From Spirobacillus cienkowskii (GTDB lineage Bacteria; Bdellovibrionota_B; Oligoflexia; Silvanigrellales; Silvanigrellaceae), in NCBI RefSeq assembly GCF_037081835.1, contig NZ_CP146516.1, positions 2,173,577 through 2,237,576 of the forward strand: 64,000 bases of DNA, written 5' to 3'. A model generated the notes under the pieces. That model saw nothing but the letters and a program-made list of their open reading frames with translations. It made no database searches and was not told the DNA's origin. The translations under genes and the position numbers were made by a program. How positions within the stretch are numbered: position 1 is the first letter of the stretch; the number at the start of each line of letters is the position of its first letter. Of the stretch, positions 1 through 64,000 are shown piece by piece.

Positions 1-814
1 TTAAAATTTCATTTAAAAAGATTGCACACAAAACAGAAGAAAAGAAAGGCTCTAAACAGGCTATCATTGTTGCTTTAGTTGGGCCAATAAGTTTTATTGA
101 AGACAAATATAACCAAAAAGGCAATAGCGTACATAAAAATATCACTAAAACAACGGCAACAATAATTGTATAATCTGGATAAGTTGCAATTTTTTCTAAT
201 ACTATAAGAGGATTTTTAAGTGATATCCAAAACAGTCCTGCAGACCACATCCCAAAAGCTAAAATTTTTAACGGAGAGTGATATGCCAGTAAAGGTTTAC
301 TAATTAAAGCATACGCTGCTAAAAAAATTGCCGATAAAACTGCAAACATCATTCCAGATTGATTAATTGAGGTACTTGCCAAATCCGATCCTAACGAAAC
401 AACGAAACCTAATGAAATCAAAAAGAAAGATATCAACATTTTTTTAGAAAATTTTTCCCAGCCAATAATTAAAGAAACTATTCCAATAAAAACAGGCGCG
501 AGATATTCAATTAATACAGCTATTCCTGCAGGTATACTTTGCACACTTAAAAAATAAAAATACACATTTAATGCTTGTCCAAATATACCTGCTAAAAATA
601 ACAAACCAACATGAGATTTAGAAACAATAAAACTTTTTCTATCTTTAATTAAAAAGAAAGCAAATAAAACAAATCCTACCCCATAAATTCTTAATTGAGA
701 TAGCTCTGCCGCTGAAAATCCCTCTAATTTCATTTGTTTTGCAAAAACTGACAACACACCCCATAGAAATGCAGCAATCACTGTATAAAATGCACCAAGG
801 GAAATTATTTTCAT
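1..814 (-). CDS. EamA/DMT-family transporter (3' end outside window)
   Basis: The frame opens at an ATG at 814 and runs off the left edge with no stop, giving about 271 residues. It is almost entirely hydrophobic segments separated by short basic loops, about nine visible helices, with internal similarity between the two halves. Helix-end motifs such as IPAGIAVLIEYLAPVF and GPTKATIIACLEPFFSSVL are typical of the two EamA repeats. Known family role: inner-membrane export of metabolites or amino acids. The substrate cannot be told from sequence. Upstream is an AT-rich spacer, so it is probably transcribed alone. Only the C-terminal residues are missing. Confidence 0.85.
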   Translation of the reverse strand, partial: MKIISLGAFYTVIAAFLWGVLSVFAKQMKLEGFSAAELSQLRIYGVGFVLFAFFLIKDRKSFIVSKSHVGLLFLAGIFGQALNVYFYFLSVQSIPAGIAVLIEYLAPVFIGIVSLIIGWEKFSKKMLISFFLISLGFVVSLGSDLASTSINQSGMMFAVLSAIFLAAYALISKPLLAYHSPLKILAFGMWSAGLFWISLKNPLIVLEKIATYPDYTIIVAVVLVIFLCTLLPFWLYLSSIKLIGPTKATMIACLEPFFSSVLCAIFLNEIL

Positions 815-1188
815 AAATTCAACCTTTATAAATTTAATAAATTAACAAAATCAGATTATTTAAAATTAATCTCTCAAAAAAAGATTAATTCAAAAAATAT
901 AACTTGTTCAGCCTTTGAGAATAAAACTAAAGTAGAAAAGATTTCATAAATTTAAAAACCTCTTTGAATTATTAATTTTTAAAATACTTAACAAAAATTG
1001 TCAATTAAATAAATTATTTTTTTATAATGCTTAACAACGAAAGATAAATTAAAAAAATACTTTTGTAATTGGTAATCTAATTCTTAAATTTAAAAAATAT
1101 TTTTAATAAGAAAAATCTTTTTTTTTATGAAAATAAATTTTTATATTTATACAATTTAGAATTTTTTTTAAATTTATGTATAAATTCA
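815..1188. other. AT-rich intergenic spacer
   Basis: About 370 bases between the EamA transporter and the alpha/beta hydrolase, extremely AT-rich with runs of A and T. No open frame, tRNA or convincing terminator was seen. It should contain the promoter of the transporter on the minus strand, but TATA-like strings are too common here to choose one. An imperfect hairpin pairs 1178-1186 with 1205-1213 across the 3' end of the hydrolase gene. It has no T tract in either direction, so it is not called a terminator. Confidence 0.6.
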
Positions 1189-1998
1189 TTAAATATTTTT
1201 AATAAATTTATACAGTATTGCTTTAAAATTATCGGGATCTTCTTCTGCTACAAAATGCCCAACATCATCAAGAACAATAAGTTTTGCATTTGGAATTTCT
1301 AACTTCCATCTCTCAAAATTTTTGATAGATAACAATTTATCCTGCGCTCCCCAAATAATTAATGTTGGAATATTATTTAATAACGATAATTTTTTATAGT
1401 TTTGCCATACAGGATTGTTAAAATCAAACAATGCTTTGAGAAAAGCAATAGGACCTTCACGAGACTTGCTGTTTGGAAAAGCCCCCATGTAAAACTGATG
1501 GCGATCTTTGGACAATTGCTTCTTTTTTCCCCAAGCTAATTTCAAAAGTACGCGAGGTGAAAAATTAAAGTAACGATATAAGGCAGGCATAATACCAGAT
1601 CTAACTAACCATTCTTGCTTTTTAAGCTGCTGTTCTGTTTCTATTAACGGCCACAACCAAGAATTTAAAATTGTTATTGATTGAGGTCTCAGCGTTGTTG
1701 TCAAAATTGCTGATAACGCAATAACAGCACCAAAATCATGGCAAACTAAATGAAATGACGATAAATTAAGTTCTTTTAAAAACTCTAAAAAACGCTCCTG
1801 ATGCGCTTTTAATGAATAATCCCCATCAATTGGTTTTGCAGATTTTCCAAACCCCAAATGATCAAACGCTATACATCGGTAACTTTGTGACAAACTATCA
1901 ATCACATTTTCATATTCCGCAGAAGATGTAGGAGTACCATGAACAAAAATGATTATTTCGCCATTTCCCTTATCAATTCTTGCCAATTTCTGGTTCAT
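1189..1998 (-). CDS. alpha/beta hydrolase with Asp nucleophile (haloalkane dehalogenase/epoxide hydrolase-like)
   Basis: Soluble hydrolase of 269 residues. The oxyanion motif HGTPTSS lies at residues 20-26. The nucleophile elbow is CHDFGA with Asp88 where lipases carry Ser. The acid is likely Asp220 (WGAQD) and the base His248 (DVGHF). Asp nucleophiles are known from haloalkane and fluoroacetate dehalogenases and soluble epoxide hydrolases. The usual halide-binding residues of LinB-type dehalogenases, Asn after HG and Trp after the nucleophile, are Thr and Phe here, so dehalogenase activity is doubtful. The start is the ATG at 1998, four bases after GGAGG; the TTG one codon upstream sits too close to that site. 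Monocistronic. Substrate unknown. Confidence 0.85.
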   Translation of the reverse strand: MNQKLARIDKGNGEIIIFVHGTPTSSAEYENVIDSLSQSYRCIAFDHLGFGKSAKPIDGDYSLKAHQERFLEFLKELNLSSFHLVCHDFGAVIALSAILTTTLRPQSITILNSWLWPLIETEQQLKKQEWLVRSGIMPALYRYFNFSPRVLLKLAWGKKKQLSKDRHQFYMGAFPNSKSREGPIAFLKALFDFNNPVWQNYKKLSLLNNIPTLIIWGAQDKLLSIKNFERWKLEIPNAKLIVLDDVGHFVAEEDPDNFKAILYKFIKNI

Positions 1999-2105
1999 CA
2001 AACCTCCAAGTGGATGTAAAACATGTTCATATCTTTAACCAAGATGAGGAAAGAGAGCTAAAAAATTCTTCAAATACGCCTTAAAAAATTTCTACCTATG
2101 GTTAT

Positions 2106-2125
2106 AGAATAAATTTATTTATTCT
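2106..2125. terminator. AT-only hairpin, possible weak terminator
   Basis: A near-perfect AT-rich palindrome (AGAATAAA / TTTATTCT) between the hydrolase start and the candidate 6S RNA. It could end minus-strand transcripts coming from the RNA gene. Without GC pairs or a clear T tract it would be weak. Confidence 0.25.
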
Positions 2126-2199
2126 CAAGTAGTTAACGTTTGATCGCGCGGAGCAAATTTAATAGAAGGCGTATAAACTATTGAGGTAGGTTGAGTAGG

Positions 2200-2345
2200 T
2201 AGAAACACAGCGTTGCTACTGTGTAACCCCATTAGAACCCGTATGTGCCCAATTAAGGCTTACGAACTCCTTTATTTGAAACGCTTGGTGTTGTGGTCTT
2301 TTAAGCTCACTTACATCTGCAAACTTTAGAAGTCTGTGTTTTTTT
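2200..2345 (-). ncRNA. ssrS: candidate 6S RNA
   Basis: A gene-free stretch read on the minus strand resembles 6S RNA. The ends pair (AAACACAG at 2341-2334 with CTGTGTTT at 2210-2203), followed by GTTTGC/GCAAC and TGTAA/TTACA pairing. Motifs similar to E. coli 6S occur in the same order: TGAGC, ACCACAA, AAGCCTTAA, GGGTTC and GGGGTTACA. 6S RNA binds the sigma70 holoenzyme and lowers transcription in stationary phase. A TATGAT -10-like box lies at 2358-2353, seven bases before the likely 5' end. The assignment rests on motif memory, not on a covariance search. The plus strand also folds and ends in a T tract, so strand and identity remain open. At about 140 nt it is shorter than most 6S RNAs. 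Confidence 0.5.
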
Positions 2346-2357
2346 GATGCAAATCAT

Positions 2358-2392
2358 AAAAAAACACTGAGTAATATTTCTCAGTGTTTTTT
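2358..2392. terminator. bidirectional rho-independent terminator after rplQ
   Basis: The stem ACACTGAG (2364-2371) pairs with CTCAGTGT (2380-2387), has an 8-base loop, and is flanked by A and T runs on both sides. It therefore works as an intrinsic terminator on either strand. It ends the long ribosomal protein transcript just after rplQ and borders the candidate 6S RNA. Confidence 0.85.
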
Positions 2393-2430
2393 TAGATATT
2401 ATATATAGTTTAGGCAGAGGCAAACAAATA

Positions 2431-2829
2431 CTAGTTAGCAGCAACTTGAGTTGCGTTCACAGCTTTTAATGCTGTTGGTTCAACAAACTCAATAATTGCA
2501 CGACGAGCATGATCTCCTGGACGAAAACCTAATCTTAAAATGCGTGTATAACCACCATTTCTTTGTGCATTTGCAGGTGCAACTCTTGAAAAGAGGTCTC
2601 CTACAGATTTTTTAGTGTAGAGTGTCGAAGCAGCATTTCTACGGTTATTAACACTGTCAACACGTGCCAAAGCAACCAATGGCTCAACAATTTTTCTTAA
2701 TTCTTTTGCACGTTCAACTGTCGTTACAACAGTGCCATGCTCAATCAACTGAGTAGCCAAGCCGCGCAACAGTGCTTTACGACCAGCTGAATCTCTGTTT
2801 AATTTTCTATGTGCCAAACGATGTCTCAT
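2431..2829 (-). CDS. rplQ: 50S ribosomal protein bL17
   Basis: Ribosomal protein of 132 residues. The opening MRHRLAHRKLNR and the following LLRGLATQLI segment are diagnostic of bL17, which packs near the peptide exit tunnel of the large subunit. The family length is about 120-130, so it is complete with a short C-terminal tail. It is the last gene of the supercluster, 21 bases after rpoA, and is followed by an intrinsic terminator, as is usual for the alpha operon. Confidence 0.97.
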   Translation of the reverse strand: MRHRLAHRKLNRDSAGRKALLRGLATQLIEHGTVVTTVERAKELRKIVEPLVALARVDSVNNRRNAASTLYTKKSVGDLFSRVAPANAQRNGGYTRILRLGFRPGDHARRAIIEFVEPTALKAVNATQVAAN

Positions 2830-2850
2830 GTTCTTGCATCCTTAATCAGA

Positions 2851-3840
2851 CTAAATTCGATCCCTTAGTTTAGTAGGGTCAAAACCCTCAATCTTCATGC
2901 CGAGATGGAGTCCCATTTCAGCAAGGAGATCTTTAATTTCATTTAAAGTTTTGCGGCCAAAATTTTTGGTTTTTAGCATTTCAGCTTCTGTTCTGATAAC
3001 AAGCTCGCCAATGTAACGAATACCAGCATTTTCAAGACAATTCGCAGCTCTTACAGAAAGCTCTAGCTCATCGACCGATTTATAGAGGTTTTCGTTTAAA
3101 CGTGCATCAACTTGAATAGAATCAATAACTTGAACTTCATCATCGGCTTCTTGAAAATTAATAAACACAGAGAGCTGATCTTTTAAAATTTTTGCTGCAT
3201 ACGCCAAAGCATCTTCCGAAGTCACAGCACCATTTGTACTGATTTCAAGAACCAACTTATTAAAGTCGGAACGTTGACCAATACGGGTATCTGATACACT
3301 AAAGCTCACACGCTTAACAGGTGAAAAAACAGCATCAATTGGAATCACACCCAAAGGCAAACCATCTTTAACAGCATCGCTTGTTAAGTATCCTTTACCG
3401 GTTCTCACTGTAATTTCTGCTTTAAATTTTCCGCCTGCTCCCACTGTGCAAATCACATGATCAGGATTTAAAATTCTTAGCGACCCGTCAGAGATAACAT
3501 CTGCACCTCTAACTACTTTAGGACCTACAACATCGATAGTGGCTGTTTTTTCGCCTTCTGTATCGAGCCATACATCCAAAGCTTTTAAATTCAACACAAC
3601 TTCTGTTACATCTTCTGAAACGTCAGGAACTGTCGAAAACTCATGTTCTACTCCCTCAATGCGCAAACCTACAACAGCAGCGCCTTGAAGAGAAGAAAGC
3701 AAAACACGACGCAATGCGTTACCTAACGTAGTTCCAAAACCACGTTCCAGAGGCTTAGCTATAAATCTCCCAAAAGCAGGAGAGATATCTTCTTTTTCAA
3801 TAAACTGCGGCTTTAACAGCGCCTTCCAGTTGCTCTGCAT
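2851..3840 (-). CDS. rpoA: DNA-directed RNA polymerase subunit alpha
   Basis: Alpha subunit of 329 residues. The N-terminal dimerisation domain includes the [20 protein letters not shown] segment. The C-terminal domain carries helix-hairpin-helix sequence ([19 protein letters not shown]) that contacts UP elements and activators. Family length is about 330. A longer reading could begin at TTG 3855, but the ATG at 3840 follows a good GGAG site (3847-3852 region) and gives the normal N-terminus. rplQ follows closely. Unlike the usual alpha operon, rpsD does not precede it, and a 417-base gene-free gap separates it from rpsK. Confidence 0.97.
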
Positions 3841-4257
3841 TATTGACTCCGTCAACTTTTCCGTTTCGTATTTTGCCCCAAAGTGTACCCGTTGAGCTTT
3901 TATGGATTAATAAAGAGCTCTTTATCACTCATTTGTGCATACTTTAATGCCAGTAAATAAAACCCTTACTTATAGAAGGAATATACATTACCAGTAGCCT
4001 TGTAGCACTATTTTTAACATTTACCAAGTAAAAACGATAAAGCATAAAACTAATAACACAACTAAACTATTGTGTTAAAAGTTTGACTGCCTTACCATTC
4101 CATACTTAGAAAGACCCGCCATAACGTATCTAAGGATTTTATACCTCAGTAGTTAATGAAAGTTCTATATTAAATCCACTCAAGAATTCAAGCTGCAGAT
4201 ATTAAAAGAATTAATACTACAACACAAATCTCAATTGATAAGAGTGACCAAACTTAA
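3841..4257. other. gene-free gap where rpsD is normally found
   Basis: About 417 bases between rpsK and rpoA without a plausible gene on either strand. It contains a 16-base perfect palindrome (ATAAAGAGCTCTTTAT, 3910-3925) and a hairpin pairing AACACA (4055-4060) with TGTGTT (4071-4076). No S4-like peptide was seen in the minus-strand frames, so it is not an obvious rpsD relic. The gap probably carries a separate promoter for rpoA-rplQ, for example TTGGTA-17-TACAAG-like sequence on the minus strand, which is weak evidence. Confidence 0.55.
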
Positions 4258-4644
4258 TTAAACTCTACGACGTTTTGGAGGCCTGCACCCATTATGAGGA
4301 ACAGGAGTCGCATCCTTAATAAGAGTTACTTTAATGCCTGTAGCAGAAATTGCGCGTACTGCTGATTCACGCCCGGAACCAGGACCAGTTACAATTACTG
4401 AACAGCTTTTCATTCCACAATCAATTGCCTTGCGAGCAGCATCTTCTGCAGCAACCTGTGCCGCAAATGGAGTACTACGACGAGAACCTTTAAAGCCCTT
4501 ACTACCAGCACTTGACCATGTCACCACATCACCATTAGCATCTGCAAAAGTAACAATAGTATTGTTAAAACTTGCAGAAATAGTTGCTATTCCTGTTGGA
4601 ACATTACGCTTAATGCGCTTTTTCTTTGATACAACCTTATTCAT
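4258..4644 (-). CDS. rpsK: 30S ribosomal protein uS11
   Basis: Small-subunit protein of 128 residues with the family core [28 protein letters not shown] and the C-terminus [13 protein letters not shown], which is nearly invariant. uS11 lies on the 30S platform near the E site. The longer reading starts at TTG 4650; the ATG at 4644 gives the usual length and both share the same GAGG site, so the exact start is uncertain by two codons. It follows rpsM by about 26 bases. Confidence 0.97.
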
Positions 4645-4670
4645 TACCAAATTTCCTCACACCTTAGAAG

Positions 4671-5039
4671 TTACTTCTTCTTATTTGCAACAGTCTTTTT
4701 AGGACCCTTGCGTGTACGCGCATTTGTTTTAGTTCTTTGACCACGTACAGGAAGACCTCTACGATGACGAAGACCACGGTAGCAACCCAAATCCATCAAG
4801 CGTTTGATGTTGGACTGAACAAGACGACGCAAATCACCTTCTACAGTGTGGTTGGAATCAATAAGCTTTCTTATGGCATTAATTTGATCGTCATTGAGAT
4901 CTTGAGCACGTGTGTCTCTGTTTATAGACAACTGATCAAGTATCTTTTGAGAGGATTTACGACCAAGACCATGTATGTACGTAAGCGAAACTTCGATACG
5001 CTTGTTACGCGGAATGTCAACGCCCGCAATTCTTGCCAC
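4671..5039 (-). CDS. rpsM: 30S ribosomal protein uS13
   Basis: Small-subunit head protein of 122 residues starting [14 protein letters not shown], with YIHGLG, the [18 protein letters not shown] signature and a basic tail that reaches the P-site tRNA. The start is a GTG directly behind a strong GGAGG, eight bases upstream. Length is normal. It lies between rpmJ and rpsK in canonical order. Confidence 0.97.
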
Positions 5040-5063
5040 AACTAACCTCCGATATTCTTTCTA

Positions 5064-5177
5064 TTAACCTTGACGCTGCTTGTGTTTTTTATTTTCACAA
5101 ATAACCCTAACTACTCCAACGCGACGAATAACTTTGCATTTATCACAAATTGGCTTTACACTAGCTCTAACTTTCAT
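5064..5177 (-). CDS. rpmJ: 50S ribosomal protein bL36
   Basis: A 37-residue protein beginning [19 protein letters not shown] and ending KKHKQRQG, the typical bL36 sequence. The C-x2-C pair, a later Cys and a His form the zinc ribbon, so this is the zinc-binding (C+) form. Start ATG is at 5177 with an AGGAG site upstream. It lies between infA and rpsM, the usual position. Confidence 0.95.
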
Positions 5178-5214
5178 TAGCACAAACTCCTCAGGAAAAA
5201 CTCAAAAAACTTTA

Positions 5215-5526
5215 CTATTTAGATCTAAAAACAATTTTAGCTCTAAACCTACCATCTTTAGTCTTATCATTTGGATTTAACTCAACTTTTACCCTATCGC
5301 TAGGTAAAATATTGATGCAATTCATTTTCATTCTACCCGAAACGTGAGCAAGAACTTTGAGACTATTATCGAGTTCCACTATAAACAAGTTGTTAGGAAG
5401 CTTTTCTGCAACTATCCCCTCTAACTCAACTTTTTTAGGTCTACCGTCGTCTTCTAACTCAACGTTTTTGCCTTTATCGTCTTCGTCAAATTTTGCTTTT
5501 TTTGGTTTATTTTCGTAATCAACCAT
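5215..5526 (-). CDS. infA: translation initiation factor IF-1 with N-terminal extension
   Basis: IF-1 binds the 30S A site during initiation. The OB-fold core spans about residues 30-103: [45 protein letters not shown] and the terminal IVFRSK match bacterial IF-1. At 103 residues it is about 30 longer than usual. The extra part is a highly charged N-terminal tail of Lys, Asp and Glu, and there is a short insertion (KDGRFRA) before the last strand. The start ATG at 5526 is the only in-frame ATG upstream of the core. It lies between adk and rpmJ, as is common. Confidence 0.93.
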
Positions 5527-5600
5527 TTAAACTCTTACTCCAATGATAACAAAGAGCGTTATTGGGTATCCCAATATGCTGCTTAAATCAAGTTCAATCT

Positions 5601-6262
5601 TTATTTTCTTAACAAAATTGATACAATTTCAGCATAAACAAACTCAGGATGACGCAATCCATCAATAACACAAAGATTATTTTTGTCAGCATAAAAACTC
5701 GCTAAAGGCAAGGTTTCTTTCTGATAAACTGTAAATCTCTTACGTACTGTTTCTGGTTCATCATCTTTACGACGGAACATTGTTCCTTGTTTCCCACAAC
5801 CAGTGCACACAAAATGGCCTATATTGGTTTGCTGTGGAATAGCCTCAATTTTACCACATGACGAACAGGTCCAACGTCTTTCAAACCTTTCAATCAATTT
5901 GTCTAAATCTGCAGACAAAGAAAGAACAAGATCAACTTTGCTAGAAAACTTATTAAGAACAAGATCGAGATCTTTTGCTTGAGAAAGATTTCTAGGAATA
6001 CCATCGAGCAAGATAATGTCGTTATGCTTTGGCTGCATGTTATTCAAAGCATTCTCTAAACATGCAAAAATTGATTGATCATCAACCAAGTGACCTGTTT
6101 CTACAATACCTTTAACCCTCAAGCCTAACTCTGACTCGGAAGCAATTTCTTGACGAATAATCGCACCGGTAGAAATATGCTTTACACCCAACCGTGTACT
6201 TAATAAAGAGCACTGAGTCCCTTTACCAACTCCTGGAGGGCCAAAAAAACGATGATCTTCAT
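5601..6262 (-). CDS. adk: adenylate kinase, frame disrupted at a 7-T tract
   Basis: Adenylate kinase interconverts AMP, ADP and ATP. The LID domain is the zinc type, with CSSC and CTGC pairs, and the GVKHISTG segment and RKDDEPETVRKR are diagnostic. The long clean frame begins only at 6191 and lacks the P-loop. Upstream, GPPGVGKGTQ is encoded in the same frame, but its preceding ATG (6262, MKIIVF) is offset by one base, with the join in a run of seven T (plus-strand A at 6243-6249). One extra T would give a perfect N-terminus and 220 residues. secY ends 13 bases upstream, so it is translated from the same transcript. It may be a sequencing undercall, slippage or a true mutation. Confidence 0.85.
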
Positions 6263-6275
6263 TTATAATCCTGCT

Positions 6276-7592
6276 TCATAACCTTGTATCATGAGCTGTC
6301 GTCTCTCGTGATTGAGATGGAAAAATTAAAAAGTCGTATTTTTGTGTTGCAAGCTGTGAACGAACTTGACGAATAGCTTCTAATGCCACACCAACAACAA
6401 TTAAAAGAGACGTTCCTCCAAATGTCATTTGCTGTGAAAATGTACTACCAATTAATGAAGGAACAATCACAATAATATTCATGTAGAGAGCTCCTGCAAA
6501 AGTAAGACGTGTCACAACCGTATCAAGCGCTTCTGCTGTTTCCGTCCCTGGACGAATACCAGGAATGTACGCATTTTGTCTCTTTAAATTTTCTGCAACA
6601 TCATCAGATTTAAAGACAATTGAAGCGTAAAAAAACGAGAAAAACAAACCAAGCACAACAAACACTACATTATACAACCAGTGGCCAGGCAAAAAATCAG
6701 CCAACCAAACGCTCCCAGCAGCCTTACCAAAACTTAAAAAGGTTGCGGGTACAGCTAAAATTGTGGAAGCAAAAATTGCTGCCATAATACCAGCCATATT
6801 TACCTTTAGTGGAAGATGGGTTGCTTGCGCTGACATCACTTTTTTTCCAACAAGACGCTTAGCATAATGAATAGGAATTTTTCTATAGCTCTGTTCAAAA
6901 AAAGTAACAGCAAAAACAAGAAAGACAGCAAAAGCAATTATACCTAATGCTCCGAGAAGAGCTCCGCTATTTTGCTTAACCATTTCTACAATTGTCATAG
7001 CAGAAGATGGCAGATAAGCAACAATACCAGCAAAAATAAGTAAACTGATTCCGTTTCCAATACCCTTATCTGTAATTTGCTCTCCAAGCCACATTACAAA
7101 ACAACTACCAGCTGCCATTAAAACACAAGACATAATTCTAAATGACATTCCTGGATCGAGAACAATCATTCCACCCGTTGGGCCTCTAGAAGCTTCAAGC
7201 CCTGCTGAAAGCAAGTAGGCCTGAACTAACGCAAGTAATACAGAAAGAGCTCTAGTAATACGCGTAATTTTTTGTCTTCCAACCCCACCTTCCTTTTGCA
7301 TTTGCTCAAGAGAAGGAAGAACAACTGTCATTAGCTGAATAATAATGCTTGCAGAGATGTATGGCATTACAGCAAGACTAAAGATGGAGAAGTGACTCAG
7401 CGCTCCCCCAGAAAACATATTAAATATCTTTAATAATCCAGCGCCTTGCTGACTCGCAAACAAAGCAAGTTCTTTCGCATCTATGCCAGGAACAGGAATA
7501 TGCACTCCAAAGCGAAAAACGAGAAGTGCTAACAATGTAAACAATAAACGCTTTACAAGGACATTTTCTGTCCAGACACTTCCCTGAGGCAT
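6276..7592 (-). CDS. secY: protein translocase subunit SecY
   Basis: Central channel of the Sec translocon, with ten membrane helices over 438 residues. FRFGVHIPVPGID, the plug-region GGALSHFSIF, and the cytoplasmic loop EQSYRKIPIHYAKR are SecY hallmarks. The longer frame starts at TTG 7610, inside rplO. The ATG at 7592 is chosen because it sits ten bases after GAGGAG, which is embedded in the last codons of rplO. It lies between rplO and adk in canonical order. Confidence 0.96.
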   Translation of the reverse strand: MPQGSVWTENVLVKRLLFTLLALLVFRFGVHIPVPGIDAKELALFASQQGAGLLKIFNMFSGGALSHFSIFSLAVMPYISASIIIQLMTVVLPSLEQMQKEGGVGRQKITRITRALSVLLALVQAYLLSAGLEASRGPTGGMIVLDPGMSFRIMSCVLMAAGSCFVMWLGEQITDKGIGNGISLLIFAGIVAYLPSSAMTIVEMVKQNSGALLGALGIIAFAVFLVFAVTFFEQSYRKIPIHYAKRLVGKKVMSAQATHLPLKVNMAGIMAAIFASTILAVPATFLSFGKAAGSVWLADFLPGHWLYNVVFVVLGLFFSFFYASIVFKSDDVAENLKRQNAYIPGIRPGTETAEALDTVVTRLTFAGALYMNIIVIVPSLIGSTFSQQMTFGGTSLLIVVGVALEAIRQVRSQLATQKYDFLIFPSQSRETTAHDTRL

Positions 7593-7599
7593 TGGCGAA

Positions 7600-8019
7600 T
7601 CACTCCTCAATAGTTACGCCTTTTGCGAGCAGTTTTTCTCTTGCTCCCTCAGACATAACAAAATTTTTCACAATTTTTAGATCAGCAGGAACCGCTCCAA
7701 CAGAAAGCAACTTAGCAATGCCTTGTGAAACAAAAACACGACCATCTAAAATACCAGCCTCAATATAAGGAGTTGTATCTTTTAGATTTAAGGACTCAAC
7801 CTTAATTGCGCAAACATTCTTAAAACCGCGTTTAGGAATTCTACGGTAAAGAGGAGTTTGGCCGCCCTCAAACCCTGGACGAATGCTAGAACCAGAACGA
7901 GCTGTTTGGCCCTTACCACCACGACCACCAGTCTTACCAAGACCGCTTCCAGGTCCTCTGCCTAAACGGCGTCTATCTTTTCTTGCGCCCGGATTTGGAC
8001 GAAGTTCTTCTATTTTCAA
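7600..8019 (-). CDS. rplO: 50S ribosomal protein uL15
   Basis: Large-subunit protein of 139 residues with the basic Gly-rich N-terminus (GRGPGSGLGKTGGRGGKGQ) and the GFEGGQTPLYRRIPKRGF signature. The start is TTG with GGAG seven bases upstream and no suitable ATG, a clear example of a TTG start in this genome. It ends just before secY. Confidence 0.96.
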   Translation of the reverse strand: MKIEELRPNPGARKDRRRLGRGPGSGLGKTGGRGGKGQTARSGSSIRPGFEGGQTPLYRRIPKRGFKNVCAIKVESLNLKDTTPYIEAGILDGRVFVSQGIAKLLSVGAVPADLKIVKNFVMSEGAREKLLAKGVTIEE

Positions 8020-8030
8020 GTTAATACTCC

Positions 8031-8228
8031 TTACTCAGCTGGCTCAACTTTGATAAATTGAATTACCTTATTGACCTGACCAAGTATTGGATTCACATTT
8101 GGTAATACACGTGAAGATCCAATTCTAGAAAGACCAAGTGACACTAATGTTTTACGTTGTGACATACTGCGGCCTGCAAAACTGCGGAGCAGGGTCACTT
8201 TAATTTTTGGGGTATTGATACTTTGCAT
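8031..8228 (-). CDS. rpmD: 50S ribosomal protein uL30
   Basis: A 65-residue protein with KIKVTLLRSFAGRS and the LGLSRIGSSRVLPN motif of bacterial uL30. It is found between rpsE and rplO, as in most bacteria. Length is normal for the family at about 60. Confidence 0.94.
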   Translation of the reverse strand: MQSINTPKIKVTLLRSFAGRSMSQRKTLVSLGLSRIGSSRVLPNVNPILGQVNKVIQFIKVEPAE

Positions 8229-8244
8229 TGTTTAAATTCCCCTT

Positions 8245-8727
8245 TTATTTGCGCGCTTTTAGATATTCTTCAGTAGTAGAAAGCTGCTTAAGACCTTTAA
8301 ATGCTGCTTTTACAACATTATGCGGATTTCTGCTACCCTGAATTTTAGCCATGATGTTAGGAATACCGGCAAGTTCTGCAACAGCACGTACAGAACTACC
8401 TGCAACAATACCGCTACCTTCGGAAGCTGGACTTAGTAACAAATGACTTGCTCCAAATTTTGCATTCACGACAAATGGAATAGTTTGTTTTTCCATTGGA
8501 ACATTGATTAATGATTTCTTTGCTTGCGCAACAGCCTTTCTCACAGCTTCAGGAACTTCCGCTGCTTTACCAAGACCGTAACCAACTGTCCCTTGACGAT
8601 CTCCAACTACAACAAGAGCGGAAAAGCTCATGCGTCGACCACCCTTAACAGTTTTCGAAACACGGGATACGCTCACAACACGATCTTCAAAACGATCTTT
8701 TTTCTGTTCTTCTTTATTTATTTGCAT
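8245..8727 (-). CDS. rpsE: 30S ribosomal protein uS5
   Basis: Small-subunit protein of 160 residues involved in decoding fidelity and mRNA unwinding at the entry tunnel. It has the double-stranded RNA-binding N-domain (FEDRVVSVSRVSKTVKGGRR) and the C-domain (GSSVRAVAELAGIPN, KIQGSRNPHNVVKA). Start ATG at 8727 and length are normal. It lies between rplR and rpmD. Confidence 0.97.
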   Translation of the reverse strand: MQINKEEQKKDRFEDRVVSVSRVSKTVKGGRRMSFSALVVVGDRQGTVGYGLGKAAEVPEAVRKAVAQAKKSLINVPMEKQTIPFVVNAKFGASHLLLSPASEGSGIVAGSSVRAVAELAGIPNIMAKIQGSRNPHNVVKAAFKGLKQLSTTEEYLKARK

Positions 8728-8757
8728 TTTCTGCTTTTCCTTAATAAAGTTCAGCTG

Positions 8758-9120
8758 TTAAAACTGAAGACCCGCTTCACGCGCGGAATCAGCAAGAACT
8801 TGAACACGCCCATGGTATGTAAAACCATTTCTATCAAATACAACTGAACTCACGCCAGCATTCTTAGCTCTTTCAGCAACCAAAGAACCAACTTTTAGTG
8901 CCATTGTCTTGCCACGTAAACCTGTTGATTTCATGTCTGCTTCAATAGAACTTGCGCATGCAACCACAATACCTTTTACATCATCAATAACTTGCGCCTG
9001 AATATGGCGGTTACTTTTAAAGATGCAAAGGCGAGGTTTTGTTAAATCAGAAGAGCGACGACGCCAGAAACGCATCTTACGTAATTGTCTGATTCTTTTA
9101 CGATTAATTAAACGATACAT
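8758..9120 (-). CDS. rplR: 50S ribosomal protein uL18
   Basis: 5S rRNA-binding protein of 120 residues. RPRLCIFKSN-like sequence (KPRLCIFKSNRHIQAQVIDD), GSLVAERA and the C-terminal YHGRVQVLADSAREAGLQF are characteristic. It lies between rplF and rpsE with normal spacing. Confidence 0.96.
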   Translation of the reverse strand: MYRLINRKRIRQLRKMRFWRRRSSDLTKPRLCIFKSNRHIQAQVIDDVKGIVVACASSIEADMKSTGLRGKTMALKVGSLVAERAKNAGVSSVVFDRNGFTYHGRVQVLADSAREAGLQF

Positions 9121-9177
9121 AAAAACTCCTGGCCTTCTGCTAACATACAGAAAGCACTAATAATAAACAGGCAAATG

Positions 9178-9717
9178 TTATTTTTTGCCTGCAGATTTAC
9201 CAACCTTAGTGACTATCACTTCACCAGCATAGCGAATTCCCTTACCTTGATAAGGTTCAGCAGGGCGCACTGCACGCACTTTAGCGGCAATTTGTCCTAC
9301 AAGTTCCTTATCAACTCCAGAAATATTGACTTTGCCTGTTTTATCAACTTCAAAATTGATTCCTACAGGTGGTTCAATATTTACTGGATGAGAATATCCA
9401 ACAGTTAGATTTAAAATCTTTCCAGCCATGTTTGCACGGTAGCCTGTCCCTTGAATTTCAAGCGATTTGCTAAATCCAGCAGAAACACCCTGAATCATGT
9501 TAGAAAGAAGGGTTCTATACAAACCCCAATATGCAGATTGATTTTCTCCGCTATTCGCAGAAACAACAACTTCATTGTTGTCTTGAGCAATTGATATACG
9601 GCCAAAAGTATCACGTTTCATTGTTCCTTTTGTGCCATTCACTTCGAGAATATTGCCGCTTAGTTTTACGGTTACTCCCGAAGGAATTTTAATTGGCTGC
9701 TTACCAACTCTTGACAT
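9178..9717 (-). CDS. rplF: 50S ribosomal protein uL6
   Basis: Large-subunit protein of 179 residues with the two tandem uL6 folds. It begins MSRVGKQPIKIPSGV and carries the C-terminal signature EPYQGKGIRYAGEVIVTKVGK-like sequence near residues 153-173. It binds 23S rRNA near the factor-binding stalk base. Position between rpsH and rplR is canonical. Confidence 0.97.
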   Translation of the reverse strand: MSRVGKQPIKIPSGVTVKLSGNILEVNGTKGTMKRDTFGRISIAQDNNEVVVSANSGENQSAYWGLYRTLLSNMIQGVSAGFSKSLEIQGTGYRANMAGKILNLTVGYSHPVNIEPPVGINFEVDKTGKVNISGVDKELVGQIAAKVRAVRPAEPYQGKGIRYAGEVIVTKVGKSAGKK

Positions 9718-9743
9718 AGGAGCCTCCTAAAAGTCTTCGAAAG

Positions 9744-10142
9744 TTACCAGACATACGCCAAAACTTCTCCACCAACGCGTTCCATACGAGCAGATTTACT
9801 CGTTAAAACACCTTTTGGTGTAGTAAGAATAGCAAAACCAAGACCACCACGGATTTTAGGAAGATCTGCAACTCCTTTGTAAACACGGCAACCAGGTTTG
9901 GAAACGCGTTTGATTCCACGAATCACGGGTTGACCTGTTTCACTGTATTTCATTGCAATTTTGATCTTGCCTTGTCCGTTATCTTTAATCAGCCTATACC
10001 CACGAATGAGTCCTTCAGCTTCTAAGATTTTTGTAATTTCAATTTTCATAATGCTTGCAGGAATTGTTGCATACTTTAAACCTGCGCTTGAAGCATTACG
10101 GATACGAGTTAACATATCTGCGATTGGATCAGTTATATTCAT
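9744..10142 (-). CDS. rpsH: 30S ribosomal protein uS8
   Basis: Small-subunit protein of 132 residues. DPIADMLTRIRNA at the N-terminus and the GGLGFAILTTPKGVLT signature near the C-terminus identify uS8. In E. coli S8 represses the spc operon by binding rplE mRNA; no clear S8-site mimic was recognised here by eye. Order rpsN-rpsH-rplF is canonical. Confidence 0.97.
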   Translation of the reverse strand: MNITDPIADMLTRIRNASSAGLKYATIPASIMKIEITKILEAEGLIRGYRLIKDNGQGKIKIAMKYSETGQPVIRGIKRVSKPGCRVYKGVADLPKIRGGLGFAILTTPKGVLTSKSARMERVGGEVLAYVW

Positions 10143-10153
10143 ATTTGTTCACC

Positions 10154-10339
10154 TCACCAACTTGCCTTGACCATTCCAGGAATTTGTCCTGAAAGGGCAT
10201 TTTTGCGAAGGCAAATACGGCATAAACCAAAGTCTCTATAATAACCACGAGGACGACCACATTGATTACAGCGATTATGCTGACGAGTAGAAAACTTGGC
10301 TTTTTTATTTGCCTTATTAATCATTGCTAAACGAGCCAC
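10154..10339 (-). CDS. rpsN: 30S ribosomal protein uS14, zinc type
   Basis: Short (61 residue) type-Z uS14 with the C-x2-C pairs CNQCGRPRG and CRICLR that bind one zinc, in contrast to the longer zinc-free form. Start is GTG ([13 protein letters not shown]) with purine-rich sequence upstream. It lies between rplE and rpsH. Confidence 0.96.
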
Positions 10340-10350
10340 ATCTATCCCCT

Positions 10351-10989
10351 TTACTTTCTAAACGGCATATCGAGGAGAGTCAGAAGCTCACGAGCTTCTT
10401 CATCTGTTTTCGCAGAAGTCACGATAGTGATACTCAAACCGCGTGTTTTATCTACTTTGTCCGCTTCGATTTCAGGAAAAATGATCTGCTCACGAATTCC
10501 GAGAGAGTAGTTACCTCGACCATCAAAACTATTAGAAGACACTCCACGGAAATCGCGCACACGTGGTAACGCTACCGATACAAGTTTGTCGTAAAATTCA
10601 AACATACGTTCTTTACGAAGCGTTACGGAAGCACCAATTGGCATTCCTGCGCGCAACTTAAAGGTTGCAATAGATTTTTTTGCACGAGTTATCACAGCTT
10701 TTTGGCCGGTGATAATTTCAAGTTCTGCAGCAGCAGCTTCTAGAGCTTTGATATTTTGTGTTGCTTCGCCTTGGCAAGTATTAACAACGATTTTTACAAT
10801 CTTAGGAAGCTCCATCACATTTTTATTTGTATGAAGTTTCTTAAGCTCTGGTAAAACTTTGTCGCTGAACTTTGCCATGTATCTAGGCTTTACACCTTTA
10901 AGGTGTTCACCGCGAACAACTACTGCACCGTAGTCTGAACCTTTTTTTCCAGCAGTCTTTTTAACTGCTTGATTTTTTTCGCTTGCCAT
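10351..10989 (-). CDS. rplE: 50S ribosomal protein uL5 with N-terminal extension
   Basis: 5S rRNA-binding protein contacting tRNA at the central protuberance. [55 protein letters not shown] and the C-terminal FRK match uL5. At 212 residues it is about 33 longer than usual. The surplus is an N-terminal Lys/Gly-rich tail (about residues 1-35) that did not suggest any known domain. It starts at ATG 10989, four bases after the end of rplN, so it sits exactly where rplX would normally be; rplX is absent here. Confidence 0.95.
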
Positions 10990-10992
10990 GGA

Positions 10993-11370
10993 TTATAGAA
11001 CCTCCGGAGCCAAGCTGATAATCTTGCCACAATTACGTTGTCTTAATTCACGAGCAATTGGTCCGAAAATACGGGTTCCAACTGGTTCTTTTTCATTTTT
11101 GACAATTTTTACAAGAACAGCAGCATTTTCATCAAAACGGATACGAGAACCATCAGTTCTCGATACTTCTTTTTTACAGCGAACCACAATTGCTTTGTGG
11201 ACTTCACCTTTTTTAACACGCCCACCAGGCACAGCATCTCTTACAGAAACAACAATCAAGTCACCAACTCGTGCGTAACGACGGAAAGAACCACCCATTA
11301 CACGAATGACATTGAGAGTACGCGCTCCGCTATTATCGGCTGCTACCAGGATTGATTCTGGCTGAATCAC
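10993..11370 (-). CDS. rplN: 50S ribosomal protein uL14
   Basis: Large-subunit protein of about 125 residues. [19 protein letters not shown] and [13 protein letters not shown] are the family signatures. The GTG at 11370 is preferred as start because it gives the conserved MIQPES N-terminus and follows GGGGTG by five bases. The ATG at 11382 would add four residues but has no ribosome binding site. It lies between rpsQ and rplE. rplX, which normally follows, is missing. Confidence 0.95.
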
Positions 11371-11423
11371 GATACACCCCATTAAATGAGAGACAAAAAT
11401 AAAACTAATTAAAGGTTGTTACA

Positions 11424-11684
11424 TTACTCAGTAACAACAGAAACAACTTTCCAAGACTTGTTTTTAGAGATACGACGACATGGTAAAATTTGTACATCTT
11501 TACCAAGAGTAATACCTTCTACTCCAAACGAATCCGCAAGCAAAGACGTATGCAAGTGCAGATACTTACCATAAGTCTTACAAGGAACAACGCGTGGGAT
11601 TTCAACTTTAATCGTTTTAGTATCTTTTGAGATCCCAACGACACGAGCTCTAATAGGATTCTTAGTGATAACTTTGTTTTCCAT
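11424..11684 (-). CDS. rpsQ: 30S ribosomal protein uS17
   Basis: An 86-residue OB-fold small-subunit protein with RARVVGISKDTKTIKVEIPR and the C-terminal GKDVQILPCRRISKNKSWKV, close to the family consensus. It binds 16S rRNA early in assembly. Position between rpmC and rplN is canonical. Confidence 0.95.
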   Translation of the reverse strand: MENKVITKNPIRARVVGISKDTKTIKVEIPRVVPCKTYGKYLHLHTSLLADSFGVEGITLGKDVQILPCRRISKNKSWKVVSVVTE

Positions 11685-11699
11685 ATATTTACCTCAATA

Positions 11700-11894
11700 T
11701 TATTGTTTAGTGGTTAAAGCCTTTTTGCGAGAAAGAACTCTTAAATCTCTTCTCAAGCCAGCTACACCACCACCATTCGTAATGATGGCAGGATCCATGG
11801 AAACTCTGAACTTAACAAGCTCTTTAATACACTGAGCTTGCATCGCAGAAACATCACTAGAGTTTAAATCAGAAAATTTTTTTTGTTTTTTCAT
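11700..11894 (-). CDS. rpmC: 50S ribosomal protein uL29
   Basis: A short helical protein of 64 residues at the peptide exit site, with [19 protein letters not shown]-like sequence replacing the usual NLRFQ region, so it is fairly divergent. The longest frame begins at TTG 11906. The ATG at 11894 overlaps the rplP stop as ATGA and has GGGAAAA upstream, which supports translational coupling to rplP. Identification rests partly on position between rplP and rpsQ. Confidence 0.9.
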
Positions 11895-12319
11895 TGATTT
11901 TCCCAAACCTTTTCACTTCTGCTCATGATGCGAGTTTTAAAAGGGAGCTTTGCTGCCGCAAGTTGAAATGCCTCTTTTGCAAGATTTGCAGGAACACCCT
12001 GAATTTCAAATATAACGCGCCCCGAGCGAATTGGACAAATCCAGCGATCCAAACCACCTTTACCAGAACCCATACGAGTTTCAGCTGGTTTTTTTGTGAT
12101 TGGCTTGTCTGGAAACACACGAATCCAAACCTTTCCACCACGCTTTATGTGACGAGTCAAGGCAATTCGACTTGCTTCGATCTGACGAGCTTCAAGTTTT
12201 CCAGGTTCAATAGCCTGAAGAGCAAAATCTCCAAAATCTACGCTGTTGCAACGATCCGCAACACCTTTAATACGACCTTTATGAGATTTACGAAATTTAA
12301 CTTTTTTTGGAGCCAACAT
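11891..12319 (-). CDS. rplP: 50S ribosomal protein uL16
   Basis: Large-subunit protein of 142 residues near the A-site tRNA elbow. [16 protein letters not shown], the [19 protein letters not shown] stretch and RMGSGKG are diagnostic. Normal length. It overlaps rpmC by four bases (ATGA) and follows rpsC by about eight bases. Confidence 0.97.
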
Positions 12320-12326
12320 TTTTTAA

Positions 12327-13010
12327 TTACTCCTCATTGCGTGCCGTTTTGGCTCCAGCAGTTGTACTTGCTGCTTTACCAAAGACTTCACCTTTAAATA
12401 ACCAAACCTTAACTCCAATGAGACCATATGTTGTTAAAGCCTCAGAAGTTCCATAATCAATATCTGCTCGCAAAGTATGCAAAGGAACACGACCTTCCAT
12501 ATACCACTCTGTACGAGCCATTTCAGCACCATTTAAACGACCAGCAACACGAATTTTAATTCCTTTGCTACCAGCTTTCATAGCCTGTTGCATAACCTTT
12601 TTCATTGCTCTTCTAAAGGAAATGCGTTTTTCAAGTTGTTGTGCAACATTAAATGCCGCCAACTGTGCATTTGTATCTGGATTTTTAACTTCAAAAACAT
12701 CAACTTTGATTGATTTGTCGTTAGCTTTGATGACAGTTTTCACTTCATCACGAAGTTGCTCAATACCTTTACCTTGCTTGCCAATAAGCTTGCCAGGTTT
12801 TGCTGTGTATACTTTAACTACAACTTGCTTTGCTGCACGTTCAATTTCAACACGAGCAACGCCTGCTTCTGTATACTTTTTTGAAATAAACTTACGAATA
12901 TTCAAATCTTCATTAAGGTTTTTAGCAAATTCACGTTTACTAAACCAACGAGAATCCCAAGTCTTGTTAATACCAAGTCTCAAACCAATTGGATGTACTT
13001 TCTGACCCAC
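12327..13010 (-). CDS. rpsC: 30S ribosomal protein uS3
   Basis: Small-subunit head protein of 227 residues with a KH domain ([18 protein letters not shown]) and the C-terminal signature [20 protein letters not shown]. It forms the mRNA entry tunnel with uS4 and uS5. The start is GTG ([13 protein letters not shown]) with AGAGGG upstream. Gene order rplV-rpsC-rplP is canonical. Confidence 0.97.
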
Positions 13011-13024
13011 TGTTGTACCCTCTG

Positions 13025-13348
13025 TTAATTAAGTTTAAGACGAATAGTTAAGTGTGACGTCTTTTTCAAAATTGGCGTCGCACGTCCTTGCGCACGCGGC
13101 ATAAACATGCGGCGACGAGGACCTTCATTTACTACAAAGTCACTAATTACAGTATTTACAGCACTATTTTCAGGAAGCTGTGCCAACGCAGAGCGAATAA
13201 GCTTAACTGTCGCCACAGAACCTGAGCGTCTTTCTACTGAAAGCAAAGCTATTGCTTGAGGTACAGTTTTACCAATAATTAGCGGTCTTAATAATCTCGC
13301 TTTGCGTGCGGTGCACTTTGCAGCATAGTGCGTTGCTTTTGCGTCCAT
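13025..13348 (-). CDS. rplV: 50S ribosomal protein uL22
   Basis: Exit-tunnel protein of 107 residues. [19 protein letters not shown] and the long beta-hairpin region ([19 protein letters not shown]) that lines the tunnel are visible. Macrolide-resistance changes elsewhere map to this hairpin; nothing unusual was noted. It lies between rpsS and rpsC. Confidence 0.96.
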
Positions 13349-13358
13349 AAATTACCTC

Positions 13359-13634
13359 TTACTTTTTCTTAGCAGCTTTTTTATCCGCACCGTGACCATG
13401 GAAGGTACGAGTTGGAGAAAACTCACCAAGCTTGTGACCAACCATGTTTTCATTTACGTACACAGGAACAAATTTTTTTCCATTGTGCACAGCAAACGTA
13501 ACTCCAACAAACTCTGGAATAATTGTAGAACGGCGACTCCAAGTTTTAATAACTTTGGCAGAACTTCTGCCTTCAGTAACCTTTTGAAGCAAATGGCCAT
13601 CTACAAAAGGACCCTTTTTCAACGAACGTGACAT
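13359..13634 (-). CDS. rpsS: 30S ribosomal protein uS19
   Basis: Small-subunit head protein of 91 residues that starts [16 protein letters not shown] and contains the [20 protein letters not shown] and [13 protein letters not shown] segments, nearly identical to the family consensus. Position between rplB and rplV is canonical. Confidence 0.97.
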
Positions 13635-13651
13635 TGCTTTACCCCTATAAA

Positions 13652-14479
13652 TTATTTCTTACGACGGCTTACAATAAACTTATCGCTAGGTTTTGCCTTG
13701 CGTGTTTTGTAACCTTTAGACAATTGACCCCATGGAGAACATGGATGACGACCACCACTTGTACGGCCCTCACCACCACCCATTGGATGATCAACAGGGT
13801 TCATAGCGACACCACGAACAGTTGGGCGCACACCTTTCCAACGATTACGACCTGCCTTACCAATTGATATATTCATATGATCTGCGTTAGAAACAACACC
13901 TATCGTTGCATAGCAATCATCAGGAATAAGGCGAAGTTCTCCGGATGGCATACGGATTTGCGCATATTTTTCAATACGTCCTACCAAAGTTGCAGAAGCA
14001 CCAGCACTACGCACCAGCTTTGCACCAGCTCCAGGACGCATTTCGATACTATGAATGGTTGTACCTGCAGGAATTTTCTTAAGAGGAAGGCTATTGCCAG
14101 ACTTAATATCAGCTTCACTTGAAGCAATGATTTTTGTTCCCACTTTAACTCCATCAGTAGCTAGCACATAGCGGCGATCACCATCTATGAACTTAACCAA
14201 TGAAATAAATGCTGTACGATTTGGATCATACTCAACAGAGGTCACAACACCTTCAACATCTTTACGACTTCTTTTCCAATCAATGATACGGTACTTAGTT
14301 TTGTTCCCGCCTCCTTGATGACGAACAGTAATGCGCCCTGTATTATTACGACCAGCCTTATTTGGCTTTGACTCCAAAAGAGGCTTATAAGGTGCATCAG
14401 TAGTAAGAACTTCTCTATAATTGATATAACTTTGTGTTCTTGTTGTGGCCGTATAAGGCCTTAATTGTCTGATTCCCAT
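13652..14479 (-). CDS. rplB: 50S ribosomal protein uL2
   Basis: Core large-subunit protein of 275 residues, required for subunit association and peptidyl transferase centre assembly. [18 protein letters not shown], the region [20 protein letters not shown] and [18 protein letters not shown] are highly conserved. An ATG three codons upstream (14488) is possible, but the ATG at 14479 gives the usual MGIRQ start and is better spaced from AAGGATGAGG. It lies between rplW and rpsS. Confidence 0.97.
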
Positions 14480-14560
14480 TTTCCTCATCCTTGCGCGATA
14501 ATTCGAGGATTTTTCCGCGCACTAAAACTAAAAAAATATTCTAAATATAGAACAACTCAC

Positions 14561-14899
14561 TTAAGCATTAGAAGCTTGCTCAGAATCCGCAGCAGCCACA
14601 ACTGGAGCTGGCAACTCTTGACCATCTTTTAAACGAATAAATGCTTTCTTGATGTTTGGAAGCTTGACATTAGAAGCGCCACCTTTTTTAGAGCGCGCTT
14701 TGCGAACAACTCTTCCACGCAAAATAGCAGTATTTACACTTGCTACATCAACGCCAAAAACATCTTTTACAGCAGCTTTGATATCTGCCTTAGTCGCTTT
14801 CAAATCAACTTTAAGGGTATACACTTTCTTTTCCAAAAGAGCGTATGACTTTTCGCTTAAAACTGACCCTTTAATAACATAATCCGAACGCATGTTCAT
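14561..14899 (-). CDS. rplW: 50S ribosomal protein uL23
   Basis: Exit-site protein of 112 residues that docks trigger factor and SRP. It shows LSEKSYALLEKKVYTLKVDL and KATKADIKAAVKDVFGVDV. The C-terminal 20 residues (Ala/Glu-rich) extend past the usual end. Start ATG is at 14899 with GGAG seven bases before. It lies between rplD and rplB. Confidence 0.95.
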   Translation of the reverse strand: MNMRSDYVIKGSVLSEKSYALLEKKVYTLKVDLKATKADIKAAVKDVFGVDVASVNTAILRGRVVRKARSKKGGASNVKLPNIKKAFIRLKDGQELPAPVVAAADSEQASNA

Positions 14900-14916
14900 A
14901 TCCTTTCTCCAAAAAT

Positions 14917-15513
14917 TCAGTCCGCTAACCTAGACTCAAGAACCTTGAACGCCTCAGGACTTGCGATAAGACTGCGAGCTTGAAGAATCGTAAAAGCATT
15001 GACTTGCTCAGGACTTACAAGATGAACACCACGAATATTACGCAACGCGCGAATTGTAGTTTCAGATGGATTGCTAAGACAAACCAAAGTATTACCAGTC
15101 AAATCCGCCGCATTCTTTAAAATAGATGCCGCATCTTTTGTTTTGCCACTTGGAAAATCAAGCGCTCCAACAAAAATTTTACCTGCCTTGATACGTTCAG
15201 AAATCGCAATACCAAGCGCAACACGGCTCATTTTTGTAGGAATTGCCTGACGGTAATCGCGCGCCTTTGGACCATGCGCTACACCACCACCAACATGCAA
15301 TGGAGCTACAAACGAACCACGACGAGCACTGCCCGTTTTCTTTTGCTTGTACGGTTTCTTGCCAGTAGACTTCACCATCGCGCGTGTTTTTACGCCAACA
15401 GTACCTTGTCTCTGGTTGGCTCTATAAGCCTTAATAACCTGCCAAAGAGTACCTTTGTTACGATCTGCATAACTAACCAGGCTCTCTGGAAGGGCTTCAA
15501 TTTTAGACAACAT
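14917..15513 (-). CDS. rplD: 50S ribosomal protein uL4
   Basis: Exit-tunnel protein of 198 residues. The loop region GTVGVKTRAMVKSTGKKPYK and KQKKTGSARRGSFVAPLHVG is typical. In gamma-proteobacteria L4 represses the S10 operon; there is no visible evidence for or against this here. It lies between rplC and rplW. Confidence 0.96.
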   Translation of the reverse strand: MLSKIEALPESLVSYADRNKGTLWQVIKAYRANQRQGTVGVKTRAMVKSTGKKPYKQKKTGSARRGSFVAPLHVGGGVAHGPKARDYRQAIPTKMSRVALGIAISERIKAGKIFVGALDFPSGKTKDAASILKNAADLTGNTLVCLSNPSETTIRALRNIRGVHLVSPEQVNAFTILQARSLIASPEAFKVLESRLAD

Positions 15514-15533
15514 AAGCTATCCCTTCCCAAAAC

Positions 15534-16085
15534 TTAAACAAATACCATACCACCGCGTGCACCAGGCACACCGCCTACAACAGCCATTACCGACTCTTCA
15601 TGAGACCAGTATGCAACTTGAACATTACGGAGAGTTACTTGCACATTACCGTCTTGGCCAGGCATTTTTTTACCTTTCATGACACGACCAGGTTCAGCAC
15701 GCATCCCCACAGAACCAGGAGAACGATGAAAACGGCTACCATGACTTGCAGGACCACCACCAAAACCATGGCGAGTCATCGCATCTTGAAAACCGCGACC
15801 TTTTGAAAAACCAGTAATTTTTAATTTTTGACCGACAGAAATAGCGGGAGCTTTGAGAGGCGAGCCAACTTCATAATCAGCTGGATTATCAACAACCCAT
15901 CCACGTACAAGTTTATTTTTATGACCTGTATCATATTCAACAACAACAACGACTTTACCACCTTCTAAAGTTTCATGTCTGATAACTTTAGCAGGCTGCA
16001 TTTTTAGGACTGTTACACCTTGTGCAGAACCACTTACCGTGAACGCACTAGTCATGCCCACTTTGCTAAAAGCATAACGCACCAT
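15534..16085 (-). CDS. rplC: 50S ribosomal protein uL3
   Basis: Large-subunit protein of 183 residues. FSKGRGFQDAMTRHGFGGGP and SHGSRFHRSPGSVGMRAEPG form the family signature, including the loop that reaches the peptidyl transferase centre. It is about 25 residues shorter than E. coli L3, with the reduction in the N-terminal and central parts rather than in the signature. It lies between rpsJ and rplD. Confidence 0.95.
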   Translation of the reverse strand: MVRYAFSKVGMTSAFTVSGSAQGVTVLKMQPAKVIRHETLEGGKVVVVVEYDTGHKNKLVRGWVVDNPADYEVGSPLKAPAISVGQKLKITGFSKGRGFQDAMTRHGFGGGPASHGSRFHRSPGSVGMRAEPGRVMKGKKMPGQDGNVQVTLRNVQVAYWSHEESVMAVVGGVPGARGGMVFV

Positions 16086-16194
16086 ATGACTTTAACTCCT
16101 GCTGGTTGCAAAAACTTACAGCGCCAGCTTTTTGTTAAAACTTCAAAAAACAAAACTGAATTTTGAAGCGTAATTAAAAAAATAAAAAGAAGTC

Positions 16195-16506
16195 TCAGTA
16201 AAGATTGATCTCAACATCAACACCTGCAGCCAAATCTAACTTCATAAGACCATCAACAGTTTGTTGTTTTGGCTCGAGAAGGTCGATAAGACGGCGATGA
16301 GTACGGATTTCAAACTGTTCACGTGACTTTTTGTCGACATGAGGAGATCTCAATACTGTGTAACGATTAATAATTGTTGGCATAGGAACTGGGCCAGCGA
16401 TTTTAGCGCCTGTGCCTTTTGCCTTGTTAATAATCTGAGCTACGCTCTGGTCAACCAGAGAAACATCATAGCCCTTAAGACGAATACGGATTTTTTGGCT
16501 TTCCAT
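16195..16506 (-). CDS. rpsJ: 30S ribosomal protein uS10
   Basis: uS10 (NusE) of 103 residues acts in the 30S head and in antitermination with Nus[39 protein letters not shown] and [19 protein letters not shown] match the family. A longer frame exists, but the ATG at 16506 gives the standard [10 protein letters not shown] start with GGAG ten bases upstream. It is the first gene of the S10 block and follows rpoC directly; rpsL, rpsG, fusA and tuf are absent from between them. Confidence 0.97.
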
Positions 16507-16526
16507 TAAACTATACTCCAAACCGT

Positions 16527-16566
16527 TGGGCGTCGATTCGTACCGTAGAACAACGCCCATTGTCAA
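16527..16566 (-). promoter_or_regulatory. rpsJ promoter within an inverted repeat
   Basis: On the minus strand TTGACA (16566-16561) is followed 18 bases later by TACGAA (16542-16537). This makes a good sigma70-type promoter for the S10 block, about 25-35 bases before the rpsJ ATG. An inverted repeat, TGGGCGT (16527-16533) and ACGCCCA (16553-16559), flanks the -10 box with a 19-base spacer. It could be an operator or an RNA hairpin start. Its presence suggests that rpsJ and downstream genes can be transcribed independently of rpoBC. Confidence 0.55.
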
Positions 16567-16621
16567 GCAAAAATTGTAAAATTAGAGCAATAAGTACGCA
16601 TAAGAAATAGACACAAAATGC

Positions 16622-19600
16622 CTATCTCATTTGGTGATGAGATCCTGTTCCAAGGCGAGCAACAACCTGAGGAATAGATGCTTCAATAATTGCTTCCGCA
16701 TCAAGACTTTGACCTTCAACAAACATTTCAAGATTATTATAGAAGCTAACACCCGTACCCGCTGGAATAAGGCGACCCATGATCACATTTTCCTTTAAGC
16801 CGCGAAGTAAGTCTTTACGACCCGCTAAAGCAGCCTCTGTCAATACACGTGTTGTCTCTTGAAACGATGCAGCAGAAATAAACGATTCCGTTGACGACGC
16901 TGCACGTGCAATACCCAAAAGTAATGGCTCTGCACTTGCAGGACGAGCGCCACGCTGAATTGCTAACTCATTTTGTTCTTCAAACGTCCACTTCTCAACC
17001 TGTGCTGCAGGTAAAAACTCTGTGTCACCAGGATCTTTAATACGAACACGACGCAACATCTGTTTAACAATAATTTCAATATGCTTATCGTCAATGTTCA
17101 CACCCTGAAGCTTATAAACAGCTTGAATTTCAGAAACAAGATAGCCTGCTAACGCCTTCTCTCCTAAAACCTTTAATATGTCATGAGGATTGAGAGGACC
17201 ATCAACCAACGGCTCTCCTGCGCGAATGAAATCTCCTTCAGTTACCACAACGTGGCGTCCCTTTGGAATTAAGTATTCGCGACTGTCTCCACCACCTAGT
17301 TCAGGAGTGACGACAACTCTTCTTTTGCCCTTAATATCTGAACCAAAAGAAACAAAACCATCAATTTCAGAAATTATTGCAAAAGTTCTGCGCTTTTGTG
17401 CTAAGAACAGCTCAGCAACTCGCGGTAGACCACCTGTAATATCTTTAGTTTTAGCTTGTTCACGAGGAATTTTTGCTAACACATCACCTGGATAGACGGT
17501 GTCATTATCCGCAAACATAATGGTTGCACCACTTGGCAATGGATAACGCGCATCACGGGTATCAGTAATACGAATCGCAGTTCCTGTATCATCAGTAATC
17601 ACGATTGCTGGCTTGATTTTAGTATCTTTGTTCTCAATCACCACACGGCGTGTTAAACCAGTCACTTCATCAGTACGTTCTTCAACAGACACGCCTTCAT
17701 AGAGATCTTGGAATTTCACTTTACCCGGAACTTCAGAGACAATCACAACAGAGTGCGGATCCCATTCAATAAGCATTGTGCCTACTTTTACACTTGCCCC
17801 ATCTTTCACAAAAACTTTTGATCCATATGGAATGGAATGGCGATCGCGCTCAATTCCATCTAAGTCGTAAACAATGACTTCGCCGTTACGACCCATTGCT
17901 GTGTCCCATTCATTACGCCCTCTCACTAAACTGACGTTAGAAAGCTGAACACGGCCTTCAACTTTTGCTTCATAAGATGATGCTTGAGATTGCGTTGTTG
18001 CTGTACCACCAGAGTGGAAGGTACGCATTGTCAACTGAGTTCCCGGCTCACCGATAGATTGAGCCGCAATAACACCAACTGCTTCACCAACATTCACCAA
18101 ATTACCTGTAGCAAGGTCACGACCATAGCATTTTGCACACACACCACGGCGCGTACGACATGTTAAAACAGAACGCACATACACGCGGTCTATTTTTGCC
18201 TGATCGAGGTGAACAACAGAATCCTCATTGATTTCTTCGTTAGCTTTAACAATAACTTCACCTGTTGCACGATTTTTAATGTCATACAAAGAGGTTCTTC
18301 CTAAAGTACGATTTCCTACACGCTGAATCACTTCTCCGCCTTCAACGACTGATGTGATTTCAACGCCATCTAGAGTACCGCAGTCTGTTTCAGAAATAAT
18401 CGTATCTTGCGCAACATCCACAAGCTGACGCGTTAAGTAACCAGAAGATGCTGTTTTTAATGCAGTATCGGCAAGACCTTTACGCGCACCATGCGTGTTA
18501 ATAAAGTATTGAAGGATAGTGAAACCTTCTCGCAAATTTGACGTCACAGGAGTTTCAATAATTTCCCCAGTTGCCTTAGCAACCAAGCCCTTCATACCAG
18601 CCAACTGACGCATTTGCTGCTTCGATCCACGAGCTCCTGAGTCAGCCATCATATACAATGAGTTGAAAGATTGAATCTGAACGCTTTCACCTTTTTGGTT
18701 TACCGCAGGCTGAGTTTCTAGCTGCTTCAACATTTTAACAGTAATTTCATCCTGAACGCGCGACCAAATATCAATCACCTTATTGTGACGCTCACCTTCA
18801 GTAATAAGACCTTCTGCATATTGCTCACGAACTTCTTTAACTTCATTGTAAGCTTCATCCAAAAGTTTTGGTTTTTCTTTTGGAATCATCATATCTTTAA
18901 TCGCAATAGAAATACCAGATTCTGTTGCATAACGATAACCCAACTCACGCAAGGCATCTGCTAGCAAAACAGTTTCTTTCGCTCCACAAAAACGATATGT
19001 ATCATTGACAAGAACAGCGAGTGCTTTTTGATCAAGCGCTTTGTTGTATTTTTTGAAAAATGGAACATTTTCTGGGATCACTTCTTTTAAAATACAACGG
19101 CCAACAGTAGTTTGCACAAGCTCTTTTTCACCAGGCTTAACGCGCACAAACACTCTTGTATGCAGCTCTACAAATCCATGATCATACGCAACACGCACTT
19201 CATCAAGACTTGAAAACTTCATACCATCACCACGCGCCGTGATATTTTCACGCGTCAAATAGTAAAGCCCTAGAACAATGTCCTTACGAGGCTCAATAAT
19301 TGGTGTACCATGCTGTGGCGATAAAATATTATTTGTCGACATCATCAACACACGTGCCTCAATTTGCGCTTCTAAACTTAGAGGAACGTGAACACACATT
19401 GTGTCTCCGTCAAAGTCCGCGTTGAACGCCTGACAAACCAAAGGATGAAGCTGAATCGCCTTGCCTTCAATCAAAACAGGCTCAAACGCTTGAATACCCA
19501 AACGGTGAAGTGTTGGAGCACGGTTTAAAAGAACTGGATGCTCTTTGGTACATTCTTCGAGCAAATCCCATACTTCTGGGCGCTCTTTTTCCACCATTTT

Positions 19601-20815
19601 TTTAGCGCTTTTTATTGTAGAAACATATCCCCGCTCTTCTAATTTATTAAATAAGAACGGCTTAAACATTTCAAGAGCCATCAATTTAGGCAAACCACAC
19701 TGATGCAAACGAAGTTCTGGCCCTGCAACAATGACAGAACGACCAGAATAATCGACACGCTTTCCAAGCAAGTTTTGACGGAAGCGACCGCTTTTCCCTT
19801 TAAGCATATCGGATAATGAACGAAGTGGACGCTTGTTAGGTCCTGTAAATACTTTTCCGCGACGGCCATTATCAAACAAAGCATCAATTGCTTCTTGAAG
19901 CATGCGTTTTTCATTACGGACAATAATTTCAGGAGCATTAAGCTCTATCAAACGCAATAAACGATTATTACGATTGATCACACGACGGTACAAATCGTTC
20001 AAATCAGATGTTGCAAAACGACCTCCATCCAACGGAACAAGAGGACGCAAATCAGGAGGCAATACAGGAATCACAGAAAGCATCATCCACTCTGGACGAT
20101 TGTCGCTCATTGTGAATGCACCTACGACTTTTAAGCGTTTGATCAGTTTTTTACTTTGAGCGTCTGATGTTGTTGTCATCAAAGATTCTTTTAATTGCTC
20201 AGAAAGTTCAAATACATCAACAGATTGAAGCATTTCAAGCAGAGCATCTGCACCGATTCCTACGCGAAACGCATTATTACCAAGCTCTCTGACTTTTGCT
20301 GCAAAACGATCTTCAGAAATTAATTCATGTTTTTTAAGATCTGACGTTCCAGGATCAAGAACGATATAAGATTCACAATAAAGAACTTTTTCCAGATCTT
20401 TTAAAGAGATATCTACGACACAGCCGATTCTGGATGGTAAGCTTTTTAGAAACCAGATATGCGCCACAGGACTTGCCAAGTTAATATGACCCAGTCTTTC
20501 ACGACGCACTTTGCTTTCAATCACCTCAACACCGCATTTTTCACACACGGTCCCACGATGTTTTTTTCTTTTATATTTTCCACAAATACATTCAAAATCG
20601 CGAACAGGTCCAAAAATTTTACCACAAAAAAGGCCGTCACGCTCTGGTTTAAATGTTCTATAATTAATTGTTTCTGGTTTTTTAACTTCGCCGTATGACC
20701 AGCTTCTGATTCTCTCAGGAGAAGCCAAACCAATCTTAACAGCGCTAAAACTCAAAGGATCTACAGGTTTGTCGAAGAAACTGTAAACATCTTTGGAACC
20801 TTCATTCATATTCAT
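16622..20815 (-). CDS. rpoC: DNA-directed RNA polymerase subunit beta'
   Basis: Largest RNA polymerase subunit, 1397 residues. The N-terminal zinc ribbon ([20 protein letters not shown]) is present. The catalytic NADFDGD motif that binds Mg2+ appears within [20 protein letters not shown]. The bridge/trigger-loop region ([16 protein letters not shown]) and the second zinc site ([13 protein letters not shown]) follow. Length matches proteobacterial beta'. It starts 17 bases after rpoB and is followed by rpsJ. Confidence 0.98.
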
Positions 20816-20832
20816 GCTTAAACTCCTTCGAT

Positions 20833-23800
20833 TTATTGAATTTCTCGTATATCGCGCTGAAGGTCATCCAAACTGATTTCATTTTCATCACGAATAAGAC
20901 TGACATCCAAAGCAAGCGATTGCATTTCTTTGACAAGAACATTGAAAGACTCAGGTAAACCAGGGAGCATCATGTTTTCGCCTTTTACAACAGCTTCATA
21001 CATCTTCGTACGACCTGCAATATCATCTGATTTTACAGTTAAAAATTCTTGTAGAGTGTAAGCGGCGCCATACGCTTCCATTGCCCACACTTCCATTTCT
21101 CCAAGTCGCTGACCACCAAACTGAGCTTTACCGCCCAATGGCTGCTGGGTCACAAGACTGTATGGCCCAATAGAACGCGCATGGATTTTTTCATCGACAA
21201 GGTGGTGCAAACGCAACACATACATAACACCAACTGTAACAGGGCGATTGAACTTCTCACCAGTTCGTCCATCGTACAGAGTAACCTGACCCGAACGATC
21301 AAGATCTGCGAGTTCGAGATATTTAAAGATTTCTTCTTCTTCTGCCCCATCAAACACAGGGTTAGAAAGTGTCACACCCTCTTTGTATTTACGCACAAAC
21401 TGACGCAATTCTTCGTTAGAACATGATTTTACAAATTCATGGACAGAAGGATCATCCCAAATTTTACAGATATATTCTTCAAGTTCGTTGCGAGGCGCTG
21501 CCTTGTCCATCATTTCATTGATTTTTTGACCAATACCACGAGCCGCCCAACCAAAGTGAGTTTCCATAATTTGGCCAATATTCATACGAGATGGGACACC
21601 CAACGGACTCAAAACAATATCAACAGGCTGTCCATTTTCGAGATAAGGCATGTCTTCCATGGGAACAATTTTTGAAATTACACCTTTGTTACCATGACGG
21701 CCTGCAAGCTTATCACCCACTTGCAAACGGCGTTTGATAGCAACGTAAACCTTCACCATTTTGATCACACCAGGAGGCAATTCGTCTCCTCGTTTTGCTC
21801 TAGCAATTTGAGATTCTGTCATCTCGCGTACAAGAGCTATTTTTTCATTCATAGATTTTTTAATTTTTGCTAGTAAAGAGCTTTTCTCTGAATTTACAAT
21901 TTCAAGAGATTTAATTTGCTCAATACTCATTCCGGCAAAAGCTTCTTTGCGAATTTTCTCTCCAGAAGACACTTTAATGGTTTGGCCTTCGTGAACAGTT
22001 TCAAAACTTACCGCTGCAACGTCGTTAGAGAACAGTGACTCTAATTTTTCGACAGTTGATTTACGAATAATTTGAATGCGATCGCGCTCATCTTTTTTGA
22101 GTTTAGCAATTTCTTGTTCTTGAACTTGAATCATACGACTATCAAGCTCAGCACCTTCACGAGAGAAGACTTTTGCACCAATCACAGTTCCTTGAACTCC
22201 TGGCGGAACACGCAAAGAAGTATCGCGAACGTCAGCTGCTTTTTCACCGAAAATTGCACGTAATAATTTTTCTTCAGGAGTTAGCTGAGTTTCTGCTTTA
22301 GGAGTTAATTTTCCAACTAAAATATCGCCAGGCTTAACTTCTGCACCAATACGCACAACACCTGCATCATCAAGATCTTTTAATGATTCATCACTCACAT
22401 TAGGAATATCTGAAGTAATTTCTTCTTTACCTAATTTTGTGTCACGACTAATACACTCAAATTCTTGGATGTAAACAGACGTATAAAGATCGTCACGAAC
22501 AACTCGTTCAGAGACCACAATTCCATCTTCGTAGTTGTATCCATTCCAAGGTAAGAATGCGACAACAACATTTTGCCCTAACGCTAACTCGCCCATTTCT
22601 GTCGCAAAACCGTCAGCAATAATATCGCCTTTTTCGACTCTGTCGCCGACTTTAACAATAGGCTTTTGATTCACACAGGTATCAACGTTAGAACGCGTAA
22701 ACTTCACAAGAGTATAAATATCAACTTCTGACGCAACTTCAGTCACATCTGAAGAAACTTCATTGGCTTTAATCACAACACGTTCTGCATCAACAGAAAT
22801 CACCATACCTGCACGGCGCGCAACAACGGTCACACCAGAATCGGCGGCAACTGTGCGTTCCATACCTGTACCAATTAACGGTGCCTTAGTACGCAACAAT
22901 GGCAAGCCTTGACGCTGCATGTTGGCACCCATCAACGCACGGTGCGCATCGTCATTTTGCAAAAATGGAATCAACGAGGCTGCAACAGATACAGCCTGAT
23001 TTGTTGCAACATCCATTAAATCAACTTCTTCAGCAGAGTAGATGTTGGTTTCACCAGAACTGCGCGCGTTTAAAAGATCATTTGCATTAATTTTATTTTC
23101 GCTATCTGTTTTAATACGAGCTTGCGCAATAACGTGGTCACGCCATTCATCTGTTGATGAATAATAACGAACCTCATCTGTTGGCTGTCTATCGTTTACA
23201 GTACGATAAGGAGTTTCAATAAATCCATACTTGTTAACTTGCGCAAATGAAGCAAGCGAAACAATAAGACCAATATTAGGTCCTTCAGGAGTTTCAATCG
23301 GACAAATACGACCATAGTGAGTAGGATGCACGTCACGCACTTCAAAGCCCGCTCTTTCGCGAGAAAGACCCCCAGGTCCTAGAGCAGATAGACGACGCTT
23401 ATGATAAACCTCAGCCAATGGGTTGGTTTGGTCCATAAATTGACTCAACTGCGAAGAACCAAAAAACTCTTTAACAACAGCAGTAACTGGCTTGGCATTG
23501 ACAAGATCGTGAGGCATTAGGCTGTCTAAATCTTGCAATTGCAGACGCTCTTTAATTGCTCGTTCAATACGAGTCAAACCAATACGGTATTGATTTTCCA
23601 ACAACTCGCCCACAGCACGCACACGACGATTTCCAAGATGGTCAATGTCGTCGACTTTAATTTTTCCGCTGCGCACATCAAGCAAACGCTTAACAGTGCC
23701 AATAATATCTTCACGAGTTAACGTGCGGTAGTCGATATCAATGGTGAGATCGATCTTTTCATTTAACTTTAAGCGACCAACTCGAGAGAGATCATATCTG

Positions 23801-25005
23801 TCTTTTTCAAAAAATAAATTTTGAAATAAGTTGCTTGCATTTTCTAGCGTTGGAGGATCTCCAGGACGCATACGACGATAAATTTCGAGGAGAGCCTCTT
23901 CTGTGTTTAATGTTTTATCAACCATTAAAGTATCACGGAAAGAGGAATCAACATTTAAATCATCAATAAATAGAATTTGAAAATTATTGATACCTCTTAA
24001 CATAATTGCATCAAGTATTTTTTCAGTAATTTCTGTATTGATAGGAAAGAGAACCTCGCCTGTATCAATATCAATGACATCTTGACCAATTACTTTACCA
24101 ATTAGCTCTTCTTGCGGAAAATGAAGCTCTTCAACGCCAGCAGCTTTTAATTGCTTAATATGAAGAACTGAAATTTTACGATTTCTTTTAACAAGAGTAT
24201 TTGCAGGATTTTTAGGATCCATTATATCGCTAGAAGCGCGTTGCCCCCGTAAACGATCGAGGTCGACTTTACGATAAAACTGACCATCACGATTTACGAT
24301 TGTTTCACATTCATAAAACGTTGCCAACAGCTCTTCTGTTGTATAGCCAAGCGCTTTTAAAAGAACTGTCGCTGGCATTTTTCTACGACGATCGATACGG
24401 CAATATAGAATGTCTTTAGTATCAAATTCAAAATCTAGCCATGAACCACGATAAGGAATCACGCGAGCATTATATAAAAATTTACCTGAAGATAATGTTT
24501 TCCCTTTATCATGATCAAAAAATACACCAGGAGAACGGTGAAGCTGCGATACAACAACTCGTTCAGTACCATTGATAATAAATGTACCATTTTGAGTCAT
24601 TAAAGGGATTTCGCCGAAATAAACTTCTTGCTCTTTAAAGCCACGAATGGATTTCACTCCAGTTTCGTGATCAACATCCCATATAATAAGACGAATAAGA
24701 ACCTTTACAGGCGCTGCATAAGTCATGCCTTTTGAGCGACATTCTTCTACAGTATATTTAGGCTCATCCAAGGAGTAACTGACAAATTCAACAGAAGCTG
24801 TTGCATCAAAATCTTGAACAGGAAAAACGCTTTTAAAAACACCTTGCAAACCCGCCTCAATACGCGTGTCTGCAGCATCGGTTCCTTGCAAGAATTCCGC
24901 GTACGACTTCTTTTGAATGTCAATTAAATTTGGCATTCCGATGATTGGTTTGACTTTTGCAAAAGTGCGACGGTGACGGACGAAGCTAGACGCCAAGTTG
25001 GCCAT
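20833..25005 (-). CDS. rpoB: DNA-directed RNA polymerase subunit beta
   Basis: Beta subunit of 1390 residues. The rifampicin-pocket region ([20 protein letters not shown] and [10 protein letters not shown]) has the wild-type Asp, His and Ser at the sites most often changed in resistant mutants. [13 protein letters not shown] and the C-terminal beta-beta' interface ([20 protein letters not shown]) are conserved. It follows rplL after a 196-base leader with a hairpin and precedes rpoC. Confidence 0.98.
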
Positions 25006-25125
25006 ATTAAGTCCTCTACATGAAAAAGAAAGGAATCAAATATTAAGTTGCTCAATTGTGTAGCACGCATGCTTTAGAGGCATAACACACACAAGCAAAG
25101 CACACAATATTTGCAGAACAGCAAA

Positions 25126-25162
25126 AGTCAAGCCATAGAACGAACTGTTCAATAGCTTGACT
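25126..25162 (-). promoter_or_regulatory. leader hairpin between rplL and rpoB
   Basis: AGTCAAGC (25126-25133) pairs perfectly with GCTTGACT (25155-25162), with a further GAAC/GTTC pairing inside the loop. On the minus strand it is followed by TTTTGC, a short T run. In E. coli the rplL-rpoB gap holds an attenuator and an RNase III site. This hairpin could play a similar role, which is inferred from position only. Confidence 0.5.
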
Positions 25163-25201
25163 ATAAGCTCTTAAGAATAAGCAAAACAATCAAATCGCGA
25201 A

Positions 25202-25579
25202 TTACTTAATCTCGATTGTTGCGCCAACTGCTGTAAGCTTCTTCTTAATTTCTTCTGATTCAGCTTTAGTTACACCAGTTTTAAGGGACTTTGGAGCACC
25301 TTCAACAAGATCTTTCGCTTCTTTTAAGCCAAGACCAGTAATTGCGCGAACTTCTTTAATAACGTCAAGTTTTTTATCACCTGAAGCTTTTAAGATCACT
25401 TCAAATTCTGTTTGCTCTGCAGCTGCGGCTGCTGCTGGAGCTGCTGCTGCCATCATAGCAACTGGAGCTGCTGCAGAAACGCCAAATTTGTCTTCGAGTT
25501 CTTTTACAAGTTCAGCAGCTTGAATAAGAGTTAAGTTTTCAATGTAAGAGATAAATTGTTCTTTAGTAATAGTAGACAT
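25202..25579 (-). CDS. rplL: 50S ribosomal protein bL12 (L7/L12)
   Basis: Stalk protein of 125 residues. It has an N-terminal dimerisation domain, an Ala/Met-rich hinge (residues about 38-55), and the C-terminal factor-binding domain with [20 protein letters not shown] and [12 protein letters not shown]. It recruits translational GTPases. It lies 86 bases after rplJ in canonical order. Confidence 0.97.
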
Positions 25580-25665
25580 AATTGTCGTCCTTTAAAAATT
25601 TAAGTTTCGTAGCGAAACAATTAGATTAAACATAAAATAAAACTCTACTTAATAAGTAGTAATTT

Positions 25666-26184
25666 TCAGCCTGCTTTTTTTTCTTTGATGGCATTAAGAA
25701 CTTGTACAAAGTTTCTAGAAACACCATTAAGCACACCAAGTAAACCACGATGTGGTGCAACCATTGTACCGATAAGTTGGCCAAGGAGCACTTCGCGTGG
25801 AGGTAAAGAAGCCAGCATCTCAATTGACGATGGATTTAATACAGATTTCTCCATATATCCACCAACAATTTGGAGCTTTTCAAACTTCTTTGCAGATTCT
25901 GAAAAAACTTTAGCAGCAGCAGCAACATCACCATAAGCAAACACAACGCCTGTTTGGCCTTTAAAAAGCGGAGACATGATATTTTCATCTCTACCTTCTA
26001 CAGCTTTTTTTGCAATTGTATTTTTAACTACATGGAAATCGGCTTTTACTGCTTTTAACTCACGACGCATCGCCGTTAGCTCTTCAACTGTCATCCCTGA
26101 GTAATTAGCAAGGAATACAGCACCAGATTTGTCGAGAGCATTTACAACACTTTCGCGCCACTGGAGTTTAGCATTACGATCCAA
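25666..26184 (-). CDS. rplJ: 50S ribosomal protein uL10
   Basis: Stalk base protein of 172 residues that anchors bL12 dimers. KSGAVFLANYSGMTVEEL, AVKADFHVVKNTIAKKAVEG and the C-terminal helix for bL12 are visible. No in-frame ATG lies near the start. TTG at 26184 follows a strong AGGGGAGG site by seven bases and gives the normal N-terminus, so TTG is used. It is preceded by a structured leader that probably binds L10-L12 as feedback repressor. Confidence 0.95.
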   Translation of the reverse strand: MDRNAKLQWRESVVNALDKSGAVFLANYSGMTVEELTAMRRELKAVKADFHVVKNTIAKKAVEGRDENIMSPLFKGQTGVVFAYGDVAAAAKVFSESAKKFEKLQIVGGYMEKSVLNPSSIEMLASLPPREVLLGQLIGTMVAPHRGLLGVLNGVSRNFVQVLNAIKEKKAG

Positions 26185-26334
26185 GAGAACGCCTCCCCTA
26201 AGTTATTCGTATTTCCACAGGCATAATGTAAATACGAGGTTGATTAAACCGCAGGGGCCAAAGTCTATGCGGGATTTATAAGTTGAACAACCTCAACAAA
26301 ACCTGCAGTCTGAGACCCTTACGAAACAAAAAAA
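26185..26334 (-). promoter_or_regulatory. L10-type leader (autoregulatory mRNA region)
   Basis: The 150 bases between rplA and rplJ contain a stable hairpin (TCGTATTT 26207-26214 with AAATACGA 26230-26237) close to the rplJ ribosome binding site. A conserved-looking stretch with GCATAGACTTTGG and CCCCTGCGG lies upstream. Position and layout fit the L10 leader, where the L10(L12)4 complex binds and represses rplJL translation. An Rfam covariance scan (L10_leader) would settle it. Confidence 0.6.
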
Positions 26335-27033
26335 CTAAGCTTTATATTCAGCAGCATCAATGCAAACAGAAGGGCTCATTGTTGAACCAACATACACTGA
26401 TTTTATGTATGTCCCTTTTGCTGCAGCAGGTTTTGCTTTAACTATAGCATCGATGAATGCTTTAGTATTTTCTTCAATTTTATTTGCATCAAAAGAAACT
26501 TTTCCAACAGGAGCTTGAACAATTCCAGCCTTATTGACTTTGAATTCAACGCGTCCTGCTTTTGCTTCTTTTACAGCATTTTTAAGATCTTGAGTTACAG
26601 TTCCAACTTTTGGATTTGGCATTAAGCCACGAGGAGCAAGGATACGACCTAAACGACCCACAACACCCATCATATCAGGCGTCGCAATTGCCGCTTCAAA
26701 ATCTAGCCATCCAGACTGAATTTTTTGTGCCAAATCATCGCCGCCAACATAATCAGCTCCTGCTTCTTCTGCTTCACGGATTTTTTCGCCCTTAGCAAAA
26801 ACAAGAACGCGCACCTTCTTGCCAAGACCATGAGGAAGCACAACAGCACCACGAACATTTTGATCAGCATGACGCGGATCAACACCCAAATTCATTGCTA
26901 TTTCTACTGTTTCATCAAATTTAACGTAAGACATATCTTTAAGTAATTGACTTGCTTCACTTAATGGATATGACTTACCAGGAGCTACTTTAGTTGCAGC
27001 TTCTTTCATTTTTTTACTAATTTTTCTTGCCAT
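26335..27033 (-). CDS. rplA: 50S ribosomal protein uL1
   Basis: L1-stalk protein of 232 residues that guides E-site tRNA exit. [40 protein letters not shown] and the signature [20 protein letters not shown] are diagnostic. The ATG at 27042 is possible, but the ATG at 27033 (MARKISKK) has AAAGGA eight bases upstream. It lies after rplK in canonical order. Confidence 0.97.
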
Positions 27034-27092
27034 ATTAAACATCCTTTGAGGTATAAAAACGGCTTATAAAAAAGCCTCCCTCTTTTAAGTTA

Positions 27093-27518
27093 TTACGCCT
27101 TAACTTCAATTCCCATAGAACGCGCAGAACCACGAATGAGCTTTTTTGCTGCTTCGATATCATAGCAGTTAAGGTCTGGAAGTTTAGTTTTTGCTATTTC
27201 TTCCACTTGTTTTTCGGTTACAGCACCAGCCAAAGCCTTACCTGGAGTTTTGCTTGCAGATTCAATTTTAGCAGCTTGCTTTAATAAAATGCTTGCAGGA
27301 GGTGTTTTAGTGATAAATGTAAAGGATTTATCAGAATAAACAGTAATGATAGTTGGCAAAACAACACCTGGTTGTTTTTGCGTACGCGCATTGAACTCTT
27401 TCACAAACATTGCAATATTTACACCGCGTTGCCCTAAAGCTGGACCAACTGGTGGCGCCGCTGTTGCTTGAGCGCCTTTTATTTGGAGCTTAATGTAGCC
27501 TGTTACTTTTTTTGCCAT
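27093..27518 (-). CDS. rplK: 50S ribosomal protein uL11
   Basis: GTPase-centre protein of 141 residues. [40 protein letters not shown] and the C-terminal RNA-binding [12 protein letters not shown] match uL11, the thiostrepton target site. It is the first ribosomal gene of this transcript. secE-nusG, which usually precede it, are not here; etfBA lie upstream instead. Confidence 0.97.
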
Positions 27519-27569
27519 TGTACTTTCCTCATAAAATATAAATTCAACCCCAAAAAGGTGCGCATTTTA

Positions 27570-27612
27570 GGGTGAGTGAAAATCGATAATACATAATTTT
27601 GGGATATGCAAG
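27570..27612 (-). promoter_or_regulatory. possible promoter for rplK
   Basis: Read on the minus strand, TTCTTG followed after 17 bases by TATTAT precedes rplK by about 70 bases, just after the etfA terminator. The -10 is reasonable and the -35 weak. The position is right for a promoter that starts the rplKAJL-rpoBC transcript. Confidence 0.35.
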
Positions 27613-27640
27613 AAAAAAGGATGGTTGAAAAAACCGACCT
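27613..27640 (-). terminator. rho-independent terminator after etfA
   Basis: AAGG and GGTT pair with AACC and CCTT around a TTTT-containing loop, with two mismatches, followed by six T on the minus strand. It lies immediately after the etfA stop and separates the etf genes from the ribosomal genes. Confidence 0.55.
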
Positions 27641-28624
27641 TCACTCAATTATTTTCTTAAACTCTTTAGTCAAAATTGGAACAACCTGAAATAGATCAGC
27701 AATAATTCCGTAGTCTGCTTTTTGAAAAATCGGAGCGTCTGCATCTGTATTTATCGCAACAATACATTTTGAGGTTCGCATACCAGAAAGGTGCTGAATA
27801 GAACCCGAAATGCCGCAAGCAATATAAAGGCTTGGGTTTACCGTTTTGCCTGTTTGCCCAACCTGCATGTCGTAAGGAGCATAACCGGAATCTACAGCGG
27901 CTCTTGATGCTCCAACAGAACCATGCACTACATCTGCACATTCAAATAAAATTTTAAAGTTATCTTTGCTCGCCATCGCTCTACCACCAGAAATAATAAT
28001 ATTTGCTTCTGTGAGGTCTGGTCGCTCGCTTGCCCCTTTGCGGACTTCTACAACTTTTGCAGTAAACTTAGAAACATCAAACTGGCAAGCGAATTTTTCA
28101 ATTGCTGGCTGCGCATTGCTATCAACTACTTCTGAAGGACGCACATTAGGACGTAACGTAATAAAAGTGACAGCAGACTGCGACATAGCAACCTTGCCAC
28201 ACTTTCCTAAGTACATTGGAATATCAGCAATCACAGAATTGCCTTCTAAACTAAACGAAACAACATCAGTAAGCATTGCCCCATTGTTACGTATTGCTAG
28301 TCTTGGAAAAAAATCACGACCAGTAGGAGAAGCTGGCCCAACGATTATTGTATAATTATTTTTTTTAATAATTTGATCAAGAGCCTGAATTGTGGGCTCT
28401 CCTTGATATGTATTTGTTTCAGGAGCATCAACAACATAAATTTTTGAAGCACCAAAGGTTGCTAAAGTTTTTGCATGTTGTTCACAACCTTCGCCAAGCA
28501 AAACAGCGTGAAGATTTTCTAATTTTCCTCCAAGCATTTTTTTTGCTTCTGCTAACGTTTCTCCAGCCGTAGACTTTAATTTACCGTTTCTCACTTCTGC
28601 ATAGACAAGCACTTTATGTGACAT
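27641..28624 (-). CDS. etfA: electron transfer flavoprotein subunit alpha
   Basis: FAD-binding subunit of 327 residues. It carries electrons from acyl-CoA dehydrogenases to the quinone pool through ETF-QO. The C-terminal FAD domain shows ASRAAVDSGYAPYDMQVGQT, GKTVNPSLYIACGISGSIQH and AINTDADAPIFQKADYGI. Length is normal. It follows etfB by 12 bases, an operon. No acyl-CoA dehydrogenase gene is in the window. Confidence 0.95.
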   Translation of the reverse strand: MSHKVLVYAEVRNGKLKSTAGETLAEAKKMLGGKLENLHAVLLGEGCEQHAKTLATFGASKIYVVDAPETNTYQGEPTIQALDQIIKKNNYTIIVGPASPTGRDFFPRLAIRNNGAMLTDVVSFSLEGNSVIADIPMYLGKCGKVAMSQSAVTFITLRPNVRPSEVVDSNAQPAIEKFACQFDVSKFTAKVVEVRKGASERPDLTEANIIISGGRAMASKDNFKILFECADVVHGSVGASRAAVDSGYAPYDMQVGQTGKTVNPSLYIACGISGSIQHLSGMRTSKCIVAINTDADAPIFQKADYGIIADLFQVVPILTKEFKKIIE

Positions 28625-28636
28625 ATACGCAACCCT

Positions 28637-29416
28637 TTATATAACTTTAGCTTCAGAACGAAGTAACTTAACAACTTCGGCAACCATTTCTTCAACAGGT
28701 TTTCCTTTATAAATTTTACCAGGCGCTTTTTCAGGAGGAAGTTTGTACTGACGCACCTCAACTTTAGCTTTATCAGTTATAAGATCTGTGGCTTTTTTTT
28801 CTGCTATTGGCTTTTTCTTTGCTTTCATAATGCCTGGCAAAGAAGGAAATCTAGGATCATTTAAATTTTGATGAGGAGCAATTAATAAAGGTAACTGAGC
28901 ATCATAAACTTCAACAACACCACCTTCTACATCGCGAAAAGCACGCAAAGCCTTTCCTTCATTTTGCCATTCAATTTTAGAAATATTTATTAAACTAGGA
29001 ATTCTTGCAAATTCAGCAACCATTGGACCTACATTTCCAGCACCTTCATCGGTTGTATTAAGCCCCGCAAAAATAAGGTCTGGCTTTTCTTCAGCAACAA
29101 CTTTTGAAATTGCTAAAGCAACGGAATAAGAATCAAGAGTACTAGAAAAACCATCAGTGTTTATCCACACACCACGATCGATTCCCATTGCAAGTCCCTT
29201 ACGAATTGTTTCTTGAGATCGCGCAGGACCTACACTGATAACAACACTCTCACCCTTAAATTTTTCCTGGGTACGGATAGCTTCTTCCATTGCATATTCA
29301 TCACAAGGATTAACCATATATTTAAAATCAGCTTCATCAATTGATTTACCGCCAGATGCAATTTTAATGACTGTTTCAGTATCTGGCACGTGTTTGGCAA
29401 GTACAAGAATTTTCAC
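28637..29416 (-). CDS. etfB: electron transfer flavoprotein subunit beta
   Basis: AMP-binding subunit of 259 residues. It has KILVLAKHVPDTE at the N-terminus, NPCDEYAMEEAIR, and the recognition-loop region VEGGVVEVYDAQLPLLIAPH. A longer frame begins at TTG 29428. The GTG at 29416 gives the family N-terminus and follows GGGGGACAAA, so it is preferred. It forms an operon with etfA and sits upstream of rplK, an unusual neighbourhood. Confidence 0.95.
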   Translation of the reverse strand: MKILVLAKHVPDTETVIKIASGGKSIDEADFKYMVNPCDEYAMEEAIRTQEKFKGESVVISVGPARSQETIRKGLAMGIDRGVWINTDGFSSTLDSYSVALAISKVVAEEKPDLIFAGLNTTDEGAGNVGPMVAEFARIPSLINISKIEWQNEGKALRAFRDVEGGVVEVYDAQLPLLIAPHQNLNDPRFPSLPGIMKAKKKPIAEKKATDLITDKAKVEVRQYKLPPEKAPGKIYKGKPVEEMVAEVVKLLRSEAKVI

Positions 29417-29555
29417 TTTGTCCCCCAAAGAAGGATTGATTGTTTTAAATAAAAAAACACCACTAAGTCAGAATGAGATTACTAATTCTAGGTAGGGTGT
29501 CAAATCGTGAAGAAAATATTGTTACAAATTTGTTAAAGCATAAATAAATTAAATT

Positions 29556-30680
29556 TTACGTTACCTTTCTTTTTATGCAAACATGCCGAGTCTTCGCTTC
29601 TCCTAAACTTTCAGTTTCAAATCCTGATTCTGTGATTAAAGAATGCTGCTGCCTGCGAACAAAAGAGTTTTGTGGCATTAAATTAATTTCTGTAATCTCA
29701 ACATTAGAAAGCATCTTTTTAATTGCCTGTTTGGCTTCATCAAGAGCTTTTTCTAAATTTTTCTGTTGCTGCAAATCGGGCGAAGTTCCCCATTCTTCAT
29801 CAGATTTATATTTTGAATTTTTTGCCGGATACTCTTTTTCTGAACGCAAAGGCTTATCTCTTTTTTGGTACCGAGTATCATTTTCAAAATGCTTCTTTTT
29901 ATCTTGATGGTTGGTCTCAGATTTATCTTTTTGAGATTTTAATTTTTGATTTCTTTCATTACGCTTTGCAAAACGTTCTTCTTTTTCTGCGTCAAAAAGC
30001 TCTTTAAACTGCTTATAATAACTTATTCCGCAAGGAGGACGCACACTCCAATCAATCACATCATCAGGCAACTCTTGTAATGCATATTTCCAGAGCACAT
30101 AATTTTGAATAAAATCAAAGTAAGAACCATATATTTTTTTAATAAACGAGGCGATTAAACTCCAAATCTCATGAATGTATATTGTGTCAACATTTTCTCC
30201 AGATTCTGACATTAATGGAAATAATGTAAACGCAACTTGTTCTTCAGCAGTTTTCTGCTGTAAATGATTTGAATATTTTTGAATTGCCAAAAGAATATTT
30301 TTACTTGAAATAGCGCGAGGGATTGCATTACTTTTAAAAAGAGGCAGCTTTTCCCCTGTAAAAAAAGTTAAAAGATGCTCGATATCAGCAAATAACGCTG
30401 CAATTGAATGAGAAAACCAAGATATATTTTCAATATTAATGGTTTCATTACGCTGAAAATTTGGTAATATATTATAATGATGAGTGATAACTTCAGTAAG
30501 ATATGATTTAAAATTTTGAAAATTTGGTTTTTGCGGAATTTCCCAAGTATTTGTTAAAAATGGCTCATACCTAAGATGCGAATCAAAGCCTCCGTTTACT
30601 CGAGATCTCGCTTGATATGCTTGATGAATAGCAAATATTAATGCATCAGGATTAATTGATATTTTGGAAGTTTCTGTCAC
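29556..30680 (-). CDS. hypothetical protein with charged linker
   Basis: A 374-residue protein that was not recognised. Residues about 1-225 look like a mostly helical globular domain without signal peptide or membrane segment. Residues about 230-300 are a very hydrophilic Lys/Glu/Asp/Arg-rich stretch, probably disordered or coiled. The C-terminus is mixed. It starts at GTG 30680. It is divergent from uvrC and stands alone between etfB and uvrC. The basic, low-complexity middle could bind nucleic acid, but that is only a guess. Confidence 0.8.
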   Translation of the reverse strand: MTETSKISINPDALIFAIHQAYQARSRVNGGFDSHLRYEPFLTNTWEIPQKPNFQNFKSYLTEVITHHYNILPNFQRNETINIENISWFSHSIAALFADIEHLLTFFTGEKLPLFKSNAIPRAISSKNILLAIQKYSNHLQQKTAEEQVAFTLFPLMSESGENVDTIYIHEIWSLIASFIKKIYGSYFDFIQNYVLWKYALQELPDDVIDWSVRPPCGISYYKQFKELFDAEKEERFAKRNERNQKLKSQKDKSETNHQDKKKHFENDTRYQKRDKPLRSEKEYPAKNSKYKSDEEWGTSPDLQQQKNLEKALDEAKQAIKKMLSNVEITEINLMPQNSFVRRQQHSLITESGFETESLGEAKTRHVCIKRKVT

Positions 30681-30787
30681 AGTATAAAATCCTATAGTAG
30701 CTTAACAGAGGCTAACTTGAACCTTTGTTTAATAGTTTAAGGGCTATACAATAGTCCGCATGCACCCACATTTATGGATAAACCTTA

Positions 30788-32833
30788 ATGCAAGAAAAGT
30801 CACCACTGAATTTCAATCCACATGAAAAAAGCGGTCAATCAGAAAAAATTCTATTTCTTCGCGAAAAAGCATCACAAGCTCCTAATAAGCCAGGAGTTTA
30901 CCTTCATAAGGCGAATGATGGCAAAATTCTTTATGTTGGAAAGGCAAAAAACCTTCAAGCACGGCTTAAAAGCTACTTTACAGGTTTAGAGCGTCATACT
31001 CCAAAAACCAAAGCACTTGTTGCTAAAATTAATGATTTTGACATAATTATTACCGAAAATGAGTATGAATCGTTAATTTTAGAAAACAACTTAATTAAAC
31101 ATAACAAACCAAACTACAATATATTGTTACGAGATGACAAAACATACCCTTATATTAAAATTGATATTCATGAACCATGGCCAAGAGTCACAATTACCAG
31201 AAAAAGAAAAAAAGATAATAGTTTATATTTTGGCCCGTATACAATTGCTGGCCAAGTAAGCCAGTTAATGAATATTATTAATAGATTTTTTCCGTTAGTA
31301 AAATGTTCTCCAACGTTTTTCAAAACAGTGACGCGACCTTGCAATTATTATGACATTAAAAAATGTTTAGGACCTTGCAAAATTAAGGTTGATAAAAATG
31401 AGTACTTTTTATACATAAATAATGTTATTGATATATTAAATTCTAAATACAATTTAATTTTAAAAAAATTAAAAAATGAAATGGAACAAGAAGCTATTAA
31501 ACTTAATTTTGAAAAAGCGGCATTATTAAGAGACCAAATTAGAGCATTAGAAACACTTAAATCAAATCAATCAGTCACTTTAGAAATTGACATTGATTTA
31601 GATATTATCGGTTTTTATTGGAACAAAACAATAATTTCTTTATATATAACAAATGTAAGAGAAGGAAAAGTGATTGGTGGAAACGCTAAAATTATTAAAA
31701 ATAATAGCGAAGAACCAGAAGATGAAAACAATAATTTAAAAGAAAGCGAACAAGAAAGAGTTTTTTCTTCAATTTTATGTCAATATTACCAAAATAATCA
31801 TATACCTAATAATGTTCTATTTGATATAGAAAAAAATTTTTTTTCTGAAGAAAATTACAATATAATAAACAAATACTTAAAAAATTTAAAAAAATCTCAA
31901 GAAAAAACAGAAAATATATTGTTTTTACGTAAAGAAAGATTCTTGAAAAAAAATAATATTGTAAACAAACCAGTAATAAAAAAAATAAAGGAACTAATTT
32001 TACTTACAAACAAAAATGCGGAAAATAAATTTTTTGAGCAAGTTAAAATAGATGAAAACAGTAACAATGAAATGTTAAGTTTACAAAAATTTCTTAACCT
32101 TGATATGCCGCCTCAATGGATTGAATGCTATGATATATCTACTTTCCAAGGAGCAGAAACCGTTGCCTCACAAGTTGTTTTTAAAAATGCCAAACCCGAA
32201 AAAAGAGAATACAAAAAATATATTATAAAAGAAACTCTTGGAAAGACGGATGATTTTGCAAGCTTGAGAGAAGTTATCAGAAGAAGATTTAAAGATATTG
32301 AAAATTATTCAGTTCCAAATTTAATTGTAATCGATGGAGGAACTCCACAAATCAGAGAAGTAGGTTGGGTATTTAAATCATTAGGTTTAGATAATTTAAA
32401 CATTATTGGTATTGCAAAATCACGTACTAAAAATGATTTTCAATCATCTCAAATTTTACAATCCTTTGAAAGAGTTGTCATTCCTGTAAGAGACTCATTT
32501 GGCAAATTAACACCAGAAAGTGAACCTATTACAAAAAACTTACAATTAGGTTCTCCAGAATTTAAACTTTTGACTCACCTTAGAAATGAAGCGCATCGCT
32601 TTGCAATCACTTTTCATAGAAACCGAAGAACTAAAGCTGGTTTAAAATCAATATTATTTGATATTAAAGGATTAGGAAGCAAAAGAAGAAAAAGACTTCT
32701 TGAATTATATCCAAACTTGGTAGAGTTAACAGAGCATAGTTTAACTGACATTACCAAAAATACAGGAATTTCTGAAAATTTACTTAGCAAAGTAATTGAA
32801 AAAATAAAAAAATTTAATGAAAAAAAATCTTAA
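30788..32833 (+). CDS. uvrC: excinuclease ABC subunit C
   Basis: Endonuclease making both incisions in nucleotide excision repair, 681 residues. The GIY-YIG domain (PGVYLHKANDGKILYVGKAK) lies near residues 35-55. A UVR/UvrB-binding segment (EAIKLNFEKAALLRDQIRAL) is near residue 240. The RNase H-like nuclease domain has ECYDISTFQGAETVASQVVF and NLIVIDGGTPQ. A C-terminal helix-hairpin-helix pair follows (FDIKGLGSKRRKRLLELYPN). The middle part is unusually Asn/Lys-rich, as expected for low GC. Its stop overlaps the stop of the convergent nuclease gene. Confidence 0.96.
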   Translation: MQEKSPLNFNPHEKSGQSEKILFLREKASQAPNKPGVYLHKANDGKILYVGKAKNLQARLKSYFTGLERHTPKTKALVAKINDFDIIITENEYESLILENNLIKHNKPNYNILLRDDKTYPYIKIDIHEPWPRVTITRKRKKDNSLYFGPYTIAGQVSQLMNIINRFFPLVKCSPTFFKTVTRPCNYYDIKKCLGPCKIKVDKNEYFLYINNVIDILNSKYNLILKKLKNEMEQEAIKLNFEKAALLRDQIRALETLKSNQSVTLEIDIDLDIIGFYWNKTIISLYITNVREGKVIGGNAKIIKNNSEEPEDENNNLKESEQERVFSSILCQYYQNNHIPNNVLFDIEKNFFSEENYNIINKYLKNLKKSQEKTENILFLRKERFLKKNNIVNKPVIKKIKELILLTNKNAENKFFEQVKIDENSNNEMLSLQKFLNLDMPPQWIECYDISTFQGAETVASQVVFKNAKPEKREYKKYIIKETLGKTDDFASLREVIRRRFKDIENYSVPNLIVIDGGTPQIREVGWVFKSLGLDNLNIIGIAKSRTKNDFQSSQILQSFERVVIPVRDSFGKLTPESEPITKNLQLGSPEFKLLTHLRNEAHRFAITFHRNRRTKAGLKSILFDIKGLGSKRRKRLLELYPNLVELTEHSLTDITKNTGISENLLSKVIEKIKKFNEKKS

Positions 32834-33342
32834 TTCTTTTTCACATTTCTAAAATCTCTTGGACTTTGATAATTTTTTTGTGACCAAATTCCAATTTTAT
32901 TTGATTTTGCTTTCCGTTCAGCATCTAAATAAGAAGAAATATCAAGAGATTTAACACTTTTGCCTTGATAAACTTCGGCCATACCAGCACTCAAGATTTT
33001 AAGGTTGATGTTTTCTTTATCTAAAAATATTTCTGATAGATTTCTGCCATAAGGATCAGATGCGTAATTTTTTAAAGATACTTGCTTACCTTTTATCAGG
33101 TTGTTTAAATACTCTTTACTTTCTTTAGCATAAGGTTGGTATTTTTTTTCTTTTTTTGTTGCAAGTTCTGGAGCATCTATTCCAATTAATCTTACTTTTA
33201 AGTTAATATTGTCAGCACCTTTTAAGCGACAGGTATCGCCATCATGACAATTTATTACTTTGTAAAAAACAATTTCACTTGCAAAAGTGTAGCCCGAATA
33301 AAGAATAAGCGGTATAACCGAAAAAAATTTTAATTTTTGCAT
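32830..33342 (-). CDS. secreted thermonuclease-like (SNase) protein
   Basis: A 170-residue protein with a signal peptide (about residues 1-22) and a staphylococcal nuclease OB-fold domain. DGDTCRL (residues 34-40), RLIGIDAPEL (51-60, metal and catalytic residues), and DPYGRNLSEIFL further on fit the family's catalytic Arg/Glu positions. Family members cut DNA and RNA with Ca2+. It is predicted to act in periplasm or medium, possibly for nucleotide scavenging. It converges on uvrC with interlocking stop codons. Confidence 0.9.
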   Translation of the reverse strand: MQKLKFFSVIPLILYSGYTFASEIVFYKVINCHDGDTCRLKGADNINLKVRLIGIDAPELATKKEKKYQPYAKESKEYLNNLIKGKQVSLKNYASDPYGRNLSEIFLDKENINLKILSAGMAEVYQGKSVKSLDISSYLDAERKAKSNKIGIWSQKNYQSPRDFRNVKKN

Positions 33343-33372
33343 AATTTTACTAAATCCTAAACAATTAATAAG

Positions 33373-33542
33373 TTAACAATAATAACCATCAACTAGCTTC
33401 CTAAAGTCTCAATAGTAAATTAACCTTTATAAGGTATATGCACCATAGCAACTTAAATTTTAATCAGCAACTAATCCGTCATGCACAGTTTTTAATCACG
33501 CATAACGGAATAGCCCGTAAAGTATTAGGAAGTTATTGTTAA
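33373..33542. repeat. inverted-repeat-bounded structured element (MITE-like or ncRNA)
   Basis: The right arm TTAGGAAG-TTATTGTTAA (33525-33542) matches, inverted, a split left arm: TTAACAATAA (33373-33382) and CTTCCTAA (33397-33404). Inside, TCCGTCATGC (33475-33484) pairs with GCATAACGGA (33500-33509) with one mismatch. The whole 170-base unit can fold into a long hairpin with an internal stem-loop. There is no open frame. It could be a miniature inverted-repeat element, a recombination site for the neighbouring Xer-like protein, or a structured RNA. No target duplication was obvious. Confidence 0.5.
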
Positions 33543-33558
33543 GAATTTAGAAAAATTT

Positions 33559-34584
33559 TTATTTTACAGTTTTTACCTTCCGTGGATTTATTTTTTTACG
33601 CTCTTTGCAATTTAAAAATCTTTCTAAAGAATTTAAAGACGAATATCCAGCCAGACCTGCAACTTTTTCGTTATCCATACCTTTTGCCAACCAACGCAAT
33701 ATCGCATGATTTCTTAAACTTTCAGAATTATAAGGAATTCCTAATATTTCTGAACAGACTTCATAAATGACAAATTTAATTCCATGTCTATGTAAAAAGT
33801 TAGTGCGTGTTTTTCTACTAACATTTAAATAACCAAAAAATAACTTTGAGTCCAATGAAGTAGACAAAGACATTTGCTCTCTAGTTTCTTTAAGCATTGT
33901 AAGAGCTCGAGAAACTTCTAGGTTATAAGGAACAAGTCTTTCATTGTTGCCTGTTACTTTTAAACAACCTGCAATAGAATTTTCAGAAGTTGGAGTTTCA
34001 AGCTCAGGCCACACATCTCCCCAAGTTAAGTTAGATGCTTCTGAAGCCTTAAGTCCACATTCACCAAGTATCAAAACTAGCGTCCAATCGCGAATCGCTT
34101 TTTCATCCTTATTCACCGCCAACTGCTTCAATGTTCTACAAAGACTCACAAATTTTTCGTGTGAAACTGTTAATAATGCGGGAGCTGGTTGCTTAGGAGA
34201 TTTGACATCCAAAAATGGAGAGCTCGTTATTATTTTTTCTGCAACAAGAAAATGTATAAAAGTACGCACACTCATTTGCGCTCTTCTAACACTTGACTGG
34301 GAGTGGCGACCATTTTCCTTTAAAAATTGTAGCCAGTTATCTTGAGCCGGATAAGAATAATTATCCGGACTAATTTGTTTTTCTATCAAAAACTCACAAA
34401 ACAGTGAAAGGTCATTACGATACGCACTTATCGTATTAACAGATTTACCTGATTTTTTAAGTTGATTTAAAAACCTTATGAGTAAGGGCGAAAGTTTTGA
34501 AAAAGCAAACGACTCGGGATAATAGAAATCTTTATTTATAGTTTCAGTAACTAAAGACTGATGGTTGACAAAATTTCCTTCCAT
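33559..34584 (-). CDS. Xer-like tyrosine recombinase homologue, catalytic residues lost
   Basis: A 341-residue protein with an N-terminal SAM-like core-binding domain (about 30-125) and a C-terminal catalytic fold of the XerC/XerD type. Aligned by eye with XerD, the active-site Arg I is Lys179 (GECGLKASEASNL), the beta-hairpin Lys position is Asn213, His II is Glu288, Arg II is kept (Arg291), His/Trp III is Tyr314 and the nucleophilic Tyr is Phe323. It should not cut DNA. It may bind it. The start at ATG 34584 follows GAGGAG; a longer frame to 34626 lacks such a site. A working XerC/D pair would have to be encoded elsewhere. Confidence 0.8.
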   Translation of the reverse strand: MEGNFVNHQSLVTETINKDFYYPESFAFSKLSPLLIRFLNQLKKSGKSVNTISAYRNDLSLFCEFLIEKQISPDNYSYPAQDNWLQFLKENGRHSQSSVRRAQMSVRTFIHFLVAEKIITSSPFLDVKSPKQPAPALLTVSHEKFVSLCRTLKQLAVNKDEKAIRDWTLVLILGECGLKASEASNLTWGDVWPELETPTSENSIAGCLKVTGNNERLVPYNLEVSRALTMLKETREQMSLSTSLDSKLFFGYLNVSRKTRTNFLHRHGIKFVIYEVCSEILGIPYNSESLRNHAILRWLAKGMDNEKVAGLAGYSSLNSLERFLNCKERKKINPRKVKTVK

Positions 34585-35170
34585 GAAAATCTCCTCAAAA
34601 AAACCATTTTTGATGAATGAAAGCATTCATTTACAGAGCGCTTTAAATTCGTTGATATAAAGCTAAACCTATTCATTAAGACTCACAACATAGCTTACAT
34701 TAGAAAAAAAATCAAAACAATTTCAAGATATTAAAAAAATTAAAAAACAAAAAATTTTTTACTAACAAATAGTTACGTGAGATTAGAAATCTTCAAATAT
34801 TTTTAATAATTACAAACATTCGCTCTCAAATTCATTCAGTTTGTTAACATTACATAAGAACTCAAAAGAATTTTTGACTATTTAAATGTAATTATAAAAT
34901 TAAATAAATGTAATTTATCATTTTTATTACAATTTTAATATTTCAATTTTTATAATCTATTATTTGTACTTAATTAATAAAAATTTAAAAAGATGACTTT
35001 TATGAAAAATATAAAAATCAAATACATTTTTTGGATTAAACATTGCTCAGCTAATTTGGTTTGCTATACCTTCTTAAAAAGTTGACACGGCAAAACTCCA
35101 ATACTGTTATTGTCGTGTTCAACTTTCATAATATCTTTGTATTTTTATTTTATTTTTTTCGAGGCTTTAT
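34585..35170. other. AT-rich intergenic region
   Basis: Nearly 590 bases between the Xer-like gene and a divergent two-gene unit, very AT-rich with no plausible gene in the first 480 bases. The right end holds the promoter and inverted repeat listed separately. A promoter for the Xer-like gene must be near 34600-34700 but could not be chosen. Confidence 0.6.
35080..35124 (+). promoter_or_regulatory. promoter enclosed by an inverted repeat
   Basis: TTGACA (35082-35087) and TGTTAT (35105-35110) are spaced by 17 bases, a good sigma70 promoter for the downstream gene pair. The same region is bounded by an inverted repeat, AGTTGACACG (35080-35089) and CGTGTTCAACT (35114-35124), differing by one extra T. 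The left arm contains the -35 box and the right arm covers the expected start point. This is the layout of an operator. The second downstream gene resembles a CI-type regulator, so autoregulation is plausible. Confidence 0.6.
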
Positions 35171-35722
35171 ATGGAATTGCCATGCAGGGTTTACACTTCA
35201 CTTCAAAACAAGCATATTAGAGATGAGCTTCGTAAAGTTGTTAGAACTTTTAAGGCAGACAAGTTTTTTAACTATATCGATCCAAATATTATAAACACTG
35301 AAACACTTGAGTGTATTAATTTTGGAAGCGATTATAGTGGTTTAACAAGTCACTATGTTTTTCTTGACATTTATAGTATTGATCCATTTTTAAACCAATT
35401 TAAATACACTCGAAAACAAACATTTCACTTTAAAGAGCTCGAAATGAGTCAGATAAAAATGCAACGCAGCAATCTTAGAGTTGGGGTAGTGCTTAACGAA
35501 GAAAGGAGTAAAATTTTTCAAGTTCATAATGGCATGTATAGAACTATTCCTATCAACAAAAAATATTCTTTTGTTTGCGTATATGGATCAGATCAAAAAG
35601 ATTTTATTTTTGATACTAATTTTTCGTTAGGTTCTGATGATGGAAAATGGTTTTATAAATTTGAATTTGCACTTCTTGAGGTTGTTAAGAAATATTTAAT
35701 AAATATTGAGAGAAAGTGTTAG
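35171..35722 (+). CDS. hypothetical protein
   Basis: A 183-residue protein of mixed alpha/beta composition with no signal peptide or membrane helix. It was not recognised. It is rich in aromatic and charged residues with beta-like alternation in the second half (VGVVLNEERSKIFQVHNGMY). The ATG follows a GAGG site. The downstream gene begins one base after its stop, so the two form an operon and probably act together. Base composition is like the neighbouring non-ribosomal genes. Confidence 0.75.
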   Translation: MELPCRVYTSLQNKHIRDELRKVVRTFKADKFFNYIDPNIINTETLECINFGSDYSGLTSHYVFLDIYSIDPFLNQFKYTRKQTFHFKELEMSQIKMQRSNLRVGVVLNEERSKIFQVHNGMYRTIPINKKYSFVCVYGSDQKDFIFDTNFSLGSDDGKWFYKFEFALLEVVKKYLINIERKC

Positions 35723-35723
35723 C

Positions 35724-36374
35724 ATGATAGATATAAAAAAAATTTTAGCTCAGTCAGCAGGATTAAGAGCTTACTCAATTAGAGTAGGTGTTTTAAATAA
35801 AACTAAAAAGTATTTTTCATCGAAGTATAACATACATTCGAATGCTATAAAAAATTATGAAGAAAGTCCTGTCATAAAATCTAAAACAACTGCGCAAAAA
35901 ATTTTTGAATCTTTTTTATGCGAAGGTATCAATTTAACTGAATCTTGGTTTTACGAAGGAATTGGAGAATTACCAATTAACGAAGATATATGTTCAAAGA
36001 TTTTTTATGAATATGATGATCAAGAATCTAAATCTTGTTTAGATATTTTACTGTTTAAATCTAGATATAAAGACTCTGAAATTATTACTATTGAAGATAA
36101 CTTAAATAGTCCTTACTACAATTATGGAGATCATGTTGGTTTTATCTGGCGCAAACTATCGCAAATTGACTGTTTAAATAAAGTTGTTTGTGCAGTTGAA
36201 TTGAATGATATTATATCAATAAGAGTATGTTCTAAAATATCTAATAGTAAGGTTAGAATCGAGTGTAATAAGCTACAAAATAAAACTATTAATACAAGTT
36301 CAATTGCACCAATTATTTTTCATAGACCAGCTAAAAGCTATAGAATAATTAATATTAGACATTCAATTTTATAA
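35724..36374 (+). CDS. CI/S24-like repressor-type protein (degenerate)
   Basis: A 216-residue protein resembling phage-type repressors with an N-terminal helix-turn-helix and a LexA/S24-like C-domain. The segment AQKIFESFLCEGINLTESWF-YEGIGELP looks like the dimer-linker helix of this class. EDNLNSPYYNYGDHVGFIWR matches the DDSMxPxYxxGDxVGG pattern. The catalytic Ser of that pattern is Leu here, so self-cleavage is unlikely. No other phage genes are near. The ATG at 35724 is preferred over TTG 35706, which lies inside the previous gene. Assigned by eye and uncertain. Confidence 0.55.
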   Translation: MIDIKKILAQSAGLRAYSIRVGVLNKTKKYFSSKYNIHSNAIKNYEESPVIKSKTTAQKIFESFLCEGINLTESWFYEGIGELPINEDICSKIFYEYDDQESKSCLDILLFKSRYKDSEIITIEDNLNSPYYNYGDHVGFIWRKLSQIDCLNKVVCAVELNDIISIRVCSKISNSKVRIECNKLQNKTINTSSIAPIIFHRPAKSYRIINIRHSIL

Positions 36375-36389
36375 AAAAGATAACAATGA

Positions 36390-37685
36390 TTACTTTTTTA
36401 ATATTTCAATTAAAGTATCGTCACCCAGTCTTTCTTGCACCGCAAGAGAAAAACGGCTAGCTGTAGAAACTTGTCGTAATAAGCAACGATTTAAACTTCT
36501 TTTGGCAGTAGAAAAAATTCTATTTTTGCTACCTCCTAAAAAAAATGGGGCTATAAATATATGCGCAACGTCAAAAAGTTCATTATCAATAAAAGCACTT
36601 AGAAGCCTAGGTTCACCCTCAACCATAATACTTTGTACAGGTCTACCTAATACATCTGAGACGAGCTGAGAACTTAATGCATTAACAATACTTTCTCCTG
36701 GAGACATTTTATGATTATTATTTAAAGTTATAAAACAGTATTTTTTATCATTAAATAATTTTTTAATCCAAACCGATGGAGACTCTTTGGCAAATTTTAA
36801 AGCGCTATCATTAATTAAAATAATTGTAGAATTGCTAGAACTCAAAGTTTTTTCAATTAATTTATTTTGTTCATGCTGCTGCACATGAAATATTTTGCCC
36901 TCCGGATCATATATCACTTTTAAAGGATTTCGAGCCTGCTGGATATCGGGATGCCTAACATTAAGTGACGGAAAATCATTCAAAACAGTACCAATGCCAA
37001 CTAAAATGGCATCATATTTTTGTCTTAGCCAATGTGCGTAATGCCTCGATTTTATATTTGAAATCCACTGCCAACCATTATTGTCATCAGCCAAACAACC
37101 ATCAAGACTTTGTGCCCATTTTAAAGCAATAAAAATTCGCTTTTGCTGTAACTGGACAAAAAATGGATAATTCCAAGCTTTTATCTCATTTGCGAGGACA
37201 GGATTGTAAGTTCCCAAGCCCCAGCTTTTAAGAATTTCCAGACCTCTTTGTTTCATAACTGGATTGGGGTCTAAGCATCCCACAACAACTTTTTGGATTC
37301 CTTTGTCTTTAAACAGATCGATACATGGTGGTTGACGACCAAAATGAGTACATGGCTCAAGAGTGACATACACCTGAGTCCCCAATAACAAATCAGTGTT
37401 TTGAAAGAGATCAACCGCCACCCGTTCTGCGTGACGACCTCCCCAGATCTCAGTACAACCACTTGATATTACTTTATTATTTTTAACAATTACACACCCT
37501 ACCGATGGATTTGGATTTGCAATAGAAGTATTTTTCATGCTTTCTAAAAATGCATTGAATAAAAACTCCTCTTCGCTTTTTGCCAAGGAATGATTAATAA
37601 ATTCGTGGTTATCTAGTTCTTGGTCAGGCACAATTGCTGGCAGCCAACCACCAAAAGTAAAGCCTTTTTTTAAAGTAAAAGACAT
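36390..37685 (-). CDS. ribD: bifunctional riboflavin biosynthesis deaminase/reductase
   Basis: Two-domain enzyme of 431 residues carrying out the second and third steps of riboflavin synthesis. The N-terminal cytidine-deaminase-like domain has the zinc site HAE (His85, Glu87) and PC-x8-C (Cys112, Cys121). The C-terminal NADPH reductase domain has VKDPxG-like (KVIYDPEGK) and VEGEPRLLSAF. It has about 38 extra N-terminal residues compared with E. coli RibD. It stands alone: no ribE, ribA or ribH and no FMN riboswitch were seen nearby. Confidence 0.93.
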   Translation of the reverse strand: MSFTLKKGFTFGGWLPAIVPDQELDNHEFINHSLAKSEEEFLFNAFLESMKNTSIANPNPSVGCVIVKNNKVISSGCTEIWGGRHAERVAVDLFQNTDLLLGTQVYVTLEPCTHFGRQPPCIDLFKDKGIQKVVVGCLDPNPVMKQRGLEILKSWGLGTYNPVLANEIKAWNYPFFVQLQQKRIFIALKWAQSLDGCLADDNNGWQWISNIKSRHYAHWLRQKYDAILVGIGTVLNDFPSLNVRHPDIQQARNPLKVIYDPEGKIFHVQQHEQNKLIEKTLSSSNSTIILINDSALKFAKESPSVWIKKLFNDKKYCFITLNNNHKMSPGESIVNALSSQLVSDVLGRPVQSIMVEGEPRLLSAFIDNELFDVAHIFIAPFFLGGSKNRIFSTAKRSLNRCLLRQVSTASRFSLAVQERLGDDTLIEILKK

Positions 37686-37838
37686 TTTGATTGCCTTATT
37701 TTTAAGGTAATGCTAAGCACTTAACTCGTTACGATTTTGTAGGAAACTATCGGTCTTGTGCTTACTGTGCATGGGAGCCAAAACTGGTTTTTTCCTGTAT
37801 TCAAAACATTTTGGTCTTTACACCAGAAAGGAACTGCC

Positions 37839-38108
37839 ATGCAAATTACAGTAGAACAACGCTCAGAAATCATTGCAAAATTTCGTACTCACGAATCTGA
37901 TACAGGTTCTCCAGAAGTACAAATCGCTCTTTTAACAGCGCGCATCAACCAACTTACTGAACACTTTAGAGTTCATAGCAAAGATTTTGCTGGCCGTCGC
38001 GGTCTTTTAGCGCTTGTTAGCCAACGCCGCAGTCTACTTGACTACTTAAAACGCAAAAATGTAAGTTCATACCAAAAGATCATTGGCGAACTTAATATTA
38101 GACGCTAA
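37839..38108 (+). CDS. rpsO: 30S ribosomal protein uS15
   Basis: An 89-residue protein that binds the three-way junction of 16S r[43 protein letters not shown] and [20 protein letters not shown] are the family core. A longer frame starts at 37758, but the ATG at 37839 follows AGAAAGGAA and gives the usual N-terminus. It is followed by a strong terminator; pnp, a frequent neighbour, is not here. Confidence 0.97.
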
Positions 38109-38125
38109 TTCTAAATATAACGTCC

Positions 38126-38167
38126 AAAAAAGGAGCTAGGATTAATATTTATCTTTGCTCCTTTTTT
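38126..38167. terminator. bidirectional rho-independent terminator
   Basis: AAAAAAGGAGC (38126-38136) pairs with GCTCCTTTTTT (38157-38167) around a 20-base AT-rich loop, giving a T tract in either direction. It ends rpsO on the plus strand and the large metalloprotease-like gene on the minus strand. Confidence 0.85.
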
Positions 38168-38188
38168 TGCTTTGTTTAATAAAATATT

Positions 38189-41100
38189 TCATAAAAAATT
38201 AGAGAACTTAAATTGAAAAAGCAAACTCCAGTTGTTTTCCTGCGAAATTGCTTGACTATAAATAATTGTAGGAAAAAATTGTACACCCTTAATATCCACT
38301 CTAATACTACTTCCAATATTAGCACTCGTAATTGAATCCCATGATGATAAATTATTTTGTAACGAAACTCCTCCATGATTTAAAGAAACAAAACCTTTTA
38401 AATTATCTATAAAAGAAATTAAAAACTTTTTTTCAAATTTTGAGAAAATAGGAAAATCATAAATCAAAGAACTATAATAAGACCAAGAACCAGTTTTTAA
38501 TGAAAGAAATGTTCCGTTACTATATATTGGATAGCTAACAAAATTTAAGGAAGTTGTTGAACCTAAAATATAATTTTGAAAAGGAGAATATATTTCTTTA
38601 ATATTTAATAGTGACTTTCCTTGAGTTGTAGACACACCACCAATTATAGAAAATCTATGTTCAAAAAGCGCTATACTAGAGTTAATATTTGTATTTAAAT
38701 TATAAAAATCTAAGTTATCTATATTTTGCCCAAGACTGTTTTTGGTTTTACCTATACTATATGATTTGCTTGCACCGAGAGACATTCTCGTTCTCCACAA
38801 CAACCAATTTTCATATTTTTGTTTAGTTTTTGTTAAATAAAAACCTGTATTAAATATATCAAAGCTTAATTCACCTGCAGCATTAATTATTAACGCATTT
38901 TGTGCACCTATATCAGAAGGAGGAGTATTATCATTAGAATTAAAAGGTAATAATTGGTATACAGATAAACTACTCTCAAAATTAGATGAAAGTGGCCGAA
39001 AAAAACGTCTTGCTAAAAAACTAACTCCAACTTTATTTAAATAATTATAATATTTGTATCTTTTAATTTCTCCATTATCGCTTTTATTTACTAAATAATA
39101 TCCATTAAAAAATGGCTCTGCAAACAATGAAATATTTAGACCATTAAATATTTCATTATTTACATATGTTAATGAAGCATTAAAAGAATCTAAATAAAAA
39201 TTATATCCTGCAAATAATTGAAAATAGTATCTCTCCATTTCGTCCATGTACGGAATAGAGAACAAGCCAATTGTTGGACCTCCCAAAAAATATGGCATTG
39301 CATAAGGATAAGCAAAAAGAAACCGATTATTATAATCAGCAATTTTTTGAAATGCTTCAGTTTCATTTTCTTTAAATAAAAAATTATGATAATCAGATTC
39401 GCTTTTTTCTTGCGTTAATTTTAAATAATTTGATATTATTTCTTGATCTTTAATAAGAAAATATTCTTTTTTATTATTAAATATCTCCACAAAACGTGGT
39501 TTAAAATCATTAAATTCTTGAGTGCTTTTTAAAAAATCGCTATCATCTTTATCCTTTAACCAGTTTTTATAATTTTCTGTAGATTTATATATATCAATTT
39601 TCTTAAAAAAATATTTATTGTCTTTATAAACCCATGCACCTAAAAATTTTTCTGGATCAGGATCCCAAGGAACAATTGAATCTATTATTTCTGAAATTAA
39701 AAGTCGAAAAGAGCTTTGTTTTTTTGGCGTATAGTCGATTAAAGATAAAAGTTTATCGCGCTTTGCTAAAATTCTAATTATTCCATTTTTTAAAATATAA
39801 GCATCTTTTATAATAAAATAGTTTTCTTTAACTAGATTAAAATAATTTCCATCAGCACAGATATTATCTATTGCTGTTTTTTCAAAATCTTTAAATAAAA
39901 TAAAACTTCCACAATTTTTTTGTAAATTTAAATTTGAGTAGTTATTTATAAATTTAACCGTCTCGGGAAATAAGAATTTTTTTAAAAATTTTATGTTATT
40001 TTTTTTATAATCATAATGATATATTAAAGTATTTCCATTTTGAACAGCAACAATAAAAAAATTATTATCTAAATAATTAAAAATTTGTTTTATTAATATT
40101 GGATTTTCTTTGCTTGATAATTTTAATATTTGATTATCGATAATATTTTTTTCTGATATTTCACTTAATTTATTTTTAAATTTTATAATTGAAACATCAT
40201 GACCCATAGTAAAATTGTCATATTTATTTAAAACAGCAGTTAATATAACCCCATCTGTTAAAGAACTAGCAGAAAAAATAGAAGATCCAATATAATTAAA
40301 AGGAATTCTAGTTTCACTTTTTTCTGAAAAATCTTTTACATAAAAAGAACCAGAGTAAACAGAATAATTAGAAACGAGTCTTGAAAAAATTGCTTTATTT
40401 TCAAAAACTATTGTTGGAAAAATGATATCGTGTCCACTACTAAATTGCTCATTTTCATACGCCAATTCAGGTAAACCATTAATATAATTTTTCCAAAAAT
40501 CCCTTTTTTCATTTTGAAATTCAATATACAATTGCTTACTATCTTTTTGGAAATTTTCAAACACCCAAGCGTCAATTGCATTATAAAAAGGAAATGTAAT
40601 AGTTTTGCTAAATATATTTTTATGAATTTCATACAAATCTTTTTGTTTTGTTTTTGAGAACAACCAACCTAAAAAACGCCCAGAAACAACATATCCCTTT
40701 AAAATTGCGTCCTCATCGGCATTGTATAAGGAGTGCAATCTGTCCCATGAAGGCCAATTGCTCTGAAGAGCCATATGTCTTTCTAAAGCATCAGTTTCAA
40801 TAGTACCAATACTTTCTGTTAAATATTCAGCAAGCCCCTCTATCCACCAAGCAGGAAGCATTGCCAAACTCCAAATCCTGCCCAAAGGACCAATTTTAAA
40901 TTGATTGTGTTCATACATTAAGCGATGCACCAATTCATGTTGAAAAAAAGATGCCTTTCTTGAAAACAACATTTGTGCTTCAATATTTAAAGTAACAGGG
41001 TTGGCAAAACCAGAACCTTCTGCGCGATTTCCTAAAATATAAACAAATTTATCTGTACTTGCTAAAATAGATCGATCTTTTTGAGACTCTAACTGAGATA

Positions 41101-41353
41101 TGGAGTCATTAGGTAAATAAACGCCAAGAAGTAACGATAAATAAGAATAAGAACTTTCTGCAGCATATAAAGAGTATTTTGCAATATCTAAAGCGTTCTT
41201 TGGATAATAAATTCTGAAATTTTCTGACTCTAGTTGATGCCACTGAGCTTTGGGCATATTTTGTGATTCACTTAATAAAAAACTTAAAGGAACTGCAAAA
41301 ATATTTACTGAGTATAATAACAATCCACATGTTAATAATTTATAAAAAATCAT
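38189..41353 (-). CDS. predicted zinc metalloprotease with C-terminal beta-barrel-like domain
   Basis: A 1054-residue exported protein. The signal peptide is about residues 1-20. A peptidase-MA-type gluzincin domain follows: His139-Glu140-x2-His143 (QHELVHRL), then the downstream WWIEGLAEYL giving Glu172 as third ligand. Residues about 280-690 are repetitive beta-rich sequence, perhaps propeller-like. The last ~350 residues show alternating aromatic beta strands ending in LLFQFKFSNFL, with a terminal aromatic-rich strand as in outer-membrane barrels. It overlaps the kdsB stop by four bases (ATGA), so translation is coupled. The substrate is unknown. The architecture call is inference. Confidence 0.75.
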   Translation of the reverse strand: MIFYKLLTCGLLLYSVNIFAVPLSFLLSESQNMPKAQWHQLESENFRIYYPKNALDIAKYSLYAAESSYSYLSLLLGVYLPNDSISQLESQKDRSILASTDKFVYILGNRAEGSGFANPVTLNIEAQMLFSRKASFFQHELVHRLMYEHNQFKIGPLGRIWSLAMLPAWWIEGLAEYLTESIGTIETDALERHMALQSNWPSWDRLHSLYNADEDAILKGYVVSGRFLGWLFSKTKQKDLYEIHKNIFSKTITFPFYNAIDAWVFENFQKDSKQLYIEFQNEKRDFWKNYINGLPELAYENEQFSSGHDIIFPTIVFENKAIFSRLVSNYSVYSGSFYVKDFSEKSETRIPFNYIGSSIFSASSLTDGVILTAVLNKYDNFTMGHDVSIIKFKNKLSEISEKNIIDNQILKLSSKENPILIKQIFNYLDNNFFIVAVQNGNTLIYHYDYKKNNIKFLKKFLFPETVKFINNYSNLNLQKNCGSFILFKDFEKTAIDNICADGNYFNLVKENYFIIKDAYILKNGIIRILAKRDKLLSLIDYTPKKQSSFRLLISEIIDSIVPWDPDPEKFLGAWVYKDNKYFFKKIDIYKSTENYKNWLKDKDDSDFLKSTQEFNDFKPRFVEIFNNKKEYFLIKDQEIISNYLKLTQEKSESDYHNFLFKENETEAFQKIADYNNRFLFAYPYAMPYFLGGPTIGLFSIPYMDEMERYYFQLFAGYNFYLDSFNASLTYVNNEIFNGLNISLFAEPFFNGYYLVNKSDNGEIKRYKYYNYLNKVGVSFLARRFFRPLSSNFESSLSVYQLLPFNSNDNTPPSDIGAQNALIINAAGELSFDIFNTGFYLTKTKQKYENWLLWRTRMSLGASKSYSIGKTKNSLGQNIDNLDFYNLNTNINSSIALFEHRFSIIGGVSTTQGKSLLNIKEIYSPFQNYILGSTTSLNFVSYPIYSNGTFLSLKTGSWSYYSSLIYDFPIFSKFEKKFLISFIDNLKGFVSLNHGGVSLQNNLSSWDSITSANIGSSIRVDIKGVQFFPTIIYSQAISQENNWSLLFQFKFSNFL

Positions 41354-42204
41354 ACTTTTATTTCATTTAAGCTTAATGCAAACAAATTCGCTTTATCTAA
41401 ATCTTCTGTTGTATCAATTCCAAAAGGTTCTTGAGAAGCATCAATCACTAATATTTTCCAACCCCATTCTAGTGCTCTTAATTGTTCCAAATTTTCTACT
41501 ATTTCTAATTGACTGTCTACACTTGAATTAGAATATTCACACAGAGAATTATACCTAAACACATAAATTCCAACATGATGCAAAAATTCAACCTTATTTA
41601 TTAAATCGTTAGCCTTAACTAACCAGTTCTTGCCAAGTGCATCAAATTCAATTTTAGGAAACGGAATAGGAGAACGCGAAAAATATAACGCAAATCTATT
41701 TGTATCTCTAACAACTTTAACAACCGAACTCGATAAAAATAAACTGGGATCATTTCTAGGAAAAGCCAATGTTCCCATGGGAACATTCTTATTATTTAAC
41801 ATTTCTATAATAAGGTTTTCAAGATCCTCAATTGAAAAAAATGGTTCATCTCCTTGAATATTAACAATAATATCATTTTCATTAATATTATGAAACTGCT
41901 TTAAAGCAGCAAAAACTCGCTCTGTCCCATTTTTTAATTCTGAAGATGTCATAACAGCCTGAATGCCAATTTTTTTAATCTCGTAAGATATTGTTTCGTG
42001 ATCAGTTGCAACCATTAAAAAAACATTATTAACTTTATTATTATTTAAAAGCTTTTCTTCAAGCTGCTTGGCTCGGGTCGCAACCCGAACAATTATAGAT
42101 TGCCCCGCAATTTTTAATAAGGGTTTTCCTGGTAATCGAGTTGAGCCGTGTCTTGCAGGAATAATTATAAAAACATTACTTTTTTTTTCTACAACCATTG
42201 GCAT
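41350..42204 (-). CDS. kdsB: 3-deoxy-manno-octulosonate cytidylyltransferase
   Basis: Activates Kdo as CMP-Kdo for lipid A-core assembly, in the cytoplasm. IIPARHGSTRLPGKPLLKIA is the nucleotide-binding N-terminus, followed by ATDHETI and VNIQGDEPFF. The C-terminal LRALEWGWKILVIDA-like and GIDTTEDLDKA sequence is typical. At 284 residues it is about 30 longer than E. coli KdsB because of internal inserts. GGAG lies six bases before the ATG. The next gene overlaps its stop. Confidence 0.95.
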   Translation of the reverse strand: MPMVVEKKSNVFIIIPARHGSTRLPGKPLLKIAGQSIIVRVATRAKQLEEKLLNNNKVNNVFLMVATDHETISYEIKKIGIQAVMTSSELKNGTERVFAALKQFHNINENDIIVNIQGDEPFFSIEDLENLIIEMLNNKNVPMGTLAFPRNDPSLFLSSSVVKVVRDTNRFALYFSRSPIPFPKIEFDALGKNWLVKANDLINKVEFLHHVGIYVFRYNSLCEYSNSSVDSQLEIVENLEQLRALEWGWKILVIDASQEPFGIDTTEDLDKANLFALSLNEIKV

Positions 42205-42366
42205 TGGTTTCTCCTAAAATGTAAATATATCAAATATTACAAATTTTTAATAATTAAAATAGCTAAAAATCTAAAGAGGAAAGAAATTAAATTTTAAAGC
42301 AATAAACCAGGACAAAGTGTTTGAGGTATGTTAAAGTTCTAGGCAGCTCAAAGTAGGAGATCATGA

Positions 42367-43668
42367 GTGGCAAGACAAATTACCACACAAAGCACCGAAG
42401 GGATGCCAATGTGGGACAGTTTTGAAGCAAGTTTTTTTGTGGGAGCCGGACTTTCTGTAGGCATTGTTCTCGGTTTTCTTTTTCCCTCTTTATGGAGAAC
42501 ATTTCGAAGACGATTTAGAAAAACCTCAAATTATACTCCAGATAAAAAACATTTTAATCCTAAGCTTACAACAAAACTTAAAATTCTTCACGATGATGTT
42601 GATAAGTTTGAAGCAGCAAAAAATTTTAATACAACCCTAAATAATTATGAACATAGTTATTATATTCAACTATCAGAAGCCTTTGTTTTAGCAAGAAACT
42701 ATTTTCAAATTAACCAACCTCAAGAAGCTATAAAGTTATATGTTGATATACTGACTCATCAACACGTTTCTAAAATAGAAACCAACCGCGCTCTTTTTGA
42801 ATTATCACAAGTTTATGCATCAATTGGTTTGTACATTAGAGCATTTGAAACAGCATTTGAATTATTGAGAAGAACTCCAAATAATTTAGATCTTATGGAT
42901 CATGTTTTAACAATTTGCTCTTCTGGTTTTTTTCCTAAACAACTTGAAATAGCATTAAATATTTTTAAAAATACAAATAATATCGCATTTCGCCTAAAAA
43001 TCGCTCATGCTATTTGCCAAATAGGCGAATTTCAACTGAGCGAAATAGATAAGATAGAAAAAACAATTGAATTTTCTAGAAATGCCTTACGCTGGGAACG
43101 TCATTCCGGAAGGGCTATGATTTTACTGTGGCAAGCAACAAGCTCTGCCCTACAACAAAATTCTTCGCAAGAGCCAGAATTGCTTTGGACAGCGTTTGCT
43201 GCAAATCTTGAAGGACTTTGTCAAATTTTTAAAAATAACGATATTTCTCCCGCTGCAGGCGCACCCTATCTTGCTCACCAAATAATAAAACTAAGTGAAA
43301 CAAAAGAAGCAGTTAATCGGCTAAAAACAGTTGAAAACGAGTTTTTTAAAGTTTTAAATTGGGATAAAATTGAAATAAATATACAAAAATTCCTTTGGGC
43401 ATCTATCTTTCACGCCTCTCTTCTGCTACAGAAATCACCTGAGTTGAAAAAAAGCGAGTTTTTAAATGATGTGCTTGCTATTCTTGGAGGAAGTCAAAGC
43501 AGTTTCGATTTTGTGAATCAACAAAATGAGGCCACAAGAATAGGATATTTTGCTCATCATTGTAAAAATTGTAATTCTTTTTTTTCCTCTTTTGCCTGGA
43601 ATTGTAAATATTGCAACTCATTAGAGACTCTCAAACCAATTATTATGCCAAACTTTGAGCATTCCTAG
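42367..43668 (+). CDS. lapB: LapB/YciM-like TPR protein with zinc ribbon
   Basis: A 433-residue membrane-anchored protein. One N-terminal membrane helix (about 22-40) is followed by basic residues and then TPR-like helical repeats (YIQLSEAFVLARNYFQINQ, AIKLYVDILTHQ). The C-terminal zinc ribbon has two C-x2-C pairs (CKNC, CKYC). This is the LapB layout, which in E. coli tunes LPS synthesis through FtsH-mediated LpxC turnover. It is divergent from kdsB, which supports an LPS role. The start is GTG eight bases after AGGAG; an ATG four bases earlier is out of frame and leads to only a 20-codon frame. Confidence 0.8.
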   Translation: MARQITTQSTEGMPMWDSFEASFFVGAGLSVGIVLGFLFPSLWRTFRRRFRKTSNYTPDKKHFNPKLTTKLKILHDDVDKFEAAKNFNTTLNNYEHSYYIQLSEAFVLARNYFQINQPQEAIKLYVDILTHQHVSKIETNRALFELSQVYASIGLYIRAFETAFELLRRTPNNLDLMDHVLTICSSGFFPKQLEIALNIFKNTNNIAFRLKIAHAICQIGEFQLSEIDKIEKTIEFSRNALRWERHSGRAMILLWQATSSALQQNSSQEPELLWTAFAANLEGLCQIFKNNDISPAAGAPYLAHQIIKLSETKEAVNRLKTVENEFFKVLNWDKIEINIQKFLWASIFHASLLLQKSPELKKSEFLNDVLAILGGSQSSFDFVNQQNEATRIGYFAHHCKNCNSFFSSFAWNCKYCNSLETLKPIIMPNFEHS

Positions 43669-43712
43669 GCAAGAATGTAAAAATCAAAGGTTATTTTTTG
43701 GAGTTCAATCTT

Positions 43713-45083
43713 ATGTCAACACGTTCTGGCTCGCTTACAAGGGCTATTGCCATTGACGCCTTAACGCACGTTCTTACACGCAACATCCACACTGATGTGG
43801 CATTAGAAAGATTATTTGCAAACTATCCAAACTTAAGATCGCTTGATAAGGCTTTTATTTACGAAATGGTATTTGGTTCATTAAGATGGTTAGCGAAAAT
43901 GGACTGGATTATGTCACATATGCTTGACCGCCCATTTTCAAGTCTCGATCCACGAGTTGCGAATGCTTTAAGAGTTGGAACATACCAAATTTATTACATG
44001 GATAGAGTTCCAGAAAGAGCTGCTGTCTCTGAAACAGTTGAAGCTATTAAACAAGTTGGAGTTCCTAACGCTGCATCTCTTGTCAATGCAATTTTGCGTC
44101 GTGTTGCCCGTAAATCCGAATACTTCCCAAAACCCGATAAAGCCACACAGCCTATTGAATATTACTCAATGCATTATTCTTTTCCTAACTGGATGGTGGA
44201 AAGATGGTACAAACAAATACCAACAGAGAGACTTGAATACCTTTTAGCAAACAACAATAGAATTCCTAAAAACACGTTAAAACTCATTTCGCATAATCCA
44301 TTGCCAGATAATGAATTAGATCTCGCAACATATTTATTAAAAACCCAATCTATTGAAAGCTCTTGGCGACCACTTGTTGGAACCCTACGCATTGAAAGTT
44401 TACCAAAACTTGATGAATGCAAGGCATTTCAGGCGGGATGTTATATTGTACAAGATGAAGCCGCTCAGTTATCTGCCTCATTAGTTCAAGCGTCACCTTC
44501 GGATATTTGTCTCGATGCATGTGCTGCCCCTGGAGGTAAATCGTTATATCTCTGGGAAAGTGGCGTGCAACCTGAAAATCTCACAGTTTGTGATTTTGCA
44601 CAAAAGAGACTGAAAATTCTTAAAGAAAACTTTACAAGGACTAAGCTTACTGGAGTCGATGTTCTACATGGAGATGTTGTTGAGCAATGCAAAGGGAAGC
44701 AATTTGATAAAATATTGCTTGATGCGCCCTGTTCGTCAATGGGAGTGATCCGAAGACATCCTGAAATCAAATGGCTGCGCACACCAAATGACATTCAAAA
44801 TTGCTCAATTGAACAAGCCCGTTTGCTAGAAGGATTATCAGCAAACGTTAAAATTGGCGGAGAGCTTATTTATATCGTGTGTAGCTTTGAAATAGAAGAA
44901 ACTACACATCAAATAAATAGTTTTTTAGAAAAACATCCAGAATTTGAAAAAGTAAATCCAATAGAGCGGATTCATGATTTTTATAAGAAGTATATTACGA
45001 GAGACAATGAGCTTTTGATATTTTCTGGAAATCCTGATGATATTGATGGGTTTTTTGCTGTTGTTTTGAAAAAAATCAAATAA
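43713..45083 (+). CDS. rsmB: 16S rRNA m5C967 methyltransferase
   Basis: A 456-residue rRNA methyltransferase. The N-terminal NusB-like RNA-binding domain spans about 1-140. The SAM-binding fold has DACAAPGGKS (268-277). The catalytic cysteines are Cys340 (DAPCSSMGVIRRHPEIKW) and Cys390 (VCSFE). The ATG at 43713 is preferred over TTG 43698 because GGAG is nine bases upstream. It follows the lapB-like gene by 44 bases, probably in one operon. Confidence 0.93.
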   Translation: MSTRSGSLTRAIAIDALTHVLTRNIHTDVALERLFANYPNLRSLDKAFIYEMVFGSLRWLAKMDWIMSHMLDRPFSSLDPRVANALRVGTYQIYYMDRVPERAAVSETVEAIKQVGVPNAASLVNAILRRVARKSEYFPKPDKATQPIEYYSMHYSFPNWMVERWYKQIPTERLEYLLANNNRIPKNTLKLISHNPLPDNELDLATYLLKTQSIESSWRPLVGTLRIESLPKLDECKAFQAGCYIVQDEAAQLSASLVQASPSDICLDACAAPGGKSLYLWESGVQPENLTVCDFAQKRLKILKENFTRTKLTGVDVLHGDVVEQCKGKQFDKILLDAPCSSMGVIRRHPEIKWLRTPNDIQNCSIEQARLLEGLSANVKIGGELIYIVCSFEIEETTHQINSFLEKHPEFEKVNPIERIHDFYKKYITRDNELLIFSGNPDDIDGFFAVVLKKIK

Positions 45084-45190
45084 ATAATTGAAATTTCTAT
45101 AAAAATAGGAATTTTTGACACAAATTGATTCAAGATCAAGACTAATTTATTCGACAATAACTTTGTCGTGAGTTAAAACAGGAGATCCCT

Positions 45191-46141
45191 TTGAATAACT
45201 ATAAGATATTTTTAAATCTTTCAGATGAAAATATTAAAAACCAGCTGCAAGACATGATAGTCAAAGAATTCTCCTTATCTCAAAGCGACAAAGAGTGTGA
45301 TTTGTTTTTAACTGACGAACACACACAAAAATCAAACCACGCAGTCAATATGCTTATCTCAAGTGTAAATAAAATCCCAGAATTTAAAGGAAAAAATAAT
45401 CTTGAGGGGTTTGACCACTATGTTGTTTATAATGAAAATGATTTTTTAGTTGACCGTGTTAAACAAGCAATCAAACGACAAATTTTACTAAAAGATAAAC
45501 AAAAGCTCGGCTCTGAACATATGGGTGTGAGAGCATTAATACCCATGGATAATATTGAAGAAATTGGGGGAGTGAAACTTCCTATCATTAAAACATTCGA
45601 AATCAGGAGCTCAAAAGAGCGCACGCATTTGGCAAGCGAAATGGAAAAGTTTTTTGGAGAAATTGAAGCTGTGATCGGTACCCAAAGCCCCATTATTGCA
45701 CAATATGCAGTTGAAATTCAAGAAGAACTTTTAATGAATGCAATTTGGGATGCCAACCCTAAACATGAAAAACAGCCAAGAACGATTCCTGTCGAACTTG
45801 AAGATCATGAAGTTGTGAGACTCGAATGGGGGTTTAATGGCAAAGATGTTGCAATCTCAGTTAAAGATAACTTTGGTCGACTCAATCCAGGAATCATGGA
45901 TAAATACGTAAAATTTATTTTTAAAACTGGAACCCAAGAAATACACCAGTTAGGTAACCAACAAGTCAGTGCTGGTTTAGGAATGTATATGATTCTCCAA
46001 CGTGCTAACCTGCTTTCTGTTTTTATAACACAAGGTAAAGTAACAGACGTAGGAGTTGTTATCTGCTTAAAAAACAAGAAAAGAGCAAAAAGCCAGTCTC
46101 CAAAAGCTATAGATATTATCCATATTGATAAAAAGAAATAA
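45191..46141 (+). CDS. histidine-kinase-like ATPase (anti-sigma/response-type) of unknown role
   Basis: A 316-residue cytoplasmic protein. Residues about 160-295 form a GHKL ATPase domain with the N-box EELLMNAIWDA (178-188), the G1-like DNFGRL (226-231) and the G2-like AGLGMYM (261-267), most like RsbW-type kinases. Residues about 1-100 have the length and pattern of a response-regulator receiver fold but no clear phospho-acceptor Asp arrangement. There is no His phosphorylation box or membrane segment. The start is TTG six bases after AGGAGA. It lies between rsmB and pta, and no sigma factor or anti-anti-sigma gene adjoins. Confidence 0.7.
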   Translation: MNNYKIFLNLSDENIKNQLQDMIVKEFSLSQSDKECDLFLTDEHTQKSNHAVNMLISSVNKIPEFKGKNNLEGFDHYVVYNENDFLVDRVKQAIKRQILLKDKQKLGSEHMGVRALIPMDNIEEIGGVKLPIIKTFEIRSSKERTHLASEMEKFFGEIEAVIGTQSPIIAQYAVEIQEELLMNAIWDANPKHEKQPRTIPVELEDHEVVRLEWGFNGKDVAISVKDNFGRLNPGIMDKYVKFIFKTGTQEIHQLGNQQVSAGLGMYMILQRANLLSVFITQGKVTDVGVVICLKNKKRAKSQSPKAIDIIHIDKKK

Positions 46142-46192
46142 CACCATAATTTTATAATAATAATTTTTTACAACTTGAAAGGTCTCTTTTCC

Positions 46193-47134
46193 ATGCTTTT
46201 TGAATTATTAACAAATGATGCTAGAGAACAAATTTTTTCACGCGCAAAAAATAAAAAGGTTGCCCTACCAGAAGGAAACGATGAGCGCGTAATTTCTGCA
46301 GCAAAAATTTTAAAAAAAGAACTCAATATTGAATGCATTTTAGGCAATATAGAAGATGCTGCAAAGCAATCGCAAAAAACCTTAGAAATTATGCATAAAA
46401 TTGCAGAAAAAAAAGGTAAAAAACTATCACCAAAAATTGAACCCTTCGCGTCTGATACCACTTTTACTGCAGGAGCTCAGTTGTTTACAGGACACGTGGA
46501 TGCTGTGGTGTCTGGTTGTGTCAACTCAACAGCACATGTAATTCGAGCGGCATTAAATACAGTAGGATTAAAACCAGAAACGAAAGTGATCACAAGTTGC
46601 TTTTTACTTGCCTTGCCTAAAGCAACCGATGGTGGAGAAAACCTCGTATTATTTTCGGATTGCGGCGTTATTCCACAACCAACCAGCACAGAACTTGCAG
46701 ATATTGCATTTTTATCGCAAGAAGCTTTTGCATTTTGGAGCGGAAAAGAACCTAGAATATCTTTTTTAAGCTTTTCAACGGTTGGAAGCGCAGAACATCC
46801 TGATGTCGAAAAAGTAAGAACAGCTTATAAGTTTTTTATTGATAGGCACCCGAGTATTATTGCTGATGGCGAAGTGCAATTTGATGCAGCATGCGTCCCA
46901 AGTATTGCAAAAAGAAAAAACCCAAGCAGCCACATTGCAGGGAAAACGAATGTGTTTATTTTTCCTGATCTTGATTCAGGAAACATTGGTTATAAAATTA
47001 CTCAAAGAATTGGTGGCGCTCAGGCATGGGGACCCATTTTATTAGGAGCTGCAAAACCTTTTTCAGATCTATCTAGAGGTGCGTCTGCAGACGATATTGC
47101 TCATGCAGCTGTTTTAACCCTTGCCTTGAGTTAA
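46193..47134 (+). CDS. pta: phosphate acetyltransferase
   Basis: Short-form Pta of 313 residues that interconverts acetyl-CoA and acetyl phosphate. KKVALPEGNDERVISAAKIL, FTGHVDAVVSGCVNSTAHVI and FIFPDLDSGNIGYKITQRIG, and the C-terminal GPILLGAAKPFSDLSRGA are diagnostic. The N-terminal DRTGG-type domains of long Pta are absent. The ATG at 46193 follows GAAAGG; an upstream TTG reading is less likely. Its partner ackA lies 3 kb away on the other strand, with a pair of outer-membrane-like genes and an insertion sequence between. Confidence 0.93.
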   Translation: MLFELLTNDAREQIFSRAKNKKVALPEGNDERVISAAKILKKELNIECILGNIEDAAKQSQKTLEIMHKIAEKKGKKLSPKIEPFASDTTFTAGAQLFTGHVDAVVSGCVNSTAHVIRAALNTVGLKPETKVITSCFLLALPKATDGGENLVLFSDCGVIPQPTSTELADIAFLSQEAFAFWSGKEPRISFLSFSTVGSAEHPDVEKVRTAYKFFIDRHPSIIADGEVQFDAACVPSIAKRKNPSSHIAGKTNVFIFPDLDSGNIGYKITQRIGGAQAWGPILLGAAKPFSDLSRGASADDIAHAAVLTLALS

Positions 47135-47703
47135 ATAATCGAATTTTTTTTAATTTAAACTTGATTTATATATAAAAAATATATTACAAGAATTAACGTT
47201 TCTTAAACAAGAAATTTAAAAAATTCTTTAAAATCATGCGCAATAAGCACGATCATAAAAGACTCAGATATAATTAAAATTTAAGCAATGGTTAAATCAT
47301 ATGTTCTAGTGTTAAAAACTTCTGTCACTATTGCAGCAATTTTTTAACTTTTAATTAATAATATTAACAAAAATTTACCCTTTGGAGGACTATTATGTAT
47401 TTTAAAAAATATTTTATTTCAGGAATTTTTTTGCTAACAACAACTCAAGCTATTGCAACAGAAGAAGATAAGAACAATAATAATATTGGATTAAATTTCT
47501 TTTTTACTCTAGGTGGTTCATTATATCAAAATATACAAATGAGCAGTATTGAGTTTAATGATCCAAAAAGTATTACGACTTCAAATATACAATTGGGTGC
47601 ACTTTATGAATTAAATAAATCGGATACTGGAAGTTTAGTTGTCGGTGCTGCACTTGATTTCTCTGGAATTTATTATAAAGGTGGTTCAAAAATTCAAGGA
47701 AAT

Positions 47704-47712
47704 ACTAATAAT
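47704..47712 (+). repeat. left target-site duplication of the IS982-like element
   Basis: ACTAATAAT immediately before the left terminal repeat matches ATTAATAAT at 48731-48739 in eight of nine bases. It is interpreted as a 9-base target duplication with one later change. Confidence 0.65.
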
Positions 47713-48730
47713 GCCAGTTAATAGTTGAGAAAGTTATTGTGAGGCTTGAAGAAATAGCTCCAATTTGTTAAATAATTTTTGCACAAACAAAATTAACAAA
47801 GGAGCTACCAATGGACTGGCAGAGCCAACTCATCACTGTATACCTTACTACCTGCGATTTCTTTTCTCAACTCTCTCCAACCTCTTTTTTAAAAATTAGT
47901 CCAAACTCAAATCCCTCGTTCACAGACCAAGAAGTCACCACTATTTACATCTTTGGAGTTTTAATGAAACAAAAAAATATAAAAGCTATTTTTAACTTCA
48001 CTAAAAATTTTATTCCAAACTGGTTTCCTCACTTGCCTTCTTATGAAGGATTTTTGTCAAGACTTAATAGCTTAAGTAAACTCTTTCCTGAACTTGCAAA
48101 CTTTATTTTAAAAAATAATAAATTTAAAATCCCTAAAACAAAATCCAAACCTTTTATTCTTATTGACTCTTTACCTATTATACTCACAACTGGTTTTCGG
48201 GCGCACAAGTGCAATACTGCAAACGATATTTCTGCTATTGGCTATTGCTCTTCAAAAGATAAATTTTACTATGGGTTAAAACTTCATCTCGCTGCTTTGT
48301 TTCAAAATAAAAAACTTGCCGCACCTATTGATTTTAAAATCACACCCGCCGCAACTCACGACTTAACTGCTGTTAAGAATGATCTTTTAAACTTCAAACA
48401 TTCGCAAATCTTTGCCGATCGTGCTTACTGTGACAAATCAACTAAAAAAAACTTGAATCAAATAAACTCTAAATTACACACACCAATTAAACTCTCTCGG
48501 AATAAAAAAACTCTTTCTAGTGATGAGAAAGTTTATTCTAAATCTGTTAGCTCTATTCGGCAGTCCATTGAAATCCTTTTTAACTGGTTAATTGAATCCA
48601 GCGGTATTCAAATCGCATCAAAAGTTCGATCGACTAAAGGCCTTATCGTCCATGTTTTCGGACGATTTTCTGCCTGCCTGTTTAACTACTTATTCAAATT
48701 CTAATTGATTTTTCTCAACTATTAATTGGC
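47713..48730 (+). mobile_element. IS982-like insertion sequence, intact
   Basis: A 1018-base element with 20-base terminal inverted repeats matching at 19 positions: GCCAGTTAATAGTTGAGAAA at 47713-47732 and the inverse of it, with one change, at 48711-48730. Flanking 9-base near-identical repeats and exact restoration of the interrupted gene support these boundaries. It carries one full-length transposase and no passenger gene. The intact frame and near-perfect ends suggest a fairly recent insertion. Confidence 0.85.
47811..48704 (+). CDS. IS982-like DDE transposase
   Basis: A 297-residue transposase. The catalytic triad candidates are Asp in FILIDSLPI, Asp in IFADRAYCDK and Glu in RQSIEILFNWL. 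The segment YYGLKLHLAA plus DFKITPAATHD between them is typical of the IS4/IS5/IS982 superfamily, with best resemblance to IS982. GGAG lies upstream of the ATG. It is uninterrupted, so it may be active. Confidence 0.85.
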   Translation: MDWQSQLITVYLTTCDFFSQLSPTSFLKISPNSNPSFTDQEVTTIYIFGVLMKQKNIKAIFNFTKNFIPNWFPHLPSYEGFLSRLNSLSKLFPELANFILKNNKFKIPKTKSKPFILIDSLPIILTTGFRAHKCNTANDISAIGYCSSKDKFYYGLKLHLAALFQNKKLAAPIDFKITPAATHDLTAVKNDLLNFKHSQIFADRAYCDKSTKKNLNQINSKLHTPIKLSRNKKTLSSDEKVYSKSVSSIRQSIEILFNWLIESSGIQIASKVRSTKGLIVHVFGRFSACLFNYLFKF

Positions 48731-48739
48731 ATTAATAAT
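48731..48739 (+). repeat. right target-site duplication of the IS982-like element
   Basis: ATTAATAAT directly after the right terminal repeat; pairs with ACTAATAAT at the left end (eight of nine identical). Confidence 0.65.
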
Positions 48740-49093
48740 ATTAACCTACTTATTAGCTCTTTAGGTAACAGAGGATACATTGGTTACAAACTTACCCCTA
48801 GCAAAAGATTTTCTATTTATGCCTTGGGTGATATCAGTTATTTTGCCTATAATCATGGGATAATATTAGTTGACAATAGCTTAATATCTGAAGAAATTTC
48901 CATTGAAAGCCATTATAATTACGGCGCCACATTGATGAATACTTTCAATATAACAGATAGTTTTGCAATTAGTCTGATTTTAGGGATACATAACAATTCT
49001 ATGAGTCTTGATAATAGCAAAACCATTAAAATCAATGAAAAATTAAATTACACTGATGTTAAAGCTTCATTAGGTTTATTATATACAATTTGA

Positions 49094-49404
49094 AAGAAAA
49101 TATGACTTATGTTGCAGCTTTTAATTTTGCATTACGTTAAAAGAAACTTATTAACAGATAACTATGTTTATTTTACATTTAATTTTAATTTAAAAGCAGT
49201 TCATATTTACCATCAAGATATTAATATAATTCACAAAAATAAAAAATAAAAATTTCAATACATTACATAAAAACTTTTAAATTCAGAATGATAAATAATT
49301 TTTTTTTGAAAAAAAATAAATTTCCAAATCATTTTTTTTAATTTAAATCAAATTTGTGTACAAAATATATGCTCTTATTGAGCATATAACATTTGGAGAA
49401 TTTT
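49094..49404. other. AT-rich spacer between the two paralogous outer-membrane-like genes
   Basis: About 310 bases with long A and T runs and no gene. Near its end lies a hairpin (listed separately) just upstream of the ribosome binding site of the second paralogue. The promoter of that gene should be here but could not be chosen among many TATA-like strings. Confidence 0.6.
49367..49387 (+). promoter_or_regulatory. perfect 8-bp stem-loop upstream of the start codon
   Basis: ATATGCTC, a TTATT loop, then GAGCATAT, ending about seven bases before the GGAG site of the second paralogue. It could protect the 5' end of the mRNA, control ribosome access or be a protein-binding palindrome. No equivalent was seen before the first paralogue. 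Confidence 0.45.
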
Positions 49405-50106
49405 ATGCAAATTAAAAAATTTTTTGTTTCAGTTGTTTCTTTAATCGCAACAACTCAAGTTATTGCTATGGAAAATCAAAATACAGAAATTGATCCTAAT
49501 ATAAACAATGAAAATATTGGGTTAAATTTATTTTTAACGACAGAAGCTTCATTATACCATAATTTTAAAATTAATAATCTTGAATTTAAATACCCAAGAA
49601 GTGTTTTGATTGGAAGCTTACAAGCTAGTGCTCTTTATGAATTGGAAAAATCATCAACTGGAAGTTTAGTGATTGGTGGAGGAGTCGACTTTCTAGGGGG
49701 TGGTTATAATAGTATTGTAAAATTTGGCGACAATTCTAATAATATAGATTTAAAAATTGCTTCAATCATTACAAAAGGATCTATTGGTTATAAATTTACA
49801 CCGACTGAAAGATATTCTATTTTTACTTTAGGACATTTTGGTTACGCTGTTAATAATAAAATCACAGCTCAAGCTATTAGTTTAAGTGATAAAAATAGTG
49901 ACATTGAAGCTATAAATGTAAAAAACCATATTGTTTATGGCCTTAACTTAATAAATGCAATTAATGTAACAAATAGTTTTGATATTGGAATAGGTTTTGG
50001 TGTAACAGGTCATTCTATGAGTATTAAAAATAGCGAATTGAACATTGATCAAAAATTAAATTACGTTGATGTTAACACTTCATTAAGTTTAATTTATAAA
50101 ATTTAA
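49405..50106 (+). CDS. small beta-barrel-like outer-membrane protein (intact paralogue)
   Basis: A 233-residue protein with a signal peptide (MQIKKFFVSVVSLIATTQVI, cut near residue 21). The mature part has repeated short beta-like segments: SLYHNFKINNLEF, GSIGYKFTPTERYSIFTLG and VDVNTSLSLIYKI. It is clearly homologous along its length to the interrupted gene upstream, so the pair arose by tandem duplication. Function is unknown. The overall look is of an 8- to 10-strand barrel. The ATG at 49405 follows TTTGGAGAA. Its stop lies four bases from the stop of convergent ackA. Confidence 0.75.
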   Translation: MQIKKFFVSVVSLIATTQVIAMENQNTEIDPNINNENIGLNLFLTTEASLYHNFKINNLEFKYPRSVLIGSLQASALYELEKSSTGSLVIGGGVDFLGGGYNSIVKFGDNSNNIDLKIASIITKGSIGYKFTPTERYSIFTLGHFGYAVNNKITAQAISLSDKNSDIEAINVKNHIVYGLNLINAINVTNSFDIGIGFGVTGHSMSIKNSELNIDQKLNYVDVNTSLSLIYKI

Positions 50107-50110
50107 TGCG

Positions 50111-51355
50111 TTAAAAAGAAGGCAGCCCCTTAACACAACGAAATGTATCCCTAGCAATCATAAGTTCTTCATTGGTAGGGATAACCCATGTCTTTATTTT
50201 GCTATTTGCTGATGAAATGTCTCCTTCTGCACCAAAACATTTTTGTTCATTGAGTTTATCATCCAGCTCTATTCCTAAAAACTCTAAACCATGACAAATT
50301 CTTTTACGAATTTCTGCAGAATTTTCACCAATACCACCAGTAAATAAAATAACATCCGCACCGCCCATTTCTGCAAGATATGCGCCAATATAATGTTTAA
50401 TTCTATTATTAAACATATCTATAGCTAACGATGCTCTGCGATCGTGATGTTCTTTTTCTTCGGCTAGCAGCTCTCGCATATCGTTTGTAAGACCAGAAAT
50501 TCCAAGTAATCCTGAAGCCTTATTTAATAAAATATCAATATCAGAAAGCGTTATTCCTTCTTTATGGGCAATGAATTCAGGAATTGAGGCGTCAAGATCG
50601 CCAGCACGAGTGCCCATAATTAGCCCTGCTAATGGAGTGAATCCCATAGACGTATTATAAGATTTTCCTTCTTTAATTGAGCAAATGGAGCAACCGTTTC
50701 CAAGATGAATTGTAATTATATTAAGTTGTTCTCGTTCTAAAGAGACCAATTTACGATATCGATAACTCACATAGCGATGCGATAATCCATGAAATCCGTA
50801 TTTTCTAATTCCGTAACGACGATAGTATTGATATGGAATGGCGTACAAGTAATTTGATTCGGGAATAGTTGAATGAAATGCTGTATCAAAAACAACAGCA
50901 TGTGGCACTTTCTCTCCAAATAATGCAAGCGTCGCTTGTATACCTTTTAAATTTGCAGGATTATGTAATGGTGCTAAATCAATACAATCTTCTATTTGCT
51001 TTAACACAGTTTTATCAACAAGAACAGATTTTGAAAATTTTTCGCCTCCATGAACAACGCGATGCCCAACTGCATCAATGTCAGATAAAGAAAAAATACC
51101 TTCAATATTTAGGACTCCTGATGTAATTTTACGAAAAATATAATCGAGAGCTGCTGCATGATCGCGAATTGCAATAGATTCTTTAATTTCAACTCCATTT
51201 GTTACAGAAATTTTTGCCAAAGCTTGAGTGCCAATTCTATCAATAAGCCCTTTAACCTTGACCTTATCTGTTGAATTTTCAATAAAATTTTTATCAGTTT
51301 CGATAATTTGAAATTTTAGTGAAGAACTTCCACTATTGATAACAAGTATATTCAT
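50111..51355 (-). CDS. ackA: acetate kinase
   Basis: A 414-residue ASKHA-fold kinase making acetate and ATP from acetyl phosphate and ADP. NILVINSGSSSLKFQIIET, HRVVHGGEKFS, TIHLGNGCSICSIKEGKSYN, DTSMGFTPLAGLIMGTRAGD-type sequence and GGIGENSAEIR are the family motifs. It acts with pta, 3 kb away on the opposite strand. Nothing unusual apart from a short internal variation. Confidence 0.95.
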   Translation of the reverse strand: MNILVINSGSSSLKFQIIETDKNFIENSTDKVKVKGLIDRIGTQALAKISVTNGVEIKESIAIRDHAAALDYIFRKITSGVLNIEGIFSLSDIDAVGHRVVHGGEKFSKSVLVDKTVLKQIEDCIDLAPLHNPANLKGIQATLALFGEKVPHAVVFDTAFHSTIPESNYLYAIPYQYYRRYGIRKYGFHGLSHRYVSYRYRKLVSLEREQLNIITIHLGNGCSICSIKEGKSYNTSMGFTPLAGLIMGTRAGDLDASIPEFIAHKEGITLSDIDILLNKASGLLGISGLTNDMRELLAEEKEHHDRRASLAIDMFNNRIKHYIGAYLAEMGGADVILFTGGIGENSAEIRKRICHGLEFLGIELDDKLNEQKCFGAEGDISSANSKIKTWVIPTNEELMIARDTFRCVKGLPSF

Positions 51356-51517
51356 TTTTTAAAACTCCATAGTTTATAAAACGTTAGCCTAAAAAAGGAA
51401 TTCAATCCATATTATTAAGCATCATAACCAAAAGCATTATTAAAAAGGGGAAATTTTATCTATTTTTTTAAAATATATTTTTCACTTGTCAACTTTTTGT
51501 TTTAGTATCCATTGGTT

Positions 51518-51537
51518 GTTCGTATTATAATGCGAAC
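51518..51537. promoter_or_regulatory. near-perfect palindrome over a TATAAT box
   Basis: GTTCGTATTATAATGCGAAC is a 20-base palindrome with one mismatched pair and contains TATAAT (51526-51531), about 90 bases before the SCO1-like gene. A -35 box at 17 bases is poor, as often seen at activator-dependent promoters. It is probably an operator for a dimeric regulator. The regulator is unknown. Confidence 0.45.
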
Positions 51538-51619
51538 CTTACTTTTAAGCCCTCTTACAAACGTTAAGTTTTAGATATTACAAGGTATATATGACTCATT
51601 GCGTTAAAGGAATTGATTT

Positions 51620-52366
51620 ATGTTAAGCTTAATTACATTTTTTAAAAGCAAAAAAATACAAGGGTATAAAATATTAACATTATTAATATGTATTTCTAAC
51701 GTTACTAGCGGCTACTCTCTTGAAGAGACTGACAACAGTCATATAACAAATAAAGAAGTTTACGAGAAACTGAACTATAAAATTAATCTAAATTTAAAAT
51801 TTACAGATGGTGATGGAAAAACAGAAACTTTGCAAGAAATTTTTTCTCGCCAAAAAGTAACAATTTTAACATTAAATTACTATAAATGTACAACTATGTG
51901 TGTTTTTCAGTATGCAAACTTAGCTCAAACGCTCAAACAAATAAACTGGCCAATTGGAAAAGATTTTCAAGTTGTTTCTATAAGCTTTGACCCTAATGAC
52001 ACTTTTGAAAGCGCAAAAAAATTACAAAACACCTGGATACCCAAAACAGGACAAAATAACGCAAAATGGAATTTTTATGTGGGAGAACCCAGCCAAATAA
52101 AAGCTCTTGCAGAAAATCTAAACTTTTATTTTGAAAAAGATCGTGAAACAGATGAATTTGCACATACAACAGCGCTTTTTTTTATAAAACCTGATGGCAC
52201 TTTTTATCGATATATTTATGGTATGGTTTATAATGAAAAAGATATGAAACATGCTTTAATAGAAACTTCTAATAATAAACTAGGATCATTTTTTGATAAA
52301 ATTACTACAAAATTTTCGACTTACAATCCTAAAATTGGTCGATATTCCTCTAGTCAGAATAATTGA
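51620..52366 (+). CDS. SCO1/SenC-family copper chaperone-like protein
   Basis: A 248-residue thioredoxin-fold protein with an N-terminal signal/anchor (about 15-33). The copper site is Cys90-x3-Cys94 (YYKCTTMC) with His182 (EFAHTT) as third ligand. SISFDPNDT is typical of the family. SCO proteins deliver copper or electrons to the CuA centre of cytochrome c oxidase. No oxidase subunit lies beside it, though a small cytochrome c is two genes downstream. Confidence 0.9.
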   Translation: MLSLITFFKSKKIQGYKILTLLICISNVTSGYSLEETDNSHITNKEVYEKLNYKINLNLKFTDGDGKTETLQEIFSRQKVTILTLNYYKCTTMCVFQYANLAQTLKQINWPIGKDFQVVSISFDPNDTFESAKKLQNTWIPKTGQNNAKWNFYVGEPSQIKALAENLNFYFEKDRETDEFAHTTALFFIKPDGTFYRYIYGMVYNEKDMKHALIETSNNKLGSFFDKITTKFSTYNPKIGRYSSSQNN

Positions 52367-52465
52367 TTTCTCTAGAAAAATTGTATACCAACACCAAGTC
52401 TAGGATTTCAAATAGACTCGGAGCTATCTGTCTCCTTTATTTAAATTTCTTGAAAGAGCACTTTT

Positions 52466-54535
52466 ATGGCCACGAATCAACATCTTAAAAAGTATAGAAA
52501 CATTGGCATTATGGCACATATTGACGCGGGTAAAACCACCACGTCAGAAAGAATTCTTTACTACACAGGCAGAAGTCACAAGCTTGGTGAAGTTCATGAA
52601 GGCACGGCAACAATGGATTGGATGGTTCAAGAACAAGAACGCGGAATCACCATTACATCGGCTGCAACAACAACTTTTTGGAAAGATCATCGCATTAATT
52701 TGATTGACACTCCTGGCCATGTTGATTTTACCGTTGAAGTCGAACGCTCTCTTCGCGTGTTAGATGGCGCAATTGCGGTTTTTGATGCCGCAAACGGCGT
52801 TGAACCTCAGTCAGAAACCGTATGGAGACAAGCTGAAAGATACCATGTACCAAGAATCGCGTTTTTAAATAAAATGGATAAAATTGGTGCGGATCATGAA
52901 ATGTGTCTTAAATCAATGCAACAAAAATTAAATGCCAACGCTGTTTTTGCACAAATTCCAATTGGTCTTGAAAATAACTTTACTGGAGTTATTGACTTAG
53001 TTCGTTTAGTTGCTTATTCGTGGCCAACCGATAATAAAGACACCCCTCCAGTTGTTAATGAAATTCCTAAAGAATACCTCGATGACGCGTTATTATACAG
53101 ACAAGCTCTAATAGAAAATCTAGCAGATTTTGATGATACTCTTGCTGAAGCAGTGTTATCAGATTCCCTAGTTACAAATGAACAGATTATAGATGCATTA
53201 CGACAAGCGGTGATTGCAATTAAAGTTGTGCCTATTTTTTTGGGATCATCATTTAAAAATAAAGGAATTCAGCCTCTTTTAGATGCTGTTATTGATTATC
53301 TCCCTTCTCCACTTGATTTGCCTCCTGCAGAAGGAATTGAGTTAGAAGGAGTTGTCTCGTCAAACAAACGCGAGTCAAGCGCAGATAAACCTTTTTCTGG
53401 CATCGTATTTAAAATCATGAGCGATCCATTTGTTGGTGCATTGTTTTTTATGCGCATTTACTCGGGCACATTAAAAGTTGGTGATGCGGTTTTAAACACT
53501 TTAAAAAATAAAAAAGAGCGCATCACTAAAATTTTACAAATGCACGCTAACGATCGAGAAGAACTGCAGTCCGCAACGGCTGGTGATATTGTCGCAGTTG
53601 TAGGCTTAAAGTTTGCCACCACAGGTGACACGTTGTGCGATACCAACGCCCCTATTGCTTACGAATCCATGAAATTTCCAGATCCCGTTATTTCTCTTGC
53701 CATTGAGCCTAAAAGCTCTGGAGATTTAGATAAATTGCAACAAAGTTTGCAAAAACTTGCTCAAGAAGATCCTTCGTTAAAAATTTCAACCAGCGAGGAA
53801 ACTGGTCAAGTTATTATCTCTGGAATGGGAGAATTGCATCTGCAAATTATAGCAGATCGCTTGTTACGTGAATTTAAAGTTAATGCAAATGTAGGAAAAC
53901 CTCAGGTATCTTATAGAGAATGTATTTCAATTTCTGCTAAAGCAAGTGACACGTTTTCTAGAACCTTTCAAAATAAAAATTACACTGCAAAAGTATCTCT
54001 TAGCGTTGAACCAAACAAAGATAAAACTGACGTTGAAATCAACGTACCAACTAAACCAATGGTGCCATTAAATGTAATCAATGCTATAAAAGAGTCGCTA
54101 CAAGGTTCGGTTGGAAGCGGTACGTTATGTGGCTATCCTCTTGTGAACTTAAAAGTAACTGTTACTGATTACTCTTTTGATCCCCAAGCTGTTGATGAAG
54201 TCGTTTATAAAGTTGCCGCAAACAATACACTGCGTGCAGCTTTAAATGCTGCAAAACCTGTGATGATGGAACCATTAATGAAAGTAGAAGTGGTAGTTCC
54301 TGTTGAATATAGCGGAACAATTGTATCTGACATGAACGGAAGACGCGGGCAAGTGCTTGGTCTCGAGCTCCGAGGTCACTTACAAGTTGTGAATGCCTAT
54401 ATTCCATTATCAGAGTTATTTGGTTACGAAACTGATATTCGCTCATTATCTCAAGGAAGGGCAAGCAGCTCCATGCACTTTTCTCATTATGAAATTCTAC
54501 CAAAAAATTTACAAGAGAAGATTCTTGGCATATAA
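52466..54535 (+). CDS. fusA: elongation factor G
   Basis: Translocation GTPase of 689 residues. The P-loop [19 protein letters not shown], switch [17 protein letters not shown], the base-recognition NKMD and the domain IV-V sequence ([20 protein letters not shown]) are all present. Length is normal. It is not in the str operon: neither rpsL, rpsG nor tuf is adjacent. Whether it is the only EF-G cannot be decided from this window; a second copy (fusA2 type) elsewhere is possible. Confidence 0.95.
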
Positions 54536-54591
54536 TAATCTCGTATAATTATTTTGTTGCCGCAGTGATTTTATCCCAACGAGGGAACAAG

Positions 54592-54927
54592 ATGAAATTT
54601 AAATTAATCTTCACTTTAATTCTCTCTTACCTTTATTCTGAGAGAGTTTATGCTGATAAAAATGATCAACTCTTTACCGAAGGTAAAAGCCTTTACACGA
54701 CCCATTGCTTAATGTGCCATGGGAATAAGGGGATGGGCGACGGACCTGTTGGAAATAATTTAACTAAAAAACTACCTCCGCTTAAAATGATTTCTCAAAA
54801 ACAAATTGAAGACATTTTAAAAAGTGGAAAAATTGGCGTCATGCCAGACTATCGAACTACTTTAAGCGCAATTCAAAAACAAGCTGTAGCATTTTATATT
54901 ATTAAAGATTTTAGTAAAAAACCTTAA
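54592..54927 (+). CDS. small periplasmic c-type cytochrome
   Basis: A 111-residue protein with a signal peptide (about 1-21) and one haem c site, Cys39-x2-Cys42-His43 (CLMCH). Met84 (GVMPDY) is the likely sixth ligand. GKSLYTTHCLMCHGNKGMGD is the class I cytochrome c motif. It is probably an electron carrier to a periplasmic oxidase or reductase. The ATG at 54592 follows GAGGGAA; an earlier ATG at 54565 lacks this. It lies between fusA and pckA. Confidence 0.9.
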   Translation: MKFKLIFTLILSYLYSERVYADKNDQLFTEGKSLYTTHCLMCHGNKGMGDGPVGNNLTKKLPPLKMISQKQIEDILKSGKIGVMPDYRTTLSAIQKQAVAFYIIKDFSKKP

Positions 54928-54991
54928 GTTTCTTTTTTGTTCATTTAATTATTTAGAATTTAAATATTGTTTAAAAAGGAGTCATCCTCTT

Positions 54992-56566
54992 ATGGTACAA
55001 AAAGAAATCCCTAACATATTTGTAGAAAAAATTTTTTATAATTTAACTCCAGCAATACTTTATGAACATGCCTTAAAGTTTGAAGAAAGTAACATGATTA
55101 CAAATTCTGGGGCATTATCCTCATTATCTGGGATAAAAACAGGAAGAAGTCCAAAAGATAAAAGAATTGTTAAAAATTCTGATAGCGAGCGGGATGTAAA
55201 CTGGGGTAATATTAATATTCCAATCACACAAGAGTGTTTTAGCTCACTAAAAAAAAATGCTCTAGAATTTTTAAATAAACAACCTCATTTATATATTTGT
55301 GATGTGTTTGCAGGCTGGGAAAAAAAATTTAGATTAAAAGTTAGAGTTATTTGCACGCGTCCATATCATGCACTTTTTGTTAATAATATGTTTATTATAC
55401 CTAACGCAGAAGAACTAAAAGAATTCAATAATCCAGACTGTGTCATTTATAATGCAGGCTGTTATTTACCGCAAATATCTTTGCAAGAAATAGATTCTAA
55501 AACAAATATCAGTCTTAATTTAGAAACAAAAGAAATGATCATTTTAGGAACAGAGTATGCAGGAGAAATGAAAAAAGGGATATTTACATTAATGAATTAC
55601 CTTATGCCAAAACAAAATGTTTTATCAATGCATTGTTCTGTGACAGAAGGCCATAAAGGTGATGTGAGTATATTTTTAGGATTATCTGGTACAGGGAAAA
55701 CTACGTTATCGGCCGATCCCAACAGAAAACTGATTGGAGATGATGAACATTGCTGGCATGATAATGGTATTTTTAATATTGAAGGTGGTTGTTATGCCAA
55801 ATGTGATAACCTGTCTAAAGAAAAAGAACCAGAAATTTTTGCGGCAATTGGTTTTGGGAGTTTACTCGAAAATGTAGTGCTTCATCCGACAACTCGTATA
55901 CCAAACTACAATGATTTAAGTATTACAGAAAACACGAGAGCCTCTTATAAGCTAGAATCTATCCCTAGCTCTAAAATACCTGCAATAACAACACATGCTA
56001 ACAACATTATTTTTCTAACCTGCGATGCTTTTGGCGTATTGCCTGCTGTAAGTTTATTAACTCCAGAGCAAGCGTTATACTATTTTATTAGTGGATATAC
56101 CGCCAAAATTTCTGGTACCGAAGTTGGTATCAAAGAACCAGTTGCCACGTTTTCTGCCTGCTTTGGCGCTCCATTTATGGTTTTTTCTCCTATTAAATAT
56201 GCCGATTTATTAAAACAAAAGCTACAACAAGACAAAAATATCAATACCTGGCTTATCAATACAGGATGGATTGGTGGCGCCTATGGTGTTGGAAAACGCA
56301 TTTCTTTAAAATATACCAGAGCAATTATCGATGCAATTCATGATGGTACTTTAATAAAAGAAGAATTTATAAATTTTGAAATTTTTAACCTTAAGATACC
56401 CAAAAACGCAAATCGCATACCAAACCATATTTTAAATCCAAAAGAAACTTGGAAAAACAAGCTTAATTACGACGATAATCGCCTTAAATTAGCTAAATTA
56501 TTTATAGAAAACTTTAAAAATATTCAAGATATTAATTTCCTTCATCACGCCGGACCTCAAGTTTAA
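54992..56566 (+). CDS. pckA: phosphoenolpyruvate carboxykinase (ATP)
   Basis: A 524-residue gluconeogenic enzyme converting oxaloacetate and ATP to PEP. The P-loop is GLSGTGKTT (230-238), and the metal/kinase-1a motif IGDDEH is at 248-253. LNTGWIGGAYGVGKR-like sequence appears as NTGWIGGAYGVGKRISLKYT. Length is near the family average of about 530. AAAAGGAG precedes the ATG. It suggests that carbon is drawn from amino acids or organic acids. Confidence 0.96.
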   Translation: MVQKEIPNIFVEKIFYNLTPAILYEHALKFEESNMITNSGALSSLSGIKTGRSPKDKRIVKNSDSERDVNWGNINIPITQECFSSLKKNALEFLNKQPHLYICDVFAGWEKKFRLKVRVICTRPYHALFVNNMFIIPNAEELKEFNNPDCVIYNAGCYLPQISLQEIDSKTNISLNLETKEMIILGTEYAGEMKKGIFTLMNYLMPKQNVLSMHCSVTEGHKGDVSIFLGLSGTGKTTLSADPNRKLIGDDEHCWHDNGIFNIEGGCYAKCDNLSKEKEPEIFAAIGFGSLLENVVLHPTTRIPNYNDLSITENTRASYKLESIPSSKIPAITTHANNIIFLTCDAFGVLPAVSLLTPEQALYYFISGYTAKISGTEVGIKEPVATFSACFGAPFMVFSPIKYADLLKQKLQQDKNINTWLINTGWIGGAYGVGKRISLKYTRAIIDAIHDGTLIKEEFINFEIFNLKIPKNANRIPNHILNPKETWKNKLNYDDNRLKLAKLFIENFKNIQDINFLHHAGPQV

Positions 56567-56757
56567 ATAATCAATAATATCAATAATATAAAATTTCAAA
56601 ATATCCCTTCATTTTTGATTGTATCTAAATATATAACATATTGTATTTATTATAAAATATTTAATATTATTGAATTTATTAGATTTTTATAAAAAGTTAT
56701 TGACATTGCTATTACTATGAGTGATTCCTTCATTGTTAATTTAGAAAGGAATTTGTT

Positions 56758-57387
56758 GTGATTAATATTATTTTTAAAAAAACCAACCTTTTAACAGCCT
56801 CTTTGCTTGTAATATCAGTGGTATCTTGTGGTAAGCCTTATGAATATACACCTAGCAACAATAGTAAGTATCCGGTACGGTATCCAGCTAATTATAATTC
56901 CAAGATACTTAAAGACTTAAACGAAGCTTGTGATGAAATAAAATCTGCACTTAATGAAAATATTGCAGTTCTTAATGCACTCATCACTGCGTTAAAGCCC
57001 AATCAAGGTATTAATAGAGTCAATAGCAATAAAAATGCTCAAATTGTAACAGCAACTATATCTGAACTTGACTTACTTAAAGCTAAATTTGAAATGATGA
57101 ACAACTCGAACAACATTATTCGTTCACAAATACCAAGGTCCATAACACCTGTAGGTTTAAGTCAGTCTATGTTAGATAACTTTATTAGACAAAATTCAGA
57201 AACAAATGCTGATAATATTTTAGAGACTAGAAATAAATTATTTGAAATTTTTAATGATAGCAGTGTTAATGTTTTAATAAATTCTTCAGAAATATTTAAT
57301 ATTAAAGAAAAAATAAAGAAATTAAGCAATATTCACAGTAATACGCCGTCCACTAAGTTTGTTGGCAACATAGATAACCAAAAATAA
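56758..57387 (+). CDS. lipoprotein of unknown function, 3' end replaced by an insertion sequence
   Basis: A 209-residue predicted lipoprotein. The signal peptide ends in a lipobox-like VVSC with Cys24 as lipidation site. The rest is hydrophilic, helical and Asn/Ser-rich. The start is GTG with AGAAAGGAA upstream. The last 14 codons belong to the IS630 element, which begins at 57344. Without the element and one TA, the frame would end HSN-IITIN-stop near 58555, giving about 200 residues. Only the extreme C-terminus is changed, so it may still work. Confidence 0.75.
   Translation: MINIIFKKTNLLTASLLVISVVSCGKPYEYTPSNNSKYPVRYPANYNSKILKDLNEACDEIKSALNENIAVLNALITALKPNQGINRVNSNKNAQIVTATISELDLLKAKFEMMNNSNNIIRSQIPRSITPVGLSQSMLDNFIRQNSETNADNILETRNKLFEIFNDSSVNVLINSSEIFNIKEKIKKLSNIHSNTPSTKFVGNIDNQK
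57342..57343 (+). repeat. left TA target duplication of the IS630 element
   Basis: TA next to the left terminal repeat, with a matching TA at 58537-58538. TA duplication is the rule for IS630/Tc1-type elements. Confidence 0.7.
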
Positions 57388-58536
57388 ATATTTATACGGA
57401 AATTGATGAATATTGAAAACAGGATATGCTGCAGTTAACATTCGTACTTTCTTTTATAAAAGGACACTGCAGCACAATGAATAATGTACAACAACTTATG
57501 GATGATTTAAAGAGAATACCTCAAAATAAATTAAGTTTTAATCTTTTACGTCGATTATTTATAATTTTTTTATATTCCGTAGGATTTTCTGAAAAAAAGA
57601 TTGAAACTTTATTATGCCTTTCAAGAGGACGGGCAAATTATTGGGTTTCAAACTATAAGAATAATGGTATTTATTTTTTACTTGATAAACCACGTTCTGG
57701 TCGTCCATCCTTTGTAAATAAAGAAGAAGTTGAAATTTTAAAAACTGAAATCATTCAATTAAATTCTGAATTTAATGAGGAAAAAGTTGTTCATGCTCAA
57801 ATAATAAATAGTATTATAGAATCCAAAACGAAATTAAAAAAAAATTTAGTAAAAGTGGGTTATACAAGTTCCTTCAAAGAACATTAATAAGAAGAGTTGT
57901 TCCAAGAACAAAGCATATAAAAAATGATCCAGAAAAAATGGCCGAATGGATTAAAGATTTACCAAATAAAATTAATGAAATTAAAGTAAAAAATCCAGGA
58001 AAAAAAATAAACATAGATTTTCAAGATGAATCACGATTTGGACAAATGACAATAAAAGCTGGTATTTGGAGTCCTTTCCCAATCAGACCAGAATTTAAAA
58101 CTCAAATGGGTTATTTAAACTCATGGATGTATGCTACTGCTAACAAAGATACGGGCAAATATTTTGGAATGATATTACCAAATTTAAATGTTGAAAACAT
58201 GCAAATTTTTATCAATGAGTACTCCAAGACCGTACCTAAGAATGAGCATATTATTATTATACTAGATGGAGCTAGTGCACATAAAAGCAAAAAATTAATT
58301 TTACCCCAAAATATATCATTTATTTTTTTACCTTCATTTTCTCCAGAGTTAAATCCAATTGAAAGGTTATGGAGTTATTTTAAAAGGAATCACTTATCAT
58401 TTAAAATTTATAAAGATTATGAAGATCTCGTTCAAAAATGCTCTAGTGGTTGGAATCAATTAACACAAAAAATTGTCAAGTCAATTATGAATTCAAAACC
58501 TAAGGCAAGCTTATGTTAAAAACTTAGTGGACGGCG
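57344..58536 (+). mobile_element. IS630-family insertion sequence
   Basis: An element of 1193 bases bounded by perfect terminal inverted repeats: CGCCGTCCACTAAGTTT at 57344-57360 and its inverse at 58520-58536, each flanked by TA. It carries one transposase gene spread over two frames. It inserted into the final codons of the lipoprotein gene and lies upstream of the TolC-RND cluster. Confidence 0.9.
57477..58519 (+). CDS. IS630-family transposase, two frames joined at a 9-A tract
   Basis: The first frame (57477-57887) encodes the helix-turn-helix part (FSEKKIETLLCLSRGRANYW). The second, offset by -1 and extending back to the tract at 57836-57844, encodes the DDE domain: DFQDESRFG, IILDGASAHKSK and SPELNPIERLW. 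Joining in the A9 run gives KTKLKKK-FSKSGLYKF and a complete protein of about 347 residues. This may be programmed -1 frameshifting or transcript slippage, which is known in several IS families. It may also be an inactive copy or a homopolymer sequencing error. Confidence 0.8.
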
Positions 58537-58538
58537 TA
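58537..58538 (+). repeat. right TA target duplication of the IS630 element
   Basis: TA directly after the right terminal repeat; partner of the TA at 57342-57343. Confidence 0.7.
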
Positions 58539-58771
58539 TAATTACTATAAATTAGAAAGTAATTTAGAGTTGCTTAACATTTATGCTAAATAAAAAATTT
58601 GATTATAAATTAAAATTACCAAACACACCATAATTCCTTCTACTTTAAAAATCTAATAAATAACTGCATTCTATACTCTTTATATTAACGAAATAGGCAA
58701 ATTTTGCTCACCATTAAAAAAAATTTTAGATAAACTGAATATTAATATATTAAATAAAGGATTGGTATTTC

Positions 58772-60109
58772 ATGCTATTTAAAATCAATAAATATTTAGT
58801 TAAAATTTGTGCTATCATAAATTTTAACTCTGTATATGGCCTTGAAGAAATCTCATTTCCTAAAATTTGGGAAATGGTTGTCAAAAACTCTTATATTAAC
58901 AAGTCATTAAATTTAATGATAGAATCCTCAAATAGCAGCGTAGATAGGCAATCCCGGTATTGGCTTCCTAGTTTATATGTAAATTCACAGTTTATGTCTA
59001 CAAATGATCCTACTTTAACTTTTATCAATTATTTAGGAGAAGGCCAAGTTAAACAAGAAGATTTTGTACCTTCCACACTCAATACTCCATCATACAACTC
59101 GTTCAATTCTACTCAGATAGGTTTGAATTTCTTACTTTATGATGGCAGTTCAAGAGCATCTTACTCAAAAGCACAAAAGCATGCTTCAAAAGCATTAGAA
59201 TACAAAAAAAATTCTGAATTAGTAAATTTATACGTAAAAACTTTAAGAGAGTATTCAAATATAATCAATGCAGAAAATTATCTAAAAGAGTTAAATGAAA
59301 CAGAAAAAAATGTAGAAAAATTAATAAATAACTATCATATAGGTGAAAAATCAAATCCAGTTGGCTATAGCGGTTTATTAAGCCTAAAAGCAATCATGAA
59401 CAAAATAAATTTTTTAATTCATGATATCAATACAAATATAAAAAATTCCAAAGTTACATTAAATTTAATGGCGGGAAATAAAAATAAAGAATGGAAAATA
59501 TTAAATTTACCAATCGAAAAATTTGTCTCTATCTACTTTAATAAATCAAACAGCTCTCCTAGTTCCTATCAATATCTAGAGCAAATGGAAAAGTCATTTT
59601 CTATTAAAGAAAAAATTACCGCAGAAAAAGCAAAGTATCTACCGAAGATAGGCTTATTCAGCCAGGCAAATATTTTCGGAGGAGATAGAGGTATTAAAAA
59701 ATCTTATATTTTTGGAATTAATATCACCCTCAATTTTATGGCTTCTGATCTTGGAGCGGCATCAGAGGTAGAACTATTGTCTCAAGCAAAAGAAGAAGCT
59801 GCAAGAGAAATTGACTTATCAGAAAAAATAATGTCAGAAATTTCTGAAGAAAATTTGAGATCAATTAACGTCAAGCTTGATCTCACATTAAATAATGAAG
59901 AAATTCTAAATGAACAACTCAAAGTATTAAGTAGCTTATTTAAAAATGGCAGCACATCAGTTGCGCAAATAACAGAAGTATACAATAAAAAAACAGATAT
60001 ATTACAAAATAAATACACATTAAAAAAATATTTATTAGATGCTGATTTAGCAAAAATTTCCCTATCTCAAAAAAATGTAGAACCTAAAGATATATGGAGT
60101 TTAAAATGA
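58772..60109 (+). CDS. TolC-like outer-membrane efflux protein
   Basis: A 445-residue protein of the OEP family. A signal peptide (to about residue 24, VYG) is followed by two similar halves of long amphipathic helices separated by beta-like segments (TQIGLNFLLYDGSSRASYSK, and YIFGINITLNFMASDLGAAS in the second half). Such proteins form trimeric channels through the outer membrane and periplasm. Its stop overlaps the start of the RND gene (ATGA), so the two are translated together. Confidence 0.85.
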   Translation: MLFKINKYLVKICAIINFNSVYGLEEISFPKIWEMVVKNSYINKSLNLMIESSNSSVDRQSRYWLPSLYVNSQFMSTNDPTLTFINYLGEGQVKQEDFVPSTLNTPSYNSFNSTQIGLNFLLYDGSSRASYSKAQKHASKALEYKKNSELVNLYVKTLREYSNIINAENYLKELNETEKNVEKLINNYHIGEKSNPVGYSGLLSLKAIMNKINFLIHDINTNIKNSKVTLNLMAGNKNKEWKILNLPIEKFVSIYFNKSNSSPSSYQYLEQMEKSFSIKEKITAEKAKYLPKIGLFSQANIFGGDRGIKKSYIFGINITLNFMASDLGAASEVELLSQAKEEAAREIDLSEKIMSEISEENLRSINVKLDLTLNNEEILNEQLKVLSSLFKNGSTSVAQITEVYNKKTDILQNKYTLKKYLLDADLAKISLSQKNVEPKDIWSLK

Positions 60110-63100
60110 ATAAGAAATCTTTAGGTATAGCAGGAAAAATAAGCCAAAAATTTATTCACTCTAAGTTAACAATTATTATTGTATTTTTAAGTATACTAAT
60201 TGGAGTTATTGCAGTTTGGTTAACACCAAAAGAAGAAGAACCACAAATATCTGTGCCGATGATAGATATTCAAACATACTCGCCAAACTTTGAAGAAGCA
60301 CATGAGGTTGAACGAAAAGTAACAGAGCCTATAGAAAGAGCTGTTTGGGGATTAGATGGTGTAGAGTATGTGTATTCATCAAGCAGCCCGCATCAAAGTC
60401 TTGTTACTGTTCGTTTTAAAGTAGGTGAACCTATAGAACCTAGCCTTGTTAAGGTGCATCATAAATTACTTGAAATTAATAATGAAATTAATAATTATAT
60501 TTTACCTTCAAAAGTAAAATCATATTCAATTGATGATGTTCCGTTTTTAACAATCACTTTTAGCTCACCAAGCATTGATGATACAAAATTAAGAAATTTA
60601 ATCGCTCCTTTAGCCAGAGAGCTCTCATCAACCCCTGATTTAAACAAAGTAGAATTATTAGGAGGTAAAAAAAGAGCTATTAGAATTATTGTCGACCCTA
60701 AATTGTTAGAAAAAAAAGGTGTTACATTAAGGCAAGTATCCCAGGCAATCATTTTAAATGATTCAATAAAATATGCGGGAAAAGATTGGGGTCAAGAAAA
60801 AGTTTTTGATGTAGAAGTTGGTGGTCATTATAAAACCGCAGAAGATATTAAAAATATTGCAATAGGACAACGCGGTGGTGTGATTGTTAAAATCCATGAT
60901 GTAGCAAAAATATTAGACACCACAGAAGAACGCGTTCGAGAATCTGTTTTAATTGAAAGCAACGATACAAGCGCGATTAATAATGCAGTCTCTTTATCTT
61001 TTAGTAAAAGAAAAGGAACTAATGTTGTTATGCTTTCTCAACAACTACTAGCAAGAGCAAGTGCATTTAGTAAAACACTACCTACTGAAATTAAAATGTC
61101 AATTGTTCGCGATTACGGATCAACAGCAGCAGATAAAACAAAAGAACTGATAGAACATTTATTACTAGCAACCCTATCTGTCAGCGTATTAATTGCAATA
61201 TTTATGGGTTTAAGAGCTTCTTTAGTAATTGCAATTGCAATACCTGTTACTTTATCATTAACATTAGCAACTTACTACTTTATGGGATATACACTCAATC
61301 GGGTTACACTATTTGCACTAATATTTTCTATCGGAATTTTAGTAGATGATGCTATTGTTGTTTTTGAAAATATTGAGCGTCATATAAAAGAAAATAAAGT
61401 AAATTTTTTACAGGCAACAATTAATGCTGTATCAGAAGTTGGTAATCCTACAATTCTTGCAACATTCACAGTTATTGCATCCATTCTTCCAATGGCGTTT
61501 GTTAGCGGCATGATGGGTCCTTATATGAAACCAATTCCGGTTGGTGCAAGTTTTGCTATGATTATATCCTTATTTGTAGCGTTTATTGTAACACCTTGGG
61601 CTGCAGTCAGATTATTAAAATCTCATCATAATCATCACATAAATACTACTCAAAAACAGGGAAAATTAGACAAAATTTATAGAAACATTATGAATTACCT
61701 ACTAAGTAGCAAAAAATATACAACATCATTTCTCATCATGACATGTGTTTTATTTTTAATTTCAATTTCTTTATTTTATTTTAAAAGTGTTAAAGTTAAA
61801 ATGTTACCTTTTGATAATAAAAATGAATTTCAAATTCTTCTAGATTATTCTACAACTACAACACTTAAAAACTCTATAGATATGTCTAAAAAATTAGCAA
61901 TAAAACTTTTTGAAAATAAAAATATTGATAAAATTCAAATTTTTTCTGGAGAACCAGCTCCATTTTCTTTTTCTGGTATGGTAAAGCACACATTTTTAAG
62001 ACATACTGACTATCAAAATGATTTGCATATTGTTCTAAAAGATAAGGAAAAAAGAGAGGAATCAAGCCATAGTGTTATTGAAAATATCAGAAAAATTGTT
62101 AATAAATTTTCTGACGAAAATAATGTAACCAGTAAAATACTAGAAATACCTCCAGGTTCACCTGTACTTGCAACTGTTGTTGCAGAAATTTATGCGCCAA
62201 ACTCCAAGTTAAGAGAAAAGGCAGCAAAGGATGTCCTTAACGTATTTCAAAATGAACTTTCAGTAGTTGACTTAGATTACTCTTGGAGATTACAAAGACC
62301 AAGAAAAATATACTCCTATAACCAATTTAAGGGCGGCATTCTTGGAACAAACGCGAGTGAAATTAGCTTAAGTGGCAGATATACGTTTTCAGAAAATTCG
62401 TTAGTCACCTTAAATGATATTTCTAGTCCAGAAGATGTTAGTATAGATTTATCTATTGATAATTCTATTCGATCAGGTAGTAGTCCATTTCAAAATCAAT
62501 CTGTTTCATCTTTTGATACAGGTTTTTCAGCTGTAGAAAAAGTTCTTGATCCACCAATAATTAAAGAAACAGAAACAATTTTTAGAAAAAATTTAAAGCC
62601 AGTTAGCTATATTATGAGCGAACTTTCTGGATCTGAGGAAGCTCCTGTTTACGGAATACAAAAACTTGCAAAAAATATTACTTATCCATTGCAAATTAGA
62701 GAGGTTCCTTGGGATATTAATCAGGCAATCGTAAAGTGGGATGGTGAATGGTTTATTACTTACGAGGTTTTTCGCGATTTAGGATTATCTTTTGCTATTG
62801 TTTTAATTTTAATTTACGTGCTTGTAGTTGGTTGGTTTAAAAGTTATTTAGTACCCATAGCAATTATGGCACCTATTCCTATTAGTTTAATTGGCATTGT
62901 TCCAGGACATGCGATATTTGGTGCTTATTTTACAGCAACATCCATGATTGGATTTATAGCTGGAGCTGGAATAATTGTTAGAAATTCTATAATTCTAATT
63001 GACTTTATTGAAAATCAATTAACAGAAGGCATCCCATTAAAAGAGGCAGTTATAAATTCTGGTGTAACACGATTTCGCCCGATGTTACTTACTGCTGCAG

Positions 63101-63294
63101 CTGTAATAGTGGGAAGCGGTGTTATCTTATTTGACCCAATTTTTCAAGGTTTAGCAATTAGTTTAATGTTTGGCGAAGTTGCAGCAACAATCCTAAGTTT
63201 CTTTGCAATTCCTGTTTTATACTTTTGGATTGTCGGAAAAAAAAGAGCATCTGAACTATTAATAAATAAGGAAAATTTAAATCATGAAAATTGA
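60106..63294 (+). CDS. RND-family efflux pump inner-membrane permease
   Basis: A 1062-residue proton-driven exporter of the AcrB/HAE type. It has TM1 at about 20-40, a large periplasmic loop, and helices 2-6 from about 350. The proton relay pair is Asp414-Asp415 (GILVDDAIVVFENIERH). A second periplasmic loop and helices 8-12 follow (ATSMIGFIAGAGIIVRNSII). The start ATG at 60106 overlaps the TolC-like stop by four bases. No periplasmic adaptor gene is present between or next to them. The substrate is unknown; similar pumps are annotated as multidrug or heavy-metal exporters. Confidence 0.92.
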   Translation: MNKKSLGIAGKISQKFIHSKLTIIIVFLSILIGVIAVWLTPKEEEPQISVPMIDIQTYSPNFEEAHEVERKVTEPIERAVWGLDGVEYVYSSSSPHQSLVTVRFKVGEPIEPSLVKVHHKLLEINNEINNYILPSKVKSYSIDDVPFLTITFSSPSIDDTKLRNLIAPLARELSSTPDLNKVELLGGKKRAIRIIVDPKLLEKKGVTLRQVSQAIILNDSIKYAGKDWGQEKVFDVEVGGHYKTAEDIKNIAIGQRGGVIVKIHDVAKILDTTEERVRESVLIESNDTSAINNAVSLSFSKRKGTNVVMLSQQLLARASAFSKTLPTEIKMSIVRDYGSTAADKTKELIEHLLLATLSVSVLIAIFMGLRASLVIAIAIPVTLSLTLATYYFMGYTLNRVTLFALIFSIGILVDDAIVVFENIERHIKENKVNFLQATINAVSEVGNPTILATFTVIASILPMAFVSGMMGPYMKPIPVGASFAMIISLFVAFIVTPWAAVRLLKSHHNHHINTTQKQGKLDKIYRNIMNYLLSSKKYTTSFLIMTCVLFLISISLFYFKSVKVKMLPFDNKNEFQILLDYSTTTTLKNSIDMSKKLAIKLFENKNIDKIQIFSGEPAPFSFSGMVKHTFLRHTDYQNDLHIVLKDKEKREESSHSVIENIRKIVNKFSDENNVTSKILEIPPGSPVLATVVAEIYAPNSKLREKAAKDVLNVFQNELSVVDLDYSWRLQRPRKIYSYNQFKGGILGTNASEISLSGRYTFSENSLVTLNDISSPEDVSIDLSIDNSIRSGSSPFQNQSVSSFDTGFSAVEKVLDPPIIKETETIFRKNLKPVSYIMSELSGSEEAPVYGIQKLAKNITYPLQIREVPWDINQAIVKWDGEWFITYEVFRDLGLSFAIVLILIYVLVVGWFKSYLVPIAIMAPIPISLIGIVPGHAIFGAYFTATSMIGFIAGAGIIVRNSIILIDFIENQLTEGIPLKEAVINSGVTRFRPMLLTAAAVIVGSGVILFDPIFQGLAISLMFGEVAATILSFFAIPVLYFWIVGKKRASELLINKENLNHEN

Positions 63295-63472
63295 AAATAA
63301 AATTCGTGCCGTTGCAGGAATTTTTATCCTTATAAGTTTACTACTATCACATTTTTATTCAAATTATTGGTTAATTTTAAATGCATTTGTTGGAGCTAAT
63401 CTTTTACAATCTAGCTATACTAATTTTTGTCCATTAGAGAAGATTTTAAATAGATTTGATAAAAAATTTTAA
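63284..63472 (+). CDS. small DUF2892-like membrane protein
   Basis: A 62-residue protein with two hydrophobic segments (AGIFILISLLLSHFYS and YWLILNAFVGANLLQSSYTN) and the CPLEKILNRF ending seen in DUF2892/YgaP-type inner-membrane proteins. It overlaps the end of the RND gene by eleven bases, so it belongs to the same operon. The family often lies near sulfur- or redox-related genes; the role is unknown. Confidence 0.75.
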   Translation: MKIENKIRAVAGIFILISLLLSHFYSNYWLILNAFVGANLLQSSYTNFCPLEKILNRFDKKF

Positions 63473-63521
63473 GATAATTTATTTTATTAGGATATTTTTC
63501 ATTTTAATTAGAGGATAGATT

Positions 63522-64000
63522 ATGAATAGTTTCTTAGTTGAAATGTCTAGAGCTCACTTTGCAATGACTGCAATGTATCATTTTTTATTTGTACCTCTCA
63601 CTTTAGGTCTTTCATTTTTAGTCGCATTTTTAGAGACTATTTACTATAAAACTCAAGATGAAAACTGGAAAAAAATCACCAAATTCTGGATGATGCTACT
63701 TGCCATTAACTTCGCTATTGGAGCTGCAAGCGGAATTATAATGGAGTTTGAATTTGGAACAAACTGGGCCAACTACTCTTGGACTGTTGGAGATATTTTT
63801 GGCACCCCACTAGCGATTGAAGGTCTTTTGGCTTTTTTTCTTGAAACAACTTTTTTTATTGTCATGATTTTTGGATGGGAAAGAGTTTCAAAAAGATTTC
63901 ATTTAGTTTCTACCTGGCTTTTTGCTATTGGCTCAAATCTTTCTGCATATTGGATACTAATTGCCAATGGCTGGATGCAAAATCCCGTAGGAACAAAATT
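63522..64000 (+). CDS. cydA: cytochrome bd ubiquinol oxidase subunit I (3' end outside window)
   Basis: The first 159 residues of Cyd[21 protein letters not shown] contains the haem b595 ligand His20 (His19 in E. coli). [19 protein letters not shown] and [16 protein letters not shown] follow, with Glu100 and Glu108 equivalent to E. coli Glu99 and Glu107. [20 protein letters not shown] is strongly conserved. The enzyme is a high-affinity quinol oxidase of the inner membrane. GAGGATAG precedes the ATG. cydB presumably follows outside the window. Confidence 0.95.

Follow-up and report, generated by a model that had tools for sequence, protein, structure and literature searches.

An intact gene for an Xer-like protein

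The window analysed here, a 64,000-nt stretch of the Spirobacillus cienkowskii genome, carries on its minus strand a gene for a 341-aa Xer-like protein, which we call dead Xer after the state of its active site (Table 1). The initial annotation had described an intact frame with a good ribosome binding site, and both are borne out: the frame check showed 28 stops on the plus strand of 33559-34584, and GGAG of the Shine-Dalgarno sequence is identical in all six aligned genus members. An in-frame ATG further 5′, at 34626, would give 355 aa. We rejected this longer frame in favor of the start at 34584, because the block between the two ATGs varies mostly at amino-acid-altering positions and because GAGGAG fits the latter start. 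No conserved palindrome stood out when the upstream region was compared within the genus. The genus member coded G004 has a frame break: its first ~37 residues are read in a different frame, and this copy is therefore damaged or misassembled.

Table 1. Coordinates (window positions) of the dead Xer gene, its domains and key residues, and of other features in the window
Feature	Position	Strand	Basis or remark
Dead Xer-like gene, Spirobacillus cienkowskii	33559..34584	minus	341 aa; ATG 34584, stop codon 33559-33561
Shine-Dalgarno GAGGAG	34591..34596	minus	sequence; 5′ of start codon
N-terminal core-binding (SAM-like) domain, residues 36-117, with S98, R100, R101	34234..34479	minus	Pfam PF02899, 5.3e-11; invariant or nearly invariant columns
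Former catalytic domain, ~residues 142-325	33610..34161	minus	PF00589, 2.5e-7; AlphaFold model and Foldseek
Lys179 at catalytic Arg I position	34048..34050	minus	Lys in 30/30 aligned family members
Thr211 at catalytic Lys position	33952..33954	minus	not conserved in family
R266-H-G-I-K270, family signature RHGxK	33775..33789	minus	R, H, K invariant in family
Glu288 at His II position	33721..33723	minus	Glu in 27/29 members
Arg291, retained Arg II	33712..33714	minus	invariant in family
Tyr314 at His III position	33643..33645	minus	Tyr in Silvanigrellales, Leu elsewhere
Phe323 at nucleophile Tyr position	33616..33618	minus	Phe in Silvanigrellales; His in 13/17 other members
ribD, co-oriented upstream neighbor in Silvanigrellales	36390..37685	minus	context; functional link to dead Xer not implied
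Insertion sequence, ~1 kb	47705-48740		inverted ends AATGCCA(A/G)TTAATAGTTGAGAAA
DDE transposase of insertion sequence	47811-48704		297 aa

The proposal that the Xer-like fold is kept was confirmed at the level of domains and of the predicted structure. Phage_int_SAM_1 (5e-11) and Phage_integrase (2.5e-7) both pass the Pfam cut-offs, and an AlphaFold model computed from the alignment of the family (mean pLDDT 84) matched the solved structures of XerA, integron integrase, Cre, XerH and XerD in a Foldseek search of the PDB. The TM-scores were modest overall (~0.35-0.66), which we ascribe to a difference in the mutual orientation of the two domains. By its two domains and its matches to solved structures, dead Xer belongs to the tyrosine recombinase fold; by score, catalytic set and clade, it falls outside the XerD and XerC equivalogs. 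The best NCBIfam model was XerD (TIGR02225) with 89.8 bits versus a cut-off of 329.6; for XerC (TIGR02224) the score was 75.8 bits versus 335.15. Dead Xer and E. coli XerD are 28% identical across 283 aligned columns. An Xer-profile match was also seen over residues 5-280 of chain 14 in PDB entry 9i5v. This chain of 401 residues bears the name RaiA (ribosome-associated inhibitor) and is either a naturally occurring fusion of Xer with RaiA or the product of an odd chain definition.

Replacement of the catalytic residues in Spirobacillus and across the family

In the alignment with E. coli XerD, R148/K172/H244/R247/H270/Y279 correspond to K179/T211/E288/R291/Y314/F323 of dead Xer, that is, the catalytic set reads K-T-E-R-Y-F versus R-K-H-R-H-Y and five of the six residues are replaced. 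This agrees with the earlier assignment of Lys to Arg I, Glu to His II, Tyr to His/Trp III and Phe to the nucleophile Tyr, with Arg II as the sole survivor, and the alignment restores neither an active-site Tyr nor Arg I. One assignment has to be corrected: the catalytic Lys had been read as Asn, but the aligned residue is Thr211, in a register made slightly uncertain by a nearby gap, and the Asn residues come after it in TGNNER.

The catalytic positions are altered across the family as well. The Arg I position is Lys in 30/30 aligned members, every one of the 29 members whose alignment reaches that far retains Arg II, and the His II position is Glu in 27/29. His III has given way to Tyr in the 12 proteins from Silvanigrellales and to Leu in the remaining 17. 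At the nucleophile position, the 12 Silvanigrellales proteins have Phe, and the others have His (13) or Val, Asn, Leu and Tyr (one each); the catalytic Tyr is present in 1/29 members. In contrast, the R-K-H-R-H/W-Y set is complete in 63 of the 69 other tyrosine recombinases of this phylum that we aligned. The uniformity of Lys (30/30) and Arg II (29/29) against this background indicates that the residue losses are not due to chance.

We scored column retention on positions invariant in 12 reference Xer proteins. Every member keeps T25, Y29, R134, G146, E151, R177, L246, R247 and G269 (XerD numbering); R148, K172, H244, H270 and Y279, by contrast, persist in only 0-9% of the family. Other non-catalytic invariant columns are lost too, mainly in the C-terminal part, and mean retention is 42% (31 columns). 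The family has acquired invariant residues of its own, including Lys179, H267 and K270 (RHGxK). The Spirobacillus protein and most members are basic; two are acidic, with pI values of 5.7 and 6.4.

Dead Xer is widespread in the phylum and under purifying selection

A profile of 27 orthologues (E <= 1e-12) matched dead Xer in 53 of the 58 genomes examined from the phylum, spread over 13 coded families, a few of the matches being partial or split between contigs (G010, G020, G051). Completeness is 72-90% in the five genomes that gave no match, and the gene is present in three sister species of G038, the best genome among the five. A contig scan with one protein as query brought up close relatives only, the closest named one being a Spirobacillus cienkowskii record whose protein is identical. 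The dead type is single-copy, since the extra weaker matches in Silvanigrellaceae are active recombinases. Identity to the Spirobacillus protein ranges from 91% in the genus down to ~22-28% across families.

The orthologues show no random decay or stops, an outcome that would have spoken against the initial annotation. The dN/dS ratio, calculated as it had suggested, was ~0.01-0.08 within the family where computable; dS is saturated, so these values are good for the order of magnitude only. In a 60-sequence tree, the dead Xer proteins formed one clade (support 100/99) outside the XerC and XerD clades. The exact place of the dead Xer clade is unsure because the references comprised only 10 XerC/XerD and two other Xer proteins. 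A viral or plasmid origin was rejected, as collections of viral contigs, phages and plasmids contained no dead-type relative. A defense role was likewise set aside, PADLOC giving no match.

The genes around dead Xer differ between lineages. In Silvanigrellales, ribD lies upstream (Table 1). In Spirobacillus, two overlapping genes with no Pfam match (35171-35722 and 35706-36374) were genus-only among the compared neighborhoods. The other Silvanigrellales (L100-L104, L131) carry a serine/threonine protein kinase gene 3′ of dead Xer, often with a 4-nt overlap. Outside Silvanigrellales, dead Xer is mostly transcribed divergently from an NtrY/NtrX block, and most families have a short deaminase gene directly 3′, often overlapping by a few bases, which reads as tadA by its motifs. 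These conserved neighborhoods argue for vertical inheritance.

An inverted-repeat element next to the gene (33373-33542) had been suggested as something that dead Xer might serve, a suggestion that did not survive comparison. Its perfect arms are only 10 nt long and 150 nt apart, it occurs once in the genome, and it was not found in sister genomes that keep dead Xer. We rejected it as a partner site, and the repeat is probably unrelated to the gene.

XerCD, dif, FtsK and SMC in the phylum

In a search for a true xerD, also called for by the initial annotation, no genome of the phylum had a protein over the NCBIfam XerD cut-off of 329.6, the best score being 177 bits. In 21 genomes dead Xer is the sole XerD-model match (E <= 1e-15), and some of these have phage-type integrases. 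The classic dif pattern with <=1 mismatch had 17 matches in the home genome versus 18 in the control, a search that a divergent site would escape. As there is neither an XerD over the cut-off nor a dif-like excess in the home genome, no XerCD pair is left to assist, and the suggested role as an accessory factor for XerCD is not supported. For Bdellovibrio bacteriovorus, a dif site has been reported (PMC2731167).

Silvanigrellaceae possess a clade of active Xer-like recombinases that in the tree comprises this family only, usually two per genome. In Spirobacillus these are L001 (G000:C1:740884-741438) and L003 (1303177-1303731), each with all six catalytic residues. This clade is possibly the dimer-resolution system of Silvanigrellaceae.

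The GC skew of G000:C1 flips near 1.36 Mb (loci L222-L241), which places the terminus about there; dead Xer, at 2.207 Mb, is not near the flip. About 60 kb or less separates the flip from L003 (1.303 Mb) and from L002 (1.383 Mb), a short XerA-like gene. When 400 kb around the home terminus were compared with a second genome, only insertion-sequence ends were shared; the second terminus was not located, its skew flip not being reached in 800 kb, and the comparison is thus not valid as a dif search. A 28-nt candidate terminus site was discarded as the inverted end of a ~1-kb insertion sequence. The insertion sequence in the window (Table 1) has a second copy at ~1.556 Mb, single ends at ~1.373 and ~1.600 Mb, and related ends in G003.

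ScpA is near-universal (56/58 genomes), and FtsK gamma was found in 44/56. In families f5 (except G037) and f8, FtsK gamma was undetected while ScpA and dead Xer are present (e.g. G016, G018, G026, G031). In Enterococcus gallinarum (NZ_CP116511.1, L215), xerD is located directly upstream of scpA.

Discussion

We estimate a probability of roughly 0.85 that dead Xer is kept as a non-cutting DNA-binding protein. Selection for such a protein, as originally proposed, is supported by orthologues in 53/58 genomes, by purifying selection, and by the retained fold and N-domain signature. The two acidic members and the G004 copy that is out of frame at its start speak against it. Like XerD and XerC, dead Xer has the two-domain fold, Arg II and several structural residues; unlike them, it lacks five of the six catalytic residues, forms a separate clade and scores far under the cut-offs, in a phylum where no XerD passes its cut-off and a home genome where dif-like sites do not exceed chance. 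XerH, XerS and other single-recombinase Xer proteins are also Xer-derived proteins in lineages devoid of XerCD, but they are active enzymes with dif, whereas dead Xer is inactive by sequence. In the integrase of Tn1549, R225 and Y379 are Arg I and the nucleophile. Constructs of this integrase solved on DNA carry R225K or Y379F according to their PDB titles, the same kinds of exchange as in dead Xer.

A more specific role can be proposed by analogy with B. subtilis XerD, whose unloading of SMC reportedly does not need recombination. That this XerD unloads SMC at the terminus is stated in passages of PMC12322038, PMC8357415 and PMC10945525, the first two citing Karaboja et al., 2021 for XerD as the SMC unloader, and dif has been proposed as a general SMC unloading site (PMC13342612). 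The family is best explained as an ancient, vertically inherited derivative of Xer in which strand cleavage was lost before the phylum diversified. Its members would recognize specific DNA sites by means of the retained N-domain together with a phosphate grip formed by Arg291 and Lys179; by analogy with XerD, they would mark these sites, most likely in the replication terminus. SMC-ScpAB might then be removed at the marked sites, and chromosome dimers would not be resolved.

Dead Xer resembles B. subtilis XerD in having the Xer fold in cells with SMC-ScpAB, and a dead enzyme would be well suited to a role that relies on DNA binding. However, B. subtilis XerD belongs to a recombinase family with dif, while binding and unloading by dead Xer are hypothetical. 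The near-universal ScpA allows an SMC role and does not single it out, so that nothing ties dead Xer to SMC specifically. Furthermore, the tadA and ribD neighbors give no hint of segregation, the gene is far from the terminus, and the scan of 400 kb around the home terminus yielded no shared site apart from insertion-sequence ends. The full proposal, in which an Xer inactivated long ago has been retained to bind DNA without cutting it, for terminus marking and SMC unloading, is the one we favor, though tentatively, as possible rather than probable.

Dead Xer may instead be a transcription regulator that binds operator-like sites. MrpR of prophage SPbeta is a direct precedent: it has the tyrosine recombinase fold, has lost most catalytic residues, does not recombine and acts as a DNA-binding repressor (PMC10516654), and dead Xer has lost the same kind of residues. 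Yet the patterns differ: in MrpR, Lys and Tyr are still there and Arg I is replaced by Val/Ser. MrpR is prophage-encoded, whereas dead Xer is a chromosomal core gene found phylum-wide in conserved neighborhoods, with no dead-type member in the viral, phage and plasmid collections, and its upstream region in the genus has no conspicuous conserved palindrome. An MrpR-like function appears rather unlikely.

The active pair of Silvanigrellaceae (L001 and L003 types), with complete catalytic residues, raises the idea that dead Xer is the non-cutting half of a two-protein system in which an active tyrosine recombinase does all the cutting. This is quite unlikely, given that the clade of the active pair is confined to Silvanigrellaceae whereas dead Xer is phylum-wide, that dead Xer has no companion among the XerD-model matches of 21 genomes, and that the invariant positions of XerD 260-281 are mostly lost in it. 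The presence of FtsK gamma in most genomes despite the absence of an XerD over the cut-off could mean that FtsK gamma contacts dead Xer as it does XerD, for instance so that the translocase is halted or steered once it reaches the terminus. Families f5 and f8, which keep dead Xer while FtsK gamma is undetected (G037 excepted), speak against any FtsK gamma-dependent role, and we regard it as highly unlikely.

Cleavage through an unconventional active site, built on RHGxK or on His in place of Tyr in sister families, is extremely improbable. H267 and K270 are new invariants and His occupies the nucleophile position in 13/29 members, but that position varies among Phe, His, Val, Asn, Leu and Tyr, the Arg I, Lys, His II and His III residues are gone as well, and the former catalytic domain contains no other invariant Tyr or Ser. 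The chance that dead Xer is a decaying pseudogene, as the lost catalytic residues and the frame break in G004 might suggest, is negligible in view of open copies throughout the phylum (53/58 genomes) that form one clade with Lys in 30/30 members and other shared invariant residues, conserved neighborhoods and dN/dS well below 0.1.

Xer proteins have been studied as recombinases. In the dead Xer family the chemistry has apparently been dropped while the gene stayed in the core genome, so that cutting would be naturally separated from the DNA binding that we infer, and a recombination-independent role of Xer would become directly testable. The finding raises the question of how chromosome dimers are resolved in a phylum with no recognizable XerCD or dif. 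That the phylum lost XerCD/dif recombination and keeps a non-cutting Xer for terminus marking and SMC unloading is unlikely on present evidence; if true, the architectural role of XerD would have outlived dimer resolution and would stand alone.
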